This document shows positions 1-59,128 of a stretch of DNA of 59,128 nt, piece after piece. Position 1 is the first letter of the stretch. The number at the start of each line of letters is the position of its first letter. A program made the translations under genes and the position numbers. The DNA is from Bacillus sp. J33 (lineage in GTDB: Bacteria > Bacillota > Bacilli > Bacillales > Cytobacillaceae). The notes under the pieces were generated by a model. That model had not been told where the DNA came from. It made no database searches and was given only the letters and a program-made list of their open reading frames with translations. The stretch is from assembly GCF_000518885.1 (NCBI RefSeq), contig NZ_JAEL01000022.1, positions 1 to 59,128 of the forward strand, given 5' to 3'.

Positions 1-180
1 CATGCGAATTTAAAGTATAACCACGGAAGCCGCACATTTTGGGCTAAGGGATATTACGTGAGTACGGTGGGACTCAACCAGAAAACAGTAGCAAAATATA
101 TCCGCGAGCAGGAAGCTGAGGATAAATTACGCGACCATATGACAAAGAGGGAATACGTCGATCCATTTAAAGATAAGTGA
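1..180 (+). CDS. tnpA: IS200/IS605-family TnpA transposase, 3' end only
   Basis: The first 59 codons of the window are the C-terminal part of a Y1-type transposase. The stretch FWAKGYYVSTVG followed by a helix with KYIREQE is the typical end of IS200 TnpA; the tyrosine of the YIxxQ motif is the expected single-strand DNA nucleophile. The N-terminal half with the HUH motif lies outside the window, so integrity cannot be judged. The reading frame is open to TGA at 178-180, and the DNA behind it (181-260) has the short hairpins expected of an IS200 right end. Family assignment is firm; the exact IS is not known. Confidence 0.9.
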   Translation, partial: HANLKYNHGSRTFWAKGYYVSTVGLNQKTVAKYIREQEAEDKLRDHMTKREYVDPFKDK

Positions 181-260
181 CAGGAGTGAACGGTTGACGG
201 TCAATTTAGAGTCCCCTTTAGGGGATTGTCAGTAAAGTGCCCTTATAGGGCGAAATTAAA
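181..260 (+). mobile_element. Probable IS200/IS605 right end
   Basis: Directly after the tnpA stop there are two small hairpins, CCCCTTTAGGGG (about 213-224) and GCCCTTATAGGGC (about 239-251). Sub-terminal hairpins without terminal inverted repeats are the hallmark of IS200/IS605 ends, which are recognised as folded single strands. The exact cleavage site cannot be set from one end. Confidence 0.6.
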
Positions 261-261
261 A

Positions 262-280
262 CCGCCCGTTTTACGGGCGG
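262..280 (-). terminator. Terminator overlapping the CAP gene stop
   Basis: CCGCCCGTTTTACGGGCGG is a perfect 8-bp stem; on the minus strand it is followed by TTTAATTTC. The stop codon of the CAP gene lies inside the hairpin. Confidence 0.8.
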
Positions 281-1425
281 ATACTTACTTTGGCATAGAA
301 GTTTTCTGTGTAGTATGGCTGTGATTGGGCATTAAAGGCGACTCCCACTCCCAGGTATTCATAATCCGGGCGAAGAATATTTTTTCTATGTCCAATTGAG
401 TTCATTAATCCTTCATGGGCAAAAATGCTGCTGAATTGTCCGGACGCAAGGTTTTCTCCGGCAACCATGAAAGCAACCTCATCTGCCTGCATGCGATCAA
501 AAGGGGAGAGGCCCTGCAGGTTGGTATGATCAAAATAATTGTTCTCTGCCATATCGAGACTATGTTTGCGGGCTGTTTCCCTTACATGATCATCCCAGGT
601 CAAAATCGAGACTCCATGATTAACTCTGTCTGCATTCGTCAAATCAAACAGCTGATATTCAAAGCCCTCCTTCAGAGTGCTGCTGGCCTCTGCATAAAAC
701 GATTGTTTCTGCTTCTCCAGAGATTTGCTGATAATTTGAATAGATGTAACTGTGTTATCCCTGTGCTTATCATAAAAAACCGTTACGAAATTCCCATCCA
801 AATCAAATAAATCATAATCTCTCTTTTCTTCAAGCTGATAAAGGGTAAAACCTTTGCGCATTTTATCCAATGGCTGGCCCAGCTGCTCATTAACCGCTTC
901 CTTTGGAGTGCCATATGCAATTTCCTTTGTTGAGGATATGAGATCCTGATTTGTATAGATCCCTGCAGCTTTATTGTTTTGATCATAGGCGACCATTACA
1001 AAGTTTTGATAATTCTCATGATAGGCATGCCATTCAGTGCCATATTCATTTAGTGTGGATCTTTTTGGTGCCCCCAGATGGCTTTCAACCTCAGCTTTGT
1101 CATCTCCAATTTCAATATTATGAACGGAGAATACTTGTTCATCAGGTGATTCCAAGACAGGCTTTTCTGCTTCTGCCGGTTTTTGATTTTCCTCGCCAGT
1201 AAGCTGTTCTAACTGCTGGGTAAGTGTATTTGCCCAGATATTTATTTTATTAAAAAATTCACTTAATGCTGCTGACACTTCAGGATTTTCCTTAAATGTC
1301 TGCCACTCTGTTTTAATACTATCTATAACAGTACCTGAATTCGAATTTTCCGCCATTTTTTCATCAGGCTGAGAAAAAGCGAATCCGAAAACTAACAGGA
1401 TAAAAATGAACAAAAACTTCCTCAA
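271..1425 (-). CDS. Secreted CAP-domain protein with CAP-associated N-terminal domain (YlbC-like)
   Basis: This 384-residue protein begins with a hydrophobic signal segment (residues 3-18, ending FAFSQP), then a charged, coiled-coil-prone linker. Residues about 98-235 look like the CAP-associated domain of B. subtilis YlbC (beta-rich, EIGDDKAEVESHLGAPKRS), and about 255-375 are a CAP/SCP-PR1 domain with LTNADRVNHGVSILTWD, FDHTNLQG, GENLASG and GHRKNILRPDYEYLGVG. Bacterial CAP domains are exported and their biochemical role is mostly unknown. The start is TTG at 1425, about 10 bp behind an AGAGGATGG ribosome site. It is monocistronic with its own terminator and abuts the IS200 end. A second CAP gene lies at 57650-58491. 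Confidence 0.85.
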   Translation of the reverse strand: MRKFLFIFILLVFGFAFSQPDEKMAENSNSGTVIDSIKTEWQTFKENPEVSAALSEFFNKINIWANTLTQQLEQLTGEENQKPAEAEKPVLESPDEQVFSVHNIEIGDDKAEVESHLGAPKRSTLNEYGTEWHAYHENYQNFVMVAYDQNNKAAGIYTNQDLISSTKEIAYGTPKEAVNEQLGQPLDKMRKGFTLYQLEEKRDYDLFDLDGNFVTVFYDKHRDNTVTSIQIISKSLEKQKQSFYAEASSTLKEGFEYQLFDLTNADRVNHGVSILTWDDHVRETARKHSLDMAENNYFDHTNLQGLSPFDRMQADEVAFMVAGENLASGQFSSIFAHEGLMNSIGHRKNILRPDYEYLGVGVAFNAQSQPYYTENFYAKVSIRP

Positions 1426-1667
1426 TTGTCACCATCCTCTCAAATATACCTTTTATTCAGATATCAAAGGTATACCCATTCATTATAAGTTTTAAAAATC
1501 CTCCTAGGCAAAAAATGTGGACTTTCCTTTTTTTACTACCCTCATCTGTCCGTTGCATAACCCTATGTTCACATCCGATTTCGACATTATCCGTTTTTAA
1601 AAGAAAAGTTTGGGTAACATAATATAAAAATGAAGAGATGCTGAGTTGATCTAAAGGGGGAAGAAAG

Positions 1668-2492
1668 TTGAAATTAACACCAGAACAGCGAATTGAGCTT
1701 CATGGTTTTAATAATCTGACCAAATCTCTAAGTTTTAATATGTATGATATTTGCTATACAAAAACAAGAGAAGAACGTGAAGCATACATTGATTATATCG
1801 ATGAGCAATATAGTGCGGAGAGATTGACAAACATTTTAAAAAACGTATCGGATATCATTGGCGCACATGTTTTAAACGTAGCACAGCAGGACTATGTGCC
1901 TCAAGGAGCAAGTGTAACAGTGCTTGTTTCAGAAGGGCCGGTAGTGGAAGTGCCGGATGAATCCTATGATGAATCTCCGGGACCCCTGCCGGGAAATGTT
2001 GTTATGCAGCTGGATAAGAGCCACATTACCGTTCACACTTATCCGGAGTATCACCCTGATGAAGGCATAAGCACTTTCAGGGCAGATATCGATGTGTCAA
2101 CATGCGGAGAAATTTCACCTCTGAAAGCTCTTAATTATTTGATCCATTCTTTTGATACGGACATCATGACCATTGATTACAGAGTTCGTGGATTTACAAG
2201 AGATAAAGATGGGAAAAAACTTTATATTGATCACGACATAAGCTCGATTCAGAATTATATTCCGGAGGAAGTGAAAGAGGATTTTGACATGATTGATGTA
2301 AATATTTATCAGGCACATACCTTCCACACAAAATGCAAAATCCGGGAATTTGATTTGGATAATTATTTATTCGGATATACCAAAGACAAGCTTGATCCGG
2401 AAGAAGCTGACGAAATTACCGAAAGGCTTACGACTGAAATGGATGAAATTTTTTACGGTAAGAATATTAATCCAGGTTCAATGTCAGAGTAG
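1668..2492 (+). CDS. speD: S-adenosylmethionine decarboxylase proenzyme, E. coli-type
   Basis: The product (274 aa) makes decarboxylated SAM, the aminopropyl donor for spermidine synthesis. It is the long, self-contained proteobacterial-type SpeD (about 264 aa in E. coli), not the roughly 126-aa class 1B form of B. subtilis. The self-cleavage motif [13 protein letters not shown] puts the pyruvoyl-forming serine at residue 118, with the expected catalytic His123 and Cys146 at the same spacing as Ser112/His117/Cys140 of the E. coli enzyme. The start is TTG at 1668 behind AAAGGGGGAAGAAAG. It stands alone and ends in a strong hairpin. A polyamine importer (potABCD) lies 36 kb downstream. Confidence 0.95.
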
Positions 2493-2905
2493 GAAAGCCC
2501 CCAAAATGGGGCTGTTTTCTTTTTGGTAGAATTAATGATAAAAGTTCCAGACAGATTATAAAATGATAAAAACCATTAAGGCGGTTTTAAAAGCAAACCG
2601 CAATTAAAATCTTCCATTTATCCATTTATATTGCCAAAAAGCAAAACTAAAACCAGGAAAGAGCACCTGGTTTTTTGTCATTATAGGAGGGGAGGGGAAG
2701 CAGTCTTAAACACGGTACCCTGATGGAAAGCATGTGCGTCTGCCGAATTCCTCCATCAGAATCGTTTTCATAATTACTTCATGATGACCTTTTTCATTTC
2801 ATTCGCCCCCAAAACGTCTTCATAAACAATCAATACCTGTACAAAAACTAATCGGCGCCGTTATCGGGCTCTCAAATAAAAGCCAATATTCGCCTCAATA
2901 TTTTG
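2493..2905. other. 413-bp spacer between speD and the DUF3967 gene
   Basis: Besides the speD terminator it holds a second hairpin with a T-run (ACCAGG...CCTGGTTTTTT, 2652-2676), a GCGG/CCGC inverted repeat near 2581-2601, and an 8-bp perfect inverted repeat CTGATGGA/TCCATCAG around 2720-2761. No open frame here has a credible ribosome site. Confidence 0.5.
2496..2522 (+). terminator. speD terminator
   Basis: AGCCCCCAAAATGGGGCT stem followed by GTTTTCTTTTT, four bases after the speD stop. Confidence 0.85.
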
Positions 2906-3841
2906 TTACTTCCAAAACTCCCACCATTTCTTAGCTGGTTCTTGTGAAGCAGCTGCATTCCGGAAAGACACAATCATATCCTGGAAGACTTCTTCTCTTT
3001 GTTTGACTTCATGCCAATATTGTTCCCGTTCTTTGTTGATTGTTTCGATGTAGATTTCGCGGTCTGTATTTAAGGTCTCAATTAAGGAGCTGATTTCAGT
3101 ACTCGTTACCTCCGCAGAAGATGAAATGTAATGGATCATCGTTTTGAATTCTTCGGAAGAGGCCTCCGAGGATTCTGTCAGCTTGTTTGTTAATTGATGG
3201 ATTTGGTCGGAAGTGCGTTTCGAACTCTTCGCAACCCTCTTGGAAAGGGTTCCGACCGCTTCGGAAGTATCTTCCGAAGCTTGCCGGATCTTCGAAGAAA
3301 GATCTTCAATTTCCGATTTGGTCTTTTCACTTGATTTATAAATCGAGTCTGATAGGCTTTTAACGGTATGCAGCGATCCTTTTGAAATCTCTTTTTTCAC
3401 TTCTTCTAAAACTTCCTTTCGAATTCCATTGCGGATTTCATTTCTGACATCAGTGATCAAGCTATCCTTAAAAGTATCCATCAAGGCCATGAATTGCTCT
3501 GCATTCATGCCCGAGTGCTGTTCAGTATGTATTCCGGCATCCTGCTGGACTGGCGCCAGTGAGGATTCGGCTGGTTCGGAACCAGCTTCCGAAGAAATGT
3601 CCATATGTTTTTGCAATAAATCCCGAATCATTTCTTTGCTTAAATTTTTATCGCGCATTTGTTTTACTTTTTCAAGTAAATTTATTTCATGGTCTGTATA
3701 AAACCTTGCACCTTGTTTTGACCTTGGTATTAACAATATCCCATTTAAGTCTTTTTCCCATTGCCGCAGCGTCCCAGGCGGAACATTCAGCATTTTTGAA
3801 ACCTCTTTAATTGTGTAAGCTTTCATATATTGAGTATCCAT
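2906..3841 (-). CDS. MerR-like HTH / coiled-coil protein of the DUF3967 type
   Basis: The N-terminal ~70 residues form a MerR-like winged helix (AYTIKEVSKMLNVPPGTLRQWEKD ... ARFYTDHEINLLEKVKQM). The rest is a long coiled coil ending in PAKKWWEFWK, the signature end of DUF3967 proteins. I place the start at the ATG at 3841 because AAAGGG lies 9 bp upstream; an ATG six codons earlier has no ribosome site. The coiled coil holds about five 18-residue repeats (e.g. SKIRQASEDTSEAVGTL, SKRVAKSSKRTSDQIHQL). Similar architecture occurs in the DNA-anchoring protein RacA and in plasmid-borne DUF3967 proteins, so a DNA-binding or tethering role is likely. The gene carries several copies of a 19-bp dyad also found in its promoter (see regulatory entry and findings). 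Confidence 0.8.
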   Translation of the reverse strand: MDTQYMKAYTIKEVSKMLNVPPGTLRQWEKDLNGILLIPRSKQGARFYTDHEINLLEKVKQMRDKNLSKEMIRDLLQKHMDISSEAGSEPAESSLAPVQQDAGIHTEQHSGMNAEQFMALMDTFKDSLITDVRNEIRNGIRKEVLEEVKKEISKGSLHTVKSLSDSIYKSSEKTKSEIEDLSSKIRQASEDTSEAVGTLSKRVAKSSKRTSDQIHQLTNKLTESSEASSEEFKTMIHYISSSAEVTSTEISSLIETLNTDREIYIETINKEREQYWHEVKQREEVFQDMIVSFRNAAASQEPAKKWWEFWK

Positions 3842-3881
3842 TTTACTCAGCCCTTTCATCTATTTGTTGTGTTCTGAATGT

Positions 3882-3900
3882 TTCGGAAGGTTGTTCCGAA
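3882..3900. promoter_or_regulatory. Dyad TTCGGAA-N5-TTCCGAA upstream of the DUF3967 gene
   Basis: Perfect 7-bp inverted repeat with a 5-bp spacer, about 41 bp upstream of the predicted ATG. MerR-family proteins bind inverted repeats in their own promoters, so this is a candidate operator. The same dyad with the same spacing recurs at 3575-3593 and 3260-3278 inside the gene, and imperfectly at 3206-3224 and 3152-3170. Confidence 0.55.
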
Positions 3901-4087
3901 TCTAGCTAGTAAACGTATTCAGCAAGGGCTCCCCCTTTTTCCTGCCTCATGACAAAAGCTCTCAAAAGAAGATATTTTTCATCAGAAATAAACAAACCGG
4001 GTGTATTCTGACAAATTTCATTAAAGGTTCTTGCCTAATGGCCGCCTAATTTGTCATATCTATTAGGGTATGGCACAATGTATCTTG

Positions 4088-4102
4088 TAGTTTAGTAAAC
4101 TA
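4088..4102. promoter_or_regulatory. Palindrome upstream of the C39 peptidase gene
   Basis: TAGTTTA-G-TAAACTA is a perfect 7-bp inverted repeat 38 bp before the start codon. A role as operator is only inferred from position. Confidence 0.3.
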
Positions 4103-4140
4103 ATAAAGTATTAAAAGCATGGAAAAAGGGAGTATGTAAA

Positions 4141-4890
4141 TTGGGTAATAGGATTATTGCTGTATCTGTCGCAGCCGGGATTGGTTTGTCGCTGACTTTG
4201 GGAAGCATTCAACTTGGGAATGGCGAAGGATCGAAGGAAAGGGAGATACAATATACAGCAGTACCTCATGCTGAAGCAAAACATCTGCCGTTCAAAAAAG
4301 AAGAAATGAAACAGTCCGTTCTTCTTGATGTCCCTTTGTTTAATCAAATGGATAGTCCTCGCTTATATAATGGATGTGAGGTTACTAGCCTTGCAATGGT
4401 TATGAATTATGAAGGCATTGATGTAACGAAAAATGATTTGGCGAATGAAATAAGCCGTGTTCCGCTTCGATACAGCAGCGGAGGATACGGTAATCCGAAT
4501 AAAGGATTTGTTGGAAACATGGAGGATGGTCCTGGATTGGGTGTTTACCAGGGGCCAATATTTGAACTCGCAAAAAAATATTTTCCTGAACGCGCAGAAA
4601 ATCTGACCGGTAAACCATTTAACGTGCTTCTTCAAAAGGTGGCAAACGGGTCACCGGTATGGATCATCACAACAGCCAGTTTGTCGCCGGCAGCTTCTTT
4701 TGAAACCTGGAACACTCCAAACGGTCCTGTTGATGTCACGTTTCAAATGCATAGTGTAGCCATTACTGGCTATGATGAGAATAATGTTTATGTAAACGAT
4801 CCGTACGGAACCAAAAATAAAAAGGTGCCTATGGAGCCTTTTATTAAAGCGTGGGAACTAATGGGCTCTCAGGCAGTTGTCATTAATTAA
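4141..4890 (+). CDS. Secreted C39-family (bacteriocin-processing-like) cysteine peptidase
   Basis: The 249-aa protein has an N-terminal hydrophobic export segment (residues 5-25) and a Peptidase_C39_2-type domain from about residue 60. The papain-like triad is visible: Cys79 in LYNGCEVTSLAMVM, His204 in MHSVAITGYD and Asp220 in YVNDPYG. Such single-domain, exported C39 proteins are common in Firmicutes and are not linked to a bacteriocin here; no transporter or precursor peptide is adjacent, so the substrate is unknown. The start is TTG at 4141 behind AAAAAGGGAGTATG. It is transcribed divergently from the DUF3967 gene. Confidence 0.85.
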   Translation: MGNRIIAVSVAAGIGLSLTLGSIQLGNGEGSKEREIQYTAVPHAEAKHLPFKKEEMKQSVLLDVPLFNQMDSPRLYNGCEVTSLAMVMNYEGIDVTKNDLANEISRVPLRYSSGGYGNPNKGFVGNMEDGPGLGVYQGPIFELAKKYFPERAENLTGKPFNVLLQKVANGSPVWIITTASLSPAASFETWNTPNGPVDVTFQMHSVAITGYDENNVYVNDPYGTKNKKVPMEPFIKAWELMGSQAVVIN

Positions 4891-5205
4891 AATGCTCGAA
4901 ATACCCTCTGTTTATTTTTTTAAACTAAATTCACAAAAGAGTTGTCTTTTTTTAATATGAAAATGATTAAATTATTATAAGGCAGCTCTTCTGTGCCAAA
5001 ATGCAAGTATGAAATGACTGTGTATTCATTGTGTTTTTGATTAAATTCAATTGCCTTTTTGATTTAATAAAGCAATTATTTTAATCTTTTTCTTATTTAA
5101 CAACAAAGCATAACTATTGGTAGGTCTTTCTCTGGTTTTAAGAATAATAGAGATACAAGTTTCTGCAGCTTCGCTTTTAATCCAAATCTAAAGCAGAGGG
5201 GCCTT
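4891..5205. other. 315-bp AT-rich spacer, nothing recognised
   Basis: Convergent spacer between the C39 peptidase gene and the epimerase gene. It is strongly AT-rich with T-runs (4914-4921, 4947-4954) but I find no convincing hairpin, promoter or small gene. Confidence 0.4.
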
Positions 5206-6213
5206 TTATTTAGAATGATATTCTTTATACCAATCTACAAATCTAGATAGCCCCTTTTCGATTGAGGTGCTCGGATAAAACCCTGTATTTTTTTGAAGGT
5301 CGGTAATATCAGCATAGGTTTCTTTAACGTCTCCTGGCTGCATTGGAGCAAATTCTATTTTAGCTTTTTTCCCGATTAATGTTTCCAGTGTATGAATAAA
5401 ATCCAATAATTTTACAGGCTTATTATTGCCAATATTATAAATTTTAAATGGGGCATAGCTTGAGCTTGGAACAGGATTTTCCCGATCCCATCTCCCATTA
5501 TGTTTTGGCGGATGGTCAAGCAGCCTGACTATTCCATCTGTAATATCGTCTATATAAGTAAAATCCCTTCGCATATCCCCTTTATTAAATACCCTTATTG
5601 TTTTCTCTTCCATAATGTTCTTTGTAAAAGAGTAATAAGCCATATCAGGCCTTCCCCATGGACCGTATACTGTAAAGAATCTCAGCCCGGTGGTTGGAAT
5701 ATTAAAAAGATGGCTATACGTATGTGCCATTAATTCATTAGCCTTTTTACTGGCAGCATATAAACTGACAGGATGGTCAGTAGAATCATCAGCAGAGAAT
5801 GGAATTTTGGCATTTGCTCCATAAACAGAACTCGATGAAGCATAAATCAAATGCTCTACACCAAAATGTCTGCATACTTCCAAAATGGTCATAAAGCCGA
5901 CTATGTTTGATTCTGCATATGCATGTGGGTTTTGAAGGCTATACCGAACCCCTGCCTGAGCAGCTAAGTTTATGACAATTTTAATATTACAGCTCTTGAA
6001 AATTTCCATCAGACCTTCTCTATTTGTTAAATCCATTTTATAGAATTGAAAATGAGGTTTATTCTCCAGCAGCTTAAGTCGTTCATGTTTTAAACGGACA
6101 TCATAATACTCATTCAGGTTATCCACACCAATCACACGATAACCCATGGCTAATAAACGCTTTGACAAATGAAAACCAATAAAGCCAGCCGCCCCCGTAA
6201 CTAAAATGGTCAT
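5206..6213 (-). CDS. ytcB: NAD-dependent epimerase, UDP-glucuronate 4-epimerase type (YtcB-like)
   Basis: A 335-aa extended SDR enzyme with the NAD-binding GAAGFIG (residues 7-13), the serine cluster ASSSSVYG (125-131) and the catalytic Tyr152/Lys156 in SLYAASKKAN. The sequence VIGVDNLNEYYDVRLK and FFTVYGPWGRPDMAYYSF are typical of the UDP-glucuronate 4-epimerase (CapI/LspL) branch, giving UDP-galacturonate. In B. subtilis YtcB sits in the ytcABC spore-surface polysaccharide cluster; here the other members (glycosyltransferase, cotS, cotSA, ytdA, ytcA) lie immediately beyond on the opposite strand. YtcA would supply the UDP-glucuronate substrate. Cytosolic. Confidence 0.85.
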   Translation of the reverse strand: MTILVTGAAGFIGFHLSKRLLAMGYRVIGVDNLNEYYDVRLKHERLKLLENKPHFQFYKMDLTNREGLMEIFKSCNIKIVINLAAQAGVRYSLQNPHAYAESNIVGFMTILEVCRHFGVEHLIYASSSSVYGANAKIPFSADDSTDHPVSLYAASKKANELMAHTYSHLFNIPTTGLRFFTVYGPWGRPDMAYYSFTKNIMEEKTIRVFNKGDMRRDFTYIDDITDGIVRLLDHPPKHNGRWDRENPVPSSSYAPFKIYNIGNNKPVKLLDFIHTLETLIGKKAKIEFAPMQPGDVKETYADITDLQKNTGFYPSTSIEKGLSRFVDWYKEYHSK

Positions 6214-6563
6214 TTAAGTTCATCATCCTATCTTTTTTCAAAATTGTTCATCTGAATATGAACGGTCATGAAACGAAAATCCAGGCATCTATTAGATTGG
6301 ATTTACAAAAATCCATCGGAAACCGATGCATGCCTTTGTATATGTATAATCGGAACGAATCAAGAGGTAAGTGCAAGAGCCTATAAATTATATACATAAA
6401 TAGCCATTTTTCTCACAGCAATAAGGATTCACGATTTTAGGCCAGGTGCCAGGGATGGATATGGGAAATTTACCATTCGCCCAAGCTACTCAGGACAATT
6501 GCGCATATTTTATATGGGAAGGACCAGAGATTCTTCTGATTTTAATTGAAAGGAGAGATTTAT
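6214..6563. other. Divergent spacer between ytcB and the glycosyltransferase gene
   Basis: Contains an ATCGGAAACCGAT hairpin (about 6314-6326) and CATATTTTA at 6504-6512, a full match to the SigmaK -10 pattern CATANNNTA, 40 bp upstream of the ribosome site of the next gene. The nearest upstream AC (6488-6489) is about 2 bp too close for a standard SigmaK -35, so the promoter is tentative. Confidence 0.4.
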
Positions 6564-7622
6564 TTGCCCATTGCCCTGCATTTAAATCTAAGAGTGGATC
6601 CAACTCAGTATATTCCTCAAATTAGGCAAGTTCCTGGATATGATTACATTCATTTGATCCGAAAGCCTCAATATATGGTTGATCGTTCTCTTTTAAACGA
6701 GAAGGTTCACTATTTAAATAAAATTTGTACTCCAAGTGACTATGCGGAAAAATACAAGATTTCCCTCATGCATGCTCATCACGCCCAGTTAGGGATATTG
6801 CTGCTTCCCTTCAAAGAGGATACAAATCTTCCGCTCGTAACCAGCATTCGCGGACGAGACGCAACATTGGCTAATCAGCCTGATGATTATTTGGATAATA
6901 TTAAAATCCTTTTCGATCGGGGAGAGCTATTTTTACCTGTCTGTCATTACTTAGGGGAGAGAATAAGCTCATGGGGCTGCCCCGCAGAGAAGATCAAAGT
7001 GTTGTATGGAGGTGTTGATCTAGATCAATTCAAATACCGTTCACCTAATATGGAAGGCTCTCAAAACATTTTATCAATGGGAAGGTTTGTAGAGAAAAAA
7101 GGACATCATGTCTTAATGCAGGCCTTTCAAAAAATAAAAGACAAATTTCCGCAGGCTACACTAACTATCGTTGGAAGAGGGGAGCTTGAAGGACATCTTA
7201 ATTCATTGGCGAACCAGCTGAATTTGGGAGACTCATTCCGGCTATTAAACTACCTCTATAAAGATAAAGTCCGGGATCAAATGGCAAGTGCAGATCTCTT
7301 TTGTGCAGCAAGCCTGCAAGCTTCAAATGGTGATGTGGAAGGAATTCCCAATACAATAAAAGAGGCGATGGCTACGGGTGTACCAGTCATCTCTACCTTT
7401 CATGCGGGAATTCCCGAATTAATTACACACAATGAAGATGGATTTCTCGTAAAGGAAAATAATGTTAACGAACTTGCAGAGGGACTTGAATTTATGCTGA
7501 CTAATAGACATCTGTGGGAACGATTTACAATGGCAGCACGTAAAAAAATTGAGCAAAAATTTGATCAAAATCGTCAGCTTCGTCAGCAGGCTGAATTTTA
7601 TGATGAGCTGTTTCATGGATGA
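6564..7622 (+). CDS. GT4-family glycosyltransferase of the spore-coat polysaccharide cluster (YtcC-like)
   Basis: GT-B fold glycosyltransferase, about 352 aa. The C-terminal nucleotide-sugar domain is clear: NILSMGRFVEKKGHHVLMQAF, TIVGRGELEGHL, and the E-x7-E region EGIPNTIKEAMATGVPVIST. The N-terminal acceptor domain holds LMHAHHAQLG and TSIRGRDATL. I start it at TTG 6564 because AAAGGAGAG lies 8 bp upstream; an upstream in-frame TTG (6546) overlaps that ribosome site. Position between ytcB and cotS matches the role of B. subtilis YtcC, a spore-surface sugar transferase, but the protein is shorter and orthology is not proven. Donor and acceptor are unknown. Confidence 0.8.
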   Translation: MPIALHLNLRVDPTQYIPQIRQVPGYDYIHLIRKPQYMVDRSLLNEKVHYLNKICTPSDYAEKYKISLMHAHHAQLGILLLPFKEDTNLPLVTSIRGRDATLANQPDDYLDNIKILFDRGELFLPVCHYLGERISSWGCPAEKIKVLYGGVDLDQFKYRSPNMEGSQNILSMGRFVEKKGHHVLMQAFQKIKDKFPQATLTIVGRGELEGHLNSLANQLNLGDSFRLLNYLYKDKVRDQMASADLFCAASLQASNGDVEGIPNTIKEAMATGVPVISTFHAGIPELITHNEDGFLVKENNVNELAEGLEFMLTNRHLWERFTMAARKKIEQKFDQNRQLRQQAEFYDELFHG

Positions 7623-7666
7623 ATATCGTTTCCTGTGCAACAGCAGTAAAAGCAATTGAATGGCAG

Positions 7667-7765
7667 GCTGAATGACGCTTTAAAGGAAATGCAATCGTAC
7701 TCGCCCTTATTGGATACAAGAGATAAACTTTTTAGGTCATCTATTCCTTCAAACCGTCATTCAGC
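7667..7765. repeat. Widely spaced inverted repeat
   Basis: GCTGAATGACG at 7667-7677 is repeated exactly inverted as CGTCATTCAGC at 7755-7765; the match extends imperfectly to about 22 bp (CTTTAAAGG versus CCTTCAAA). Possibly the remnant of a small non-autonomous element. Another hairpin with a T-run (AACCA...TGGTTTTTTTT, about 7841-7886) follows and could terminate the glycosyltransferase transcript. Confidence 0.4.
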
Positions 7766-7938
7766 TGCACAATATCTAGTACTCCTATTTTCTTATATTT
7801 TTTCACCATCTGTTCATATCCGAATATGAGTTAATAAATCAGAACCATGCAGAGCCTGTAATCAAGGCAATCTCTTGGTTTTTTTTATTCTATAGGACAA
7901 ACAACCAAAGTATGGGTATACTGGTGAATTTGTCCTAT

Positions 7939-7965
7939 ACAAAGTGTCTAGTGGAACATAATTTA
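7939..7965 (+). promoter_or_regulatory. Predicted SigmaK promoter of cotS-cotSA
   Basis: -10 element CATAATTTA (7957-7965) matches the SigmaK consensus CATANNNTA exactly; an AC lies 16 bp upstream (7939-7940). The start codon is 33 bp downstream. Mother-cell expression late in sporulation is what is known for B. subtilis cotS. Confidence 0.6.
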
Positions 7966-7997
7966 TAAAGAGTGATGATTCTTTTAGGAGGAGTAAT

Positions 7998-9092
7998 ATG
8001 GAAAATAAAAATATTATCCCATGGGAAGTCGATGAGCTAGCTCACGAATTTTTTATACCTGACTATATAGGCGCTCTAGCTGAAGAAGTTCTTCGGTATT
8101 ACGACTTTTCCGTTCAGAGTATGGAGGTAGTCACCACGAAGCCAGATAAAGGCGGAGCTATCTGGAAACTTGAAACAAGCTCTGGGCCAAAAAGTTTGAA
8201 ATTACTGCATCGAAGGCCTAGCAGAAGCCTCTTTAGCCTTGGTGCCCAGGAATATCTAGTCAATGTGCAAAAGGCAAGGGTACCGCCAATAATCAGAACA
8301 AAGAACGGAGAGCAATATGTTGAGGCAGGAGGCAAGTTATGGTTCGTAGCGGAGTGGATAGAACCATTGGCACCGGTCACAAAAGACTTGGAAGGGGCTA
8401 AACAGCTGTGTAACGCTCTTGGAGAATTTCACCGCTTAAGCAAAGGATATACACCGCCGCCGAACGCTGAAATCGCTTCAAGGGTGTACAAATGGCCAAA
8501 AAGCTATGAAAAAGTGATAACCAAAATGGACTGGTTCAGAAACATTGCTAAAGCGTACGAAGAAATGCCAGCAAGTTCACATTTGCTGAATGTTGTGGAT
8601 ACATTTGAACAGCAGGCAAAAAAGAGTCTCGAAAGGTTAAATCAATCAAGCTATTGGGAACTTGCCAAAAGAGGAAATGAGCATTGGGGATTGGTTCATC
8701 AGGACTACGGGTGGTCAAATGGCCAAATGGGAGCCGATGGCATGTGGATTATTGATCTGGATGGTGTAGCATATGACCTGCCAATTCGTGATTTGAGAAA
8801 GCTGATCACCGGAACAATGGCAGATTTATATAGATGGGATGCTGCCTGGGTGAGAGAAATGATTATGGCTTATCACGAGGCAAATCCGATTTCGCAGGAA
8901 CTATATGAAATCCTCATGATTGATTTATCTCTCCCAAATGAATTCTACAAGAATATTAAAGAGGTTGTGTATGAGCCTGAGATTTTTCTGGATGATACAA
9001 CAACATCCTTAATCCAGACCATTGTGGATACCGACCAGTCAAAGTGGCCCGTGCTGGAAGAAATCCAAAATGATTGGAAGGGAGTCGAGTAA
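7998..9092 (+). CDS. cotS: CotS-family spore coat protein (kinase-like fold)
   Basis: A 364-aa protein of the CotS/YtaA/YutH family, which has an aminoglycoside-phosphotransferase-like fold. Kinase-type motifs are retained: HQDYGWSN (His234, Asp236, Asn241) as the catalytic loop and IIDLDG (Asp253) as the metal-binding DxD. B. subtilis CotS is an inner-coat protein of about 351 aa; whether family members phosphorylate a substrate is unsettled. The start is ATG behind AGGAGGAGTAAT. The cotSA gene starts 2 bp after the stop, as a coupled pair, and a SigmaK-type promoter precedes it. Confidence 0.9.
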   Translation: MENKNIIPWEVDELAHEFFIPDYIGALAEEVLRYYDFSVQSMEVVTTKPDKGGAIWKLETSSGPKSLKLLHRRPSRSLFSLGAQEYLVNVQKARVPPIIRTKNGEQYVEAGGKLWFVAEWIEPLAPVTKDLEGAKQLCNALGEFHRLSKGYTPPPNAEIASRVYKWPKSYEKVITKMDWFRNIAKAYEEMPASSHLLNVVDTFEQQAKKSLERLNQSSYWELAKRGNEHWGLVHQDYGWSNGQMGADGMWIIDLDGVAYDLPIRDLRKLITGTMADLYRWDAAWVREMIMAYHEANPISQELYEILMIDLSLPNEFYKNIKEVVYEPEIFLDDTTTSLIQTIVDTDQSKWPVLEEIQNDWKGVE

Positions 9093-9094
9093 AT

Positions 9095-10714
9095 TTGAAA
9101 GTGTTAATGATTTGTACAGAAAAGCTTCCGGTTCCGCCTGTGTTAGGTGGGGCCATTCAAACCTATATTTCCGGCAGTTTGCCTTATCTAAGCAAAGCGC
9201 ATGACGTTACAGTTTTAGGAGTCAGTGATCCATCGCTTCCAGAGGAGGAAACAATTGACGGTACCCATTATGTCCGTATCCCGGGAAAAGTATTTGAAAT
9301 ATACCGGGATGAAGTGGTGCGTTATCTTCAATCCAACCAATTCGACCTAATTCATATCTTTAATCGACCACGATTAGTTTTACCCGTCAGACAGGCATCT
9401 CCTAATTCAAAAATTACATTGAGCATGCATAACGATATGTTTAAACCAGAAAAGATCGACCCAAATGAGGCAAAAGCTGCAGTGGAGGAAGTCTCAAAAA
9501 TAGTAACCGTCAGTGATTATATCGGCAGTATCATCAGAAGCGAGTATCCTCAAGCCTCATCAAAAATTCGCACCATTTATTCAGGAGTTGATACGCACCG
9601 TTTTTTACCGGGGCATCACCCAAGGATGCAGAAAATCAGGAATGATATTCGCAGAGAGCACGGCTTAGAGAACAAGACAGTCATTTTATTTGCCGGCAGA
9701 CTTTCAAACAACAAAGGAGTCGATCGGTTAATTAGGGCAATACCGGGACTTGCCAAAAAATTTAATAATATAGCTGTGGTTATCGTTGGAAGTAAATGGT
9801 TTAGCCAAAATGATATCTCCGATTATATAGCCTATGTAAGAGCTTTGGCGAACAGACTGCCAGTACCAGTGGTAACAACAGGGTTTGTTTCTCCGAGTGA
9901 GATTCAAAACTGGTTTGCCGCAGCTGATCTTTTTGTTTGTACTTCGATATGGCAGGAACCTTTGGCTCGGGTACATTATGAAGCAATGGCTGCTGGCCTG
10001 CCAATCGTGACTACCGCAAGAGGCGGAAATCCTGAGGTCATTATTCCGGGAGAAAACGGTTTAGTTGTTAATAACCCGGAAGATCCCGCAAACTTTGAAG
10101 AAAAGATTACAGCAATACTAGCAAATAAGTCATTAATGAGAAGAATGGGTGAAAAAGGACGAGAGCTCGCTGTTTCCATTTATCAGTATAATCGGGTAGC
10201 TTCCGAGATATTGGAAGTTTGGGAGCAAGCAAGCCAAATGTCAATCGATGCGGGTATTTTTGACGAGACAGAGGCTTCCTTGGCTACAGAGGTTTTACAG
10301 GAGCAAATAACTGGTGACCAACAAAGCATGGAGCCTGCTGAGAAACCATCTGATTACCCTCCATATTCCATTCATATATTCCCCCGTCGAAGATCACAAA
10401 GCCATATCCGCGGGAAAGCAATACGGCACAGAGACGATGAATGCTATTCTGTGATGAGAGGCCCGATTTGTCAGGATGACATGCCGACTTTGAATAGAAA
10501 GCGGCACAGTGAAGAGGAAACCTACTCCGTTATGAAAGGCCCATATGATTCAGATGAATTTTCAAGAATGAATCGAAAGCGGAGCAGGGGAGAGGAAGCA
10601 TACTCCGTGATGAGAGGCCCATTTAGTCCAGACGACATACCTGCCATGAATAAAAAACGAAGGCGAGAAGAGGAAACCTACTCCGTAATGAGCGGCTCGA
10701 TTTTGACCGGATGA
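9095..10714 (+). CDS. cotSA: CotSA-like GT4 glycosyltransferase with C-terminal tandem repeat tail
   Basis: Residues 1 to about 385 form a complete GT4 glycosyltransferase (LKVLMICTEKLPVPPVLGGA, ILFAGRLSNNKGVDRLI, EPLARVHYEAMAAGLPIVTT) like B. subtilis CotSA (about 377 aa), the partner gene of cotS. I choose TTG 9095 because GGAAGGGAG lies upstream, 2 bp after the cotS stop; TTG 9074 overlaps cotS. Unlike CotSA of B. subtilis, the protein continues for about 150 residues. After an acidic linker there are 26-residue tandem repeats (78 bp) with the core EE-x-x-YSVM[RK]GP followed by DD-x-P-x-MN-[RK]KR. The repeat series continues past the stop in another frame (next entry), so the present C-terminus results from a frameshift. 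The mixed basic/acidic, Tyr-bearing repeats suggest a coat-matrix or cross-linking role; this is inference. Confidence 0.85.
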   Translation: MKVLMICTEKLPVPPVLGGAIQTYISGSLPYLSKAHDVTVLGVSDPSLPEEETIDGTHYVRIPGKVFEIYRDEVVRYLQSNQFDLIHIFNRPRLVLPVRQASPNSKITLSMHNDMFKPEKIDPNEAKAAVEEVSKIVTVSDYIGSIIRSEYPQASSKIRTIYSGVDTHRFLPGHHPRMQKIRNDIRREHGLENKTVILFAGRLSNNKGVDRLIRAIPGLAKKFNNIAVVIVGSKWFSQNDISDYIAYVRALANRLPVPVVTTGFVSPSEIQNWFAAADLFVCTSIWQEPLARVHYEAMAAGLPIVTTARGGNPEVIIPGENGLVVNNPEDPANFEEKITAILANKSLMRRMGEKGRELAVSIYQYNRVASEILEVWEQASQMSIDAGIFDETEASLATEVLQEQITGDQQSMEPAEKPSDYPPYSIHIFPRRRSQSHIRGKAIRHRDDECYSVMRGPICQDDMPTLNRKRHSEEETYSVMKGPYDSDEFSRMNRKRSRGEEAYSVMRGPFSPDDIPAMNKKRRREEETYSVMSGSILTG

Positions 10715-10904
10715 TGATATGCCTGACGAAAATAAAAATCGGAGCAAAGAAAAAGAGATCTATTCTGAGATGAGGGGCACATTTGGTTAAATTATGCTTC
10801 TAAATAAAAACCAGCACAGCGGCGGAGAAAACTATTCAAAGAAGAGACGCCCTGCTCTAATAATTGAATGCGAGCAACAGCACGGAATTAAAAAAATAAC
10901 ATAA
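10715..10904 (+). pseudogene. Out-of-frame remainder of the cotSA repeat tail
   Basis: Directly behind the cotSA stop the repeat can still be read in the +1 frame: PDDDMPDENKNRSKEKE then IYSEMRGTFG up to TAA at 10788-10790, and in the same frame beyond it MLLNKNQHSGGENYSKKRRP up to TAA at 10902. These correspond to units 5 and 6 of the 26-residue repeat (DD-x-P-x-MN-[RK]KR-EE-x-YSVM-RGP). One indel at about 10700-10709 and one in-frame stop therefore separate them from the gene. No own ribosome site is seen. Confidence 0.7.
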
Positions 10905-10955
10905 GGGCTGCAAACCGTAATGTTTTTTCACGGTAAAAGTGCTGCATCAATAGAT

Positions 10956-10980
10956 AAAAACCCCAGTTGAGGGGTTTTTG
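10956..10980 (+). terminator. Terminator behind the cotSA tail
   Basis: AAAAACCCC-agttga-GGGGTTTTT, a perfect 9-bp stem with T-run; usable in both directions. Confidence 0.85.
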
Positions 10981-11058
10981 TCTTTTGATTTGAAAGATAT
11001 TACAGACAAATAACACAAAAAGAACTCTTTTTAACAAGATAAATAGGCTTTTAACGTG

Positions 11059-11086
11059 ACCAGCATTTGTCCCATCGCATAGATAA
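11059..11086 (+). promoter_or_regulatory. Possible SigmaK-type promoter of ytdA-ytcA
   Basis: AC at 11059-11060 and CATAGATAA at 11078-11086, 17 bp apart; 8 of 9 defined or free positions fit CATANNNTA. Placement 28 bp before ytdA agrees with sporulation control. Confidence 0.4.
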
Positions 11087-11113
11087 ATATAAGGATAAAA
11101 TAGGAGGCACACT

Positions 11114-12019
11114 ATGAAAATTCGAAAGGCTATTATTCCTGCTGCAGGCCTGGGAACCCGCTTTCTGCCTGCCACTAAGGCCCAGCCAAAAGAAATGCTG
11201 CCTATTGTTGATAAACCAACAATTCAATATGTGGTAGAAGAAGCAGCGGCATCTGGAATAGAAGACATTGTAATCATTATTGGCAGAGGAGAAAAATCAA
11301 TTGAAGATCACTTTGATAAATCGTATGAACTTGAAGACGTTCTTTTAAGAAAGAAACAGTTTGCCTTATTAGAAGAAATCCAGAAAATATCCAACATCGC
11401 AAATATCTATTATGTCCGTCAGAAAAAGACGGGGGGCTTAGGACATGCGGTGCTATGCGCTAAAAGAATTATTGGAAATGAACCTTTTGCAGTCCTTTTA
11501 GGAGATGACATTGTCAAGTCTGAAACGCCGTGCTTAAAGCAAATTATCGATGCTTATAATTACAGCAACTCCTCGGTAATTGGTGTTCAGACCGTTTCGG
11601 ACACAGAAGTAAGCAAGTATGGAATCATCAATCCAAAAGGAACTATTATGGAGGGGAATTTGCTTTGTATTGATTCTTTGATAGAGAAGCCCTCATTAGA
11701 AGAGGCTCCATCAAGATACGCCATCATGGGCCGTTATGTCTTAAGACCGGAAATATTTGATATTCTCGAGAGGCTTCCGGCAGGCCATGGGAATGAATTG
11801 CAGCTGACTGATGCAATAAATGAATTAAATAAACAACAGGCAGTATATGCATTCAATTTCAAAGGGACTCGTTACGATATTGGGGGAAAAATGGGGTTTA
11901 TTAAAGCAACAATTGACTTTGCGCTGCAAAGAGAAGACATTAGGGAACATGTTCTGACACACATAAAGGAAATTGAAAAGAAGGAATATTTTCAAGTTGC
12001 AGAAAGAGAGTATGATTAA
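11114..12019 (+). CDS. ytdA: UTP-glucose-1-phosphate uridylyltransferase (GtaB/YtdA)
   Basis: A 301-aa cytosolic nucleotidyltransferase making UDP-glucose from UTP and glucose-1-phosphate. The nucleotide-binding signature GLGTRFLPATKAQPKEMLPI starts at residue 12, with the metal/sugar-site segments LLGDDIV and SLIEKP and the C-terminal KGTRYDIGGKMGF. The housekeeping GtaB is normally encoded elsewhere; next to ytcA and the coat cluster this copy corresponds to B. subtilis YtdA. The start is ATG behind TAGGAGGCACACT. It overlaps the next gene and supplies its substrate. Confidence 0.9.
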   Translation: MKIRKAIIPAAGLGTRFLPATKAQPKEMLPIVDKPTIQYVVEEAAASGIEDIVIIIGRGEKSIEDHFDKSYELEDVLLRKKQFALLEEIQKISNIANIYYVRQKKTGGLGHAVLCAKRIIGNEPFAVLLGDDIVKSETPCLKQIIDAYNYSNSSVIGVQTVSDTEVSKYGIINPKGTIMEGNLLCIDSLIEKPSLEEAPSRYAIMGRYVLRPEIFDILERLPAGHGNELQLTDAINELNKQQAVYAFNFKGTRYDIGGKMGFIKATIDFALQREDIREHVLTHIKEIEKKEYFQVAEREYD

Positions 12020-12020
12020 G

Positions 12021-13343
12021 ATGAATGTAGCGGTTTTGGGTACAGGTTATGTTGGACTGTCAACAGGTGTTTGTTTGTCAAAAATAGGCCATCATGTTGT
12101 GTGCATCGACACCGATGAACAAAAGATAAAGAATCTTACTAATGGAATATCACCAATTTATGAGCCTGGTCTGGAATCATTACTCAAGGAAAATATGAAC
12201 GCTGGAAGATTGCAGTTTACAAGTTCTCACCAAGAAGGATTTGAGGATGCTGAGATCATAATAATTGCTGTTGGAACTCCGCAAAGGGACGATGGTGGAG
12301 CTGATTTAACCTACATTGAAAAAGCAGCAGAGGACATTTCATTCTATTTGCAAAAAGATGCTATTGTAGTGATAAAAAGCACCGTACCGGTGGGTACAAA
12401 TGAATATGTGAAAAGCAGGATTTTAAATAAGTGCTGCAAGAGAGTTAATATTGATATTATTTCAAACCCTGAGTTTCTTAGGCAAGGATCCGCAATTGAA
12501 GATACATTGAAAGCAGACAGGATCATTATAGGCTATGAAAGCATGAGAGCGGCTAAAAAAGTCAAAGATATGTACAGTCCTTTAAATGTCCCTATTATAC
12601 TTACAAGTATTAGAAGTGCGGAAATGATTAAATATGCCTCAAATTCCTTTTTGGCTACAAAAATCAGCTTTATTAATGAAATGGCAAATTTATGTGAAGC
12701 GGTGGGAGCGGATATTGAAGATGTGGCAATGGGGATGGGAAAAGATAAAAGGATTGGGGAATCCTTTCTTCGTCCCGGTATTGGATATGGAGGGTCTTGT
12801 TTTCCAAAAGATGTTAAAGCCTTGCTTCATACCGCTAACAAGAATGGAGTCCATTTTTCTTTGCTAAAGGAAACAATAGCTATTAATGATTCTCAAGCCT
12901 TATTACTCATAAAAAAAGCATTGAACCGTTTTGGGAATCTATCAGGAAAAAAGATTGCAATGTTAGGTTTGGCATTTAAGCCGGAGACAGATGACATGCG
13001 GGAAGCACCTTCTATTAAGATATCAAGCCTGCTAACAAAGCTTGGGGCAGAAGTAGCTGCCTTTGACCCTGCTGCAAATAATAATGCCAAAAAAGTATTG
13101 GGAGATATGATTACGTTTACAAGTTCAATTGATGAGACTGCAAGGAATGCAGATGCTGTCTTTATTGTTACAGAATGGAACGTGTTTAAAGAACTTGATG
13201 TCGCCAGCTTATTAAAAAAGATGAAGAATCCGATTATTTTCGATGGAAGAAACTGTTTAGATATAGATAGGATAAAAGAATGTCAGGTAATCGAATATTA
13301 TCCAATTGGAAGACCCTCTATTTTAATTGGGAAAAATGAATAA
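12021..13343 (+). CDS. ytcA: UDP-glucose 6-dehydrogenase (YtcA/TuaD family)
   Basis: Oxidises UDP-glucose to UDP-glucuronate in two NAD-dependent steps. Seen: Rossmann GTGYVG (residues 7-12), Lys204 in EMIKYASN, the catalytic Cys260 in GYGGSCFPKD, and the C-terminal UDP-binding domain with LAFKPETDDMREAPS. About 440 aa, normal for the family. Start is ATG 12021 or the in-frame ATG 12012, which overlaps the ytdA stop; both have weak ribosome sites, consistent with translational coupling. With ytdA upstream and the ytcB epimerase 6 kb away, the cluster can make UDP-Glc, UDP-GlcA and UDP-GalA for the spore surface. Confidence 0.92.
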   Translation: MNVAVLGTGYVGLSTGVCLSKIGHHVVCIDTDEQKIKNLTNGISPIYEPGLESLLKENMNAGRLQFTSSHQEGFEDAEIIIIAVGTPQRDDGGADLTYIEKAAEDISFYLQKDAIVVIKSTVPVGTNEYVKSRILNKCCKRVNIDIISNPEFLRQGSAIEDTLKADRIIIGYESMRAAKKVKDMYSPLNVPIILTSIRSAEMIKYASNSFLATKISFINEMANLCEAVGADIEDVAMGMGKDKRIGESFLRPGIGYGGSCFPKDVKALLHTANKNGVHFSLLKETIAINDSQALLLIKKALNRFGNLSGKKIAMLGLAFKPETDDMREAPSIKISSLLTKLGAEVAAFDPAANNNAKKVLGDMITFTSSIDETARNADAVFIVTEWNVFKELDVASLLKKMKNPIIFDGRNCLDIDRIKECQVIEYYPIGRPSILIGKNE

Positions 13344-13349
13344 ACTGGT

Positions 13350-13389
13350 GTGCCTGATCCCCTTGTGTTGAATGGTTCAGGCACTTTTT
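13350..13389 (+). terminator. ytcA terminator
   Basis: GTGCCTGA ... TCAGGCAC perfect 8-bp stem followed by TTTTT. Confidence 0.85.
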
Positions 13390-13512
13390 GGCTGAATAAG
13401 CTTTCAGCATTGGGCAGGCTGCAACCAGCCGGCAACTACATAATCTTAACAGCCGTTATATAAGAGGATTAATAAATGCATGTATGGTATGATTCCCAAA
13501 AAATAATGTAAC

Positions 13513-13552
13513 ATTTGCAGAAAAAAATATGCATGAAATTTTTCTGCCAATT
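13513..13552 (-). terminator. Possible terminator of the AbrB-type permease gene
   Basis: TTGCAGAAAAA/TTTTTCTGCCAA inverted repeat 20 bp beyond the permease stop; on the minus strand the right arm ends in a short T-run. Confidence 0.45.
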
Positions 13553-13571
13553 GCCTGGACAGACCCCCTTT

Positions 13572-14633
13572 TTATCCTGAAGTTTCCAAATTTCTAAACT
13601 TGTAAAATAGCCATTTTAAAAATGGGGGAACCACAAAAAAGATAAAAAACAATCGAAACAATTGATACCCTGTGACAATTGCTAAATTGGCATCAATTTC
13701 ATGGGCGATAATCGCCATTTGATCCATTCCTCCAGGCGCGAGACTTAAAAAGCTAGTTGATGGAGAAAGATGGAAAAAATACATAATCAGCAAACTCAGC
13801 AAAAGGGAGCCCGCTATAAGGAGCAGCCCGCTTAATACAGCAAGCGAAATGGTTTTGGCTTTATGCTTAAGCTTTTCCGGCTTCATCATCAAGCCAATAT
13901 GCGTTCCGATTAAAAGCTGTGATATATCCAGCATAGCAGCCGGAAGTTCCGGCCCGTTTATTCCTGCAATGACAAGGGCTGCTGTACCCATTATCGGACC
14001 TAGCAAGTAAGGGGTAGGAAGCTTTAGGCGCCTGCTTAATAAAATGCCGATATAAGAAACGAGGGCAAAGAGAAGGATATTTGGAAATAAATCTTTCCAT
14101 AAGGGTTCTGCAGCCTGATAAGCAGTGCCAGAAGCTGTTTGAAACCATGGCCCAAAGATTAAGAATGGCACGATAAAGATAATCAGCGTCAGCCTTGCAA
14201 CCTGCATAAAAGTAACAACAGTAAGATCAATTCCTTTTACTTCTTCAGCCAGCAGAATCATTTGCGAGAGCCCGCCAGGAATGCTGCCGATTAAAACAGT
14301 TGGATAGTCAACCCCCATTAATTTTGCGATTAAAAGGGCCGATAAAGCACTAAAGAGAACCATGCATACTGTAACGAGCAGAATAAAGGGCAGTTTTTGC
14401 AGGATTAGCATAACTGCATCCTTTGTAAAAGAAAGGCCAATGCTGTATCCCACTATTATAATTCCTGCATCACGCAGTTTCACAGGCCAATAAAAAGGGA
14501 TTTTGCTTATCCGGCTGCCGACAAGGACTGCTGTCATCGCCCCGAGCAGAAAAGCAACCGGCAGATTCAGCAAGGAAAAAAGAAAAGCTCCACTGGAAGC
14601 TGTTAAAAAGGTGATTATCAAATTGTTTTTCAC
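13572..14633 (-). CDS. AbrB-family (PF05145) polytopic membrane protein
   Basis: About 353 aa with 9-11 hydrophobic helices in two similar halves, each carrying a glycine-rich PGG-x-x-QM loop (SIPGGLSQMILLAEE and APGGMDQMAIIAHE). This duplicated pattern is diagnostic for the AbrB transporter family, often mis-annotated as ammonia monooxygenase; substrates are unknown. I start it at GTG 14633 because AAGAAGGG lies 6 bp before it; the longer version from TTG 14657 would contain that ribosome site. No linkage to its neighbours. Confidence 0.8.
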   Translation of the reverse strand: MKNNLIITFLTASSGAFLFSLLNLPVAFLLGAMTAVLVGSRISKIPFYWPVKLRDAGIIIVGYSIGLSFTKDAVMLILQKLPFILLVTVCMVLFSALSALLIAKLMGVDYPTVLIGSIPGGLSQMILLAEEVKGIDLTVVTFMQVARLTLIIFIVPFLIFGPWFQTASGTAYQAAEPLWKDLFPNILLFALVSYIGILLSRRLKLPTPYLLGPIMGTAALVIAGINGPELPAAMLDISQLLIGTHIGLMMKPEKLKHKAKTISLAVLSGLLLIAGSLLLSLLIMYFFHLSPSTSFLSLAPGGMDQMAIIAHEIDANLAIVTGYQLFRLFFIFFVVPPFLKWLFYKFRNLETSG

Positions 14634-14780
14634 ATTAAAACCCTTCTTTTTATGCAATATTTCATTAATCTAGTTTTACCATATATAAACAATCATTTAA
14701 TTACAAGTTTTATACCTTAAGATTGAATCATACATTTACAAAAAGAGAGTTAATATCTGTCCTGGAAAGGGGGATTAGCC

Positions 14781-15071
14781 ATGCCGGAAAAGTTAAGCCA
14801 TATTGTTTTTGTCCTATCTTTTATTTGTCTTGGTTTATTTCTGATGCTGGGTTTTTCACCTCTATATGATATATATTTGGATAAAATCGGCCAGCGTCCA
14901 TTTTCAATTCTCCTCATACTCACATTCAGCGTCTTTCTTCTGGGTCTTTACGGCCTGAAAAAAGTGGAAAATTGGCAGTCTGGTTTCCATGTTTTATTTT
15001 CCATTGTTCTTACACTTTTTCTTTCATCCGTCCTGGCGATTATCGTATTCTTCGGCAGGCTTTTTGGCTAA
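14781..15071 (+). CDS. Small membrane protein, three predicted helices
   Basis: The 96-aa product has three hydrophobic segments (about residues 7-27, 41-57 and 66-93) and no recognised domain. The gene is credible because GGAAAGGGGG lies at good distance before the ATG and a hairpin (15079-15106) follows. No function can be assigned. Confidence 0.65.
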   Translation: MPEKLSHIVFVLSFICLGLFLMLGFSPLYDIYLDKIGQRPFSILLILTFSVFLLGLYGLKKVENWQSGFHVLFSIVLTLFLSSVLAIIVFFGRLFG

Positions 15072-15078
15072 GATAAAT

Positions 15079-15106
15079 AAGCTTGCACCTATATAGGTAC
15101 AAGCTT
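15079..15106 (+). terminator. Hairpin after the small membrane gene
   Basis: AAGCTTGCACCT/AGGTACAAGCTT stem (one mismatch) with almost no loop and no T-run; a weak terminator or transcript-end stabiliser. Confidence 0.45.
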
Positions 15107-15137
15107 AAAGGCAATATTGATTGAAGCGTCAGCCCAT

Positions 15138-15302
15138 TTACCTTCCAGATTCCATCACCATTCTTGCCTGGAATCCGATACTGCTTCTTTCGATAGTGTA
15201 AAAATATGCAGCAGAGTCATCTATTATGACACCTTCCAAGTGTACAATTCCGCTGCTTGAAATAAGGTTTGTTCTTCCGATTCGCTGGCAGCCTGCACAT
15301 AA
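15138..15302 (-). pseudogene. Orphan reading frame without a start, possible gene remnant
   Basis: A 54-codon minus-strand frame runs from just after a TGA (15303-15305) to TAA (15138-15140). It reads like protein (CAGCQRIGRTNLISSSG, then HLEGVIIDDSAAYFYTIE) but has no ATG/GTG/TTG near its beginning and no ribosome site. It could be the 3' end of a lost gene; I do not recognise the family. The rest of the spacer 15107-15388 shows nothing else besides the HAD-gene ribosome site. Confidence 0.3.
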
Positions 15303-15388
15303 TCATTCAACTACAAGTGCTTTCTCTTTGAAATGGATTATTATTTCTATATAATGGCTTTATCATTTAAAGATGAAGGGAGAATAGG

Positions 15389-16138
15389 ATGCCAGAAAAT
15401 TTGAATGTACCAGAGATAAAATTAATCGCTCTTGATATGGACGGAACTTTATTAAATTCAGACGGAGAAATTCCTGATGAAAACCGACAGGCTATCCGAG
15501 AAGCGAAGGAAAAAGGAATTGAGGTAATCCTCAGTACAGGACGGTCCAGGCTGACAGCACGTGATCATGCGGATTCTCTTGAACTAAATTCTTACTTAAT
15601 CACTGTGAATGGAAGTGAGATTTTTGGGCCGGAAGGGAAGTTAATTTCCCGAACTCCGGTTGACTCAAAGGTGATGGAATGGATGTGGAACTTATCCCAG
15701 ACTCACAAAACCCACTTTTGGGCTACCAGCTGCGACCGGGTCTGGAGAAACGAAATGCCTGATAATATGCATGAACATGAATGGCTGAAATTCGGATTTG
15801 ATATAACTGATGATGAAATCAGGGACATCATCCACAAGGAGCTCCAATCCAAGGGGAATTTGGAAATCACAAATTCCAGCTTAACCAATATTGAAGTCAA
15901 TGCACTTGGCATCAATAAAGCAAAAGGGATTCAGCAGGTAACCGAGATTCTTGGCATCTCCATGGAAAATGTCATGGCAATGGGAGACAGCTTAAATGAT
16001 ATAGCCATGATTGAGGAATCAGGCTGGGGAGTGGCAATGGGAAATGCCCAGGACATTGTCAAAGAAACTGCCAATGCTGTGACTGCATCAAATGATGAAG
16101 CGGGCGTTGCCCAAGCGATCCGAAAGTGGGTCTTATAA
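15389..16138 (+). CDS. HAD-superfamily Cof-type phosphatase
   Basis: A 249-aa HAD hydrolase of subfamily IIB. Motif I is LDMDGTLLN (nucleophile Asp16, acid/base Asp18), motif II is STGRS, motif III the lysine of GINKAKGIQ, and motif IV GDSLNDIAMIEESGWGVAMGNA. Cof-type enzymes dephosphorylate small phosphorylated metabolites such as sugar phosphates or flavin precursors; the substrate cannot be inferred. At 249 aa its cap domain is somewhat smaller than the usual 260-290 aa members. Start ATG behind AAGGGAGAATAGG. Confidence 0.88.
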   Translation: MPENLNVPEIKLIALDMDGTLLNSDGEIPDENRQAIREAKEKGIEVILSTGRSRLTARDHADSLELNSYLITVNGSEIFGPEGKLISRTPVDSKVMEWMWNLSQTHKTHFWATSCDRVWRNEMPDNMHEHEWLKFGFDITDDEIRDIIHKELQSKGNLEITNSSLTNIEVNALGINKAKGIQQVTEILGISMENVMAMGDSLNDIAMIEESGWGVAMGNAQDIVKETANAVTASNDEAGVAQAIRKWVL

Positions 16139-16143
16139 GTCTG

Positions 16144-16170
16144 AAAAACCGGCAAAAATTGCCGGTTTTT
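16144..16170. terminator. Bidirectional terminator between HAD and OsmC genes
   Basis: AAAAACCGGCAAAAATTGCCGGTTTTT, symmetrical with T-runs on both strands; serves the convergent genes. Confidence 0.85.
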
Positions 16171-16172
16171 CA

Positions 16173-16625
16173 TTAATCAGCTGCAATCAAAATCTTTACG
16201 TCGAGTTCTACCGCTACATTTCCTTTAATAGCCCTGGAAATCATGCAGGATGCTTCTGCCTTTTGTGCCAGTTTTCGTGCAAGGGAAATGTCTCTTTCAG
16301 ACACACCGGCACTTAAAAGGATTGTAGGGCAATGGATGATTTTCTTGTACGTAATCACCCCATTGGTTACATCCACAATCCCGACTGATTCCATTGAAAG
16401 ATCTTTCTTTTCGAGCCTGCTCCGTTCCATCATAGCTGCAAGCGTAATAATATAGCATGTTGCTGCAGCACCGAGAAGCATTTCATCGGGATTTGTGCCG
16501 ATCCCTGGACCATCCATTTCAGGGGGAATTGAAACCTTCGTTTTTAACTGGCCGGCTTCAATTTCTCCAACATCATTGCGAAGCCCTGGCCAATGTGCTT
16601 TTAAGTGAAAGTGGTGTTCAGCCAT
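16173..16625 (-). CDS. OsmC/Ohr-family protein
   Basis: A 150-aa OsmC-fold protein. The two redox cysteines of peroxide-reducing members are present: Cys57 (LGAAATCYII) and Cys127 (KAEASCMISRAI). It likely reduces organic hydroperoxides in the cytosol with a dithiol donor, although it belongs to the broader OsmC group and not clearly to Ohr. The start ATG at 16625 follows TTGGAGGACTATATA; the open frame continues upstream through the antisense of the thiM riboswitch, which is a chance extension. Confidence 0.85.
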   Translation of the reverse strand: MAEHHFHLKAHWPGLRNDVGEIEAGQLKTKVSIPPEMDGPGIGTNPDEMLLGAAATCYIITLAAMMERSRLEKKDLSMESVGIVDVTNGVITYKKIIHCPTILLSAGVSERDISLARKLAQKAEASCMISRAIKGNVAVELDVKILIAAD

Positions 16626-16747
16626 TATATAGTCCTCCAAGCTGTTTAAAATTTCTACTAACAACCATATAGAGACAGCGGAAGAAATGCAAGACTTTAC
16701 AGATTTCATTTTTAGGGCTAAGATGAAATCAGCCAACTTAATAGCTT

Positions 16748-16848
16748 TACTGCTAGGGGTGTCCGATGCGCGGACTGAGAAAGAAACCGATCTGTTTTTT
16801 ACCCTTCGGACCTGATCTGGATTATGCCAGCGTAGGAAAGTGGTATTT
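16748..16848 (+). ncRNA. TPP riboswitch upstream of thiMDE
   Basis: THI-box core is visible: CTAGGGGTGTCC, then CGGACTGAGA, ACCCTTCGGACCTGATCTGGATTATGCCAGCGTAGGAA is matched in order (split here: ACCCTT, CCTGATCTGGA, GCCAGCGTAGGAA). A terminator follows at 16882-16912, so TPP would cause premature termination. The first intact gene, thiM, starts 370 bp later, separated by a gene remnant. Confidence 0.92.
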
Positions 16849-16881
16849 GTAAAATAGTACGTATAGTCTCTTACATGAATC

Positions 16882-16914
16882 AACCAGGTCCAAGAATGGA
16901 TCTGGTTTTTATTT
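16882..16914 (+). terminator. Riboswitch-controlled terminator
   Basis: AACCAGGTCC-aagaat-GGATCTGGTT followed by TTTATTTT, just behind the TPP aptamer. Confidence 0.8.
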
Positions 16915-16999
16915 TGGCCGAACAATGAAGAAATGGCTAGGCTATAAAAAATGGTGCGATTCCAATGAATCTACCAGTTAGATTGTACTATATACATGA

Positions 17000-17204
17000 G
17001 GGAGCAGGAGTTAGGGCACAAGACAGCAAATGCATTTGCCGGAGATGGAGCAAGAGTAGTCTTTGAAATTATTGAGAGCACGACTCTTTAAAAAAAGATC
17101 ACAGATGCGGCACAGGCTGCAGATCCCATTTTATTTTTCGCTTCTCCATGGACAAGGCGGTTATAGGCCAAAATATTGTTGTCGGCGGGCTTGTGAGGAA
17201 ATAA
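17000..17204 (+). pseudogene. Remnant of a short-chain dehydrogenase gene
   Basis: Between riboswitch terminator and thiM the three forward frames hold pieces of one SDR protein in the right order: a glycine-rich N-terminus GHKTANAFAGDGARVVFEII (frame ends at TAA in 17087-17091), then TDAAQAADPILFFASP, then after a frame change KAVIGQNIVVGGLVRK. These match the SDR cofactor loop with first strand/helix and the C-terminal FFAS...GQ-x-IVVDGG region. The central ~170 residues including the catalytic Tyr-x3-Lys are missing. A decayed gene with a large internal deletion. Confidence 0.6.
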
Positions 17205-17219
17205 TAAGGAGGTATATGG

Positions 17220-18032
17220 ATGAATATTCACGAGATTGGCAGTCTTTTAGAAAAGGTAAGGGCAGTAAATCCGCTGGTTCATAATATTACAAATGTCGTT
17301 GTCACCAATTTCACTGCAAATGGCCTTTTGGCAATCGGCGCTTCGCCAGTAATGGCATATGCACATGAAGAGGCAGCTGATATGGCCAAAATCTCAGGTG
17401 CATTAGTTCTGAACATGGGAACCTTGACTGAAAAAGAGGTACAAAGCATGCTAATCGCCGGAAAATCAGCTAATGAGCACGGAGTTCCGGTAATCCTTGA
17501 TCCGGTTGGTGTGGGAGCAACTGCTTATCGGACGGATACTGCCAGAAGGCTTTTAGAAGAGTTAAATATTTCAATAATTAGAGGGAATGCGGCAGAGATC
17601 GCCAATGCAGCAGGCCAGCAATGGGAAATAAAAGGGGTGGACGCAGGTAAAAGCAATGGAGATACAGTTGCACTCGCCCAGGCAGCTGCAAGTGAACTTG
17701 GTACTATCACAGTCATCACAGGAAAACAGGATATCGTATCAGACGGAAATTTTACTTACAGTATAAACAATGGACACCCCTTTCTAACGAAGATAACAGG
17801 GGCCGGCTGTTTGCTGACTTCTGTGGCAGGGGCATTCTCAGCTGTGGAAAAAGATCTAATGAAGGCAGCTGTCTCCTCATTGGTTGTTTACGGTGTGGCT
17901 GCTGAAATGGCCGCCGAAGCTTCGAATAATCGAGGGCCGGGAACTTTCCAAATCGAGTTTTTGAACAGCTTATATAACATTACGGCTTCAGATGTTGAAG
18001 GCCGCGGTTCTTTTAAAAAAATCAGCGAATAG
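17220..18032 (+). CDS. thiM: Hydroxyethylthiazole kinase
   Basis: Phosphorylates 4-methyl-5-(2-hydroxyethyl)thiazole for thiamine salvage. The 270-aa sequence is full-length and typical: [30 protein letters not shown] at the N-terminus (quoted in part), LDPVGVGAT, and the ATP/anion-hole region KITGAGCLL. Start ATG with AAGGAGGTATATGG. First intact gene under the TPP riboswitch; thiD begins 14 bp after its stop. Confidence 0.95.
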
Positions 18033-18046
18033 GAGGCTTCATATAT

Positions 18047-18877
18047 ATGAGAGTGACAAAAGCATTGACCATAGCTGGTTCAGACAGCGGAGGCGGGGCT
18101 GGCATACAGGCCGATTTAAAAACGTTCCAGGAACTTGGTGTTTATGGCATGTCTGCCTTAACCGCAGTTACCGCCCAAAATACAAGAGGCGTCCAGGGAG
18201 TTTTTCCAATGACAGCTGAGGCTGTGGTTGCACAAATCCGGTCTATAGGGGAAGACCTTAGGCCAGAAGCGATTAAGACAGGAATGCTTTTTAGTGCTGA
18301 AATTATCGAAAGAGTATCCCGTGAAATAATCCGTTATGACTGGGAAAATGTCGTCATTGATCCAGTCATGATCGCAAAAGGCGGAGCAAGCCTGCTTCAG
18401 AAAGAGGCGATTGATGCCATGAAGGAATTCCTAATTCCCCTTTCGATGGTGATCACCCCAAATATCCCGGAGGCTGAAGTACTAACAGGCCTTACGATCA
18501 AGTCAGATTCAGATAAAAAAGAAGCTGCAAGGAAACTGCACCGGATGGGGGCAAAGAACGTCATCATAAAAGGCGGCCATGACGAAGCAGAAGACATTGC
18601 TGCAGACCTATTATTTGATGGTGACAGTTTTATTGAGTTGAAGAGTGAGAGAATCCAGACGGCCAATACACACGGAACCGGCTGTACCTTTTCGGCTGCC
18701 ATCACTGCGGGGCTGGCTGATGGTCTAGATGTGCCGGAAGCTGTCAAAAGAGCAAAGAAGTTTATCCAAGCAGCTATAAAAGACGACTTGCAGATCGGAA
18801 GCGGTCATGGACCGACCAATCATTGGGCCTATAATAGGCAGCAAAAGGAGAACTTTGCACATGGCAGTAAATTCTGA
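18047..18877 (+). CDS. thiD: Hydroxymethylpyrimidine (phosphate) kinase
   Basis: Two-step kinase giving HMP-pyrophosphate for thiamine phosphate synthesis. The 276-aa ribokinase-fold protein shows TIAGSDSGGGAGIQADLKTF at the N-terminus, VIDPVMIAKGGASLL, and the anion-hole motif NTHGTGCTFSAAI containing the catalytic Cys. Second gene of the thiMDE operon; it overlaps thiE by 17 bp. Confidence 0.95.
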   Translation: MRVTKALTIAGSDSGGGAGIQADLKTFQELGVYGMSALTAVTAQNTRGVQGVFPMTAEAVVAQIRSIGEDLRPEAIKTGMLFSAEIIERVSREIIRYDWENVVIDPVMIAKGGASLLQKEAIDAMKEFLIPLSMVITPNIPEAEVLTGLTIKSDSDKKEAARKLHRMGAKNVIIKGGHDEAEDIAADLLFDGDSFIELKSERIQTANTHGTGCTFSAAITAGLADGLDVPEAVKRAKKFIQAAIKDDLQIGSGHGPTNHWAYNRQQKENFAHGSKF

Positions 18878-19538
18878 GGCGATAAGAAAGTTTTTGAGAG
18901 TTTATTTTATTATGGGGAGCGTAAATTGCCAAAAAGATCCCGAAGAGGTCCTTCTTGCAGCAATTAGAGGAGGCATCTCACTCTTTCAGTTCCGTGAAAA
19001 AGGCAATGCCTGTTTACAAGGGGAAGACAAGCTCCAGCTGGCAAAAAAGCTGCAAACAATCTGCAGGAATAACCAAATCCCTTTCATTGTAAATGATGAT
19101 ATAGAACTGGCATTAGAGATCGATGCGGATGGCGTCCATATTGGCCAGGAAGACGAATCTGCTGATATCGTACGCCAAAAAATCGGCAGCAAAATTCTTG
19201 GGGTCTCAGCACATAATTTGATTGAAGCAAGGAAAGCAATAGATGATGGTGCAGATTACCTTGGAATTGGGCCCATTTATCCGACTTCCACAAAGGAAGA
19301 CGCAAAAGCCGTGCAAGGGCACAGCTTTTTAAAAGAATTGAGAGCCTTGGATATCCAAATTCCTCTGGTTGGAATAGGAGGCATTACCGCTGAAAATGCG
19401 GCTCCAATAATCGGGGCGGGTGCAGACGGCGTTTCTGTCATCACAGCAATCAGCCAGGCAGAATCTCCGGAAGAATCAGCCCGGCTGCTATCCATTGCTG
19501 TACTAAATGAACTAAATGAACTAAAAAATGTCCATTAA
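18861..19538 (+). CDS. thiE: Thiamine phosphate synthase
   Basis: Couples HMP-pyrophosphate with thiazole phosphate. The 225-aa TIM barrel has ISLFQFREKG, FIVNDDIELALEIDADGVHIGQED, the GIGPIYPTSTK phosphate-site loop and VGIGGITAEN. I start it at ATG 18861, behind AAAAGGAG, inside the end of thiD; the longer frame from 18807 lacks a ribosome site. Last gene of the operon, followed by a terminator. Confidence 0.95.
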   Translation: MAVNSEAIRKFLRVYFIMGSVNCQKDPEEVLLAAIRGGISLFQFREKGNACLQGEDKLQLAKKLQTICRNNQIPFIVNDDIELALEIDADGVHIGQEDESADIVRQKIGSKILGVSAHNLIEARKAIDDGADYLGIGPIYPTSTKEDAKAVQGHSFLKELRALDIQIPLVGIGGITAENAAPIIGAGADGVSVITAISQAESPEESARLLSIAVLNELNELKNVH

Positions 19539-19553
19539 GCTGGGCATTTTTTA
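19525..19553 (+). terminator. thiE terminator
   Basis: AAAATGTCC ... GGGCATTTTTT stem (one G-U) with T-run, overlapping the stop codon. Confidence 0.75.
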
Positions 19554-19630
19554 ATGTTTATGATGACTGTACACCAAATTTATTAGCAAGGACATATGAT
19601 TTTAGAGGTGAATTACCTGGTTCTTTAAGA

Positions 19631-19744
19631 TATCATCAACTTCGGGCATTTTATCGTCAGCTCTGCGAAAAATAACATCATAAAAGCCATTTTATTATCA
19701 ACTTCTTTAATATATCATCAACTATGCCTCATATATCATCAACT
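19631..19744. repeat. Phased array A: six copies of TATCATCAACT every 20-21 bp
   Basis: Copies start at 19631, 19652, 19673, 19693, 19713 and 19734: TATCATCAACT, TATCGTCAGCT, TAACATCATAA, TATTATCAACT, TATCATCAACT, TATCATCAACT. The 9-10-bp linkers are A/T-rich and often carry GC or GCC about 2-3 bp after the motif. The steps 21, 21, 20, 20, 21 equal two turns of B-DNA, so all copies face the same side. It is non-coding and lies in the 390-bp spacer 19539-19930. An equivalent array lies at 33203-33315. Function unknown. Confidence 0.8.
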
Positions 19745-19930
19745 GCAAAATCAGCATTCTGCCTATGAGAAATTTGTATGCTTTCAACTAGATTGATGAA
19801 TTCTTTAATTTCTTTTCAATTGTTTCCTCTCAATATCCTTATGTTCTTATTAAATGTTTGAAACCATCCAGTTTACCCCATCCTATGGAGGGCAGCTTTT
19901 TATCAAATAATAAAAAAGAGGGATGGGCTT

Positions 19931-20245
19931 TTGAAAAAATGGATGGAAATCGGCCTTTATATTCAAGGTGCGGTTTTAATGCTTATCGTGTATTACGGCT
20001 TTTTTACTGGTCTGGTCGCAGCGGAAACGAAAATAATTGAAATTGAAGGGAAGGTAACGGAGAAATATCATCGAGATTCAGTAGATAATTATTTAAGCAA
20101 TTACCATATTCACCAGGAATATTGGATTCGGATGGAAGATGGGAAATCGGTTGAACTCACAGCCTCTCTTTATGAGGGTATCCAGCAGGGAGAAAACATA
20201 AAATTAGTACAGATGAATGCAGGAACCATGATTCTCAAGAAATAG
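19931..20245 (+). CDS. Small single-pass membrane protein of unknown function
   Basis: 104 aa: one N-terminal hydrophobic helix (about residues 9-30) followed by a charged, beta-rich extracytoplasmic part (KIIEIEGKVTEKYHRDS ... YWIRMEDGKSVELTAS) resembling a small OB- or SH3-like domain, though no family is recognised. TTG start behind AAGAGGGATGGGC; a terminator follows. Confidence 0.65.
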   Translation: MKKWMEIGLYIQGAVLMLIVYYGFFTGLVAAETKIIEIEGKVTEKYHRDSVDNYLSNYHIHQEYWIRMEDGKSVELTASLYEGIQQGENIKLVQMNAGTMILKK

Positions 20246-20275
20246 GCACGCTATATAGCAAGCCTATTTTTATTT
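20241..20275 (+). terminator. Terminator
   Basis: AATAGGC ... GCCTATT stem followed by TTTATTT; overlaps the stop of the upstream gene. Confidence 0.75.
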
Positions 20276-20357
20276 CCACCGCTTTCTTGTCAGAATTGTT
20301 TCTATATTTTACAATAGCTTTATTGCTGCCTGGCATCACAGGTGCGGGGGTGTATGG

Positions 20358-20602
20358 ATGAAAGTTATGAAATGGCTATTTACGAACAAACAGACACTTT
20401 CGGAGTTTCTGGCGGTTAGCGTATTTTTACTGTTTCGGCACTCGTTTTTATCATGGCAATTTTGTTTCTGCCCAGATTGCTTGAAGCAGCAATTTCTTGG
20501 TTTCTCGGCGACAATGATCAGGTAATTTTACAAAAATATTATATTGGCATGTTCTTATTGGTGCCGATATTAGCGTTTATCGTCCAATTTACGATGCTTT
20601 AA
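20358..20602 (+). pseudogene. Frameshifted small membrane protein gene
   Basis: ATG 20358 follows GGGGGTGTATGG and reads MKVMKWLFTNKQTLSEFLA then VSVFLL; near 20430-20440 the sensible reading moves to another frame, giving ALVFIMAILFLPRLLEAA, then WFLGDNDQVILQKYYIG and a last helix FLLVPILAFIVQFTML ending at TAA 20600-20602. Restoring one base gives about 81 aa with two membrane helices. Family not recognised. Either a true mutation or a base-call error. Confidence 0.65.
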
Positions 20603-20675
20603 CCATGCAGAAGAATGATAAACATGTTAATCTGATAGTCTGTTAGATTTTCAGCATAAGGAGAAATTAATAACA

Positions 20676-21431
20676 ATGAAACTTGTTTCCTGGAATGTAA
20701 ATGGAATTAGAGCCTGCGTGAAAAAAGGCTTCATAGATTACTTTAAAGAGGTGGATGCGGATATTTTCTGTATCCAGGAATCCAAGCTGCAGGAGGGACA
20801 GATAGAGCTCATCCTCGAAGGGTACCACCAGTATTGGAACTATGCTATAAAAAAAGGATACTCCGGTACAGCTGTTTTCACGAAAAAAGAGCCGCTTACA
20901 GTTCGATATGGCTTAGGTGATAACGAAGCAGAGCCGGAAGGCAGAATTCTTACACTTGAATACGATGAATTTTATCTTGTAAATGTCTATACACCTAATT
21001 CTCAGCGTGATTTGGCACGGCTTCCTTACCGGCTCGAGTGGGAGGACAGAATCCGGGAGCATCTGCTGGAGCTTGACAAGGTCAAGCCGGTTATTTTGTG
21101 CGGAGATTTAAATGTAGCCCACCAGGATATTGATTTGAAAAATGCGAAGTCCAATCGAGGCAATTCTGGTTTTACAGATGAAGAACGCGGACAAATGACC
21201 GTACTCCTGAATTCCGGCTTTGTTGATTCATTCCGCTATAAATATCCACAAGCAGAGGGAGCCTATACGTGGTGGTCATATATGGCCAAGGTACGCGAGC
21301 GGAATATAGGCTGGCGGATTGATTACTTCCTAGTTTCCGATAGGATCAAAGATAAGATAATAGATGCCGGGATTCATTGTGATATTATGGGCAGCGACCA
21401 TTGCCCGATTGTGCTTCAACTGGATATGTAA
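20676..21431 (+). CDS. exoA: Exodeoxyribonuclease III (AP endonuclease)
   Basis: 251-aa member of the ExoIII/APE1 family, acting at abasic sites in base-excision repair and as a 3'-exonuclease. Metal and catalytic residues are in place: Glu35 (CIQESKLQ), Tyr105 (VYTPNSQ), Asp144/Asn146 (CGDLNVAH), and Asp241/His242 (GSDHCPI). Length and sequence match B. subtilis ExoA. Monocistronic, with a terminator at 21441-21465. Confidence 0.95.
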   Translation: MKLVSWNVNGIRACVKKGFIDYFKEVDADIFCIQESKLQEGQIELILEGYHQYWNYAIKKGYSGTAVFTKKEPLTVRYGLGDNEAEPEGRILTLEYDEFYLVNVYTPNSQRDLARLPYRLEWEDRIREHLLELDKVKPVILCGDLNVAHQDIDLKNAKSNRGNSGFTDEERGQMTVLLNSGFVDSFRYKYPQAEGAYTWWSYMAKVRERNIGWRIDYFLVSDRIKDKIIDAGIHCDIMGSDHCPIVLQLDM

Positions 21432-21440
21432 GAAATAGAG

Positions 21441-21466
21441 CCCCTGTTTAGCAGGGGTTTTTATTT
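21441..21466 (+). terminator. exoA terminator
   Basis: CCCCTGtttagCAGGGG followed by TTTTTATTTT. Confidence 0.85.
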
Positions 21467-21516
21467 TGGAAAATCTGGCAATACTTTTATTAATTATTCA
21501 AAAAGGAATGGTTAAA

Positions 21517-21792
21517 GTGAACAAAACAGAGATGCTCAAACTTTTTGTTCTTATTGAAAGAGTATATCCTGGTTTTCGTTTAAAAAATGATATAGTCCAT
21601 TACTATTTTAAAAAATGCGAGGAAATGGACTATGAACAGGCAATGGCATCTATTAAGGATCATATCCGAAAAAGCCCCTATCCTCCGTCAATTAGCAGTA
21701 TTGCGGCTAAAAGCTTTAGGAGTAATTCTTCATCATCTTCCGATCCCCGTGCCTGGCAAGAAGAATATATTCTTTCTTCTGATATTTCTTAA
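21517..21792 (+). CDS. Small protein resembling phage G39P-type helicase loader/inhibitor N-domain
   Basis: 91 aa. GTG 21517 has AAAGGAATGG 8-9 bp upstream; the longer frame from 21466 has none. The sequence NKTEMLKLFVLIERVYPGF ... IVHYYFKKCEEMDYEQAM followed by HIRKSPYPPSISSIA has the pattern of the small helical N-terminal domain of SPP1 G39P-like replicative-helicase loaders, and then a Ser-rich unstructured end. No phage genes are nearby, so it may be a domesticated or stand-alone member. The family call is by eye only. Confidence 0.5.
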   Translation: MNKTEMLKLFVLIERVYPGFRLKNDIVHYYFKKCEEMDYEQAMASIKDHIRKSPYPPSISSIAAKSFRSNSSSSSDPRAWQEEYILSSDIS

Positions 21793-21858
21793 ATTCATGC
21801 TCCGGAAATGCTATAATACATACGAATTAAAAATAGAAATAAAGGATGAGTTCGTAAT

Positions 21859-22158
21859 ATGCTAAAAACAACGATCGGAAAATTTAGATTTATGGGGTTC
21901 CTCGAAGGGGGTTCATTGCTACTCCTTTTATTTATTGCAATGCCGCTTAAATATGCTGCAGGAATTCCTGAGGCTGTAAGAGTGGTTGGCTCTCTGCACG
22001 GTTTTCTGTTTATAACCTATCTTTTCGTCATAGCCTACACTACATTTAAAATAAGATGGTCTCTAAAATGGGCTGCAAGCGCTGTAGCAGTCGCATTTAT
22101 ACCATTTGGCAATTTTATTTTAGACATTTTTTTGAAAAAATCCTCTTTAACAGATTAA
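21859..22158 (+). CDS. DUF3817 membrane protein (YdzA-like)
   Basis: 99 aa with three hydrophobic helices and the DUF3817 pattern FRFMGFLEGGSLLLLL ... MPLKY ... VRVVGSLHGFLFI. Such proteins are found alone or fused to transporters; function is unknown. ATG start behind AAAGGATGAG; terminator at 22172-22198. Confidence 0.8.
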   Translation: MLKTTIGKFRFMGFLEGGSLLLLLFIAMPLKYAAGIPEAVRVVGSLHGFLFITYLFVIAYTTFKIRWSLKWAASAVAVAFIPFGNFILDIFLKKSSLTD

Positions 22159-22171
22159 TAGAAGCAGTGGG

Positions 22172-22198
22172 AGCCTGCGATTATGCAGGCTTTTTAAT
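22172..22198 (+). terminator. Terminator of the DUF3817 gene
   Basis: AGCCTGCgattatGCAGGCT followed by TTTTAATTT. Confidence 0.85.
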
Positions 22199-22269
22199 TT
22201 CCAATTCTCTTACAAATCCATCTGGATTTTTGATAAAATATAAGAAAGATATAGGATTGGAGTAAGTAA

Positions 22270-22908
22270 ATGGGAGATGAACTGCTATTATAATATGTTT
22301 TTATTTTTACAGGCATTTTAATATTTTTCGGGTCAGTGCACGATGGGTTTCGTGTCCAGAGGCAGAAAGGAATTATTTCGGAATCATGGGTAATGCCGCT
22401 TTTACTTTTTATGGGCTGGCTCGTCCAGCCGATGCTGTGGTTAAATATTTTTAAAATGGAGCCTATTATATACATTTTAATTCTTTCACTAGCCGCATTT
22501 ATCTATCTTGCTGTACATATATATCGAAAAGGACGTGTATTTGTTATTCACGAAACTTCCAAAAACATTCTGCTTGAAAGAGTAAGAACCGAACTGAACC
22601 ATTATTCGATTTCCTATAATGAAAAAGAAATAGCGGACAGCAAAAAAGTGATTTTTACTCTCCCTGATGAAGATGCAGTCATAAAAGTAAGCTGGCGAAG
22701 TGAGGAAAAGCAGTTTCAAACTTTCCGTTTAAGCTTCAAAAAATGGTGGAGAATTTACTATTATGAAGAAATCAAGGAGAATATTAAAGACTTTTTCAAA
22801 GAAGAAAGAGATGGAAAGGTATTTTGGAAACAGATATTGACCAATGCCGGGACCGGGGCGTTTATCTTAGGAACGATGATCTTTCTGTTTTTCACAATTA
22901 AGCCTTAA
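22270..22908 (+). pseudogene. Membrane protein gene with an in-frame stop at codon 8
   Basis: The natural start seems to be ATG 22270, with TTGGAGTAAGTAA before it: MGDELLL, then TAA (22291-22293), then in the same frame YVFIFTGILIFFGSVHDGF and on to the stop at 22908. Reading through gives 212 codons with helices at the N-terminus, at about 45-90, and one at the C-terminus (NAGTGAFILGTMIFLFF); the middle is a charged cytosolic domain. The remaining frame could start at GTG 22336 but would lack the first helix and has no ribosome site. No family recognised. Nonsense mutation or sequence error. Confidence 0.55.
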
Positions 22909-22914
22909 ACATGG

Positions 22915-22949
22915 AATCCTGCAGCTAGAAATGCTGCAGGATTTTTGTT
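22915..22949 (+). terminator. Terminator
   Basis: AATCCTGCAGC ... GCTGCAGGATT followed by TTTGTTTT; perfect 11-bp stem. Confidence 0.9.
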
Positions 22950-23010
22950 TTCCAGGATTGACAGGTTAATAAACTGCATAATCTAGCTCTTTATAGAATA
23001 AATATCAGGA

Positions 23011-23024
23011 TGTAAGCGCTTTCT
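23011..23024 (+). promoter_or_regulatory. cre site (CcpA) before the symporter gene
   Basis: TGTAAGCGCTTTCT differs from the cre consensus TGWAANCGNTNWCA only at the last base. It lies between a possible -10 (TAGAAT near 22995) and the ribosome site at 23036, a position typical for CcpA repression. Confidence 0.6.
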
Positions 23025-23048
23025 TATTTTATAAAAAGGAGGTTGATT

Positions 23049-24272
23049 ATGTCTTTAACCAAAAAAATCCTTATCGGTATGGGCTTGGGTATTGCAGTTG
23101 GATTGATTTTTAATTTGGCTTTGCCAGGATGGTATGAGGCTGCTTCGACATATGTGCTGGCGCCATTAGGGAAAATTTTCGTCAACCTGATTAAAATGCT
23201 TGTCGTTCCTATCGTTATTGTTTCTTTGATCCTGGGGACTGCTGGAATTAGCGACCCGAAAAAACTTGGCCGGATTGGCGGCAAAACGATCTTATTTTTT
23301 CTTATAACAACGGCAATAGCACTTGTCTTAGCCCTCGGTGCCGGGATGCTGTTCCAGCCGGGAGCAGGTGAATTCCAGCTGGATGGCGCAAATTTTGAGG
23401 AAAAAGAAGCACCGCCGGTCATGGAAACACTTATTAATATCATTCCCGCTAACCCTTTTGGGGCCATGGTTCAGGAATCCATGCTTCAAATTATCGCATT
23501 TTCCATTATTATCGGATATGGATTAGCAAGACTGGGGGAAAAAGTGTCAGGTGTGCTTCATTTGATTGAACAAGCGAACGAAGTCCTCATGTATCTGGTG
23601 CAGGCGATTATGAAATTTGCCCCATACGGCGCTTTTGGCTTAATTGCCGTTGCTATAGGCGGACAGGGAATGGAAGCCATAATGGCTATGGGCAAATATA
23701 TGTTCGCTGTCCTATTTGTTCTGCTGCTTCATCTTGTCATCACATACGGCTCCGCCATTTCTTTCCTTGGCAAAATGAACCCTATCCAATTTTTGAAAGA
23801 ATTCTCTCCTGCCATGGTGGTAGCTTTCAGTACTTCAAGCAGCTCAGCCACGCTGCCAATTTCAATGAAAACAGCACAGAATAATCTCGGCGTCTCGAAA
23901 AGCGTGAGCAGTTTTGTTCAGCCGCTGGGAGCCACGATTAATATGGATGGAACTGCTATCATGCAAGGGGTTGCGACGATCTTCATTGCTCAGGTATACG
24001 GAATTGAATTAGGGCTGGGGCAATTGCTGACAGTTATTTTAACAGCTACCTTAGCAAGCATCGGAACGGCTGGCGTTCCAGGGGTAGGCTTAATCATGCT
24101 TTCCATGGTCCTCACATCTGTCGGACTCCCTGTTGAAGCGATTGCTCTAGTTCTGGGTGTGGATCGTCTCCTGGATATGTGCCGTACGGCCGTAAATATT
24201 ACCGGTGATGCGGCATGTGCAATTATCGTTGACAGGGGCGAAAAATCTGCGGACGTGCCGAAAACAGCATAA
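23049..24272 (+). CDS. Dicarboxylate/amino acid:cation symporter (SDF/DAACS family)
   Basis: 407 aa, eight-helix symporter of the GltP/DctA type. Diagnostic motifs: serine-rich SSSSATLP, NMDGTA (transport core), GTAGVPG (hairpin 2) and NITGD near the end. Members import glutamate/aspartate or C4-dicarboxylates with Na+ or H+; which one is unclear. ATG 23049 fits AAGGAGG with a 6-bp gap, better than TTG 23043. A cre box upstream suggests carbon catabolite control. Confidence 0.9.
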   Translation: MSLTKKILIGMGLGIAVGLIFNLALPGWYEAASTYVLAPLGKIFVNLIKMLVVPIVIVSLILGTAGISDPKKLGRIGGKTILFFLITTAIALVLALGAGMLFQPGAGEFQLDGANFEEKEAPPVMETLINIIPANPFGAMVQESMLQIIAFSIIIGYGLARLGEKVSGVLHLIEQANEVLMYLVQAIMKFAPYGAFGLIAVAIGGQGMEAIMAMGKYMFAVLFVLLLHLVITYGSAISFLGKMNPIQFLKEFSPAMVVAFSTSSSSATLPISMKTAQNNLGVSKSVSSFVQPLGATINMDGTAIMQGVATIFIAQVYGIELGLGQLLTVILTATLASIGTAGVPGVGLIMLSMVLTSVGLPVEAIALVLGVDRLLDMCRTAVNITGDAACAIIVDRGEKSADVPKTA

Positions 24273-24330
24273 AATTTCTGGAAAAGATTCTTTATTTTTG
24301 CTATAATTCTATTGAATTTAATAGAAAGGT

Positions 24331-24423
24331 TTTCTAGGGTTCCGCAGCACATTGCTGGACTGGTCCGAGAGAAAACTCATAGCTTTTGCAGCTATGCCAC
24401 GGAAGGACAAAAGCCTGGGAGAT
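24331..24423 (+). ncRNA. Guanidine-I riboswitch (ykkC class)
   Basis: Conserved blocks in order: CTAGGGTTCCG (24334-24344), CTGGTCCGAGAGAAAAC, and CACGGAAGGACAAAAGCC-TGGGAGA. The 3' part overlaps a perfect terminator (24412-24460), consistent with the known mechanism in which guanidinium binding prevents termination. The controlled genes are an SMR pair, as expected for guanidinium export. Confidence 0.93.
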
Positions 24424-24460
24424 ACTGTTAATCAGATATCTCCCAGGCTTTTTCATTTTT
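24412..24460 (+). terminator. Expression-platform terminator of the guanidine-I riboswitch
   Basis: AGCCTGGGAGATA / TATCTCCCAGGCT, 13-bp perfect stem followed by TTTTCATTTTTT. Confidence 0.9.
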
Positions 24461-24494
24461 TGAGCACTACTATTATAAGAAGGGAGCGGTTATT

Positions 24495-24833
24495 TTGCAT
24501 TGGCTAAAAGTATTTATTGCCGCATTTTTTGAAGTATTTTGGGTTATCGGCTTAAAGCATGCAGACAGTCCTTTAACTTGGACAGGCACCATTTTAAGCA
24601 TTGCTATAAGTTTTTATTTAATGATTATGGCAGGGAAAGTTCTCCCGGTCGGAACTGTTTATGCCGTATTTGTAGGGATGGGAACAGCTGGTACCGTCCT
24701 GTCCGAAATTATATTTTTCGATGAGCCTTTGAAATTTTCTAAAATAATTCTTGTACTTGTTTTATTAATAGGCGTGCTTGGCTTGAAGCTGGTGACAAAT
24801 GAAGGAGAGGCTGAAGGAGGTGAGACTTCATGA
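24495..24833 (+). CDS. ykkC: SMR-family exporter subunit, guanidinium-associated (YkkC-like)
   Basis: 112 aa, four helices. The active-site Glu of small multidrug resistance proteins is in [15 protein letters not shown], and the [19 protein letters not shown] block forms the third helix. It is the first of two SMR genes behind a guanidine-I riboswitch; paired YkkC/YkkD-type subunits form antiparallel heterodimers, and riboswitch-linked members exchange guanidinium for protons. Start TTG behind AAGGGAGCGG; the stop overlaps the next start (ATGA). Confidence 0.88.
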
Positions 24834-25144
24834 GCTGGGTGTACCTCATTCTTGCAGGGCTGTTTGAAATGACAGGTGTAACTATGATCAACAGCTGGCA
24901 TAAAAATCGCAATTGGCAATCGCTAGTGATGTTATTTGGAGGATTTGGAGCTAGCTTTTTATTTCTTGCATTAGCCATGAAGAGTCTGCCGATGGGAACC
25001 GCCTATGCAGTATGGACAGGCATAGGTGCTGCAGGCGGTGCAGTTCTTGGCATGATTTTTTATGGGGAGCCAAAGGATGCAAAACGAATATTCTTTATTG
25101 GAATGGTACTTAGCGCAGCTATCGGGCTTAAGCTAATTTCCTAG
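24830..25144 (+). CDS. ykkD: SMR-family exporter subunit, guanidinium-associated (YkkD-like)
   Basis: 104 aa, four helices, with the membrane Glu in [14 protein letters not shown] and the [19 protein letters not shown] block typical of SMR proteins. Overlaps ykkC by four bases, so the two subunits are translationally coupled; a terminator follows at 25146-25179. Confidence 0.88.
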
Positions 25145-25145
25145 A

Positions 25146-25179
25146 AAAGAGGCCATGGAAATAATGGCCTCTTTCATTT
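25146..25179 (+). terminator. ykkCD terminator
   Basis: AAAGAGGCCAT/ATGGCCTCTTT perfect stem behind the ykkD stop. Confidence 0.8.
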
Positions 25180-25284
25180 GTCATATTGAATAAAACGAAA
25201 CAAAAATATATCCAGTTCTTACCTTCCCTTACATTTCTTCATAAATTATAATGATACTAATAAATCATCAAAGGCAGGTATAAA

Positions 25285-26349
25285 ATGACCAAATCATCAA
25301 TCGTATTTACAGGAGGCGGCTCAGCAGGGCATGTCACCCCAAATATCGCCATTATAAATGAACTTTCAAAAGAAGAATGGGATATTCATTACATAGGTTC
25401 AAAAAAAGGAATAGAAAAAGAACTGATTACTGCCATGCATATACCTTATTACGGGATCAGCAGCGGAAAATTAAGGAGGTACATGGATAAAGAGAATGTG
25501 AAGGACATATTCCGTGTATTAAAAGGAATTCTGGAAGCAAGAGAGCTTCTGGGAAAGATAAAACCGAAACTTGTCTTTTCAAAAGGCGGCTTTGTTTCTG
25601 TTCCGGTTATTATTGCGGCAAATTCCTTAAAAATACCTATATATATACATGAAAGCGACTTGACTCCAGGTTTGGCGAATAAAATCTCACAGCGCTTTGC
25701 TACCAGGATATTTACGTCCTTTGAAGAAGCTGCAAAGCATTTTCCGGCTGATAAAACATCAGCGATCGGTTCGCCAATCAGGAGGGAGATTTTTTCAGGT
25801 GATAAAGAAAGCGGAAGAAAGCTGCTGGGGTTTACAGAAGAAAAACCCATTTTGACTGTAATGGGCGGCAGCCTTGGAGCTAAAAGAATAAACGAAACAA
25901 TAAGGGAAGCTCTAAAGGAGCTTACTTCCACATACCAAGTCGTCCACCTGTGCGGAAAAGGGCAAATAGATAATAGATTAATAAACATTCCGGGCTACCG
26001 GCAATTTGAATATGTCAACGAAGAACTTCCTGATATTCTTGCTGCAACCGATACGATCGTGACAAGGGGAGGCTCCAATGCCATTTTTGAATTCCTGGCT
26101 TTAAAAATACCCATGCTAATCATCCCGCTGTCCAAAAAACAAAGCCGGGGCGATCAGATTTTAAATGCAGAAGCCTTTACAAAAAAAGGATACTCACTGA
26201 TGCTGGAAGAAGAGCATTTAACCAAAAACAGCCTCATTCAATCACTCGAAAAGCTTGAATCAAGCAGAAGCAAAATCAGAAGTGCAATGGGAGCCTCAGC
26301 AATGAGCAACGCCCTTTCAGTCCTGATAAAAGAAATTCAAAAAATATAG
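25285..26349 (+). CDS. murG: MurG-family UDP-GlcNAc transferase (probable second MurG)
   Basis: 354 aa, MurG fold: GGGSAGHVTPNIAI (glycine-rich loop 1), FSKGGFVSVPVIIAA, HESDLTPGLANKI, TVMGGSLGAKRINE (loop 3) and TRGGSNAIFEFLALKIPMLIIPL for the donor site. MurG adds GlcNAc to lipid I to form lipid II. The gene is isolated, not in the mur/fts cluster where MurG normally sits, so it is more likely a paralogue, as known in the B. cereus group. Function could be peptidoglycan or another lipid-linked sugar. Confidence 0.85.
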   Translation: MTKSSIVFTGGGSAGHVTPNIAIINELSKEEWDIHYIGSKKGIEKELITAMHIPYYGISSGKLRRYMDKENVKDIFRVLKGILEARELLGKIKPKLVFSKGGFVSVPVIIAANSLKIPIYIHESDLTPGLANKISQRFATRIFTSFEEAAKHFPADKTSAIGSPIRREIFSGDKESGRKLLGFTEEKPILTVMGGSLGAKRINETIREALKELTSTYQVVHLCGKGQIDNRLINIPGYRQFEYVNEELPDILAATDTIVTRGGSNAIFEFLALKIPMLIIPLSKKQSRGDQILNAEAFTKKGYSLMLEEEHLTKNSLIQSLEKLESSRSKIRSAMGASAMSNALSVLIKEIQKI

Positions 26350-26507
26350 ACTAATACCAAAGAGATAAGCAAGCTTGAACGGGAGATTCCTAATGACTTT
26401 TCTGTAACAGAAGACCATACTTGATCATTCATTAATGGATGAAATTAACATCAAGCTTCCTAAAAAAATAGTTTAAAGCAGCATATTGGACTGAAAGGGA
26501 TGATTAA

Positions 26508-26942
26508 ATGTCTTACCAGGAGAATTGTCCATTTTGCAATCCTCAACATGATCGGCATCAGCATATCATTTTTGAGAACGAAACATGTTATTTCCTGCAG
26601 CATGACAAAGAACAGGATGTATTGGAGGGGAGCGGAGTTATTGTACCGAAAGCCCACCAAAGAGATGCCTTTCACTTAACACCTGAAGAATGGAACGATA
26701 CATATGAACTATTGCAAAGAGCGAGAGAATATCTAGATCTCACATTTTCTCCCAACGGCTATACTTTAGGATGGAATGCAGGTGAAGCATCGAATCAAAG
26801 TATTCTTCATTGCCATCTGCATATCATACCGAGATATAATGATGAGCCGTATGCTGGTAAAGGGTTAAGACACTGGATAAAGCAGCCAGAGAACAAAAGA
26901 AAATGTAATAAAATAAGTCGGGAAGAAACACACAGCGGATAA
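26508..26942 (+). CDS. HIT-family protein
   Basis: 144 aa histidine-triad protein. The active-site HCHLHIIPRY (His-x-His-x-His) is near residue 105; an N-terminal CPFC and later His may bind zinc as in Hit-type hydrolases. HIT enzymes hydrolyse or transfer nucleotides from nucleoside phosphates. Start ATG behind CTGAAAGGGATGATTAA; terminator overlaps the stop. Confidence 0.85.
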   Translation: MSYQENCPFCNPQHDRHQHIIFENETCYFLQHDKEQDVLEGSGVIVPKAHQRDAFHLTPEEWNDTYELLQRAREYLDLTFSPNGYTLGWNAGEASNQSILHCHLHIIPRYNDEPYAGKGLRHWIKQPENKRKCNKISREETHSG

Positions 26943-26958
26943 ATCTGTGTGTTTTTTT
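26926..26958 (+). terminator. Terminator of the HIT gene
   Basis: AAACACACAG ... CTGTGTGTTT followed by TTTT; the stop codon is in the loop. Confidence 0.85.
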
Positions 26959-27007
26959 GCTCAAATCGTTTAAATGTTTTAATTAAACAAGGTGAGGATT
27001 GAACATA

Positions 27008-27868
27008 ATGGAGAAAAAATATGCACTCATTACTGGCTGTTCAAGCGGCTTTGGAGCCTTAATGGCTATTGAATTAGCCAAAAACAGCTTTCATGTCTTA
27101 GCTACAATGAGAAGTACAAATAAAGCAGATTTATTAATGGAACTGGCTAACAGGGAAGGGGTGCAGAGTCATCTATCCATTCATGAATTGGATGTAACTT
27201 CTTCCCATTCAATAGAAAACCTGAAAGGTTTGCTGCAGCAGCTGCCTTCGGTCGATGTACTGATTAACAATGCAGGCTATGCTGGTGCAGGGTTTGCTGA
27301 GGAAGTTCCGCTGGATGAATACAGAGCCCAATTCGAAACAAATGTATTTGGAACGATTGCTGTAACCCAGGCGGTTCTGCCGTTTATGCGTGCACAAAGA
27401 AAAGGAACGATCATCAATATGAGTTCCATCAGCGGCAGGGCAGGGTTTCCAGGATTGTCTCCATATGCAGCCTCCAAATTCGCAATAGAAGGCTGGAGCG
27501 AATCGTTAAGGCTCGAAATGAAACCGTTTGGCGTTCATGTAGCCATGCTGGAACCTGGTTCATTTAAAACAAGTATTTGGTCAACCGGAAAAAAGATAAC
27601 GGAAAAATCATTAAGAAAAGACTCGCCATATTATGTGTACATGACAAAGATTCAGGATTATCTTGATAAAAGCGAGCCAAATTATGAAGATCCAATTATT
27701 GTGGCAAAAAAAGCAGTCAGCATCGCCTTGAAGAAAAAGCCAACATTAAGATATCCAGTCGGAAAAGGGGTTAAAACGAGAATCAGCTTAAAAAATTTAT
27801 TGAGCTGGAAAAGCTGGGAAAACATCATTTTAAAAAAATTATACAAAAACTATTTTATAAACAAGTAA
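27008..27868 (+). CDS. Short-chain dehydrogenase/reductase
   Basis: 286 aa classical SDR: cofactor loop TGCSSGFGALMA (residues 9-20), NNAGYAGAG, catalytic Ser in INMSSISGRAGF and YAASK for Tyr/Lys. The long C-terminus (about 90 residues past the core) and the absence of an acidic residue after the second strand (ATMRSTNK) suggest NADP preference. Substrate unknown. ATG 27008 has GTGAGG 10 bp upstream. Its 3' end overlaps the convergent gene by 19 bp. Confidence 0.88.
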   Translation: MEKKYALITGCSSGFGALMAIELAKNSFHVLATMRSTNKADLLMELANREGVQSHLSIHELDVTSSHSIENLKGLLQQLPSVDVLINNAGYAGAGFAEEVPLDEYRAQFETNVFGTIAVTQAVLPFMRAQRKGTIINMSSISGRAGFPGLSPYAASKFAIEGWSESLRLEMKPFGVHVAMLEPGSFKTSIWSTGKKITEKSLRKDSPYYVYMTKIQDYLDKSEPNYEDPIIVAKKAVSIALKKKPTLRYPVGKGVKTRISLKNLLSWKSWENIILKKLYKNYFINK

Positions 27869-28182
27869 CCTGTAATGATTAGGCCCAATAAGAAAAAGGC
27901 AAAAGTTCCTGCAAGAAATGGATTCAAATGGATAAAAAAATTTGCCCGCTCTTCTTCATTCATATGTGTCACCATATTCAGCTTTGAATCGGCAATCACA
28001 TTATTGGTCCACGCGTCACCCTGGGAAAAGCCAAACAAGCTCAGAGCGAAAAGGACAAAGCTGCTGTAGGCAATTGTATCAAGAAGAGGGAAGTGAAAAA
28101 AATAAGAAACTCCTCCTGCTAAAATGGCTTCAAATAGCAAGAATGTCATGCTCCATAGCAAAAACTTTTTTTGTCTAGACAT
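27850..28182 (-). CDS. Small membrane protein of unknown function
   Basis: 110 aa with helices at about residues 8-28, 34-52 and 88-108, and a soluble loop containing SQGDAWTNNVIADSKLN. Start ATG behind AAGGAGGCCCAGA. The stop lies within the end of the SDR gene on the other strand. No family recognised. Confidence 0.7.
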   Translation of the reverse strand: MSRQKKFLLWSMTFLLFEAILAGGVSYFFHFPLLDTIAYSSFVLFALSLFGFSQGDAWTNNVIADSKLNMVTHMNEEERANFFIHLNPFLAGTFAFFLLGLIITGYLFIK

Positions 28183-28349
28183 TCTGGGCCTCCTTATTAT
28201 TAGCTTTACTAATTAAACGGATGAACAGATTAAAAGTTTCAAAATTTTCCTTTTTTTATTCTCTTTTCTGAAGTTCCTATTCCCCTGATTAAATTTCAAA
28301 TATCAAGAGAAAATAAAAAAACTACCAATAATCATCAGGGGGAGATGGA

Positions 28350-29489
28350 ATGAAAAATGGGAAGAAATCATTAATCATATTACTTTCACTCATGACCCTG
28401 CTGTTTGTCTGGAATCAAACGAAAGCGCAAGTATCCGGGCCATCAACCATCCATTTGCGGTTAATGGAAACAACCGATTTGCATGGGAATATGATTGGAT
28501 ATGATTATAAAGATCAAAAAAAGACAGTCGAATTTGGGCTTTCCAGAACGGCAACCCTGATAAAACAGGCGAGGGAAGAGGTCGCCAATTCACTGCTTTT
28601 TGATAATGGGGATATATTGGAAGGAAATGCACTGGATGAATATGCGTATAGGAGCCATCCGCTGGACCTTGCAAATGTCCACCCGGTCTTTAAAGCAATG
28701 AACACTCTGCTTTACGATGCAGCTACAGTAGGCAACCATGAATTTAACTATGGGATTGATTTTATGGAGGAAAGTTTAAGGGGAGCAAACTTTCCCTACA
28801 TAAATGCCAATATATATGTGGAAGACAGAAATCAATTTGAAGAAGATGACCTCAATTATTTCAATCCATACACCATCCTTGAAAAGGAAGTGACAGATAC
28901 GGCTGGGGAGAAACACAAGCTGAACATAGGGGTGATCGGCTTCATAACTCCCATTGTCGCAGAGTGGAATAAGGAATATTTTCGAGGCAACCTTAAAGTG
29001 AAAAATATTAAAGAAACGGCTGAGCACTTCATACCGATAATGAAAAGCAAGGGAGCGGATATCATTGTGGCACTTGCTCATACTGGTCTGCAATCAGATA
29101 AGGGATTGGATGAGAAGAAAGGCAACTCTGTATATGCGCTTAGCAAGGTGAAAGGAATTGATGCCATCCTTTTTGGCCATAGCCACAGTGTTTTTCCTGT
29201 CAGGGATGAATTGCAGGAAGTTCCTGGGATTGACTTGAAATCGGGTACTATAAATGGAACGGCTGCGGTCCAGGCGGGATATTGGGGCAATCACCTTGGA
29301 CTCATTGACTTAAAAATTGTTAAACAGAATGGAGAATTTAAGGTCAAAAGCAGCATCTCTTCCATTAGGCCAGTCTATCGGACCATCAATAAAAAAAGCA
29401 GGCCAGCCATTCCCCCAGACCCGATTATTGAACAAATTATTAGAAATGCCCATAAAGAAACATTGGAATTATTGAGAAATAAAAAATAG
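28350..29489 (+). CDS. Secreted metallophosphoesterase, N-terminal module of YfkN/CpdB type
   Basis: 379 aa with a signal peptide (residues 6-26). The calcineurin-like metal sites of 5'-nucleotidase/cyclic phosphodiesterase proteins are present: Asp43/His45 (TTDLHGN), FDNGD, VGNHEFNYG, ALAHTG and FGHSHSVFP. The sequence TDLHGNMIGYDY is typical of 2',3'-cyclic-nucleotide 2'-phosphodiesterase. The usual C-terminal substrate-binding domain (5_nucleotid_C) is absent and a terminator follows at once, so this is a one-domain version. Likely acts outside the membrane on nucleotides. Confidence 0.85.
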   Translation: MKNGKKSLIILLSLMTLLFVWNQTKAQVSGPSTIHLRLMETTDLHGNMIGYDYKDQKKTVEFGLSRTATLIKQAREEVANSLLFDNGDILEGNALDEYAYRSHPLDLANVHPVFKAMNTLLYDAATVGNHEFNYGIDFMEESLRGANFPYINANIYVEDRNQFEEDDLNYFNPYTILEKEVTDTAGEKHKLNIGVIGFITPIVAEWNKEYFRGNLKVKNIKETAEHFIPIMKSKGADIIVALAHTGLQSDKGLDEKKGNSVYALSKVKGIDAILFGHSHSVFPVRDELQEVPGIDLKSGTINGTAAVQAGYWGNHLGLIDLKIVKQNGEFKVKSSISSIRPVYRTINKKSRPAIPPDPIIEQIIRNAHKETLELLRNKK

Positions 29490-29518
29490 CCCCTTTCGTG
29501 AAACGAAGGGGCTTTTCC
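29488..29518. terminator. Terminator shared by convergent genes
   Basis: AGCCCCTTTCGT ... ACGAAGGGGCT followed by TTTTCC; lies between the phosphoesterase and the M14 carboxypeptidase. Confidence 0.8.
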
Positions 29519-29520
29519 AA

Positions 29521-30843
29521 TTAAAAATCTTTCTCTGTATCTCTTGTAGATGGGTCTGATATTCTGTTTGCAGATTCTGGGATCGCGTCATACACAGCAG
29601 GATCTACTTCATTGATTGATCCATCTGCCAGTGCATTGAATAAATCGTAAAGAGGAGCCTTGACTGTTTCTTTCAGCATACCAGCCTGTTTTTGGCCTAA
29701 AGTCTGGCTTTGGCCTTTAATTTCCATCAGCATAATGGCTGCATCATTTAATGCAAAGGCACCAAGTGCAGTACCTGGAAGATTGACATCAGGATATTTC
29801 TGGACTGCTCCATAATGAGAGAATCCCCTTTGCAATGTCTCGGAAGCAAGGGCATTTATCTGTTTGCCCAATTTAAGAACATCTTCGTCAACTTCATAGT
29901 GTTCTCCTGTAAATGGATCTGTATATGGGTCTGCCACTACTGCAGCCAGCTGCATCGGTACAGAGCGATTATCTTCATCGGAGACCGCATTGAATCCGCG
30001 GTGATGGACATCAACAAACACATCAGGCTTTAATTCCTGGAAGACGCTTGTTACTGTTCTTGCTTCAGCTGTTACATAAAATCCGCCGAAGTTACTATTA
30101 TTAGTGGTTCTATCATTTAGAAAAGCGGCTACTTCTTCTTTATCCTGGTCTTCAACTCTAAAATTCAAATTCGGATTGTAGTCGCGATTTTGGTCGTATC
30201 CCGGAATTCCGTAAACGATACGCCCATTATTATTCTGAGCTCTTTCGCTTCCATCGCTGTTATAGTACCATGGAGCATTAGTTCCTTCCGGAAGGTCAAT
30301 GTTCTCCGGCAGCCAGGTTTGATGAGTATACCTTGTTGGATACCATTTTCCTTCATACTGGTTGTCTGCCCCCTCAGGATTGATGCGAGGCATAATCCAA
30401 ATAGACACCTTGTCCAGCATATCATTTACCTCTTTCGATCCGGAAGATAATTTTTGAATGATATCAATAGCAGCTTCTGTACCGATTTGTTCGTTCCCAT
30501 GAATTTGCGTCGTGATAAGTACCCGTTTTTTATTGGGATCGGCATCACCGAATTTCACAACATATAATGGCTCGCCTTTATCCTCTTCAGTTTGGTAGCC
30601 ATCAGGAGACTGGTTGGAGTAGCCGGCAATTTCCAGCTTCATTTTGCCTTTAGATGAGGCTTCAAGCTTTTGAAGTTTCTGGTACAGCTCTTCATTTGAC
30701 ATATAGCTGGATAAAGAAATATTTTGTTCATTTTCAATGTAAGGTCCATTCGGGTTTGATTGCGGGTCTGCAAAGACAGTTGATGATGAGATCATTGTAA
30801 GTGCCAGTGCTGCAGGAATTACTGCTTTAGAAATTTTCTTCAT
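29521..30843 (-). CDS. Secreted M14-family zinc carboxypeptidase
   Basis: 440 aa with an N-terminal signal peptide (ALTMISSSTVFA). Zinc ligands His115/Glu118 are in QIHGNEQIGTE, the third His in FVDVHHRGF, and the catalytic Glu in MLMEIKGQSQ. The region between carries PRINPEGAD and DQNRDYNPN, both typical of M14. Probably cleaves C-terminal residues from peptides or cell-wall peptides outside the cell. ATG start with TAGGAGGATG. A second, larger M14 enzyme is encoded at 44102. Confidence 0.9.
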   Translation of the reverse strand: MKKISKAVIPAALALTMISSSTVFADPQSNPNGPYIENEQNISLSSYMSNEELYQKLQKLEASSKGKMKLEIAGYSNQSPDGYQTEEDKGEPLYVVKFGDADPNKKRVLITTQIHGNEQIGTEAAIDIIQKLSSGSKEVNDMLDKVSIWIMPRINPEGADNQYEGKWYPTRYTHQTWLPENIDLPEGTNAPWYYNSDGSERAQNNNGRIVYGIPGYDQNRDYNPNLNFRVEDQDKEEVAAFLNDRTTNNSNFGGFYVTAEARTVTSVFQELKPDVFVDVHHRGFNAVSDEDNRSVPMQLAAVVADPYTDPFTGEHYEVDEDVLKLGKQINALASETLQRGFSHYGAVQKYPDVNLPGTALGAFALNDAAIMLMEIKGQSQTLGQKQAGMLKETVKAPLYDLFNALADGSINEVDPAVYDAIPESANRISDPSTRDTEKDF

Positions 30844-31048
30844 TCTACATCCTCCTAAATTTTAAATTTAATATGTACACCGAAAATTTCGTGTTGCTCA
30901 ATAAATAGTTTAATAGATGAAAGGGTTAAAGTTAACTGAAAATATTTTATTTTAAAAAAAAACGATTCAAAAGATATAGAAGAGAAAGGTTTTATCTATG
31001 TAAAAGGAACCGGATCTTATAGGATATTATTACCAAGATAGCCGATGC

Positions 31049-31082
31049 AAAAAAGGCGCCCGGACTTCTGGACGCCTTTTCC
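31049..31082 (-). terminator. Terminator of the pxp/ycs operon
   Basis: AAAAAGGCGCCCGGAC...CTGGACGCCTTTTCC hairpin directly behind the ycsI stop. Confidence 0.8.
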
Positions 31083-31891
31083 TTAAGAAATTGCAAATTC
31101 TTCGTTTTTTAAGTCTGTAATAAACATATGGCCAGGGGAGTGAGTAATCATGATTTCCGGTTTCACATGCATGGCGACTGCCTGAGGTGTAACTCCGCAT
31201 GCCCAAAAAACAGGGACCTCACTTTCTTTAATGGTGACAGTATCTCCAAAATCAGGCTGATTGATATCTTTTATCCCGATGGCTTCCGGATTGCCAATAT
31301 GAACTGGTGCGCCATGGACGGAAGGGAAGCGGCTTGTCACCTGTACCGCTCTGATCGCATCCTTTTCTGACATCGGCCTCATGCTGACAACCATCGGCCC
31401 CTCAAATCGGCCTGATTTCACAGATTCTATATTGGTTTTATACATGGGTACGTTACGATTTTCCTCAATATGCCGAATGGGAATATGATGATTAAGCAAT
31501 GCTTCCTCAAAGGTAAAACTGCACCCAGAAGAAATCCAACTAAATCATCTCGCCAATAAGAGCTGATGTCTGTTAGCTCTTCAGCCAGTTCACCGTTTCG
31601 GTAAATCCTGTACTTTGGGATATCCGTCCGAAGGTCAGCATCTGGAGCTGACAAAGGGGGGATAGGCGATCCTGGTTCAGTGACATCAATAATCGGACAT
31701 GATTTAGGATTTCTTTGGCAAAAAAGCAGAAATTCAAAGGCCATTTCCTTTGGAAGTATGGCCAGGTTCGCCTGAATATAGCCATTTGCCATTCCGGCAG
31801 TAGGCTTGTCCCAGGCTTGGCTGCGAATTAATTTACGTGCTTCAGCAGGACTCAACAGAGAAGGAGCATTCATGAAAATTTCCCCTTTCAC
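31083..31891 (-). pseudogene. ycsI: YcsI-family (DUF1445) gene with a frameshift
   Basis: Reads as one DUF1445 protein split over two frames: residues 1 to about 120 (MNAPSLLSPAEARKLIRSQ ... [14 protein letters not shown]) and, from about 31529, a second frame giving [18 protein letters not shown] ... MYKTNI to the end. Restoring one base in the GGGTGC run rejoins them to the expected roughly 260 aa. DUF1445 also forms one domain of mammalian D-glutamate cyclase, which fits an operon for 5-oxoproline metabolism. Last gene of pxpBCA-ycsG-ycsI. Confidence 0.75.
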
Positions 31892-31893
31892 TC

Positions 31894-33084
31894 TTATTTA
31901 AATAGCTGTGGAATGCCATTTATTAAAGAATATACACCCATGTATGACATGGCAATAACGATAACTATACCAAAGAGTGTCATCCAAAGCGGATGCTTAT
32001 AATCGCCGACAATTTTTGTTTTGTATGCTGCAACAAGCATGACACCCAATGCAATCGGCAAAATTAATCCATTTAGTGAACCAACTAATACGAGTATTTT
32101 TACTGGTTTGCCGATGATGACAAATACAAGAGTGGATATAGCGATAAACGCAACAATAAGCCATTTATGGTATTTTTCCAGTGTAGGGCTGAACGTACGG
32201 ATGAACGAAACAGACGTATAAGCTGCGCCAACCACGGATGTAACAGCAGCGGCCCACATAACAACCCCGAAAATTTTATAGCCTATGTTGCCCGCTGCCA
32301 ATTGGAAAACGGAAGCAGGCGGGTTGGAAGGATCAAGTGCAAGCCCCTGGGAAACCACACCCAAAGCAGCTAAGAATAGGAAGATTCGCATAATGGAAGC
32401 GATCCCGATTGCACTAATGGAGCTTTTGGTTACTTCAGGAAGGGCTTCTTTTCCTTTTACACCCGCGTCTATCAAACGATGTCCGCCAGCGAAAGTAATA
32501 TAACCGCCAACTGTTCCGCCTACTAAAGTAATAATAGCTAGAATATCAATTTTATCGGGAACAAAGGTTTTGGCGACAGCTTCGCCAACCGGGGGCTGGG
32601 CCGTGAACATAACATATATGGTAAGGCCAATCATGACAAAGCCTAATATTTGAGTAAAGCGGTCCATCAGTCTTCCAGCTTCTTTTACAATAAAGATTCC
32701 TATTGCCAGAATTCCGCTCAGCAAAGCTCCCATTTCAGGAGAGATGCCGAAAATAACATTGGTTCCCAAACCCGCACCTGCAATATTTCCAATATTAAAA
32801 GCCAAACCGCCCATTACAATCAGGGCAGCCAGGAAATAGCCAAGCCCAGGCAAGATATCGTTTGCAATATCCTGTGCCCGCTTCTCGGAAACCGCAATAA
32901 TCCGCCAAATATTCATTTGTGCTCCAATATCAATAATAATCGATACTAATATAACAAAGCCGAAGCTAGCCAGGAGCGTTTCAGTAAATACAGTTGTTTG
33001 TGTCAGGAACCCGGGCCCGATGGCTGATGTAGCCATCAGGAACGCGGCACCCAGCAAAAGACTTGCATTTGATTGCTTTTTCAC
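31894..33084 (-). CDS. ycsG: NRAMP-family transporter (YcsG-like)
   Basis: 396 aa, about eleven helices. Helix-1-like segment ATSAIGPGFLTQTTVF carries the NRAMP DPG variant lacking the metal-ligand Asp/Asn, as in the YcsG branch linked to 5-oxoprolinase genes; it may therefore carry an organic substrate or another ion instead of Mn2+. GTG start behind GGGGGAAAATGA. Position between pxpA and ycsI as in B. subtilis; it is separated from pxpA by repeat array B. Confidence 0.82.
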   Translation of the reverse strand: MKKQSNASLLLGAAFLMATSAIGPGFLTQTTVFTETLLASFGFVILVSIIIDIGAQMNIWRIIAVSEKRAQDIANDILPGLGYFLAALIVMGGLAFNIGNIAGAGLGTNVIFGISPEMGALLSGILAIGIFIVKEAGRLMDRFTQILGFVMIGLTIYVMFTAQPPVGEAVAKTFVPDKIDILAIITLVGGTVGGYITFAGGHRLIDAGVKGKEALPEVTKSSISAIGIASIMRIFLFLAALGVVSQGLALDPSNPPASVFQLAAGNIGYKIFGVVMWAAAVTSVVGAAYTSVSFIRTFSPTLEKYHKWLIVAFIAISTLVFVIIGKPVKILVLVGSLNGLILPIALGVMLVAAYKTKIVGDYKHPLWMTLFGIVIVIAMSYMGVYSLINGIPQLFK

Positions 33085-33202
33085 TCATTTTCCCCCTGTT
33101 TTGTTTAATTTTAAAGTGTCTCGGATAAAAATTTAAGAAACATGGCCCCAATACCGCCTTTTGTTTGTGAAAAAGGCGATCCAAGGAAATGAAATTTAGG
33201 GT

Positions 33203-33315
33203 TATCGCCAACTTTGCAAAAAATATCATCAACTTTGCCTATATATCGTCAACTAAGCATTTTTATCATCAGCTTTTGCCAAATTTCATCAACTCAGGCC
33301 AAAATATCATCAACT
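33203..33315. repeat. Phased array B: six copies of TATCATCAACT every 20-21 bp
   Basis: Copies at 33203 TATCGCCAACT, 33224 TATCATCAACT, 33244 TATCGTCAACT, 33264 TATCATCAGCT, 33284 TTTCATCAACT, 33305 TATCATCAACT. Steps are 21, 20, 20, 20, 21; the linkers mostly read NNGCC followed by A/T. Same motif, orientation relative to the window, copy number and phasing as array A (19631-19744). It fills the pxpA-ycsG spacer of the minus-strand operon, so it would be transcribed as AGTTGATGATA repeats. Confidence 0.82.
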
Positions 33316-33332
33316 TCCCATAAAGGACTTGT

Positions 33333-34103
33333 TCATCTCAAAAAATCACTAATTTTTGCTACCTTAATCCCTGCATCCTTCAGAGCAGTTGGGATATATT
33401 TAGCAAATTCAAGTGCGCTTTCACCGTCCCCGTGAATGCATATTGTGTTGGCTTCTATAGAAACTTCCGTACCTTGAATAGAAGTCACTTTACCTTCCTT
33501 AACCATTCGGATCACTTGGTTGACCGCAGCAGTATGATCTGTGATGAGCGCATTGCTTTCCCTCCTTGAAGTCAGCGTGCCATCCTCCTGGTATGTGCGG
33601 TCGGAAAAAACTTCATGGGCAGAGCGGAGACCAAGCTTTTTGCCGGCTTTGACTAGTTCACTTCCAGCGAGTCCGAATAAAATTAATTCAGGATCCACTT
33701 TGTAAACTGCCTCGGCAATTGCCTCTGAAAGGGAGGCGCTTTTGGAGGCCATATTAAACAATGCTCCATGAGGCTTCACATGCTGAAGCTGTCCGCCCTC
33801 TGATTTAACAAAAGCATGCAAAGCGCCGATTTGATAAACCACAAGATCATAAGCTTCCTGGGGTGTAATGCTCATTTCCCGCCGGCCAAAGCCTGAAAGG
33901 TCCTGTAAACCAGGATGAACGCCGATGCCAACATTCTTTTTCAAAGCCATCTGTACCGTTTTCCTCATTGTTGCAGGGTCTCCAGCGTGGAAGCCGCACG
34001 CAATATTGGCAGAAGTGATATAATCCAGGATTTCCTCATCCCGTCCCATCTTATATGCTCCAAAGCTTTCACCCATATCACAATTAATATCCACAATATG
34101 CAT
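33333..34103 (-). CDS. pxpA: 5-oxoprolinase subunit A
   Basis: LamB/YcsF family, 256 aa. Seen: [16 protein letters not shown] at the N-terminus, [30 protein letters not shown] and [10 protein letters not shown] with the conserved His/Asp set. With PxpB and PxpC it forms the ATP-dependent prokaryotic 5-oxoprolinase that opens 5-oxoproline to glutamate. ATG 34103 follows AGGAGGAATTTCA; the longer frame to 34163 overlaps pxpC. Third gene of the operon. Confidence 0.93.
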
Positions 34104-34114
34104 TGAAATTCCTC

Positions 34115-35116
34115 CTATCTGGTTTTCAAATGTATTCCTTGTTTTAATTCCTTCAGTTTCCATTCCCTGTTGAGATATAACCGCTGAGCCTCTTCATGCG
34201 AAATCTCTGTAAACCTTAAGGTATCACCTGGCTTGGCCTGCGCAAGCAGCGGAAGATCGACATAAGCCACTTGACCGATTTTAGGATAGCCTCCTGTTGT
34301 TTGCCTATCGGCGAGCAAAACGATTGGATTGCCATCCGGCGGAACTTGAATGGATCCGAAATTGACTGCTTCGGAAATTAATTCCGCCGGCTCTTTCAAT
34401 GAAAGGAAAGGGCCCTTTAGCCTGTAACCCATTCTGTCTGACTGGGGAGTTACTTTAAAAGAAGCTTCAAAAAGGCTTGACCGGCTGTCCTTTGAAAATA
34501 ATTCATATTGCCGGCCTTTCACGATCCGGATGACTGTATTGGACTCGAAAGCAGGGATGAGCTCTGCCGTGATAGACCAATCATTCTCTATAAAGGATTC
34601 ATGCTCTAAATGATGAGATAAATAGTCCATCATTTTTCCCGATAATTCTGATGCTGCATCCAATTCAAGCAGGTCCCCAGCTTTTATTGCCCGTCCATTA
34701 TAGCCCCCAATGCCAGCTCGAAGGTAGGTTGATTTGCTTTTCATGACTTCTGGGACGGAAATTCCGCCAGCTACAGCCAAATACGCCCGGCATCCTTGCC
34801 GGCAATGCCCGAATTTGAGTTCACTTCCTTTTTTTACAAAGACCGACCTCCAAGAGCGGACGGGCTTGCCATTTATTTCAGGACTTAAATCCCCGCCGCA
34901 AATTGAGATTAGGGCGTCTTTTTCGAAAGTGACCGTTGGCCCCAGCATCGTTATTTCCAAAGCAGGTTCATTTCCATCGTTTCCTGTCAGCAGATTCGCT
35001 ACTCGATGAGAAAGAGGATCCATGCAACCGCTGGCAATCACTCCAAACTTTTGGAACCCGGTTCTTCCCAAATCCTGTATGCTGGAAAGGAGGCCCGGCT
35101 TTTCAATTTTCAGCAT
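34115..35116 (-). CDS. pxpC: 5-oxoprolinase subunit C (KipA family)
   Basis: 333 aa biotin-dependent-carboxylase-like domain: [61 protein letters not shown] and [14 protein letters not shown] are family hallmarks. Known as KipA in B. subtilis. Its ATG overlaps the pxpB stop (ATGCTGA region), implying coupling. Confidence 0.93.
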
Positions 35117-35823
35117 GACTCCGGTTCCTCCCGCTTCTCGTATTCTTCAAGGCTAATAGGTTTAAATTTAATTTTATCTCCAGCTTTTAACAGAGTAGGG
35201 GACTCATCATACGGACGAAATAGTTTAGCAGGAGTGCGCCCGATCAGCTGCCAGCCCCCTGGTGTTTCAATCGGATAAATCCCCGTCTGCATCCCGGCAA
35301 TCCCAACAGTGCGCTCCGGTATTTTCAGTCTCGGAGATTTCCTCCGGGGTGCAGCTATTTTCTCAGACATGCCGCCAATAAAAGGGAATCCTGGTGCAAA
35401 GCCAATCATATACACCAAATAGTCACCTGAGGAATGAATTTGAATTACCTCCTCAGGTGTTATCCCATTATGCTTTGCTACAAACTCAAGGTCAGGACCA
35501 TATTCACCGCCGTAGCATACCGGGATTTCCACTACTCTTGATTCTGGAGAATAGCTCACTTCAAGATCTTCCAGAAAGTTCTTAATTAACGAACAAACAT
35601 AATCATAAGGAAGTAAACCATCTGAAATCTGATAGATTAGCAGAGGTTCATAAAAAATAGTGACTGTTGTATAGGCAGGTATATATTCAATCATCCAATC
35701 CGGAGGCAGATTTTCAAGTGCTGCTGTTAAGGTTTGGACCCTTTGATGGGATTCCTGGCTAATTTCATGCCCAAGTTCAATAAGAACAGCATTGTCTCCC
35801 AAAGGGTGTAATCGATATTCCAA
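35110..35823 (-). CDS. pxpB: 5-oxoprolinase subunit B (KipI family)
   Basis: 237 aa. Family motifs: PLGDNAVLIELG, the IPVCYGGEYGPDLEFVA segment, GFAPGFPFIGGM and GIYPIETPGGWQLIGRTP. In B. subtilis KipI also inhibits the sporulation kinase KinA, with KipA counteracting it; whether that applies here is not visible. TTG start behind GAAAGAGGTGAAATAG. First gene of the operon; a palindrome lies just upstream. Confidence 0.93.
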   Translation of the reverse strand: MEYRLHPLGDNAVLIELGHEISQESHQRVQTLTAALENLPPDWMIEYIPAYTTVTIFYEPLLIYQISDGLLPYDYVCSLIKNFLEDLEVSYSPESRVVEIPVCYGGEYGPDLEFVAKHNGITPEEVIQIHSSGDYLVYMIGFAPGFPFIGGMSEKIAAPRRKSPRLKIPERTVGIAGMQTGIYPIETPGGWQLIGRTPAKLFRPYDESPTLLKAGDKIKFKPISLEEYEKREEPESC

Positions 35824-35846
35824 CTATTTCACCTCTTTCATAAAAA

Positions 35847-35863
35847 ATTATTACTGTAATAAT
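35847..35863. promoter_or_regulatory. Palindrome ATTATTAC-T-GTAATAAT before pxpB
   Basis: Perfect 8-bp arms around one base, 24 bp upstream of the pxpB start codon. Candidate operator of the operon; it does not fit the TnrA consensus known for the B. subtilis kip operon. Confidence 0.4.
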
Positions 35864-36133
35864 AATTTCTTCTTGTTCCTATTTGAAAACTGAAATCTAA
35901 TTCTTTTGATAAGGGGGTGCCAACCCTGATTTACAGCCTTTCACATTAGAACAAGTCCAGTGTTTTCCAATATGCAGAATCTTAGGAAAGCTAAATATAT
36001 TATTCTATAATAGACTGAAAATTCTTTTTGTGCAAATTATCCGGATAAACGGAAGACTAAAAAGGATGGGAGTATATCTTTTTACTTTACTGCATGGGAT
36101 CTTTTTGAATCAGATTTTGAAAACTAACCATGA

Positions 36134-36167
36134 AAAAAGGTGCAAACCAGCCGGTTCACACCTTTTT
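36134..36167 (-). terminator. Terminator of the 42-codon minus-strand gene
   Basis: AAAAAAGGTGCAAACC-agcc-GGTTCACACCTTTTT; on the minus strand it ends with CACCTTTTTTC, 22 bp after the small gene's stop. Confidence 0.7.
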
Positions 36168-36188
36168 CCAGATTCAGAAACAGGAACT

Positions 36189-36317
36189 CTATTGCATCAA
36201 GCCGAAGCGGAGAAGTATGGGCCTATGCTGCACTTGCATTCCCGCTGACCTTCTTGCAAAAGTTCCTTTTTTTGCAATGCCAAATGAATACCGTGAAGTC
36301 GCTGTAAACCTGATCAT
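36189..36317 (-). CDS. Small 42-residue basic protein
   Basis: Reads MIRFTATSRYSFGIAKKGTF then ARRSAGMQVQHRP and ILLRFGLMQ. Support: AAAAGGAGGG 8 bp before the ATG, a possible promoter TTGCCA-N16-TAAAAT (36396-36369 on this strand), and a dedicated terminator at 36134-36167. Net charge strongly positive, no membrane helix, no family recognised. It sits in the 740-bp spacer between pxpB and the preQ1 riboswitch; elsewhere in that spacer I see only the palindrome at 35847. Confidence 0.55.
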   Translation of the reverse strand: MIRFTATSRYSFGIAKKGTFARRSAGMQVQHRPILLRFGLMQ

Positions 36318-36475
36318 GGCTTCAGTCCCTCCTTTTGGGTTTGGCTTTGCATTACTGTCTTTTCCACGATTTTAGAAAAATAAAACATTTTGGCAATAAC
36401 AAAAGCGCCTACAAAAATATAGAAATTAATGATAAGATAAAGTGATAGCTAAATAGAAATCCGTATGCCTACGGT

Positions 36476-36509
36476 AGAGGTTCTAGCTACCCTCTTTAAA
36501 AAACTAAGG
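36476..36509 (+). ncRNA. preQ1-I riboswitch upstream of queCDE
   Basis: AGAGGTTCTAGCTACCCTCT then TTAAAAAACTAAGG matches the class I consensus (P1 AGAGG/CCTCT, loop TTCTAGCTAC, A-rich tail ending in AACTAAGG). A terminator follows at 36513-36545 whose arm CTTAG can pair with CTAAG of the aptamer tail. Confidence 0.93.
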
Positions 36510-36512
36510 AAA

Positions 36513-36545
36513 ACAGGTCTGCTTTCTTAGTAGTCCTGTTTTTCT
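36513..36545 (+). terminator. preQ1-controlled terminator
   Basis: ACAGGTCTGC...GTAGTCCTGT followed by TTTTCT; expression platform of the preQ1-I riboswitch. Confidence 0.75.
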
Positions 36546-36565
36546 ATTAAAAGGAGAATTTTCTA

Positions 36566-37225
36566 ATGAAAAATGATAAAGCGCTTGTTGTGTTCAGCGG
36601 AGGCCAGGATAGCACCACTTGCTTATTCTGGGCAAAAGAACGTTTTGCAGAAGTAGAAGCAGTAACTTTTAATTATAACCAGCGACACAAGCTTGAGATT
36701 GAATGTGCCCGGAAAATCGCAAATGAATTGGGAGTCAAGCACCATATTCTTGATATGTCTTTATTGAATCAGCTGGCTCCAAACGCCTTAACCCGTGATG
36801 ATATCGAAGTGAAGGAGGGAGGAGAAGGAGAACTTCCATCCACATTTGTACCGGGGAGAAATCTATTATTCCTATCTTTTGCAGGGGTGCTGGCAGGCCA
36901 GATAAATGCCAAGCATATCGTTACAGGTGTCTGTGAAACAGATTTCAGCGGATATCCCGATTGCAGGGACGTCTTTATAAAATCACTAAATGTTACATTA
37001 AACCTTTCGATGGATGGGCAGTTCGTCATTCATACGCCATTAATGTGGCTTAATAAGGCTGAAACTTGGAAACTGGCAGACAAGCTGAATGCCCTTGAAT
37101 ACGTGCGTGAAAAAACCCTTACCTGCTATAACGGAATTCCTGCTGACGGCTGCGGTGAATGCCCGGCATGCCATTTAAGGAGAAAAGGGCTTGAAGAATA
37201 CCTTCAGAAGAAAGGGGAGCATTAA
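36566..37225 (+). CDS. queC: 7-cyano-7-deazaguanine synthase
   Basis: 219 aa PP-loop ATPase (SGGQDST, residues 11-17) that converts carboxy-deazaguanine to preQ0 in queuosine synthesis. The C-terminal zinc site is [22 protein letters not shown] start behind AAAGGAGAATTTTCTA. First gene of queCDE under a preQ1 riboswitch; queD begins 3 bp after the stop. Confidence 0.96.
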
Positions 37226-37228
37226 GCC

Positions 37229-37705
37229 ATGTACGGATTCAGAATAGTAGATAAACTTCAAAAAATCGATAAGGACATTAAACGGGATCAGCTAAAGTAC
37301 CACCACAAACGCGTATTGGTCAGCAAGGAATTTACATTTGATTCCGCCCACCATTTGCACTGTTATGAAGGAAAATGCAAAAACCTCCATGGCCACACAT
37401 ACAAGGTCATCTTTGGTATTAGCGGATTTGTGGATGATAAAGGATTGATGATCGATTTTGGCGATATTAAAGAAATCTGGAAAAATGAAATTGAGATTTA
37501 CCTGGACCATAAATATTTGAATGAAACACTGCCCCCTATGAATACGACAGCAGAGAACATGGTTGTCTGGATTTTTGAGAAAATGGCGGAATCTATTCAA
37601 AATAGGAAAGATCAATATATTGGCGCAAGAGTTGAATTTGTCCGTCTTTATGAAACTCCTACAAGCTATGCAGAAGCGAGAAGGGAGTGGATGGAGGTTG
37701 AGTAA
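37229..37705 (+). CDS. queD: 6-carboxytetrahydropterin synthase
   Basis: 158 aa member of the PTPS/QueD family acting on dihydroneopterin triphosphate. Zinc ligands are visible in FDSAHHLHCYEGKCKNLHGHTYK, and the acid/base residues in LDHKYLNE and LYETPTSYAE. The N-terminal 28 residues (MYGFRIVDKLQKIDKDIKRD...) extend beyond the usual core, as in other Bacillus QueD proteins. Overlaps queE by 8 bp. Confidence 0.95.
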   Translation: MYGFRIVDKLQKIDKDIKRDQLKYHHKRVLVSKEFTFDSAHHLHCYEGKCKNLHGHTYKVIFGISGFVDDKGLMIDFGDIKEIWKNEIEIYLDHKYLNETLPPMNTTAENMVVWIFEKMAESIQNRKDQYIGARVEFVRLYETPTSYAEARREWMEVE

Positions 37706-38429
37706 GATCCCAGTTCTTGAAATTTTCGGCCCGACGATTCAGGGGGAAGGAATGGTGATCGGCCAGAAAACGATGTTTGTCCGCACGGCAGGCTGTGATT
37801 ATTCCTGCAGCTGGTGCGATTCTTCCTTTACATGGGATGGAAGCGCAAAAGATAGCATCCGCCAAATGGAGCCGGACGAGATTTGGAAAGAATTAAAGAA
37901 ATTAGGCAGCGAGGGGTTCTCTTTCGTGACAATCTCAGGAGGCAATCCCGCTCTTTTAAAAAACCTTAATGAGCTTATTGCATTGCTGAAAGCAGAAAGG
38001 ATAAAAATTTGTCTTGAAACCCAGGGAAGCCGCTGGCAGGATTGGTTTTTAGAAGTCGACGAACTGACTATTTCTCCTAAGCCTCCAAGTTCGGGAATGA
38101 ACACAGATTTTGGAATCCTTGATATGATCCTCGAAAATCTGCAAAAAAGAAACGATGCTGAAAAGAATGTTTCCCTAAAAGTCGTCATCTTTAATGATAA
38201 AGACTATGAGTACGCTAAAAATGTTTATGAGCGATACCCCGGCATTCCATTTTATTTGCAAGTAGGAAATGATGATACAGCTTCAGCGGATGACCAGGAG
38301 CTTATTCAAAAGCTGCTCGCCAAATACAATTGGCTTATTGAAAAAACCATGAAAGACCACGATTTAAAAGATGTAAAAGTTCTTCCCCAGCTCCATACTT
38401 ATATTTGGGGCAATAAGAGAGGCGTATAG
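37698..38429 (+). CDS. queE: 7-carboxy-7-deazaguanine synthase (radical SAM)
   Basis: 243 aa radical-SAM enzyme converting carboxytetrahydropterin to carboxy-deazaguanine. The 4Fe-4S cluster cysteines are Cys33, Cys37 and Cys40 in AGCDYSCSWCDSS, followed by the SAM-binding VTISGGNPAL. I start it at TTG 37698 (AAGGGAGTGGATGGAG upstream) because the family begins IPVLEIFGPTIQGEG; an upstream frame is an accidental extension. Together with queC and queD it completes preQ0 synthesis after GTP cyclohydrolase. Confidence 0.94.
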   Translation: MSKIPVLEIFGPTIQGEGMVIGQKTMFVRTAGCDYSCSWCDSSFTWDGSAKDSIRQMEPDEIWKELKKLGSEGFSFVTISGGNPALLKNLNELIALLKAERIKICLETQGSRWQDWFLEVDELTISPKPPSSGMNTDFGILDMILENLQKRNDAEKNVSLKVVIFNDKDYEYAKNVYERYPGIPFYLQVGNDDTASADDQELIQKLLAKYNWLIEKTMKDHDLKDVKVLPQLHTYIWGNKRGV

Positions 38430-38441
38430 TAGCTTGCTAGA

Positions 38442-38471
38442 CCCGTACCTATTTTCGTGCGGGTTTTTCTA
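38442..38471 (+). terminator. queCDE terminator
   Basis: ACCCGTAC...CGTGCGGGT followed by TTTTCT. Confidence 0.75.
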
Positions 38472-38583
38472 ATTGGCAGCGTTTTACAGAAAAATTTGCT
38501 TGTCTTCAAGAATTATATGTTATTATAACGTTTGAACTTAGCATTATATACCAGTTCGAAATCTAATAGTTAGGGAGAGTTAG

Positions 38584-39690
38584 ATGACTGATCAAACCAT
38601 TATTCGATTTGATAGCGTTACAAAAAGGTATGATAATGACGAGCCAGTTTTGAATAATGTAAGTTTTGAAATTGAACGGGGGAAATTTTATACGCTTTTG
38701 GGTCCATCTGGCTGCGGCAAAACCACCATTCTCAGGCTGATTGCTGGTTTCATTGAACCTTCTGAAGGCGAAATCTATTTCAATGGGAAAATGATTAACC
38801 ATGTGCCGGCTAATAAACGGCAGGTGAACACCGTCTTTCAGGATTATGCTCTCTTTCCCCATCTGAATGTTTTCGAAAATATTGCTTTTGGCTTGAAAAT
38901 TAAAAAGATGAAGAAAGCCGAGATTGAGAATAAAGTGAAGGAAGCATTGCGCTTTGTCAATCTTGAAGGCTATGAAAATCGTGAAATTAAAGAGATGTCG
39001 GGCGGCCAGCGCCAGCGTGTGGCGATTGCAAGGGCCATTGTCAATGAACCAGAAGTCATTTTGCTTGATGAACCGTTATCTGCCCTGGACTTAAAGCTCA
39101 GAACCGAAATGCAGTACGAACTCAGGGAATTGCAGCAGAGACTTGGCATTACTTTTATATTTGTCACACACGACCAGGAAGAAGCACTGGCCATGTCGGA
39201 TGAGATTTTCGTACTGAATAATGGCATTATTGAACAAAGCGGCACCCCTACAGATATTTACGATGAACCAATCAACCGTTTTGTTGCTGATTTTATCGGA
39301 GAATCGAATATAGTAAGCGGAACCATGATCCAGGATTATCGCGTTCAGTTTGCCGGCAAAACCTTTGAGTGTGTGGACGGTGGTTTTGAAACAAATGAAG
39401 AAGTCGAAATCGTTATCCGGCCAGAAGATTTAGCCATAACGGCACCTGATAACGGCAAACTCCAGGTAAAAGTGGATTCACAGCTGTTCAGGGGAGTCCA
39501 CTACGAAATCTGCTGCTGCGACAACGATGGAAATGAGTGGCTGGTCCACTCGACCAAAAAGGCTGTTGTAGGGGATTCGATTGGCCTTCACTTTGACCCT
39601 GAAGCCATCCATGTTATGAGGCATGGGGAAACTGAAGATGAATTTGATAAGCGGCTTGAAGCTTATGAAGAGGGAAGCCATGAGGAATAA
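38584..39690 (+). CDS. potA: Spermidine/putrescine ABC transporter ATP-binding protein
   Basis: 368 aa. Walker [10 protein letters not shown] (40-48), ABC signature SGGQRQR (139-145), Walker B VILLDEP (158-164), H-loop FVTHDQEEA, and a C-terminal TOBE-type regulatory domain (about 290-345). The N-terminal [20 protein letters not shown] is typical of the polyamine/thiamine group. Start ATG behind TAGGGAGAGTTAG. First gene of potABCD; its end overlaps potB by 11 bp. Confidence 0.94.
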
Positions 39691-40483
39691 TTCAAGGAAC
39701 CTCTATTTGATACCATATGTTTTATGGATTGTGCTTTTTGTCATCACACCTTTGCTGCTTGTCCTATATTATTCCTTTTTTGATATAGAAGGGCAATTTA
39801 CGTTTAAAAACTATAAGAAATTTTTTACGCCCGTCTATTTAAAAATGACATTAAGTTCGTTCTGGTATGCGTTTTTAATTACATTTTTTTCTTTGGTAAT
39901 TGCCTACCCGACAGCATATTTGCTGACGAAAACAAAACATAAGCAGCTTTGGCTTCTATTAATCATACTGCCATCCTGGATTAACCTGCTCCTGAAGGCA
40001 TACGCTTTTCTTGGCATATTTGGTACATATGGTGCAGCCAACAGCTTTTTGGAGGCAATGGGCATAGGAAGCAAGCAGATCCTTTTTACTGATTTCAGCT
40101 TCGTTTTTGTATCGGTTTATATCTTTTTGCCTTTTATGATATTGCCGATCTTCAATTCATTAGATGAGTTAAATCCAACACTTGTGGATGCTTCTAAAGA
40201 TCTTGGGGGGTCCTCCTGGATAACGTTCAGGCGTGTTGTTTTTCCTTTAACTCTTGATGGCGTTAAAGCCGGTTGCCAGATCGTCTTTATTCCCGCCTTG
40301 TCGTTGTTCATGCTGACAAGGCTCATTGCTGGAAACCGGGTAATCACATTGGGGACAGCAATAGAACAGCATTTCCTTGTGACGCAGGACTGGGGAATGG
40401 GGTCGACGATAGCGGTATTCCTTATCATTGCAATGATCCTTATTATGGTCCTGACAGGCAGAAGAAAGCGGGGGATACTATAA
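39680..40483 (+). CDS. potB: Spermidine/putrescine ABC transporter permease B
   Basis: 267 aa, six predicted helices, with the EAA loop [19 protein letters not shown] that docks to PotA. Start ATG 39680, behind AAGAGGGAAGCC within the potA end; the upstream extension of this frame lies in potA. The stop overlaps the potC start by one base. Confidence 0.93.
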
Positions 40484-41286
40484 TGAAAAAAAACAGGAAA
40501 CTGCCGGCAATTTATTTGGCTATTGTATTTGCGATCCTGTATGCCCCGATATTTTACTTGATCTATTATTCGTTCAACAGCGGCGGAACCATGTACCAGT
40601 TCGAAGGATTCACACTTGAATGGTATCGGGAGCTGTTTGATGATACAAGGCTTTTAATCATTGTTCTGAATACTGTTATTGTTGCATTACTATCTGCAGC
40701 TATTTCGACTATCATTGGAGTTGCAGGGGCGCTTGCCATAGCATATGCGAGAAAAAGAAGAGTGAAAACTACGCTGCTTTCACTGAATAATGTGCTGATT
40801 GTCAGCCCTGACGTCATAATTGGGGCCTCCTTTTTAATTCTTTTTACAATGATTGGCCTGAATCTGGGATTCATATCTGTTTTGCTGGCCCATATAGCTT
40901 TTAGCGTCCCAATTGTTGTATTGATGGTTTTGCCAAAGATAGAAGAGATGAGCCAGTCCATGATCTATGCTGCGATGGATCTCGGGGCAAGCAGGTGGGA
41001 TGTTTTGTCAAAAGTCATTCTGCCTTATATTACTCCTGGCATTTTTACAGGCTTTTTCATGGCGTTGACATACTCGCTGGACGATTTTGCTGTAACTTTC
41101 TTTGTGACAGGAAACGGTTTTACAACCCTGTCAGTAGAAATTTACTCATTGGCAAGAAGGGGAGTTTCCTTAAATATCAATGCTTTATCTACACTGCTGT
41201 TTCTTTTCACCATTTTGCTTGTAGCAGGCTATTATGTCATCACCAAGCGAAATGGAAAGGCGAATGGGATGGGGGTAAGGCAATGA
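40483..41286 (+). CDS. potC: Spermidine/putrescine ABC transporter permease C
   Basis: 267 aa, six helices, EAA loop EEMSQSMIYAAMDLGASRWDVL. ATG 40483 follows AAGCGGGGGATACTATA. FNSGGTMYQFEGFTLEWY in the first loop is typical of PotC. Overlaps potD by four bases. Confidence 0.93.
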   Translation: MKKNRKLPAIYLAIVFAILYAPIFYLIYYSFNSGGTMYQFEGFTLEWYRELFDDTRLLIIVLNTVIVALLSAAISTIIGVAGALAIAYARKRRVKTTLLSLNNVLIVSPDVIIGASFLILFTMIGLNLGFISVLLAHIAFSVPIVVLMVLPKIEEMSQSMIYAAMDLGASRWDVLSKVILPYITPGIFTGFFMALTYSLDDFAVTFFVTGNGFTTLSVEIYSLARRGVSLNINALSTLLFLFTILLVAGYYVITKRNGKANGMGVRQ

Positions 41287-42356
41287 AAAAGCTCGTTCAA
41301 GCGCTCGCCGCAGTTTTAGCTGTTTCATTAGCCCTGCTGTACATTGTATCCCGTCTGAATTCTTCTCAGGGTTTAACTAGCGGCAGCACGCTGACCATTT
41401 TTAACTGGGGCGATTATATTGACGCTGAGCTCGTGGAACAATTTGAGCAAGAGACAGGCATTAAAGTGATTTATGAAACCTTTGATTCAAACGAAGCCAT
41501 GATGACCAAAATTGAACAGGGCGGGACCGCTTATGATATTGCCGTTCCTTCCGAATATGCCATCGAAAAGATGAAGGAGGAAGGGCTTCTTTTGCCGGTA
41601 GACCATTCAAAAATTCCTAACTTAAAATATATTGACTCCCGTTTCATGGATTTGCCTTTTGATCCGGACAATGAATATTCCATCCCCTATTTCTGGGGTA
41701 CTGTCGGAATTTTATATAACACAGATATTCTGGGTGACAAAAAAATCACAAGCTGGAATGACTTGTGGGATCATGAACTGAAGAATCAAATCCTTCTTAT
41801 TGATGGGGCCCGTGAAGTAATGGGAATGGGGCTGAATAGTCTTCATTACTCACTGAATGATAAAAACAAAGATCACCTGGTTGAAGCGAAAACTAAACTT
41901 GATAAGCTCACACCAAATATTAAGGCTATTGTCGGAGACGAAATCCGGATGCTGATGGAAAATGATGAAGCAGGCATCGGAGTGGTTTGGTCCGGTACAG
42001 CGCAGGAACTCATGTGGGAAAAAGATAATCTTGAATATGTTGTACCTAGGGAAGGATCTAACCTTTGGTTTGACAATATGGTGATCCCTAAAACGGCTAA
42101 GAATCCAGCTGCAGCACATCGGTTTATAAATTTTATGCTTGATCCGGAGGTTGCTGCTCAAAATACCGAATATGTAGGATACTCCACGCCAAATAAAGAG
42201 GCGCTGAAATATATGGAAGAAGAAATCATCAGTGATGAGCGATTTTATCCTGATGAAGACATGACTGCACGCCTTGAGGTATATGAGAACTTAGGGAAAA
42301 AAATGCTTGCTTATTATAATGAACTGTTTCTTGAATTTAAAATGCATAAGAAATAA
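41283..42356 (+). CDS. potD: Spermidine/putrescine-binding protein
   Basis: 357 aa periplasmic-type binding protein: TLTIFNWGDYIDAELVEQF, YDIAVPSEYAIEKM, FWGTVGILYNTD, GSNLWFDNMVIPKTAKN. The aspartates and aromatic residues that clasp polyamines in PotD have counterparts in these segments. The N-terminus (residues 6-24) is hydrophobic but has no lipobox cysteine, so the protein is either anchored by this helix or processed and released, unlike lipoprotein PotD homologues. Last gene of the operon; terminator at 42365-42395. Confidence 0.93.
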   Translation: MKKLVQALAAVLAVSLALLYIVSRLNSSQGLTSGSTLTIFNWGDYIDAELVEQFEQETGIKVIYETFDSNEAMMTKIEQGGTAYDIAVPSEYAIEKMKEEGLLLPVDHSKIPNLKYIDSRFMDLPFDPDNEYSIPYFWGTVGILYNTDILGDKKITSWNDLWDHELKNQILLIDGAREVMGMGLNSLHYSLNDKNKDHLVEAKTKLDKLTPNIKAIVGDEIRMLMENDEAGIGVVWSGTAQELMWEKDNLEYVVPREGSNLWFDNMVIPKTAKNPAAAHRFINFMLDPEVAAQNTEYVGYSTPNKEALKYMEEEIISDERFYPDEDMTARLEVYENLGKKMLAYYNELFLEFKMHKK

Positions 42357-42364
42357 TTATTTTG

Positions 42365-42395
42365 ACTGCCAGGACATGTATCTGGCAGTTTTTTG
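42365..42395 (+). terminator. potABCD terminator
   Basis: ACTGCCAG ... CTGGCAGT followed by TTTTTG; perfect 8-bp stem. Confidence 0.88.
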
Positions 42396-42446
42396 CTGAA
42401 AAGATTTTTTGAACTCTGGGAATGCTAGCAAAAAGGAGTGAGGATA

Positions 42447-43221
42447 ATGAAAATAGTCTATAGCTTTCTGTTATTGATTTTTTCATTTTCAGTTACTGGA
42501 GCTGAGGCAGGAGCCTCTTCACAAAAACCGGAGCTGGCAATTGTCATCGATGACCTTGGCAACAATATGAAGGGTACGTCTGAAATGATGGAATTTTCCT
42601 GTAAGCTTAACCGTAGCTGTCATGCCTTTCATGCCAACTACTAAGCAAGATGCCGAGATGGCGGTGAAAAATGGCCATGAGGTTATTATTCATATGCCAA
42701 TGGAACCGAAAAGAGGGAAGAAGAGCTGGCTGGGACCGGGTGCCATTACAACCGATTTGAGCAATGAAGAAATCCGCAAAAGAGTGGAGGCTGCTATTAA
42801 AGAAGTGCCGCACGCTGTCGGGATGAATCACCATATGGGCTCAAGGGCAACTGAGAATGAACGCGTCATGAGAATCGTTCTGGAAGTCTGCAAGGAGCAT
42901 GGGCTTTTTTATCTGGACAGCAAAACAACTGGTAAGAGTGTAGCAGGGAAATTAGCCAAAGAAATAGGAGTTCCATATGTGGAGAATAATATATTTTTCG
43001 ACGATATTTACACAACTTCCCATATAACCAAACAGGCGGATAGGCTAGCCGAAAAGCTTGTTAAAAATGAAAGGATCATAGCCATTGGCCATGTAGGCAT
43101 CACAGGAACGAAAATGGTATCCGTCCTGAAAGAATATATCCCTGTCTATAAACAAAAAGCCGAGATTGTACCACTATCTGAACTAATCCCTGGCTACGAA
43201 TTCATTGACAAAGGAATTTAA
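42447..43221 (+). pseudogene. Divergent polysaccharide deacetylase (YibQ/DUF610) gene with a frameshift
   Basis: ATG 42447 (AAAAAGGAG upstream) gives a signal peptide and ELAIVIDDLGNNMKGT, the metal-site start of YibQ-type deacetylases. At about 42609 an extra A in AAGCTTAACCG shifts the frame; the rest (LTVAVMPFMPTTKQDAE, EVIIHMPMEPKRGKKSW, GMNHHMGSRAT, FFDDIYTTSHI) is read in another frame to 43221. Removing one base gives about 257 aa of normal composition. As written the product would stop after 66 residues. Confidence 0.8.
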
Positions 43222-43227
43222 AAAATA

Positions 43228-43456
43228 AGGACTCTTTTCGTAAGTTTGTTGTTTTTTGAAGGCAAACTTAGTTTATCGAACTGAGTTGATTGCAGCGGAG
43301 CACACTTGACTCCTCCTCAGAAGAGAGGGAAGAGGGAGACCCCACAGGCGAAGCCAAGGAGGCACTCATTCCTCCCCGCGGAGATCAATTGTCCCGTGCT
43401 GAAATCAACGGGCAAAGTTTATAAACTAAAACAACAATCTATGAGAAAAGAGCCAA
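43228..43456. repeat. Bacillaceae-type intergenic palindromic repeat element
   Basis: About 230 bp with long imperfect terminal inverted repeats: GACTCTTTTCGTAAG and GTTTGTTGTTTT at the left against AAAACAACAATC and ATGAGAAAAGAGCC at the right. The centre carries GAACTGAGTTGATTG, GAGACCCCACAGGCG, GAGGCACTCATTCCTCC and CCGCGGA, blocks I recognise from an abundant non-coding repeat of Bacillus-group genomes. It contains no transposase and is best described as a MITE-like structured element. Confidence 0.7.
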
Positions 43457-43460
43457 AAAT

Positions 43461-43493
43461 AAAGCTGCAAACCAGTGCGGTTTGCAGCTTTTA
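43461..43493. terminator. Strong hairpin beside the repeat element
   Basis: AAAGCTGCAAACC-agtgc-GGTTTGCAGCTTT, perfect 13-bp stem with a T-run. Confidence 0.85.
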
Positions 43494-43538
43494 TGGTGTG
43501 CAATAATGCAGTTCAGTGGTGGCATAGGTATCCAAGGG

Positions 43539-43741
43539 GGCCGCCCACATTCCGGTCTGGTTAGTCTACGCAACGAAGCGAAGTTAGAAGAGGTGGGCGG
43601 CCGTGAATATAGTATATGCAAACAGAGCAAAACGATGCAAAAAACCTTCCTGAACGCTGGCATGACATGCTTTAATTATTAATTAATAAGTTTTTCCCGT
43701 ACAGCTTCAGCGGATCAGCTGAAACTTTTAATAATTAAGCA
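43539..43741. other. Further structured DNA in the 880-bp spacer 43222-44101
   Basis: GGCCGCCCAC (43539-43548) pairs perfectly with GTGGGCGGCC (43593-43602). Next, GCTTTAATTATTAA (from 43669) pairs with TTAATAATTAAGC (to 43740), enclosing an inner TTCAGC/GCTGAA hairpin. No coding potential is credible. From 43742 to 44090 I see only AT-rich DNA before the M14 gene. Confidence 0.5.
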
Positions 43742-44101
43742 AAACCAGGAAGAGCCCTTTATTAAAACCTTTTTTGAAGATTTATTATTATTTTATATAA
43801 TATAGTTTACATAAAAATATTATGATAAACAAAAAAGAAAATACCTTTCCTGTATTCGACAAGCTTCCGGATTTTGCAATTTATATAAAAAAAGTCTTTT
43901 GACCTATTCTCCTTATGTCCATTGTTTTTAAATCTTCATCCACGAATATAGTTGCAGGAAATTAAGCATAATTTAAATCCTTTTTATTCGGATGATAGGA
44001 ATATTAGCTGGTTTTTTCGGTATCTGTCTAAATATGACAATTTATTTTGCTAGTAAATCTTATAATGGGCTGGCATATAAAAAAATTGGAGGTGCTGGTT
44101 A

Positions 44102-46501
44102 TTGTCAATGAAGAAGAAGTGGAAAAGCGGTCTAGTTGTCTTTACAGCAATTTCCGGATTGAGTTTCACAACGGTATATCCTTCCTTTAGTACTCCAACG
44201 GCAGCTTTTCAGCAAGAGGGGGAGCCTTTACCCGCTGAAGAGCCGGCATCCATCGTACAGGTTGAACTGCCAAATAAGGAGACTTTGGAAAAATTGCAAG
44301 AATTGGGTATCGACTTGACTCACCGAGTACATGTACATGATGGAGTAATTGAGGCGGATGTTGTGGTAACACCTACCGAAATCGCACAATTAAAAGCACA
44401 GGGAATAAAAGTGAAAGATACGTTAATCAATGAAAAGCAATGGAAGGAGAGAACTGACCAGCGAAGACAGGCTCTTCAGCTGGAGAGTTCTATAACTGCA
44501 GCAGAGGATCAATTAGAAATCCTGAGGGCAAACCATTTTACTAATCAATCAGGCACATTTTTATACATTGAAGCAAAGTCCAGTGCAGGGGAGGCATCGA
44601 GCACTGCTTTGACAGCATACTGGGCAGAGGATGGGGTTGATAAATCCGCCACACTTGAAAGGGTTTCAGATATGGGTGAATATTTATATCATTCTCTGCT
44701 TTTACCGGTTGATCAGATCCCCGAGCAGGTGAAAGTGGACAGCAATCTCGGCGCAACGGCAAGTTTATCTGTAACAGAATGGCTTGGCGAGGAGAAACCA
44801 GGCAATCCGAAAAAACATTATGTTAAAGACTTTATTGACCATTATATGGATCCGACTGAACTTTATGAGCGGGCTGAAAAATTGGCAGAGGAATTTCCTG
44901 AATTGGTTGAAATTATCGAAATGCCAAATAAAACAAACGGTTACAGGAGGCACGCACAAGCTGTCATCGGAAGTCATACGGATAATAGCTTGGTAGTTAC
45001 ATCAAAGGCTTGGGGGCATGAAGGCGGCAATGATATTTCAGTAGAAATCAAAAATGCCGGGAATAGCAACTCTCCTCTTAATGTAACAATTGAAGAGGAT
45101 CATATTATGGTTCAGCCGGCTACAGATGGCGCGGGTAACATTATAAGTGCTGCCAGAGATGTTGCTGCTGCCATTAATGCCGGAGCAGGAAATCTGGTGA
45201 CAGCTAGTACATACAGAGGAGACAGCGGAAATGGAATTGTCAAACCTGCCGCAGCGCAGTTAACAGATAACCTTAAGGCACCGGATAACATTTCAAGAGA
45301 ACCCTTTACTGTAAAAGCAATTAGAATCGGAAAGCATCGCGATGGCTCAAAACCTGGTGTCCTTGGATATGCACAGGAACATGCCCGTGAATGGGTAACA
45401 CCTCTTGTTACGATAGAAACAGCAGAGCGTTTGCTAAGAAACTATGCACATGATGGGGAAACAAAAAAATTGGTAGATAATCTTGATATCTTCTTAGTAC
45501 CATCTGTAAATCCGGATGGAGCCCACTATAGTTTCTATGACTACAATATGCAAAGAAAAAACATGACGAACCATTGCGGACCAACATCATCAGATCCTGC
45601 ATATCGAAATAACTGGGGCGTCGACTTGAACCGCAACCACTCAGTTGGTTCAGCTTTCGACGGATATATTGGTGCGAGTACTACAAACTGCAGGAGTACA
45701 ACTTATGCGGGACCAGAAGAAACCTCAGAGCCAGAGGCAAAAAATTTAGTTTGGCTTGCAGACCAAAATCCGAATATCAAATTTGCGATGAACATCCACA
45801 GCTACGGCGGATACTTCATGTGGTCACCTGGAGCATATGATGCTGATCGTACGACATTGCCTAGGCCATCTGCTGGTGAAGAATCCTTTTATTGGGCAGC
45901 ATCCGGCCACATTTTAAACCAGATCCAGGATCACCGCGGTACTGTCATATTGCCAAGCCGTACAGGTCCGATTCCTGATGTATTGTACTCTGCAGCCGGC
46001 AACTCTGCTGATTATTTATGGTATGAAAAAGGCATCTACGCTTGGAACTTCGAAGTGGGCGCTGATCTATGGGATGCAGAAGCAAACAGATGGAGAGCAG
46101 TCGGTTTCCAGCCAGACTTTGAAGAAGGCCATGAAGAAGCAATGGAGTTTGCCAACGGGCTAATCGGATTGATCGAGGTTGCCTATAATCATTCCAAAGA
46201 TAAACAGCCTCCGTCTACAAAAGCTGTTCCAGGAAAAGGCATCTTTAATGGCCCAGTAGAAGTAGAATTCCAAACAAGCGAACCCGCCACAATCTACTAC
46301 ACAGTTGATGGCAGCAAGCCAACCTTTGAATCTAATAAATTGCAGCTTAGCGGCACCCGTGAACCTGCCGAAATGCTTAGAATCGATCAAACCACTACCA
46401 TCAACTGGTTCTCAGCAGACACAGCCGGAAACATAGAAAAAAATTATAACCCAATTGAAAAAGGGAACAACTACAATACTGCCAAAATAACAATTAAATA
46501 A
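44102..46501 (+). CDS. Large secreted M14 carboxypeptidase with inserted and C-terminal accessory domains
   Basis: 799 aa. Signal peptide (about 1-30), N-terminal pro/CUB-like region (50-235), then a metallocarboxypeptidase domain starting near 240. Zinc ligands are His427/Glu430 in AQEHAREWVTP; the NPDGAHYSFYDYNMQRKN block and NMHSYGGYFMWSPG, then AWNFEVGA, complete the site. Between the first strands and HAREW about 105 residues (290-395) are inserted that look like a repetitive beta/alpha module (GNDISVEIKNAG ... ATDGAGNIISAARDVAAAINA) known from phage-tail-type proteins. The C-terminus (about 715-790) is a chitobiase/hexosaminidase-C-like domain (ATIYYTVDGSKPTFES). TTG start 44102 fits GGAGGTG. 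Confidence 0.88.
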   Translation: MSMKKKWKSGLVVFTAISGLSFTTVYPSFSTPTAAFQQEGEPLPAEEPASIVQVELPNKETLEKLQELGIDLTHRVHVHDGVIEADVVVTPTEIAQLKAQGIKVKDTLINEKQWKERTDQRRQALQLESSITAAEDQLEILRANHFTNQSGTFLYIEAKSSAGEASSTALTAYWAEDGVDKSATLERVSDMGEYLYHSLLLPVDQIPEQVKVDSNLGATASLSVTEWLGEEKPGNPKKHYVKDFIDHYMDPTELYERAEKLAEEFPELVEIIEMPNKTNGYRRHAQAVIGSHTDNSLVVTSKAWGHEGGNDISVEIKNAGNSNSPLNVTIEEDHIMVQPATDGAGNIISAARDVAAAINAGAGNLVTASTYRGDSGNGIVKPAAAQLTDNLKAPDNISREPFTVKAIRIGKHRDGSKPGVLGYAQEHAREWVTPLVTIETAERLLRNYAHDGETKKLVDNLDIFLVPSVNPDGAHYSFYDYNMQRKNMTNHCGPTSSDPAYRNNWGVDLNRNHSVGSAFDGYIGASTTNCRSTTYAGPEETSEPEAKNLVWLADQNPNIKFAMNIHSYGGYFMWSPGAYDADRTTLPRPSAGEESFYWAASGHILNQIQDHRGTVILPSRTGPIPDVLYSAAGNSADYLWYEKGIYAWNFEVGADLWDAEANRWRAVGFQPDFEEGHEEAMEFANGLIGLIEVAYNHSKDKQPPSTKAVPGKGIFNGPVEVEFQTSEPATIYYTVDGSKPTFESNKLQLSGTREPAEMLRIDQTTTINWFSADTAGNIEKNYNPIEKGNNYNTAKITIK

Positions 46502-46506
46502 TGCTA

Positions 46507-46552
46507 AAAGGCCCCAGCCAAGGATCATTTCCAGCTGGGGCCTTTCGTTTTT
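46507..46552 (+). terminator. Terminator of the M14 gene
   Basis: AAAGGCCCCAGC ... GCTGGGGCCTTT perfect 12-bp stem followed by CGTTTTTG. Confidence 0.85.
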
Positions 46553-46590
46553 GCCAAAAAAGACTCACTTTGAATAGCAGAAGATACAAA

Positions 46591-46652
46591 TACCGGTATA
46601 ACTTGGGCATTGACCGGTATTTTATCGGCCTAAATGACTATTTTACCGGCCA
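46591..46652. repeat. Phased ACCGG motif array C
   Basis: TACCGGTAT (46591), GACCGGTAT (46612), TATCGGCCT (46623) and TACCGGCCA (46644) are spaced 21, 11 and 21 bp, i.e. whole helical turns. Convergent spacer between the M14 and ftsH-like genes. Resembles arrays A and B in phasing and in its TAYC start but has a different core. Confidence 0.5.
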
Positions 46653-46670
46653 TTCAACAAACAGGTGAAA

Positions 46671-46697
46671 ACCGGCCACATTCAGGGCCGGTCTCTT
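46671..46697 (-). terminator. Terminator of the ftsH-like gene
   Basis: ACCGGCC...GGGCCGGT; on the minus strand followed by TTTTC, directly after the stop. Confidence 0.65.
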
Positions 46698-48428
46698 TTA
46701 AGCAATTATCATATCAGTCTTTAATTCTCCAACAATCTCCTGAACCTCAGAACCTTCCAGTGTTTCTTTTTCAAGTAGGGCATCTACAAGGTTTTCGAAC
46801 TGTCGCTGGTGGTTTGCAATTAACAATTCACATCTTTCCAAAGCTTTGCGGAATAAATCCTGCATCTTTGCTTCCTTCTGACCTTTGTTAAACGTAAGCT
46901 CGAATCCGTTGTCCAGCAGGCCTGTATCAACCATTTGCTCAATTATATGCTTTGCTTGTTTGACGTCTCCGCTGACCCCGATGCTATGCTCGCCAAGGAT
47001 CAATCTTTCGGCTACACCGCCTGCCAGAATCATAGCAACCTGATCAAGCAATTCACTTGTTGTAGACAGGTGAAGTTCCTTTTGAATTGGAGCTACATAT
47101 CCAAGGGCTTCACCACGAGGAATAATGGTTGCCTTACGCACAGAACCCGGTTTTGTTAATGCAGCTACCAGTGCATGGCCTGCTTCATGGATGGCAACAC
47201 GCTGCTTCGTTCCAGAATCCTGAAGAGCACGGGTAGTTGTTCCAAGAATCGTGCGGTCAAGCGCATAATCTAAATCTTCCTTTGAAATAATTTCCTGGCC
47301 ATTCCGAACAGCTCTTCGGCTTGCAGTTTCAAATAAGGAATGAAGGTCTGCGCCAGAGAAACCAGAAGTACTCTCAGCCAAATCACCAAGGGTTGTCATG
47401 ACATCTTCAGCAAGCAGCCGGTTTCTTGTATGAATATTGATAATCTCTCTTCGGCCCTTTGTGTCTGGAAGCGGAACATTGAAGGAGAAGTCAATGCGTC
47501 CTGGACGAAGGAATGCTTCATCCAGCATATCTTTCCGGTTTGTTGCAGCGATAAACAAAATGCCCTCATTTGTATGTCCGCCATCAAGCTGGACAAGCAA
47601 TTCTGTTAATGTTTTTTCGCTTTCTTCTCCGCCATGCTGCTTGCGACGGCCTGCAAGTGCATCCACTTCATCAATAAAGACAACAGCAGGTGCATGCTTT
47701 CTCGCATTCTGGAAAAGGTTCCTTACACGGGAAGCACCCACTCCGACAAACAGTTCATTAAACCCAGATCCGCTGGTGGAGAAGAACGTTGCGCCAAGTT
47801 CCTTGGCAATTGCCTGTGCCAGCAGTGTTTTTCCTGTTCCCGGAGGTCCGTATAAAAGAATTCCTTTCGGCGGCTTAATGCCCATTTTCAGAGAGCGTTC
47901 AGGCTCCTTTAAAATAGAAAGGGTCTGCATAATTTCCTCTTTCATTTCTTCCTGGATACCGCCGACATCATCAAGTGAAATGGAAGGAAGAGGCTTAGGC
48001 TTTGAGACACTTTGCTTCATTGTATTTGTAGCACCCATTCCGCCTTTTCCGGATTTGTATAGGTATATTCCAATAGCAATTAATAATAGGATAAACCCGC
48101 CAAGAATCCAAGGCGTATAAGGTCCTGTAGTTGCAAAAGTATATTGTATATTATAGGTTTCTACTAATTTATCTACCATTTCACTATTTGGAGGCACATG
48201 TGAAATATACTCTCCATCAGGGGCAGTAATCAGCAGTTTACCGTTTTTATATTCCTGTATTGCAACAGTTTTTCCATCCTGGGAGGCAATAAGCTTTTCC
48301 ACAGTAGAAAATGGGACTGTCACATCCTTTTTTCCTGCTTGAACGGTCCAAATAACCGCTGCCAAAATCACCGTGACCGCCAATAAAAGCAAAACAATCG
48401 TTGAAGGTTTCTGTAAACGTGATTTCAA
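46698..48428 (-). CDS. FtsH-family ATP-dependent zinc metalloprotease (paralogue)
   Basis: 576 aa. Helices at 10-28 and 107-124 flank an external domain; AAA module with Walker A GPPGTGKT (194-201), Walker B VVFIDEVDA, pore loop near GSGFNELFVGVGAS and second region AATNRKDMLDEAFLRPGRID; protease site HEAGH (414-418). FtsH degrades membrane and regulatory proteins. It is shorter than the housekeeping FtsH (about 640 aa), its AAA domain deviates (FNELFVG instead of FVEMFVG), and it stands alone, so it is probably a second FtsH. TTG start behind GGAGGGAATTAG. Confidence 0.88.
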   Translation of the reverse strand: MKSRLQKPSTIVLLLLAVTVILAAVIWTVQAGKKDVTVPFSTVEKLIASQDGKTVAIQEYKNGKLLITAPDGEYISHVPPNSEMVDKLVETYNIQYTFATTGPYTPWILGGFILLLIAIGIYLYKSGKGGMGATNTMKQSVSKPKPLPSISLDDVGGIQEEMKEEIMQTLSILKEPERSLKMGIKPPKGILLYGPPGTGKTLLAQAIAKELGATFFSTSGSGFNELFVGVGASRVRNLFQNARKHAPAVVFIDEVDALAGRRKQHGGEESEKTLTELLVQLDGGHTNEGILFIAATNRKDMLDEAFLRPGRIDFSFNVPLPDTKGRREIINIHTRNRLLAEDVMTTLGDLAESTSGFSGADLHSLFETASRRAVRNGQEIISKEDLDYALDRTILGTTTRALQDSGTKQRVAIHEAGHALVAALTKPGSVRKATIIPRGEALGYVAPIQKELHLSTTSELLDQVAMILAGGVAERLILGEHSIGVSGDVKQAKHIIEQMVDTGLLDNGFELTFNKGQKEAKMQDLFRKALERCELLIANHQRQFENLVDALLEKETLEGSEVQEIVGELKTDMIIA

Positions 48429-48743
48429 CTAATTCCCTCCTTATAGAAGAACATAACTACATTATAAGGAAAAAGGAATGTTATTTATAGGCTTTTACAC
48501 TTTTTAAACGTTGTAAATTATGGAAAAATAATAAATTAACCGCGAAACTGTATTATAACAAGTTTGAAAAGAGACATAATTGTGAAAAAAGTGTGACAAA
48601 AATGAAGGATATTCGCTCCTCCCAATCCAGGTTCCCCTCTCTGCGTCTCAATTATTTTTCCGTAAATTCATATGATTGGAAGTTAAAAGGAAAATCATTA
48701 ATAATAGAACTTATGACTATATAAATCGAAAAAGGGGCAGAGG
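48429..48743. other. 315-bp divergent spacer, no feature beyond promoters
   Basis: Between the ftsH-like and MATE genes. AT-rich; contains the ribosome sites of both genes but no clear operator, hairpin or small gene that I can support. Confidence 0.4.
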
Positions 48744-50084
48744 ATGAAACAGCAGGACTTTACGAAAGGGAATATATTTAAACAGCTTTTATTATTTTCA
48801 GCTCCGATTATGCTGACCAATTTGCTGCAGGTCTCCTATCAATTCATTGACAGCCTTTGGGTGGGCAACTTGCTTGGAGCAAAGGCTCTGGGTGCCATCG
48901 CGGTGTCTGGGACCGTTATTTTTACTGTCCTTTCATTCATAATCGGCATAAACAATGCAACTTTAACCATTTTGTCGCAGCAGAAGGGAGGCGACAATGA
49001 AGAAGGCCTAAAGAGATATTTAAATGCGTTTGTTGTCATTTTAGCCATCATGTCTGTAGGTCTAGGCTTGGCTGGATTTCTATTTGCGGAAAAAGTATTA
49101 ATCCTCATGGGAACTCCAACGGGAATGATTTCAGACGCGGCCTCTTATTTGCAAATTAATTTTCTCGGCATTCTGTTTTTATTTGGCTACAATTTTATCG
49201 GCACTGTGCTTCGGGCATTGGGGGACAGTAAAACACCCTTATACTTTGTGATGATTGCGGTTATTTTAAATACGATATTAGATCCGATTTTTATCTGGAC
49301 ATTTCAGCTTGGGATCGAAGGGGCAGCCTACGCAACTATTGTTTCACAGGGAGTTGCGTTTCTCACAGGCTTGGCGCTTATTCTCCGCAAAAATCTGGCT
49401 CCTTTCACCATGCCTTCATGGCCGCAGAAGGAGGAGGCTGCTTTACTATTTAAACTCGGCATTCCTTCTGGTCTTCAAATGACTGTAATTTCAGCAGGTG
49501 TAATGGCCATTATGAGTGTGGTTACGTCTTTTGGAGGAGACGTAGTTGCCGGGTTTGGGGCAGCACAGCGGATTGATAGCATTATTATGCTTCCCGCAAT
49601 GGCCTTGGGGACAGCCGTGAACAGTATGGCCGGCCAAAATATTGGCGGGAATGAATGGGGACGCGTTCACAAAATTGCTCTTTACGGTGTCATTTATAAT
49701 CTTGCCTTTATGCTCATAATCGCCTTAGTAATTGTTTTATTTGCTGAATATGGCGTCACCCTGTTTATACAGGATAAAGCAGCACTGGAATACGGAGCGG
49801 AATATCTAAAAATGATTGCATTCTTTTATCCCTTGCTGGGAATTAATTTTATTTTAAATGGGATTGTCAGGGCAGCAGGAGCAATGTTCCAGGTGCTCAT
49901 ACTCAACATTATTTCTTTCTGGGTACTCCGCTATCCTCTGACCTTTCTCTTTTCATCATTTATGGGAGAGAATGGGATCGCTTTAGGTATGGGCGTCAGC
50001 TTTTCCATCAGCAGTGTGATTGCTTTTCTTTATTACCGGTATGGAAAATGGAATGAGCAAAAGCTTTTTAAAGAAGAGAAATAA
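48744..50084 (+). CDS. MATE-family efflux transporter
   Basis: 446 aa, twelve helices in two homologous halves. DinF/NorM-type features: FSAPIMLTNLLQVSYQFIDSLWVGNLLG at the first helix pair (partly quoted), ALGDSKTPLYFVM, and GIPSGLQMTVISAG starting the second half with FGAAQRID. Exports drugs or metabolites using Na+ or H+. ATG start behind AAAAAGGGGCAGAGG. The next feature is a TPP riboswitch; there is no reason to link the pump with thiamine. Confidence 0.9.
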   Translation: MKQQDFTKGNIFKQLLLFSAPIMLTNLLQVSYQFIDSLWVGNLLGAKALGAIAVSGTVIFTVLSFIIGINNATLTILSQQKGGDNEEGLKRYLNAFVVILAIMSVGLGLAGFLFAEKVLILMGTPTGMISDAASYLQINFLGILFLFGYNFIGTVLRALGDSKTPLYFVMIAVILNTILDPIFIWTFQLGIEGAAYATIVSQGVAFLTGLALILRKNLAPFTMPSWPQKEEAALLFKLGIPSGLQMTVISAGVMAIMSVVTSFGGDVVAGFGAAQRIDSIIMLPAMALGTAVNSMAGQNIGGNEWGRVHKIALYGVIYNLAFMLIIALVIVLFAEYGVTLFIQDKAALEYGAEYLKMIAFFYPLLGINFILNGIVRAAGAMFQVLILNIISFWVLRYPLTFLFSSFMGENGIALGMGVSFSISSVIAFLYYRYGKWNEQKLFKEEK

Positions 50085-50140
50085 TGCTTTCCATCGGCAA
50101 AAATATAATTTATACTAATAACGACCTATTTTAATAACGC

Positions 50141-50229
50141 TGCCACAAGGGGAGCATTTTGCTGAGAGTGAACAGACCTCTGTTCTGACCCTTTGAACCT
50201 GTTAGATAATGCTAGCGCAGGAATGTGGA
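50141..50229 (+). ncRNA. TPP riboswitch upstream of thiT
   Basis: GCCACAAGGGGAGC, GCTGAGAGTGAA, ACCCTTTGAACCTGTTAGATAATGC (split: ACCCTTTGAACCTG, TAGATAATGC) and AGCGCAGGAATGTGG appear in order, with P1 formed by CCACA/TGTGG. A terminator follows at 50236. Second TPP switch of the window. Confidence 0.95.
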
Positions 50230-50235
50230 ATAAAA

Positions 50236-50265
50236 GGCAGAAGGCACCCTTCTGCCTGCTTGTTC
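50236..50265 (+). terminator. Riboswitch-controlled terminator before thiT
   Basis: GGCAGAAGG-cac-CCTTCTGCC followed by TGCTTGTTCT. Confidence 0.75.
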
Positions 50266-50305
50266 TCCCTTGGGGTATCGTCATACTATGAAGGGGGATT
50301 TTTTT

Positions 50306-50905
50306 ATGAAAAAATTGAGTTTGGCAGCCATGATTGAAGCTTCCTTTTTCGCAGCTTTTGCCATCATTTTAGATTTTTTGCCATCCATTAAATTATCACC
50401 ATCGATTTCAATTTCGGCGGCCATGATTCCTATTTTCATCCTGGCATTTAGATGGGGCTTTAAAGTCAGTTTTATTGCAGGCCTATTATGGGGGATCCTG
50501 CAGATTGCAATGGGTGATGCCTGGATTGCTACACCATTGCAAGCCTTTATAGAATATTTTGTTGCTTTTGCTTTTATCGGCTTTGCCGGTTTGTTTTATC
50601 GTCCTATTCAGCATCAATTGCGCAATGGCAAAAAGAAAAACGCCATGGGATGGATTGTATTAGCTGTTTTTGCCGGAAGCTTTGCACGTTATTTCTGGCA
50701 TTTCATTGCCGGGGTGCTTTTTTTCGGAAGCTATGCACCGGAAGGTATGTCACCGGTACTCTTTTCCTTCCTTGCAAATGGCGCAACCATGATAGGTGCA
50801 GCCGTTTTTTGTTCAATCCTGGCAGTATTTTTAATATCCTCTGCACCAAGGTTAATCCTTAGAAAAACAGATAAAGCCTTTACTTCTGATAAACTGGCTT
50901 CTTAA
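50306..50905 (+). CDS. thiT: Thiamine-specific ECF transporter S component
   Basis: 199 aa with six helices; ThiT/YuaJ family. MIEASFFAAFAIILDFLP and SISISAAMIPIFILAFRWG match the thiamine-binding family, as does MGDAWIATPLQAFIEYFVAF. It binds thiamine and needs the shared EcfAA'T module encoded elsewhere. ATG 50306 fits AAGGGGGATT; the frame from 50270 is an extension. The TPP riboswitch directly upstream supports the call. Confidence 0.94.
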   Translation: MKKLSLAAMIEASFFAAFAIILDFLPSIKLSPSISISAAMIPIFILAFRWGFKVSFIAGLLWGILQIAMGDAWIATPLQAFIEYFVAFAFIGFAGLFYRPIQHQLRNGKKKNAMGWIVLAVFAGSFARYFWHFIAGVLFFGSYAPEGMSPVLFSFLANGATMIGAAVFCSILAVFLISSAPRLILRKTDKAFTSDKLAS

Positions 50906-50911
50906 ACATCA

Positions 50912-50947
50912 AACCTCTTTGGGCAAAAAACCAAAGAGGTTTTTTTA
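50912..50947 (+). terminator. thiT terminator
   Basis: AAACCTCTTTGG ... CCAAAGAGGTTT followed by TTTT. Confidence 0.9.
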
Positions 50948-51006
50948 TAAAAAGGGCAATTACTCGCAAAAATTGGGTATATTACTCAAATAAGGGAGTG
51001 ATTGCT

Positions 51007-51276
51007 TTGTCAAATACAATGCAGGGAAGCATTATTTCAGGTGTATATGATGCAGAAGCAAGTGCCTTTGAAATCCATAAAGTTAAAAACTTTAGCACCC
51101 AGTCCGTTTTAAACAAAAGCCAATGTGAGAATTTGTATAATTATTTATCTCTGCATGAGGATGATGAAGACGGACAAATAATTACACTATATGATCAAAT
51201 GCCTCTAATGCTTACAAGACAGGAAATATGCAGTTTAAAGAAGGATTTGGAAAACATAAAAAAACTATATCAATAA
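51007..51276 (+). CDS. Small soluble protein of unknown function
   Basis: 89 aa, acidic, without membrane helix. TTG 51007 lies 8 bp behind AAGGGAG; GTG 50998 overlaps that site. Sequence features: GVYDAEASAFEIHKVKNF and a C-terminal amphipathic helix MLTRQEICSLKKDLENIKKL. Terminator at 51284-51314. No family recognised. Confidence 0.65.
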   Translation: MSNTMQGSIISGVYDAEASAFEIHKVKNFSTQSVLNKSQCENLYNYLSLHEDDEDGQIITLYDQMPLMLTRQEICSLKKDLENIKKLYQ

Positions 51277-51283
51277 ACCAGAC

Positions 51284-51314
51284 GTTTTGCTGAATGCAAG
51301 ACGTTTTTTTCTTT
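51284..51314 (+). terminator. Terminator
   Basis: ACGTTTTGC-tgaat-GCAAGACGT (one G-U pair) followed by TTTTTTC. Confidence 0.75.
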
Positions 51315-51437
51315 CCCTTAGGATGTGGCGAGGTATTGAGACCCCATATTCCAAAACCTCCGGAACGCAGTAGAAACATGATAAAAGAAAGTGCTTAATG
51401 GGATTCAACACAGTAAATAACTAATCTTCAAAAAAAA

Positions 51438-51489
51438 TTGACAAATTTGTGACAAAAAAGTTTGACAAATTTGTGAACAAAGATAGAAT
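51438..51489 (+). promoter_or_regulatory. Duplicated TTGACAAATTTGTGA element with promoter
   Basis: TTGACAAATTTGTGA occurs at 51438-51452 and 51462-51476. The second copy supplies a perfect -35 (TTGACA) with TAGAAT (51484-51489) 16 bp downstream. The core ACAAATTTGT is palindromic; the TTTGTGA-A/C part resembles the published ResD motif TTTGTGAAT. The same 15-mer lies before qoxA at 55717-55731. Confidence 0.6.
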
Positions 51490-51514
51490 ATTTAGTAAAA
51501 GGGGATGTGTTAGT

Positions 51515-51754
51515 ATGTATGAAAGACAGAAGAGGATCTTGAGATTATTTAGGAACATTACTGGAGCTGGCTTGTTTATTGGATTAGTCGTGTTTCTTTC
51601 AAGCTTTTTTGTAAGCGGTATCACAGGCCAATACATTTTATCAATTGGTTTAAGCATCATGGTTTCATCCATGCTGATTTTTGGATTCGGATTTTTTATT
51701 AATGTGATGGAAGAGATGACAGAGGGAAGCAAAGGAATAAGGCATTACAAATAA
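51515..51754 (+). CDS. Small membrane protein, probably co-regulated with qox
   Basis: 79 aa with two helices (about 15-36 and 41-62) and charged ends (MYERQKRILRLFRN, MEEMTEGSKGIRHYK). ATG 51515 is behind AAAGGGGATG; the longer frame begins inside the promoter repeats. It converges on qoxD and shares a 15-bp promoter element with the qox operon. Function unknown; a role linked to respiration is an inference from that. Confidence 0.65.
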   Translation: MYERQKRILRLFRNITGAGLFIGLVVFLSSFFVSGITGQYILSIGLSIMVSSMLIFGFGFFINVMEEMTEGSKGIRHYK

Positions 51755-51788
51755 AAACCGGCCTCCAATGATAGGAGACCGGTTTTCT
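51754..51788. terminator. Bidirectional terminator between small gene and qoxD
   Basis: AAAACCGGCCTCC ... GGAGACCGGTTTT followed by CTTCT; T-runs on both strands. Confidence 0.85.
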
Positions 51789-51796
51789 TCTAATGA

Positions 51797-52099
51797 TTAA
51801 TGGGCAGCATGCCCAGCCGTCAAAACCCAAATGGAACCTGCAACTACAACGATAACCATAAAGACGGCATAAATCATATTGATTAAATTTGTTTTTCCAT
51901 CTTCGCCTTCCCTTAAGTGCATGAACATGAACAGCTGCATGCCAGCCTGAACAACGGCCAGTGAGCCGATAATCCACATAATTACTTTAAAAGACAGATT
52001 TGTTTTTAAAGCAATGCCTGCTGCTGCAAATGTGAGTACAAGGGAGGCAGCAAATCCAATGACATGGCTAATCGGGAAGCTTTTTGAATGCTTTTCCAT
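51797..52099 (-). CDS. qoxD: Cytochrome aa3 menaquinol oxidase subunit IV
   Basis: 100 aa with three helices; HVIGFAASLVLTFAAAG, MWIIGSLAVVQAGMQLFMFMHL and a C-terminal helix ending GSIWVLTAGHAAH. The family supports assembly and stability of the oxidase. Last gene of qoxABCD; starts directly after the qoxC stop. Confidence 0.92.
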   Translation of the reverse strand: MEKHSKSFPISHVIGFAASLVLTFAAAGIALKTNLSFKVIMWIIGSLAVVQAGMQLFMFMHLREGEDGKTNLINMIYAVFMVIVVVAGSIWVLTAGHAAH

Positions 52100-52711
52100 T
52101 TAAGCCACCAATCCTTTCAAATACACAAATGTGAAAATAAAGATCCAAACTACATCAAGGAAGTGCCAATATAAACCGATAATGAACGTTTTTCTGGCTG
52201 TAGCGTGGGTAAGGCCCCTTTTCAGCAATTGAATAATAACCATAATTGCCCAGCCAATCCCTAACGTTACGTGGGCACCATGTGTTCCTAATAGCACAAA
52301 CAAGCTTGAAAGAAAAGCGCTTGTCTGCATTGTTGCACCTTCATGTGTGTAATGGATGAATTCATTAACCTCCATGAACAGGAAGCCCGCACCAAGGGAA
52401 AGGGTAATCACAAGCCATGTAATTAGCCCTTTTAGATTATTGCGGCGCATTTCAAAGATCGCGATTCCCATTGTAAAACTGCTTGTTAAAAGAAGGACCG
52501 TTTGAATCATGACGTCCTTGATCACAAAAATATCTTTATGTGTCGGACCTCCTGCAAAACGTTCGTATAAAACGCCATACACTCCGAACAGTGTGGCAAA
52601 TAGAACGATTTCGGCGCCGAGGAAAACCCAGAAGCCTAGGATATTCATTCTGTCCTGCTCGGTTTGATATTCAAGCGGCAAAGACGTATCCACTTTAGCT
52701 GACATGATCAT
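52100..52711 (-). CDS. qoxC: Cytochrome aa3 menaquinol oxidase subunit III
   Basis: 203 aa, five helices, heme-copper oxidase subunit III. FWVFLGAEIVLFATLFGVY, FLFMEVNEFIHYTHEGATM and GTHGAHVTLGIGWA match QoxC. ATG 52711 (MIMSAKVD) follows AAGGAGAGGTGC and lies inside the end of qoxB; the longer frame is an extension. Confidence 0.93.
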   Translation of the reverse strand: MIMSAKVDTSLPLEYQTEQDRMNILGFWVFLGAEIVLFATLFGVYGVLYERFAGGPTHKDIFVIKDVMIQTVLLLTSSFTMGIAIFEMRRNNLKGLITWLVITLSLGAGFLFMEVNEFIHYTHEGATMQTSAFLSSLFVLLGTHGAHVTLGIGWAIMVIIQLLKRGLTHATARKTFIIGLYWHFLDVVWIFIFTFVYLKGLVA

Positions 52712-54671
52712 GCACCTCTCCTTCCGTTTTTCTCCAAGCATTTTCTATTCTGTGAATTTCATCTTTTTTAACATGGTAGCCATCGTTATAATCGAATGAA
52801 CGAATGATTAACCCTGCAAAAATGCCAATAGCAGCAACAGCAGCGGCAATATGCCATTCAAATACTAGGAGGAATCCTGCAATGCCAAAGATTACACCCA
52901 TATATATCGGCAGCCAGGAATTGCTTGGCATATGAATCTCTTCAATTTCGCTGTCATAAAGCGTTAAGCCCTCATTGTTTTTCTTCATGTGCCAGAAAGG
53001 ATCCAATGATTTAACTTCCGGCAGTTTTGCAAAGTTATAGAATTGGACTGGAGATGCTGTTGACCATTCAAGAGTTCTTGCATCCCATGGATCACTTGAA
53101 ATGTTTCTGTCCGCATAGCGGATGCTCCAGTAAATGTTGTAGCAGAAAACTGCAAATCCAGCTGCCAATATAATAGAACCTATGGCGGAAAGCATGAATA
53201 ACGGTGCAAAGCCTGATTCTGCAGAGTATGTGTATGCACGTCGAACTGCACCATTCAAGCCAAGGAAGAACATTGGCATAAAGGTTACATTAAAACCAAT
53301 TACGAATAGCCAGAAATGCCATTTTCCGATTTTTTCGTTTAGCATAAAGCCGAACATTTTTGGCCACCAGTAGTAAAGGCCGGCAAATACCGCAAATACA
53401 ACTCCTGGAATCAATACGTAATGGAAGTGGGCAACCAGGAATAATGTGTTATGGTACTGGTAATCCGCTGCACCCATTGCTAGCATAACGCCTGTAACAC
53501 CGCCAATAACGAAGCATGGTACAAACGCCAGTGCCCAAAGCATGGCGGAAGTAATTTTGATGCGGCCTTTACGCATTGTGAACAGCCAGTTAAACATTTT
53601 AACTCCAGTAGGTATGGCAATTGCCATCGTTGTAATGGAGAAGAAAGAGTTAACAGCTGGGCCGGATCCCATTGTATAGAAATGGTGAACCCAAACCACC
53701 ATACTTAAAAGTGCAATTCCAAGGATGGAAAATACCATCGATTTGTATCCAAACAATGATTTTCTTGAGAAAGTCGCAATAACCTCTGAGAAAATCCCGA
53801 AGGCAGGAAGGGCAACAATGTACACTTCAGGGTGTCCCCATAGCCAGAACAGGTTAGCCCAAAGCATATCCATGCCTCCGCCAGATACTGTAAAGAAGTG
53901 TGTTCCGTATAGACGGTCAAATGTCATCAATGCTAATGCAACTGTAAAAATAGGGAAAGCAGCCACAATTAGAATCGATGTAACAAAAGTAGTCCAAGTG
54001 AACATCGGCATTTTCATCAATGTCATGCCTTTTGTTCTCATTTTTAAAATCGTGACAATAAAGTTAATCCCTGTCATCAACGTACCTATACCAGCAATCT
54101 GCAGGGCAACTGCATAATAGTTATTTCCGATGCCGGGACTGAATTCCTTTCCGGCAAGAGGGAAGTAGGAAGTCCATCCTGCATCAGGAGATCCGCCTAT
54201 TACAAACGAGATATTAAATAGCATCGCACCGCTGAAAAACAGCCAGAAGCTTAATGCGTTCAACTGCGGGAACGCAACATCACGTGCACCAATTTGCAGC
54301 GGAATTACCACGTTCATTAAACCAATCAGGAACGGCATTGCCATGAATAGGATCATAATGACTCCGTGGGTTGTAAAAATTTCATTATAGTGCTGTGAAT
54401 CAAGAAATCCCATTTCAGGGCGTGCTGTTTGTGCTTTCATCAGCAAGCCATCCATTCCGCCGCGGAAAAACATCAGTACGGCAGAAATGATATACATAAT
54501 TCCGATTTTTTTATGATCAACCGTTGTAAACCATTCTGTCCAAAGGTATTTCCATTTTTTCAGATAGGTGATTCCCGCTACTGCACCGATCATAGTTAAA
54601 AGAATTGCAATCTGTGAACCTAGTATTAGGGGATCTCCAGTTATAAAAAATTCATCCCATTTAATGCCCAT
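52695..54671 (-). CDS. qoxB: Cytochrome aa3 menaquinol oxidase subunit I
   Basis: 658 aa. Holds the low-spin heme a and the heme a3-CuB centre: WGHPEVYIVALPAFG contains the His-Tyr pair, VWVHHFYTMG the two CuB histidines, and HFHYVLIPG the heme ligands. The opening KWDEFFITGDPLILG and TTVDHKKIGIMYII match QoxB, not CtaD. It reduces O2 to water and pumps protons. ATG 54671 follows GGAGGTGGACATC; the qoxA stop overlaps by 11 bp. Confidence 0.95.
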   Translation of the reverse strand: MGIKWDEFFITGDPLILGSQIAILLTMIGAVAGITYLKKWKYLWTEWFTTVDHKKIGIMYIISAVLMFFRGGMDGLLMKAQTARPEMGFLDSQHYNEIFTTHGVIMILFMAMPFLIGLMNVVIPLQIGARDVAFPQLNALSFWLFFSGAMLFNISFVIGGSPDAGWTSYFPLAGKEFSPGIGNNYYAVALQIAGIGTLMTGINFIVTILKMRTKGMTLMKMPMFTWTTFVTSILIVAAFPIFTVALALMTFDRLYGTHFFTVSGGGMDMLWANLFWLWGHPEVYIVALPAFGIFSEVIATFSRKSLFGYKSMVFSILGIALLSMVVWVHHFYTMGSGPAVNSFFSITTMAIAIPTGVKMFNWLFTMRKGRIKITSAMLWALAFVPCFVIGGVTGVMLAMGAADYQYHNTLFLVAHFHYVLIPGVVFAVFAGLYYWWPKMFGFMLNEKIGKWHFWLFVIGFNVTFMPMFFLGLNGAVRRAYTYSAESGFAPLFMLSAIGSIILAAGFAVFCYNIYWSIRYADRNISSDPWDARTLEWSTASPVQFYNFAKLPEVKSLDPFWHMKKNNEGLTLYDSEIEEIHMPSNSWLPIYMGVIFGIAGFLLVFEWHIAAAVAAIGIFAGLIIRSFDYNDGYHVKKDEIHRIENAWRKTEGEVHDHVS

Positions 54672-55650
54672 GATGTCCACCTCCATGGTTATCTTCGCTT
54701 TCCTCATGGTCATTATGGCCATGATCTTCAATCACATTAGCATCATTGTTTTTGTAATTATCTTCTTCTTCAAACGTTTTGCCCTGATATCCATGGCCTC
54801 TGTATAGCTCAGGATTTGTGTAGGCCTTTGAATTCGGATCTGCATGGTTAACCCATTCCAAATGCGTGTTTGAATACGTAAGTCTTCCCAAGTGGGTAGG
54901 CTTTAGCAAGTCTTCATACTCAGCTTCTGTTAGCTTAGGCGCTGTCTTCTTAACGTCTTCAACCCATTGGTCAAATTCCTCATCTGTTTGAGCAAGTACT
55001 TCAAACTTCATATCCGCATAGCCGCGGCCATTAAAGTTTGTGTTTTGGCCTTCATAAGATCCAGGGTTATCCGCAACCAGGTACATTTCTGTTTCCATTT
55101 TTGGCATCGTGTACTTCTGTCCTCCAAGAGCAGGCACCCAGAAGGATTGCATTGTACTGGCGGATGTCATTTTAAACAAGACAGGCGTATCTTCAGGAAT
55201 ATTGACATAGTTAACAGTCTCAATGCCTTGCTCTGGATAGCTGAAAATCCATTTCCAGTCTGCAGAGGTAACATGTATCGTAATAGGTTCTTTTTCTTCA
55301 TAGCCTTTAGGTGTTTCTTCAAGAGCATAAAGGGTTTTTACTGTCGGGATCGTTAAGGCAATAACAATTAAAATAGGGATCCCGGTCCAAATAATTTCAA
55401 GTAGCGTGCTGCCATGTTCTTCGGGCGGTTCATAGTCCAAATTTTCAGGGCGCTCACGATATTTCCAAACGATGTAGCCGAATAATCCAAATACAACTAC
55501 AACCACAAGAAGCATCCAGATAAGGGACCAGTTTATTAATTCTGTTATGCTTCGTGCAACTGGGCCTTGTGGTTCAAACACAACCATATTGCATCCGCTC
55601 AGCACGAGTGGTAGCACTAAGGCTGTTAATAAGAGCACAAATTTCTTCAT
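54661..55650 (-). CDS. qoxA: Cytochrome aa3 menaquinol oxidase subunit II (no CuA)
   Basis: 329-aa lipoprotein: signal peptide with lipobox VLSGC (Cys20), two helices, then the external domain. The CuA cysteines of cytochrome c oxidases are replaced (SYEGQNTNFNGRGYADMKF instead of a C-x3-C motif), and FEPQGPVARSITELI is a quinol-oxidase N-terminus, so this is QoxA. The last ~25 residues are very rich in His, Asp and Glu (HGHNDHEESEDNHGGGHHGH), not typical of B. subtilis QoxA; possibly a metal-binding tail. First gene of the operon; GGAGATGAAACTCTG ribosome site. Confidence 0.94.
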   Translation of the reverse strand: MKKFVLLLTALVLPLVLSGCNMVVFEPQGPVARSITELINWSLIWMLLVVVVVFGLFGYIVWKYRERPENLDYEPPEEHGSTLLEIIWTGIPILIVIALTIPTVKTLYALEETPKGYEEKEPITIHVTSADWKWIFSYPEQGIETVNYVNIPEDTPVLFKMTSASTMQSFWVPALGGQKYTMPKMETEMYLVADNPGSYEGQNTNFNGRGYADMKFEVLAQTDEEFDQWVEDVKKTAPKLTEAEYEDLLKPTHLGRLTYSNTHLEWVNHADPNSKAYTNPELYRGHGYQGKTFEEEDNYKNNDANVIEDHGHNDHEESEDNHGGGHHGH

Positions 55651-56204
55651 CAGAGTTTCATCTCCTTTTTAATCAGAAAGCTATTGTAAAATAATTCACA
55701 TATAATGTGCGGTTTTTCACAAATTTGTCAAAAAAATATATAGCAGAAAAACCTGAACACACTTTTAACCTAAAATAAACATATTTATCACTGTGTAAAT
55801 GATAATAACATGGCGAAAAAGAAAAAGTTGTGACAAAAGTTAGAAGGAAAAAAATGTTATCCTGACTATATCTAAATATTATTGCATAAATGCTTATGGA
55901 GCAGGGATTTTGCTAGGAAAAAGGATTTTTGAACAAATTATGAACTTTAAAAAGGCGGATATGGGATTTTAATTTTTAATAGGCTCATCAACTTCATAAA
56001 GGAAAAATCAAATTTTTTTGAAATTCGCTCAGGGAGAAGCAGTTGAACAAAATCATGCAGTCTGGTTTTTATCTTTTATGAATAAGCACTATTAAAAAGC
56101 TTTAGGGAAGGCGCGCTTTATAAAGTTAATAAAAGCCTTTTTATTGTAAAATACAGAATAGTGCAGTAACATGAATTAAAAAATGGAATGGCAGGGTGGA
56201 GGAA
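55651..56204. other. Divergent spacer qoxA / threonine aldolase
   Basis: Apart from the qox promoter it is AT-rich. A single CTCATCAACTT at about 55983-55993 resembles the array A/B unit but is not repeated. AAAAAGCTTT...AAAGCCTTTTT near 56092-56137 could form a weak hairpin. I see no small gene with a ribosome site. Confidence 0.4.
55702..55731 (-). promoter_or_regulatory. qox promoter with TTGACAAATTTGTGA element
   Basis: On the minus strand TTGACAAATTTGTGA (55731-55717) gives a perfect -35; CATTAT (55707-55702) lies 18 bp downstream. Identical 15-mer to the pair at 51438-51476. About 55 bp upstream of qoxA. Confidence 0.55.
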
Positions 56205-57227
56205 ATGATTGACTTACGAAGCGATACAGTCACAAAACCTACAGAGGAAATGAGGAAGGCAGCATATGCTGCTGAAGTGGGAGACGATATTTATGGAGAG
56301 GATCCAACCGTAAATAAATTGGAAGAAACCGCTGCAGAGATCCTTGGGAAAGAAGCTGCCTTATTTGTTACCAGCGGGACGCAGGGGAATCAAATTGCTA
56401 TATTGACGCATAGCCGCCCAGGAAATGAAATTATACTCGAGGCTGAAAGCCATATATTTTATTATGAGTCCGGGGCTGCTTCCGCATTCGGGGGAGTTCA
56501 AACAAGGACGATAAAAGGTGCAAGAGGTGCTATGGACCCTTATGATGTGAAAAATGCCATAAGAGGGGAAGACCAGCACTTTCCTGAAACTGGTTTGATT
56601 TGCCTTGAAAACACACATAACCGGGCCGGAGGTGCTGTTGTATCTATCGAAAATATGAAGGCAATACAAAAAGTTGCAAAAGAACATCAAATCCCTGTAC
56701 ATATTGATGGTGCCAGACTGTTTAATGCCGCTGCGGCATTAAACCAGCCAGCTGCAGAGCTTGCCGAACATTGTGATACTGTTCAAGTATGTTTATCCAA
56801 AGGATTGGGTGCCCCTGTCGGCTCCATTCTTGCAGGAAGCAGGGAATTTATCTCTTCAGCCAGAAAGTGGCGAAAAAGGCTTGGCGGGGGCCTGCGCCAG
56901 TCAGGAATAATAGCTGCTCCTGGATTGGTAGCTTTAACTCAGATGAGAGAACGCCTATATGAAGATCATGAAAACGCCAAATATCTGGCCGAGAAACTGA
57001 GTAGCATTGATGGTCTGCAGATAGTGAATCAAGTTGATACAAATATTATAGTAGCTGATGTTAAAGGACTTCATATAGATTCAGCCCAATTTGTTGAAAA
57101 ATTAATGAAAGAAGGGGTTCTTGCCGGCACATTTGGTTCCTCTTATGTCCGATTTGTAACACATTATGATGTTTCACGAAAAGAAATTGATACTGCCATC
57201 GCAGCAATCCAAATTACTGCCGGATAA
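56205..57227 (+). CDS. ltaE: Low-specificity L-threonine aldolase
   Basis: 340 aa PLP enzyme cleaving L-threonine (and allo-threonine) to glycine and acetaldehyde. MIDLRSDTVTKPT at the start, VGDDIYGEDPTVNKLE, ALFVTSGTQGNQIA, and the PLP-lysine in VCLSKGLGAPVGS, then RLGGGLRQSG, are all family signatures. I prefer ATG 56205 because the family begins MIDLRSDT; GTG 56196 overlaps GGAGG. Monocistronic; terminator at 57287-57317. Confidence 0.93.
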   Translation: MIDLRSDTVTKPTEEMRKAAYAAEVGDDIYGEDPTVNKLEETAAEILGKEAALFVTSGTQGNQIAILTHSRPGNEIILEAESHIFYYESGAASAFGGVQTRTIKGARGAMDPYDVKNAIRGEDQHFPETGLICLENTHNRAGGAVVSIENMKAIQKVAKEHQIPVHIDGARLFNAAAALNQPAAELAEHCDTVQVCLSKGLGAPVGSILAGSREFISSARKWRKRLGGGLRQSGIIAAPGLVALTQMRERLYEDHENAKYLAEKLSSIDGLQIVNQVDTNIIVADVKGLHIDSAQFVEKLMKEGVLAGTFGSSYVRFVTHYDVSRKEIDTAIAAIQITAG

Positions 57228-57286
57228 ATAACTTTCTCTCCTCTGGTTATGTTTGTTTTACTTATTCTTGGATGAAATTAAATTTT

Positions 57287-57317
57287 AAAAAACGCATGTT
57301 GAAGCATGCGTTTTTTT
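57287..57317. terminator. Bidirectional terminator
   Basis: AAAAAACGCATG-ttgaag-CATGCGTTTTTTT; serves the aldolase gene and the small minus-strand gene. Confidence 0.85.
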
Positions 57318-57323
57318 ACGTCC

Positions 57324-57503
57324 TTAAAGCCTCCTTTGCCAAACAGGGGCAAAATAGTGGTGGGTATTATGGAAATGGCTTTGATTCCAAATGCTGTGAA
57401 AAGGGGATCCATGGTGTATAGGCTGAAACCATGGACCGTAGGCTATCTGTGGAAAACCATAATAATGGGCGCCATTCATGCCTGTTACAATATATTGTCT
57501 CAA
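57324..57503 (-). CDS. 59-residue His/Tyr/Pro-rich small protein, candidate spore coat component
   Basis: Reads MRQYIVTGMNGAHYYGFPQI, AYGPWFQPIHHGSPFHSIW, NQSHFHNTHHYFAPVWQRRL. TTG start with TTAGGAGGGATAG upstream at ideal distance, and a shared terminator behind it. The composition (nine His, five Tyr, many Phe/Pro/Trp) is typical of small coat proteins. Upstream at 57530-57538 (minus strand) lies CATAATTTA, an exact SigmaK -10 identical to that before cotS. No homologue is recalled; the coat assignment is inference. Confidence 0.6.
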   Translation of the reverse strand: MRQYIVTGMNGAHYYGFPQIAYGPWFQPIHHGSPFHSIWNQSHFHNTHHYFAPVWQRRL

Positions 57504-57529
57504 ACTATCCCTCCTAACATGCTTACCAA

Positions 57530-57538
57530 TAAATTATG
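57530..57538 (-). promoter_or_regulatory. SigmaK-like -10 of the His/Tyr-rich gene
   Basis: CATAATTTA on the minus strand, exact fit to CATANNNTA, 27 bp before the start codon; the nearest AC upstream is 14 bp away, about 2 bp short of the usual spacing. Confidence 0.4.
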
Positions 57539-57649
57539 CTGAAAAAAATGAAGTTCCCATAATATTTTCTCTATATTTCCATCTATACTTTCTTCTTAAA
57601 TCCGCATGATAAAAAGGTAAAAAATTTTTCAAAAGGAGACAAACTGAAA

Positions 57650-58491
57650 ATGAAAATGCTTTTAAAGAAACATTTTTTGTTAAGTGTTTTTTTTGTTCTA
57701 TTGCTTGCTGCCTGCAACAATAACGTGACCAAGGCATGGATAACGGGGATTTGACAGGGGATAACCTGGAAGAGATCAGCAACACAAACAATGTCAATGT
57801 TGAGCGAGAAAGGCGCGGAAGTGCTCCGATAGAAATTCAAAAGGTCCAAAACGGCTATTTGACAATTGATCCGAATTCCTATAGTACATCAATGCCCAGC
57901 CAAAATTTCCCTCACAGCCAGTTAACTGACGATGGCGGCTTGCCTTTTTTCCAGTTTGGCGAAAACGAACAGCAAGAGCGAGGCATGGCTCCTGAACAGC
58001 CTGAAGGCGGCCAATATGCTCAGCCGTATGGGCAGGGGGGAATAGGCGGACAGCCTGAAGCACCAGCACCACGGGAGGAAACGGAACAGGCACCTGCAGC
58101 ACAAGGTGACGAAATCAATGACTTTGAATCACGCGTGATTGAATTAACAAATGCAGAACGTTCAAAAAATGGACTTTCCGCCCTAAAAGCTGATAACCCA
58201 TTAAGCAATGTCGCACAAGCAAAGTCTAATGATATGCAGCAAAAGAATTATTTTTCCCATAATAGCCCTACTTATGGTTCACCATTTGATATGATGAGGG
58301 ATTTTGGTGTCACATATAATAGTGCAGGAGAAAATATTGCAATGGGTCAGCAGTCACCAGAAGAAGTTGTTCAGGCATGGATGGATAGTGAGGGACATCG
58401 AAAAAATATCCTGAATGGCACATTCACTCATATAGGAGTTGGATATACTGAAAACGGTTCTTACTGGACACAGATGTTTATCAGCAAATAA
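57650..58491 (+). pseudogene. CAP-domain lipoprotein gene (YkwD-like) with a frameshift after the signal peptide
   Basis: ATG 57650 (AAAAGGAGACAAACTG upstream) encodes a lipoprotein signal MKMLLKKHFLLSVFFVLLLA followed by the lipobox Cys and NNNVTK; near 57730 the frame breaks and would end after 34 codons. The rest continues in another frame: MDNGDLTGDNLEEISN, a Pro/Gln/Gly-rich linker (residues ~75-135) and a C-terminal CAP domain (IELTNAERSKNGLSALK, YFSHNSPTYGSPF, AGENIAMGQ, SEGHRKNILNGTFTHIGVG). One base restores a normal exported protein. The downstream part alone would be cytosolic. Confidence 0.8.
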
Positions 58492-58522
58492 AAAGAAATC
58501 GGCTCAGCCGATTTCTTTTTTC
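58492..58522. terminator. Bidirectional terminator
   Basis: AAAGAAATCGGCT-c-AGCCGATTTCTTT followed by TTT; contains the stop of the minus-strand small gene. Confidence 0.85.
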
Positions 58523-58653
58523 TTTATTAAAGGTTCAAGCTGATTTTTAAGGTCATCAACAATCTCACTAATTGTAATTTGATTATCTGATTGCCCTTTA
58601 TCAAGAGCAGACTCTAAAACCTTGGCAAAATCATTAAATTTCGCTTCCATCAT
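58504..58653 (-). CDS. 49-residue small acidic protein
   Basis: Reads MMEAKFNDFAKVLESALDKG, QSDNQITISEIVDDLKNQLE, PLIKKKEIG: an amphipathic, helix-rich, acidic sequence. GAAGGTGCATAA precedes ATG 58653; an adjacent second ATG could also serve. The stop lies inside the terminator hairpin. Soluble, unknown function. Confidence 0.6.
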   Translation of the reverse strand: MMEAKFNDFAKVLESALDKGQSDNQITISEIVDDLKNQLEPLIKKKEIG

Positions 58654-58839
58654 TTATGCACCTTCTAACAAGAATTTAGTGTTGAAACTATTCCCTGTAA
58701 AAGATCTCATTAAACTTATAGTCACTATATACTATTTAATTTCAGCAGGTACGTGACAATTAGTGATCAAACGTTCATTTTGCATAAAAAAAATAGTTCA
58801 AAAATCGGTTTATCAATTGAACCGGACGGGTAATTATGA

Positions 58840-59128
58840 TGCTAGACTAAAAAACGGACACGGTAAATTGACACTTTCGTTATAATGATTAACAAAGAAC
58901 AATTAAAGGACGTGTCTAAATGGGGAAGCATTTTGATCTCGAATACAAAATACAGATTGCACAAATGGTCGTAGAAGATGGTAAAAAAGCAACTCAATTA
59001 GCGAGAGACCTAGATATTCCAGTCGGAACCATTAGGAACTGGGTTGATGCATACAAGAAAAAGAGTCAAAAGGGTTTCGTGGGGAGTGGCAATACGTCCC
59101 CTGAAATAAAGCCCTACAAGGACCTTCA
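58840..59128 (+). mobile_element. Left end of an IS3-family element
   Basis: The start of an orfA-type transposase (58920 onward) is preceded by a probable terminal repeat beginning around TAGACTAAAAAACGGACACG (about 58843-58862). The right end is outside the window, so repeat ends and target duplication cannot be checked. Confidence 0.6.
58920..59128 (+). CDS. IS3-family transposase OrfA, 5' part
   Basis: ATG 58920 opens MGKHFDLEYKIQIAQMVVED then KKATQLARDLDIPVGTIRNW, a helix-turn-helix of the HTH_Tnp_1 type that binds the IS ends, followed by VDAYKKKSQKG. The frame is open to the window end (about 69 codons). OrfB, expected by -1 frameshift, lies outside. AAAGGACGTGTCTAA provides the ribosome site. 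Confidence 0.88.
   Translation, partial: MGKHFDLEYKIQIAQMVVEDGKKATQLARDLDIPVGTIRNWVDAYKKKSQKGFVGSGNTSPEIKPYKDL

Follow-up and report, generated by a model that had tools for sequence, protein, structure and literature searches.

A six-copy repeat downstream of a PxpA gene belongs to a larger class of intergenic arrays spaced by whole helix turns

REP/BIME elements are bound by gyrase and are located at the 3′ ends of genes. It has been reported that RemA of Bacillus subtilis forms an octamer ring proposed to wrap DNA, and that its target contains at least six AT-rich protected sites of 7 bp, placed 3 bp apart and with modest sequence conservation; LrpC octamers are also named in the available part of that account (PMC8481266). 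In TIGR arrays, as the available text of PMC12045711 describes them, the repeats are bounded by UG and CCA boxes.

The locus considered here is array B, a series of six AGTTGATGATA-like units at positions 33203–33315 on the minus strand of the window, that is, of the whole stretch of 59,128 nucleotides from Bacillus sp. J33 that was analysed. The unit starts and the steps between them (21, 20, 20, 20 and 21 bp) were recovered, which confirms the original prediction of a six-copy phased repeat at this place. Two of the six motifs are exact copies of AGTTGATGATA (mismatches of 0, 1, 1, 1, 0 and 2 in unit order). The array starts 17 bp past the PxpA stop codon and has the same sense as both neighbouring genes, and Tandem Repeats Finder reported it as 33203–33254 only.

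31894–33084, minus strand: Nramp-family transporter gene, downstream of array B (called ycsG in the original prediction)
33203–33315, minus strand: array B, six units of an 11-nt motif and a 9–10-nt linker; minus-strand unit starts at 33315, 33294, 33274, 33254, 33234 and 33213
33305–33315, minus strand: motif of unit 1, exact
33284–33294, minus strand: motif of unit 2, 1 mismatch
33264–33274, minus strand: motif of unit 3, 1 mismatch
33244–33254, minus strand: motif of unit 4, 1 mismatch
33224–33234, minus strand: motif of unit 5, exact
33203–33213, minus strand: motif of unit 6, 2 mismatches
33333–34163, minus strand: PxpA gene (LamB/YcsF family), upstream of array B

A second array of the same family, array A, is present in the window.

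18807–19538, plus strand: thiE, upstream of array A in window order
19631–19744, minus strand: array A, same family as array B, antisense to its neighbours

Array A has three exact units, one unit with 1 mismatch, another with 2 and a decayed one with 4; the last two were read by eye, and automated chaining joined three units only. Tandem Repeats Finder reported nothing at this array, and neither array A nor array B was matched by Rfam. The geometry of array A is that of array B with one unit decayed, and the first description, of independent arrays that agree in motif and phasing, is supported. The common orientation described for the two arrays holds in the window, where both lie on the minus strand, and does not hold relative to the genes, array B being sense and array A antisense, to thiE as well as to the ORF that follows. 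In the whole window there are 11 matches to AGTTGATGATA at no more than 1 mismatch, against 1.49 expected and with none of 100 shuffles reaching 11, and two of the 11 (30778 and 46396) are lone sites outside both arrays.

Elsewhere in the window, riboswitches were found at 16745–16855 (TPP), 24323–24423 (guanidine-I), 36471–36513 (PreQ1) and 50138–50240 (a second TPP), and a tandem repeat with a period of 78, 3.4 copies and 70% matches lies at 10429–10696. At about 43230–43465 there is a dispersed element of ~230 bp, an imperfect palindrome that folds at −77.8 kcal/mol and looks MITE-like; it has 38 further BLAST matches in the fetched loci at 73–88% identity, some of them being pieces of one copy.

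Array B is a member of a dispersed family; the window's genome has at least 14 of its arrays, A and B included, with further ones on contigs C50, C66, C117, C123, C131, C148, C158, C177, C183, C188, C190 and C192. The two-motif pattern gave 26 matches in this whole genome and its reversed control pattern none; it was present in 7 of 151 genomes, belonging to two genera, and again in 7 when 193 genomes were searched family-wide. A stricter generic pattern of three units occurred in 7 of the 193 family genomes and, of 398 genomes across the phylum, in the window's own only. Exact matches were found in the records of Bacillus canaveralius M4.6, Bacillus sp. V3-13 and one titled Pseudomonas sp. 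ISL-84. As the arrays form a dispersed family, the earlier proposal of selection or a replicating repeat is supported. No description of such arrays came up in the open-licence PubMed Central literature, which was searched for arrays that are phased, helical, of 52 bp or dispersed between genes, for links to REP and gyrase or to LrpC, and for the letters of the motif.

The most frequent array form in this genome has five units, and among 22 five-unit arrays of the clade closest to the window the first motif lies 81 bp from the last in 12 and 82 bp in 7. Four loci of genus g10 show the step pattern 20, 21, 20, 21, 19, 21, 20, 21 (L076, L077, L081 and L091, two of them orthologous), in whose arrays the linker types alternate and the linkers recur as types, and the same genus has two arrays with 17–18 units. 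Moreover, the same spacing occurs with other letters: a sequence-only model built from 12 arrays of the window's own genus gave matches in 22 of the 36 genomes of the genus at E ≤ 0.001, several of them weak, and the examples fetched from these matches include congener arrays of AGTCGCYGATATAT, AGTGGCGGATATATTGAAAA, AGTTGCGGATATATCTCAAA and AGTGACCGATATAT, the AGTGGCGGATATATTGAAAA array having nine identical motifs in 20-bp steps.

That is to say, the six-copy repeat belongs to a larger class of intergenic arrays that are spaced by whole helix turns and differ in their letters. A top GC/AT spectral peak at 9.8–10.8 bp was recorded for 35 of 46 array spacers, against 60 among 423 other spacers and 42 among 501 coding stretches. 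Of the strongest of these other spacers, several contain phased arrays built on different motifs, for example CGCTTAATT, TACCGGCCAAA and CGCACATAAA. The matches of a first motif-free lag scan concentrate at 20–21, 40–42, 52 and 60–62 bp. A lag scan of 471 spacers, a small sample from 20-kb chunks chosen regardless of arrays with genes called by ORF length, gave 9 hits at lags 20–21, 19 at 51–52, 7 at 40–42, 6 at 60–63 and 8 over 35 other lags; 14 own-genome chunks in this sample come from three contigs that carry family arrays elsewhere, and genomes G028 and G018 were included for having arrays. The same scan of E. coli K-12 gave none in 51 spacers. Counted by spacer, two-turn lags, lags of 51–52 bp and exclusively other lags were found in 4, 8 and 5 of 202 spacers of the own genus, in 6, 4 and 0 of 114 spacers from other genera of the family, and in 0, 5 and 3 of 155 spacers from other families; periods of ~20–21 bp and their multiples are thus seen in the own family of genera only, and those of 51–52 bp also in other families. 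A looser second lag scan gave 110 matches, 40 of them at other lags. At least two of the 21-bp lag matches resemble coding heptads, and TGTGGATAA repeats, presumably DnaA boxes, occur in at least two of the 31-bp matches.

Exact 52-bp intergenic tandem arrays with differing letters, several of whose units have inverted arms, were observed in the own genus, in other genera and in other families:

L248:9334–9920: 52-bp tandem array
L249:11968–12478: 52-bp tandem array
L265:6330–7102: 52-bp tandem array
L271:18405–18895: 52-bp tandem array
L296:11565–12045: 52-bp tandem array
L297:12101–13366: 52-bp tandem array

The helical-pitch harmonic is the strongest one in 15 of 20 arrays with 20–21-bp steps and in 10 of 17 arrays with 52-bp steps. 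From the former, L241 and L281, which look coding, L064, L226 and L227, which resemble the AGTNGMNGATA family, and the terminator-like L057 were dropped by eye, and from the latter four of the 17, which are apparent relatives of others; in the strict sets obtained in this way, the harmonic is strongest in 12 of 14 (null 26%, p = 6e-6) and in 6 of 13 (null 13%, p = 0.004), the nulls being Markov-made tandem units. The GC/AT alternation in the arrays favours about 10.3 bp, and the GC/AT spectrum over 58 arrays peaks at 10.1 bp, so AT-rich sites recur every ~10 bp, as looked for in targets of RemA or LrpC; likewise, the whole-turn periods looked for in phased bending or wrapping sites were found in the 20–21-bp steps and in the lag scan. 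All 15 long PxpA-transporter spacers peak at 9.8–10.7 bp but represent two sequence clusters only, 5 shorter spacers and those without a delimiting start signal being left out of this set. The AGTTGATGATA consensus unit is unremarkable when taken alone, with an equally strong 10-bp harmonic in 16% of random units, and therefore the helical case rests on the set of arrays and not on the AGTTGATGATA family.

Whole-turn periods and a 10-bp alternation in unrelated letters suggest that the double helix itself is under constraint, be it for bending, wrapping or an in-phase protein lattice. Based on these regularities of sequence, it is tentatively proposed that array B belongs to one of several families of helically phased repeat arrays whose role may be architectural, namely the bending or wrapping of DNA by a candidate protein that would bind by shape and phase, a reading that comes close to being probable without reaching it. 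AT-rich and GC-rich blocks alternate every ~10.1–10.4 bp and the motif returns every two turns on one face of the helix, and such a phased alternation could make the double helix easy to bend or wrap. The candidate binder, such as a RemA-type octamer ring, an LrpC-type octamer or, as an alternative, gyrase, would read shape and phase more than exact letters, and the letters change as whole units come and go and as all the units in an array alter in concert. The data show that the arrays are dispersed and intergenic, that their geometry is fixed, that they have no significant orientation bias, and that helical periods and a 10-bp GC/AT alternation are preferred; that they bend or wrap DNA, which protein binds them and what they do for the cell is inferred. 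RemA would fit in kind as a candidate binder, and eight contacts of about 10.1 bp amount to 81 bp, the usual span of the arrays, which for a RemA-type ring may be no more than a numerical coincidence. A more specific form, in which these unrecognised arrays of diverse sequence, at two or five helical turns, would be nucleosome-like wrapping sites for an octameric protein, with 81 bp as about one wrap of eight 10-bp contacts and with the shape conserved while the letters turn over, is considered unlikely. Counted against wrapping are the 40 of 110 looser-scan matches at other lags, the 0 of 155 two-turn spacers in other families, the ordinary consensus unit, and three observations given below, that is, a deficit of divergent spacers that weakens in subsets, indels in the motifs of array B in genome G002 and its loss in G012. 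Should repeats of unrelated letters indeed have helical periods in common, these bacteria may retain some of their non-coding DNA for its shape; if the proposal is true, it would provide a computable map of where the bacterial chromosome wraps or absorbs torsion, as well as natural test substrates for DNA-wrapping proteins of poor sequence preference, e.g., RemA and LrpC.

The main rival to the wrapping reading is that of neutral or selfish self-amplifying repeats, which would be spread by copying, change in length through slippage and unequal exchange, and survive where they are least harmful, the helical periods resulting from how duplications arise; this is possible, though on the doubtful side. 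It is favoured by the way in which the arrays change. Whole units are gained and lost between orthologous arrays, and at one orthologous site all five units differ in concert, being AGTTGCTAATA-like in G002 and G009 (L173:4034–4126 and L165:4067–4159) and AGTTGATGATA-like in G012 at L093:9899–9990; a second locus, G000 versus G002 (L060, L215), looks alike in its contrast. The PxpA-transporter spacer was compared at 30 loci, the gene being present in 35 genomes: the array is found in G000, G009, G002 (with indels inside the motifs) and G030 and is lacking in G012, where the spacer is short, and more distant congeners have a short spacer or other repeats. A clean insertion boundary, by which the original prediction proposed to recognise a mobile repeat, was not found in these alignments, since the one array-less spacer (G012) has lost the array together with most of its length and has no clean edge. 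Neutrality also agrees with the weak avoidance of divergent spacers. Of the 70 arrays with ORFs on both sides, tandem spacers account for 41, convergent ones for 23 and divergent ones for 6, a count that contains orthologues and two probable coding repeats (L068:10748–10884, inside an ORF, and the similar L179:3589–3662) and from which 17 arrays with no ORF called on one side were dropped; the share of 6 in 70 compares with 117 divergent among 423 array-free spacers (p = 0.0003, rows including orthologues), and in two less redundant subsets the deficit gives p = 0.049 and 0.22.

The rates of change are divided between these readings. In the more distant pairs of 12 orthologous groups, changed columns amount to 132 of 788 in the motif, 193 of 529 in the linker and 545 of 1718 in the flank, and in the closest pair, G002–G009, to 50 of 420, 55 of 274 and 135 of 946, respectively; the pairs share sequences and are not independent, and two more aligned groups (14 and 15) are outside this count. 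Motif and linker differ in the closest pair (p = 0.005), and motif and flank do not (p = 0.27). Equal drift of motif and linker, named at the outset as evidence against the original prediction, was thus not observed, and the interpretation given there is partly supported: the motif changes more slowly than the linker, yet as fast as the flank in the closest pair, and array B carries the motif indels in G002. The motif letters may be moderately constrained, or the units of an array may be homogenised, and both would give a motif slower than its linkers; as homogenisation could produce the same bias, selection on array B is not established. Neutrality leaves the faster change of the linkers unexplained, although homogenisation may account for it, and neutrality alone does not explain helical periods and a 10-bp GC/AT alternation across unrelated letters.

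In distant congeners (L101, L102 and L112), the spacer after the PxpA gene holds a palindromic repeat of ~52 bp, AGTGCCGTT...AATGGCACT, and a strict pattern for this sister-clade repeat was found in 1 of 36 genomes.

An operator array, in which one protein recognises AGTNGMNGATA and binds cooperatively on one face of the helix, would agree with the conservation of motif letters relative to linkers and with the two-turn spacing, and is nevertheless improbable, as motif variants and unrelated motifs of the same geometry coexist within one genome and the flanking genes are mixed. Only three neighbour pairs are shared across lineages, and all three involve one protein family of ~320 aa. This family adjoins arrays in G000, G002 and, at ~59% identity, G044 of another genus (L060:8884–9840, L084:8880–9848 and L215:4255–5211).

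Very improbable is an RNA element, that is, a transcript whose AGUUGAUGAUA units would be read by a small RNA or an RNA-binding protein. In its favour, array B has the same sense as its two neighbours, and a few arrays (L068, L079 and L091) fold better than controls, with shuffle z below −3; on the other side, 24 arrays in the 41 tandem spacers are sense and 17 antisense, without significant bias (p = 0.35), array A is antisense to its neighbours, the mean fold z over 44 arrays comes to −0.09 relative to swapped linkers and −0.54 relative to shuffled ones, i.e., no average change, and helical periods would be unexpected for a role in RNA. The earlier suggestion that the transcribed copy of the units matters is therefore unsupported, and the lack of orientation bias and of a general fold signal argues that the arrays are a feature of double-stranded DNA. 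RNA hairpins from pairing of alternate linkers, plausible by eye in L079 and L083, were rejected, as controls over the 44 arrays gave no general signal. A coding reading was rejected as well, because stops in the motif cut the forward frames and steps of 20 are not multiples of a codon; reverse-strand ORFs over some arrays are expected, since the reversed motif has no stop. Phage origin was likewise rejected: the two-motif pattern occurred in 7 viral contigs, of which four were resolved as pairs or, in one contig, as a coding-looking three-unit repeat, and the other three showed none.

A relict or orphaned array of the RNA-guided TIGR type, suggested by direct repeats of ~11 nt with linkers of 8–11 nt whose types alternate in genus g10, has next to no chance of being right, as the Nop domain PF01798 was found in 0 of 5 array-bearing genomes searched, AGTTGATGATA lacks the UG...CCA boxes given in the available text of PMC12045711, and the linkers recur as types.

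Compared with known systems, the arrays resemble TIGR arrays, as far as the available part of PMC12045711 shows, in their short direct repeats and short spacers of alternating type, and differ from them in having no Nop/Tas gene and no box motifs and in that the copies are scattered. With the TAACTGA heptamer repeats of Beggiatoaceae and Cyanobacteria they share dispersed intergenic direct repeats and a patchy taxonomic distribution, whereas the heptamers, in the accessible text of PMC4679880, are contiguous with a period of 7, and most of those in the main genome sit immediately upstream of a start codon, in one orientation. REP/BIME elements, in the part of PMC3733652 that is available, are likewise dispersed short intergenic repeats with many copies, near the 3′ ends of genes and with a proposed role in supercoiling. 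Unlike REP/BIME, the arrays have no palindromic hairpin unit and consist of direct repeats every two turns; unlike REP/RAYT, they are present in G009 and G028, which are without a Y1 transposase match. REP/BIME with RAYT was rejected on the grounds that the 44 arrays give no mean fold signal and that PF01797 is missing in 3 of 8 genomes searched; G009 and G028, which lack it, have many array-model matches, and the window's own genome has it. The window begins with the end of a Y1 transposase (7–111) at the contig edge, and the genome has 16 Y1_Tnp matches, several at contig ends. RemA sites lie upstream of promoters and, in the available text of PMC8481266, are not described as dispersed repeat families, in which they differ from the arrays. 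The helically phased A-tracts of prokaryotic genomes, according to the accessible part of PMC3940949, have in common with the arrays an AT signal of 10–11 bp period that is linked to DNA curvature, and what sets the arrays apart is that this signal is carried in discrete repeated units, in dispersed families and in a fixed architecture.
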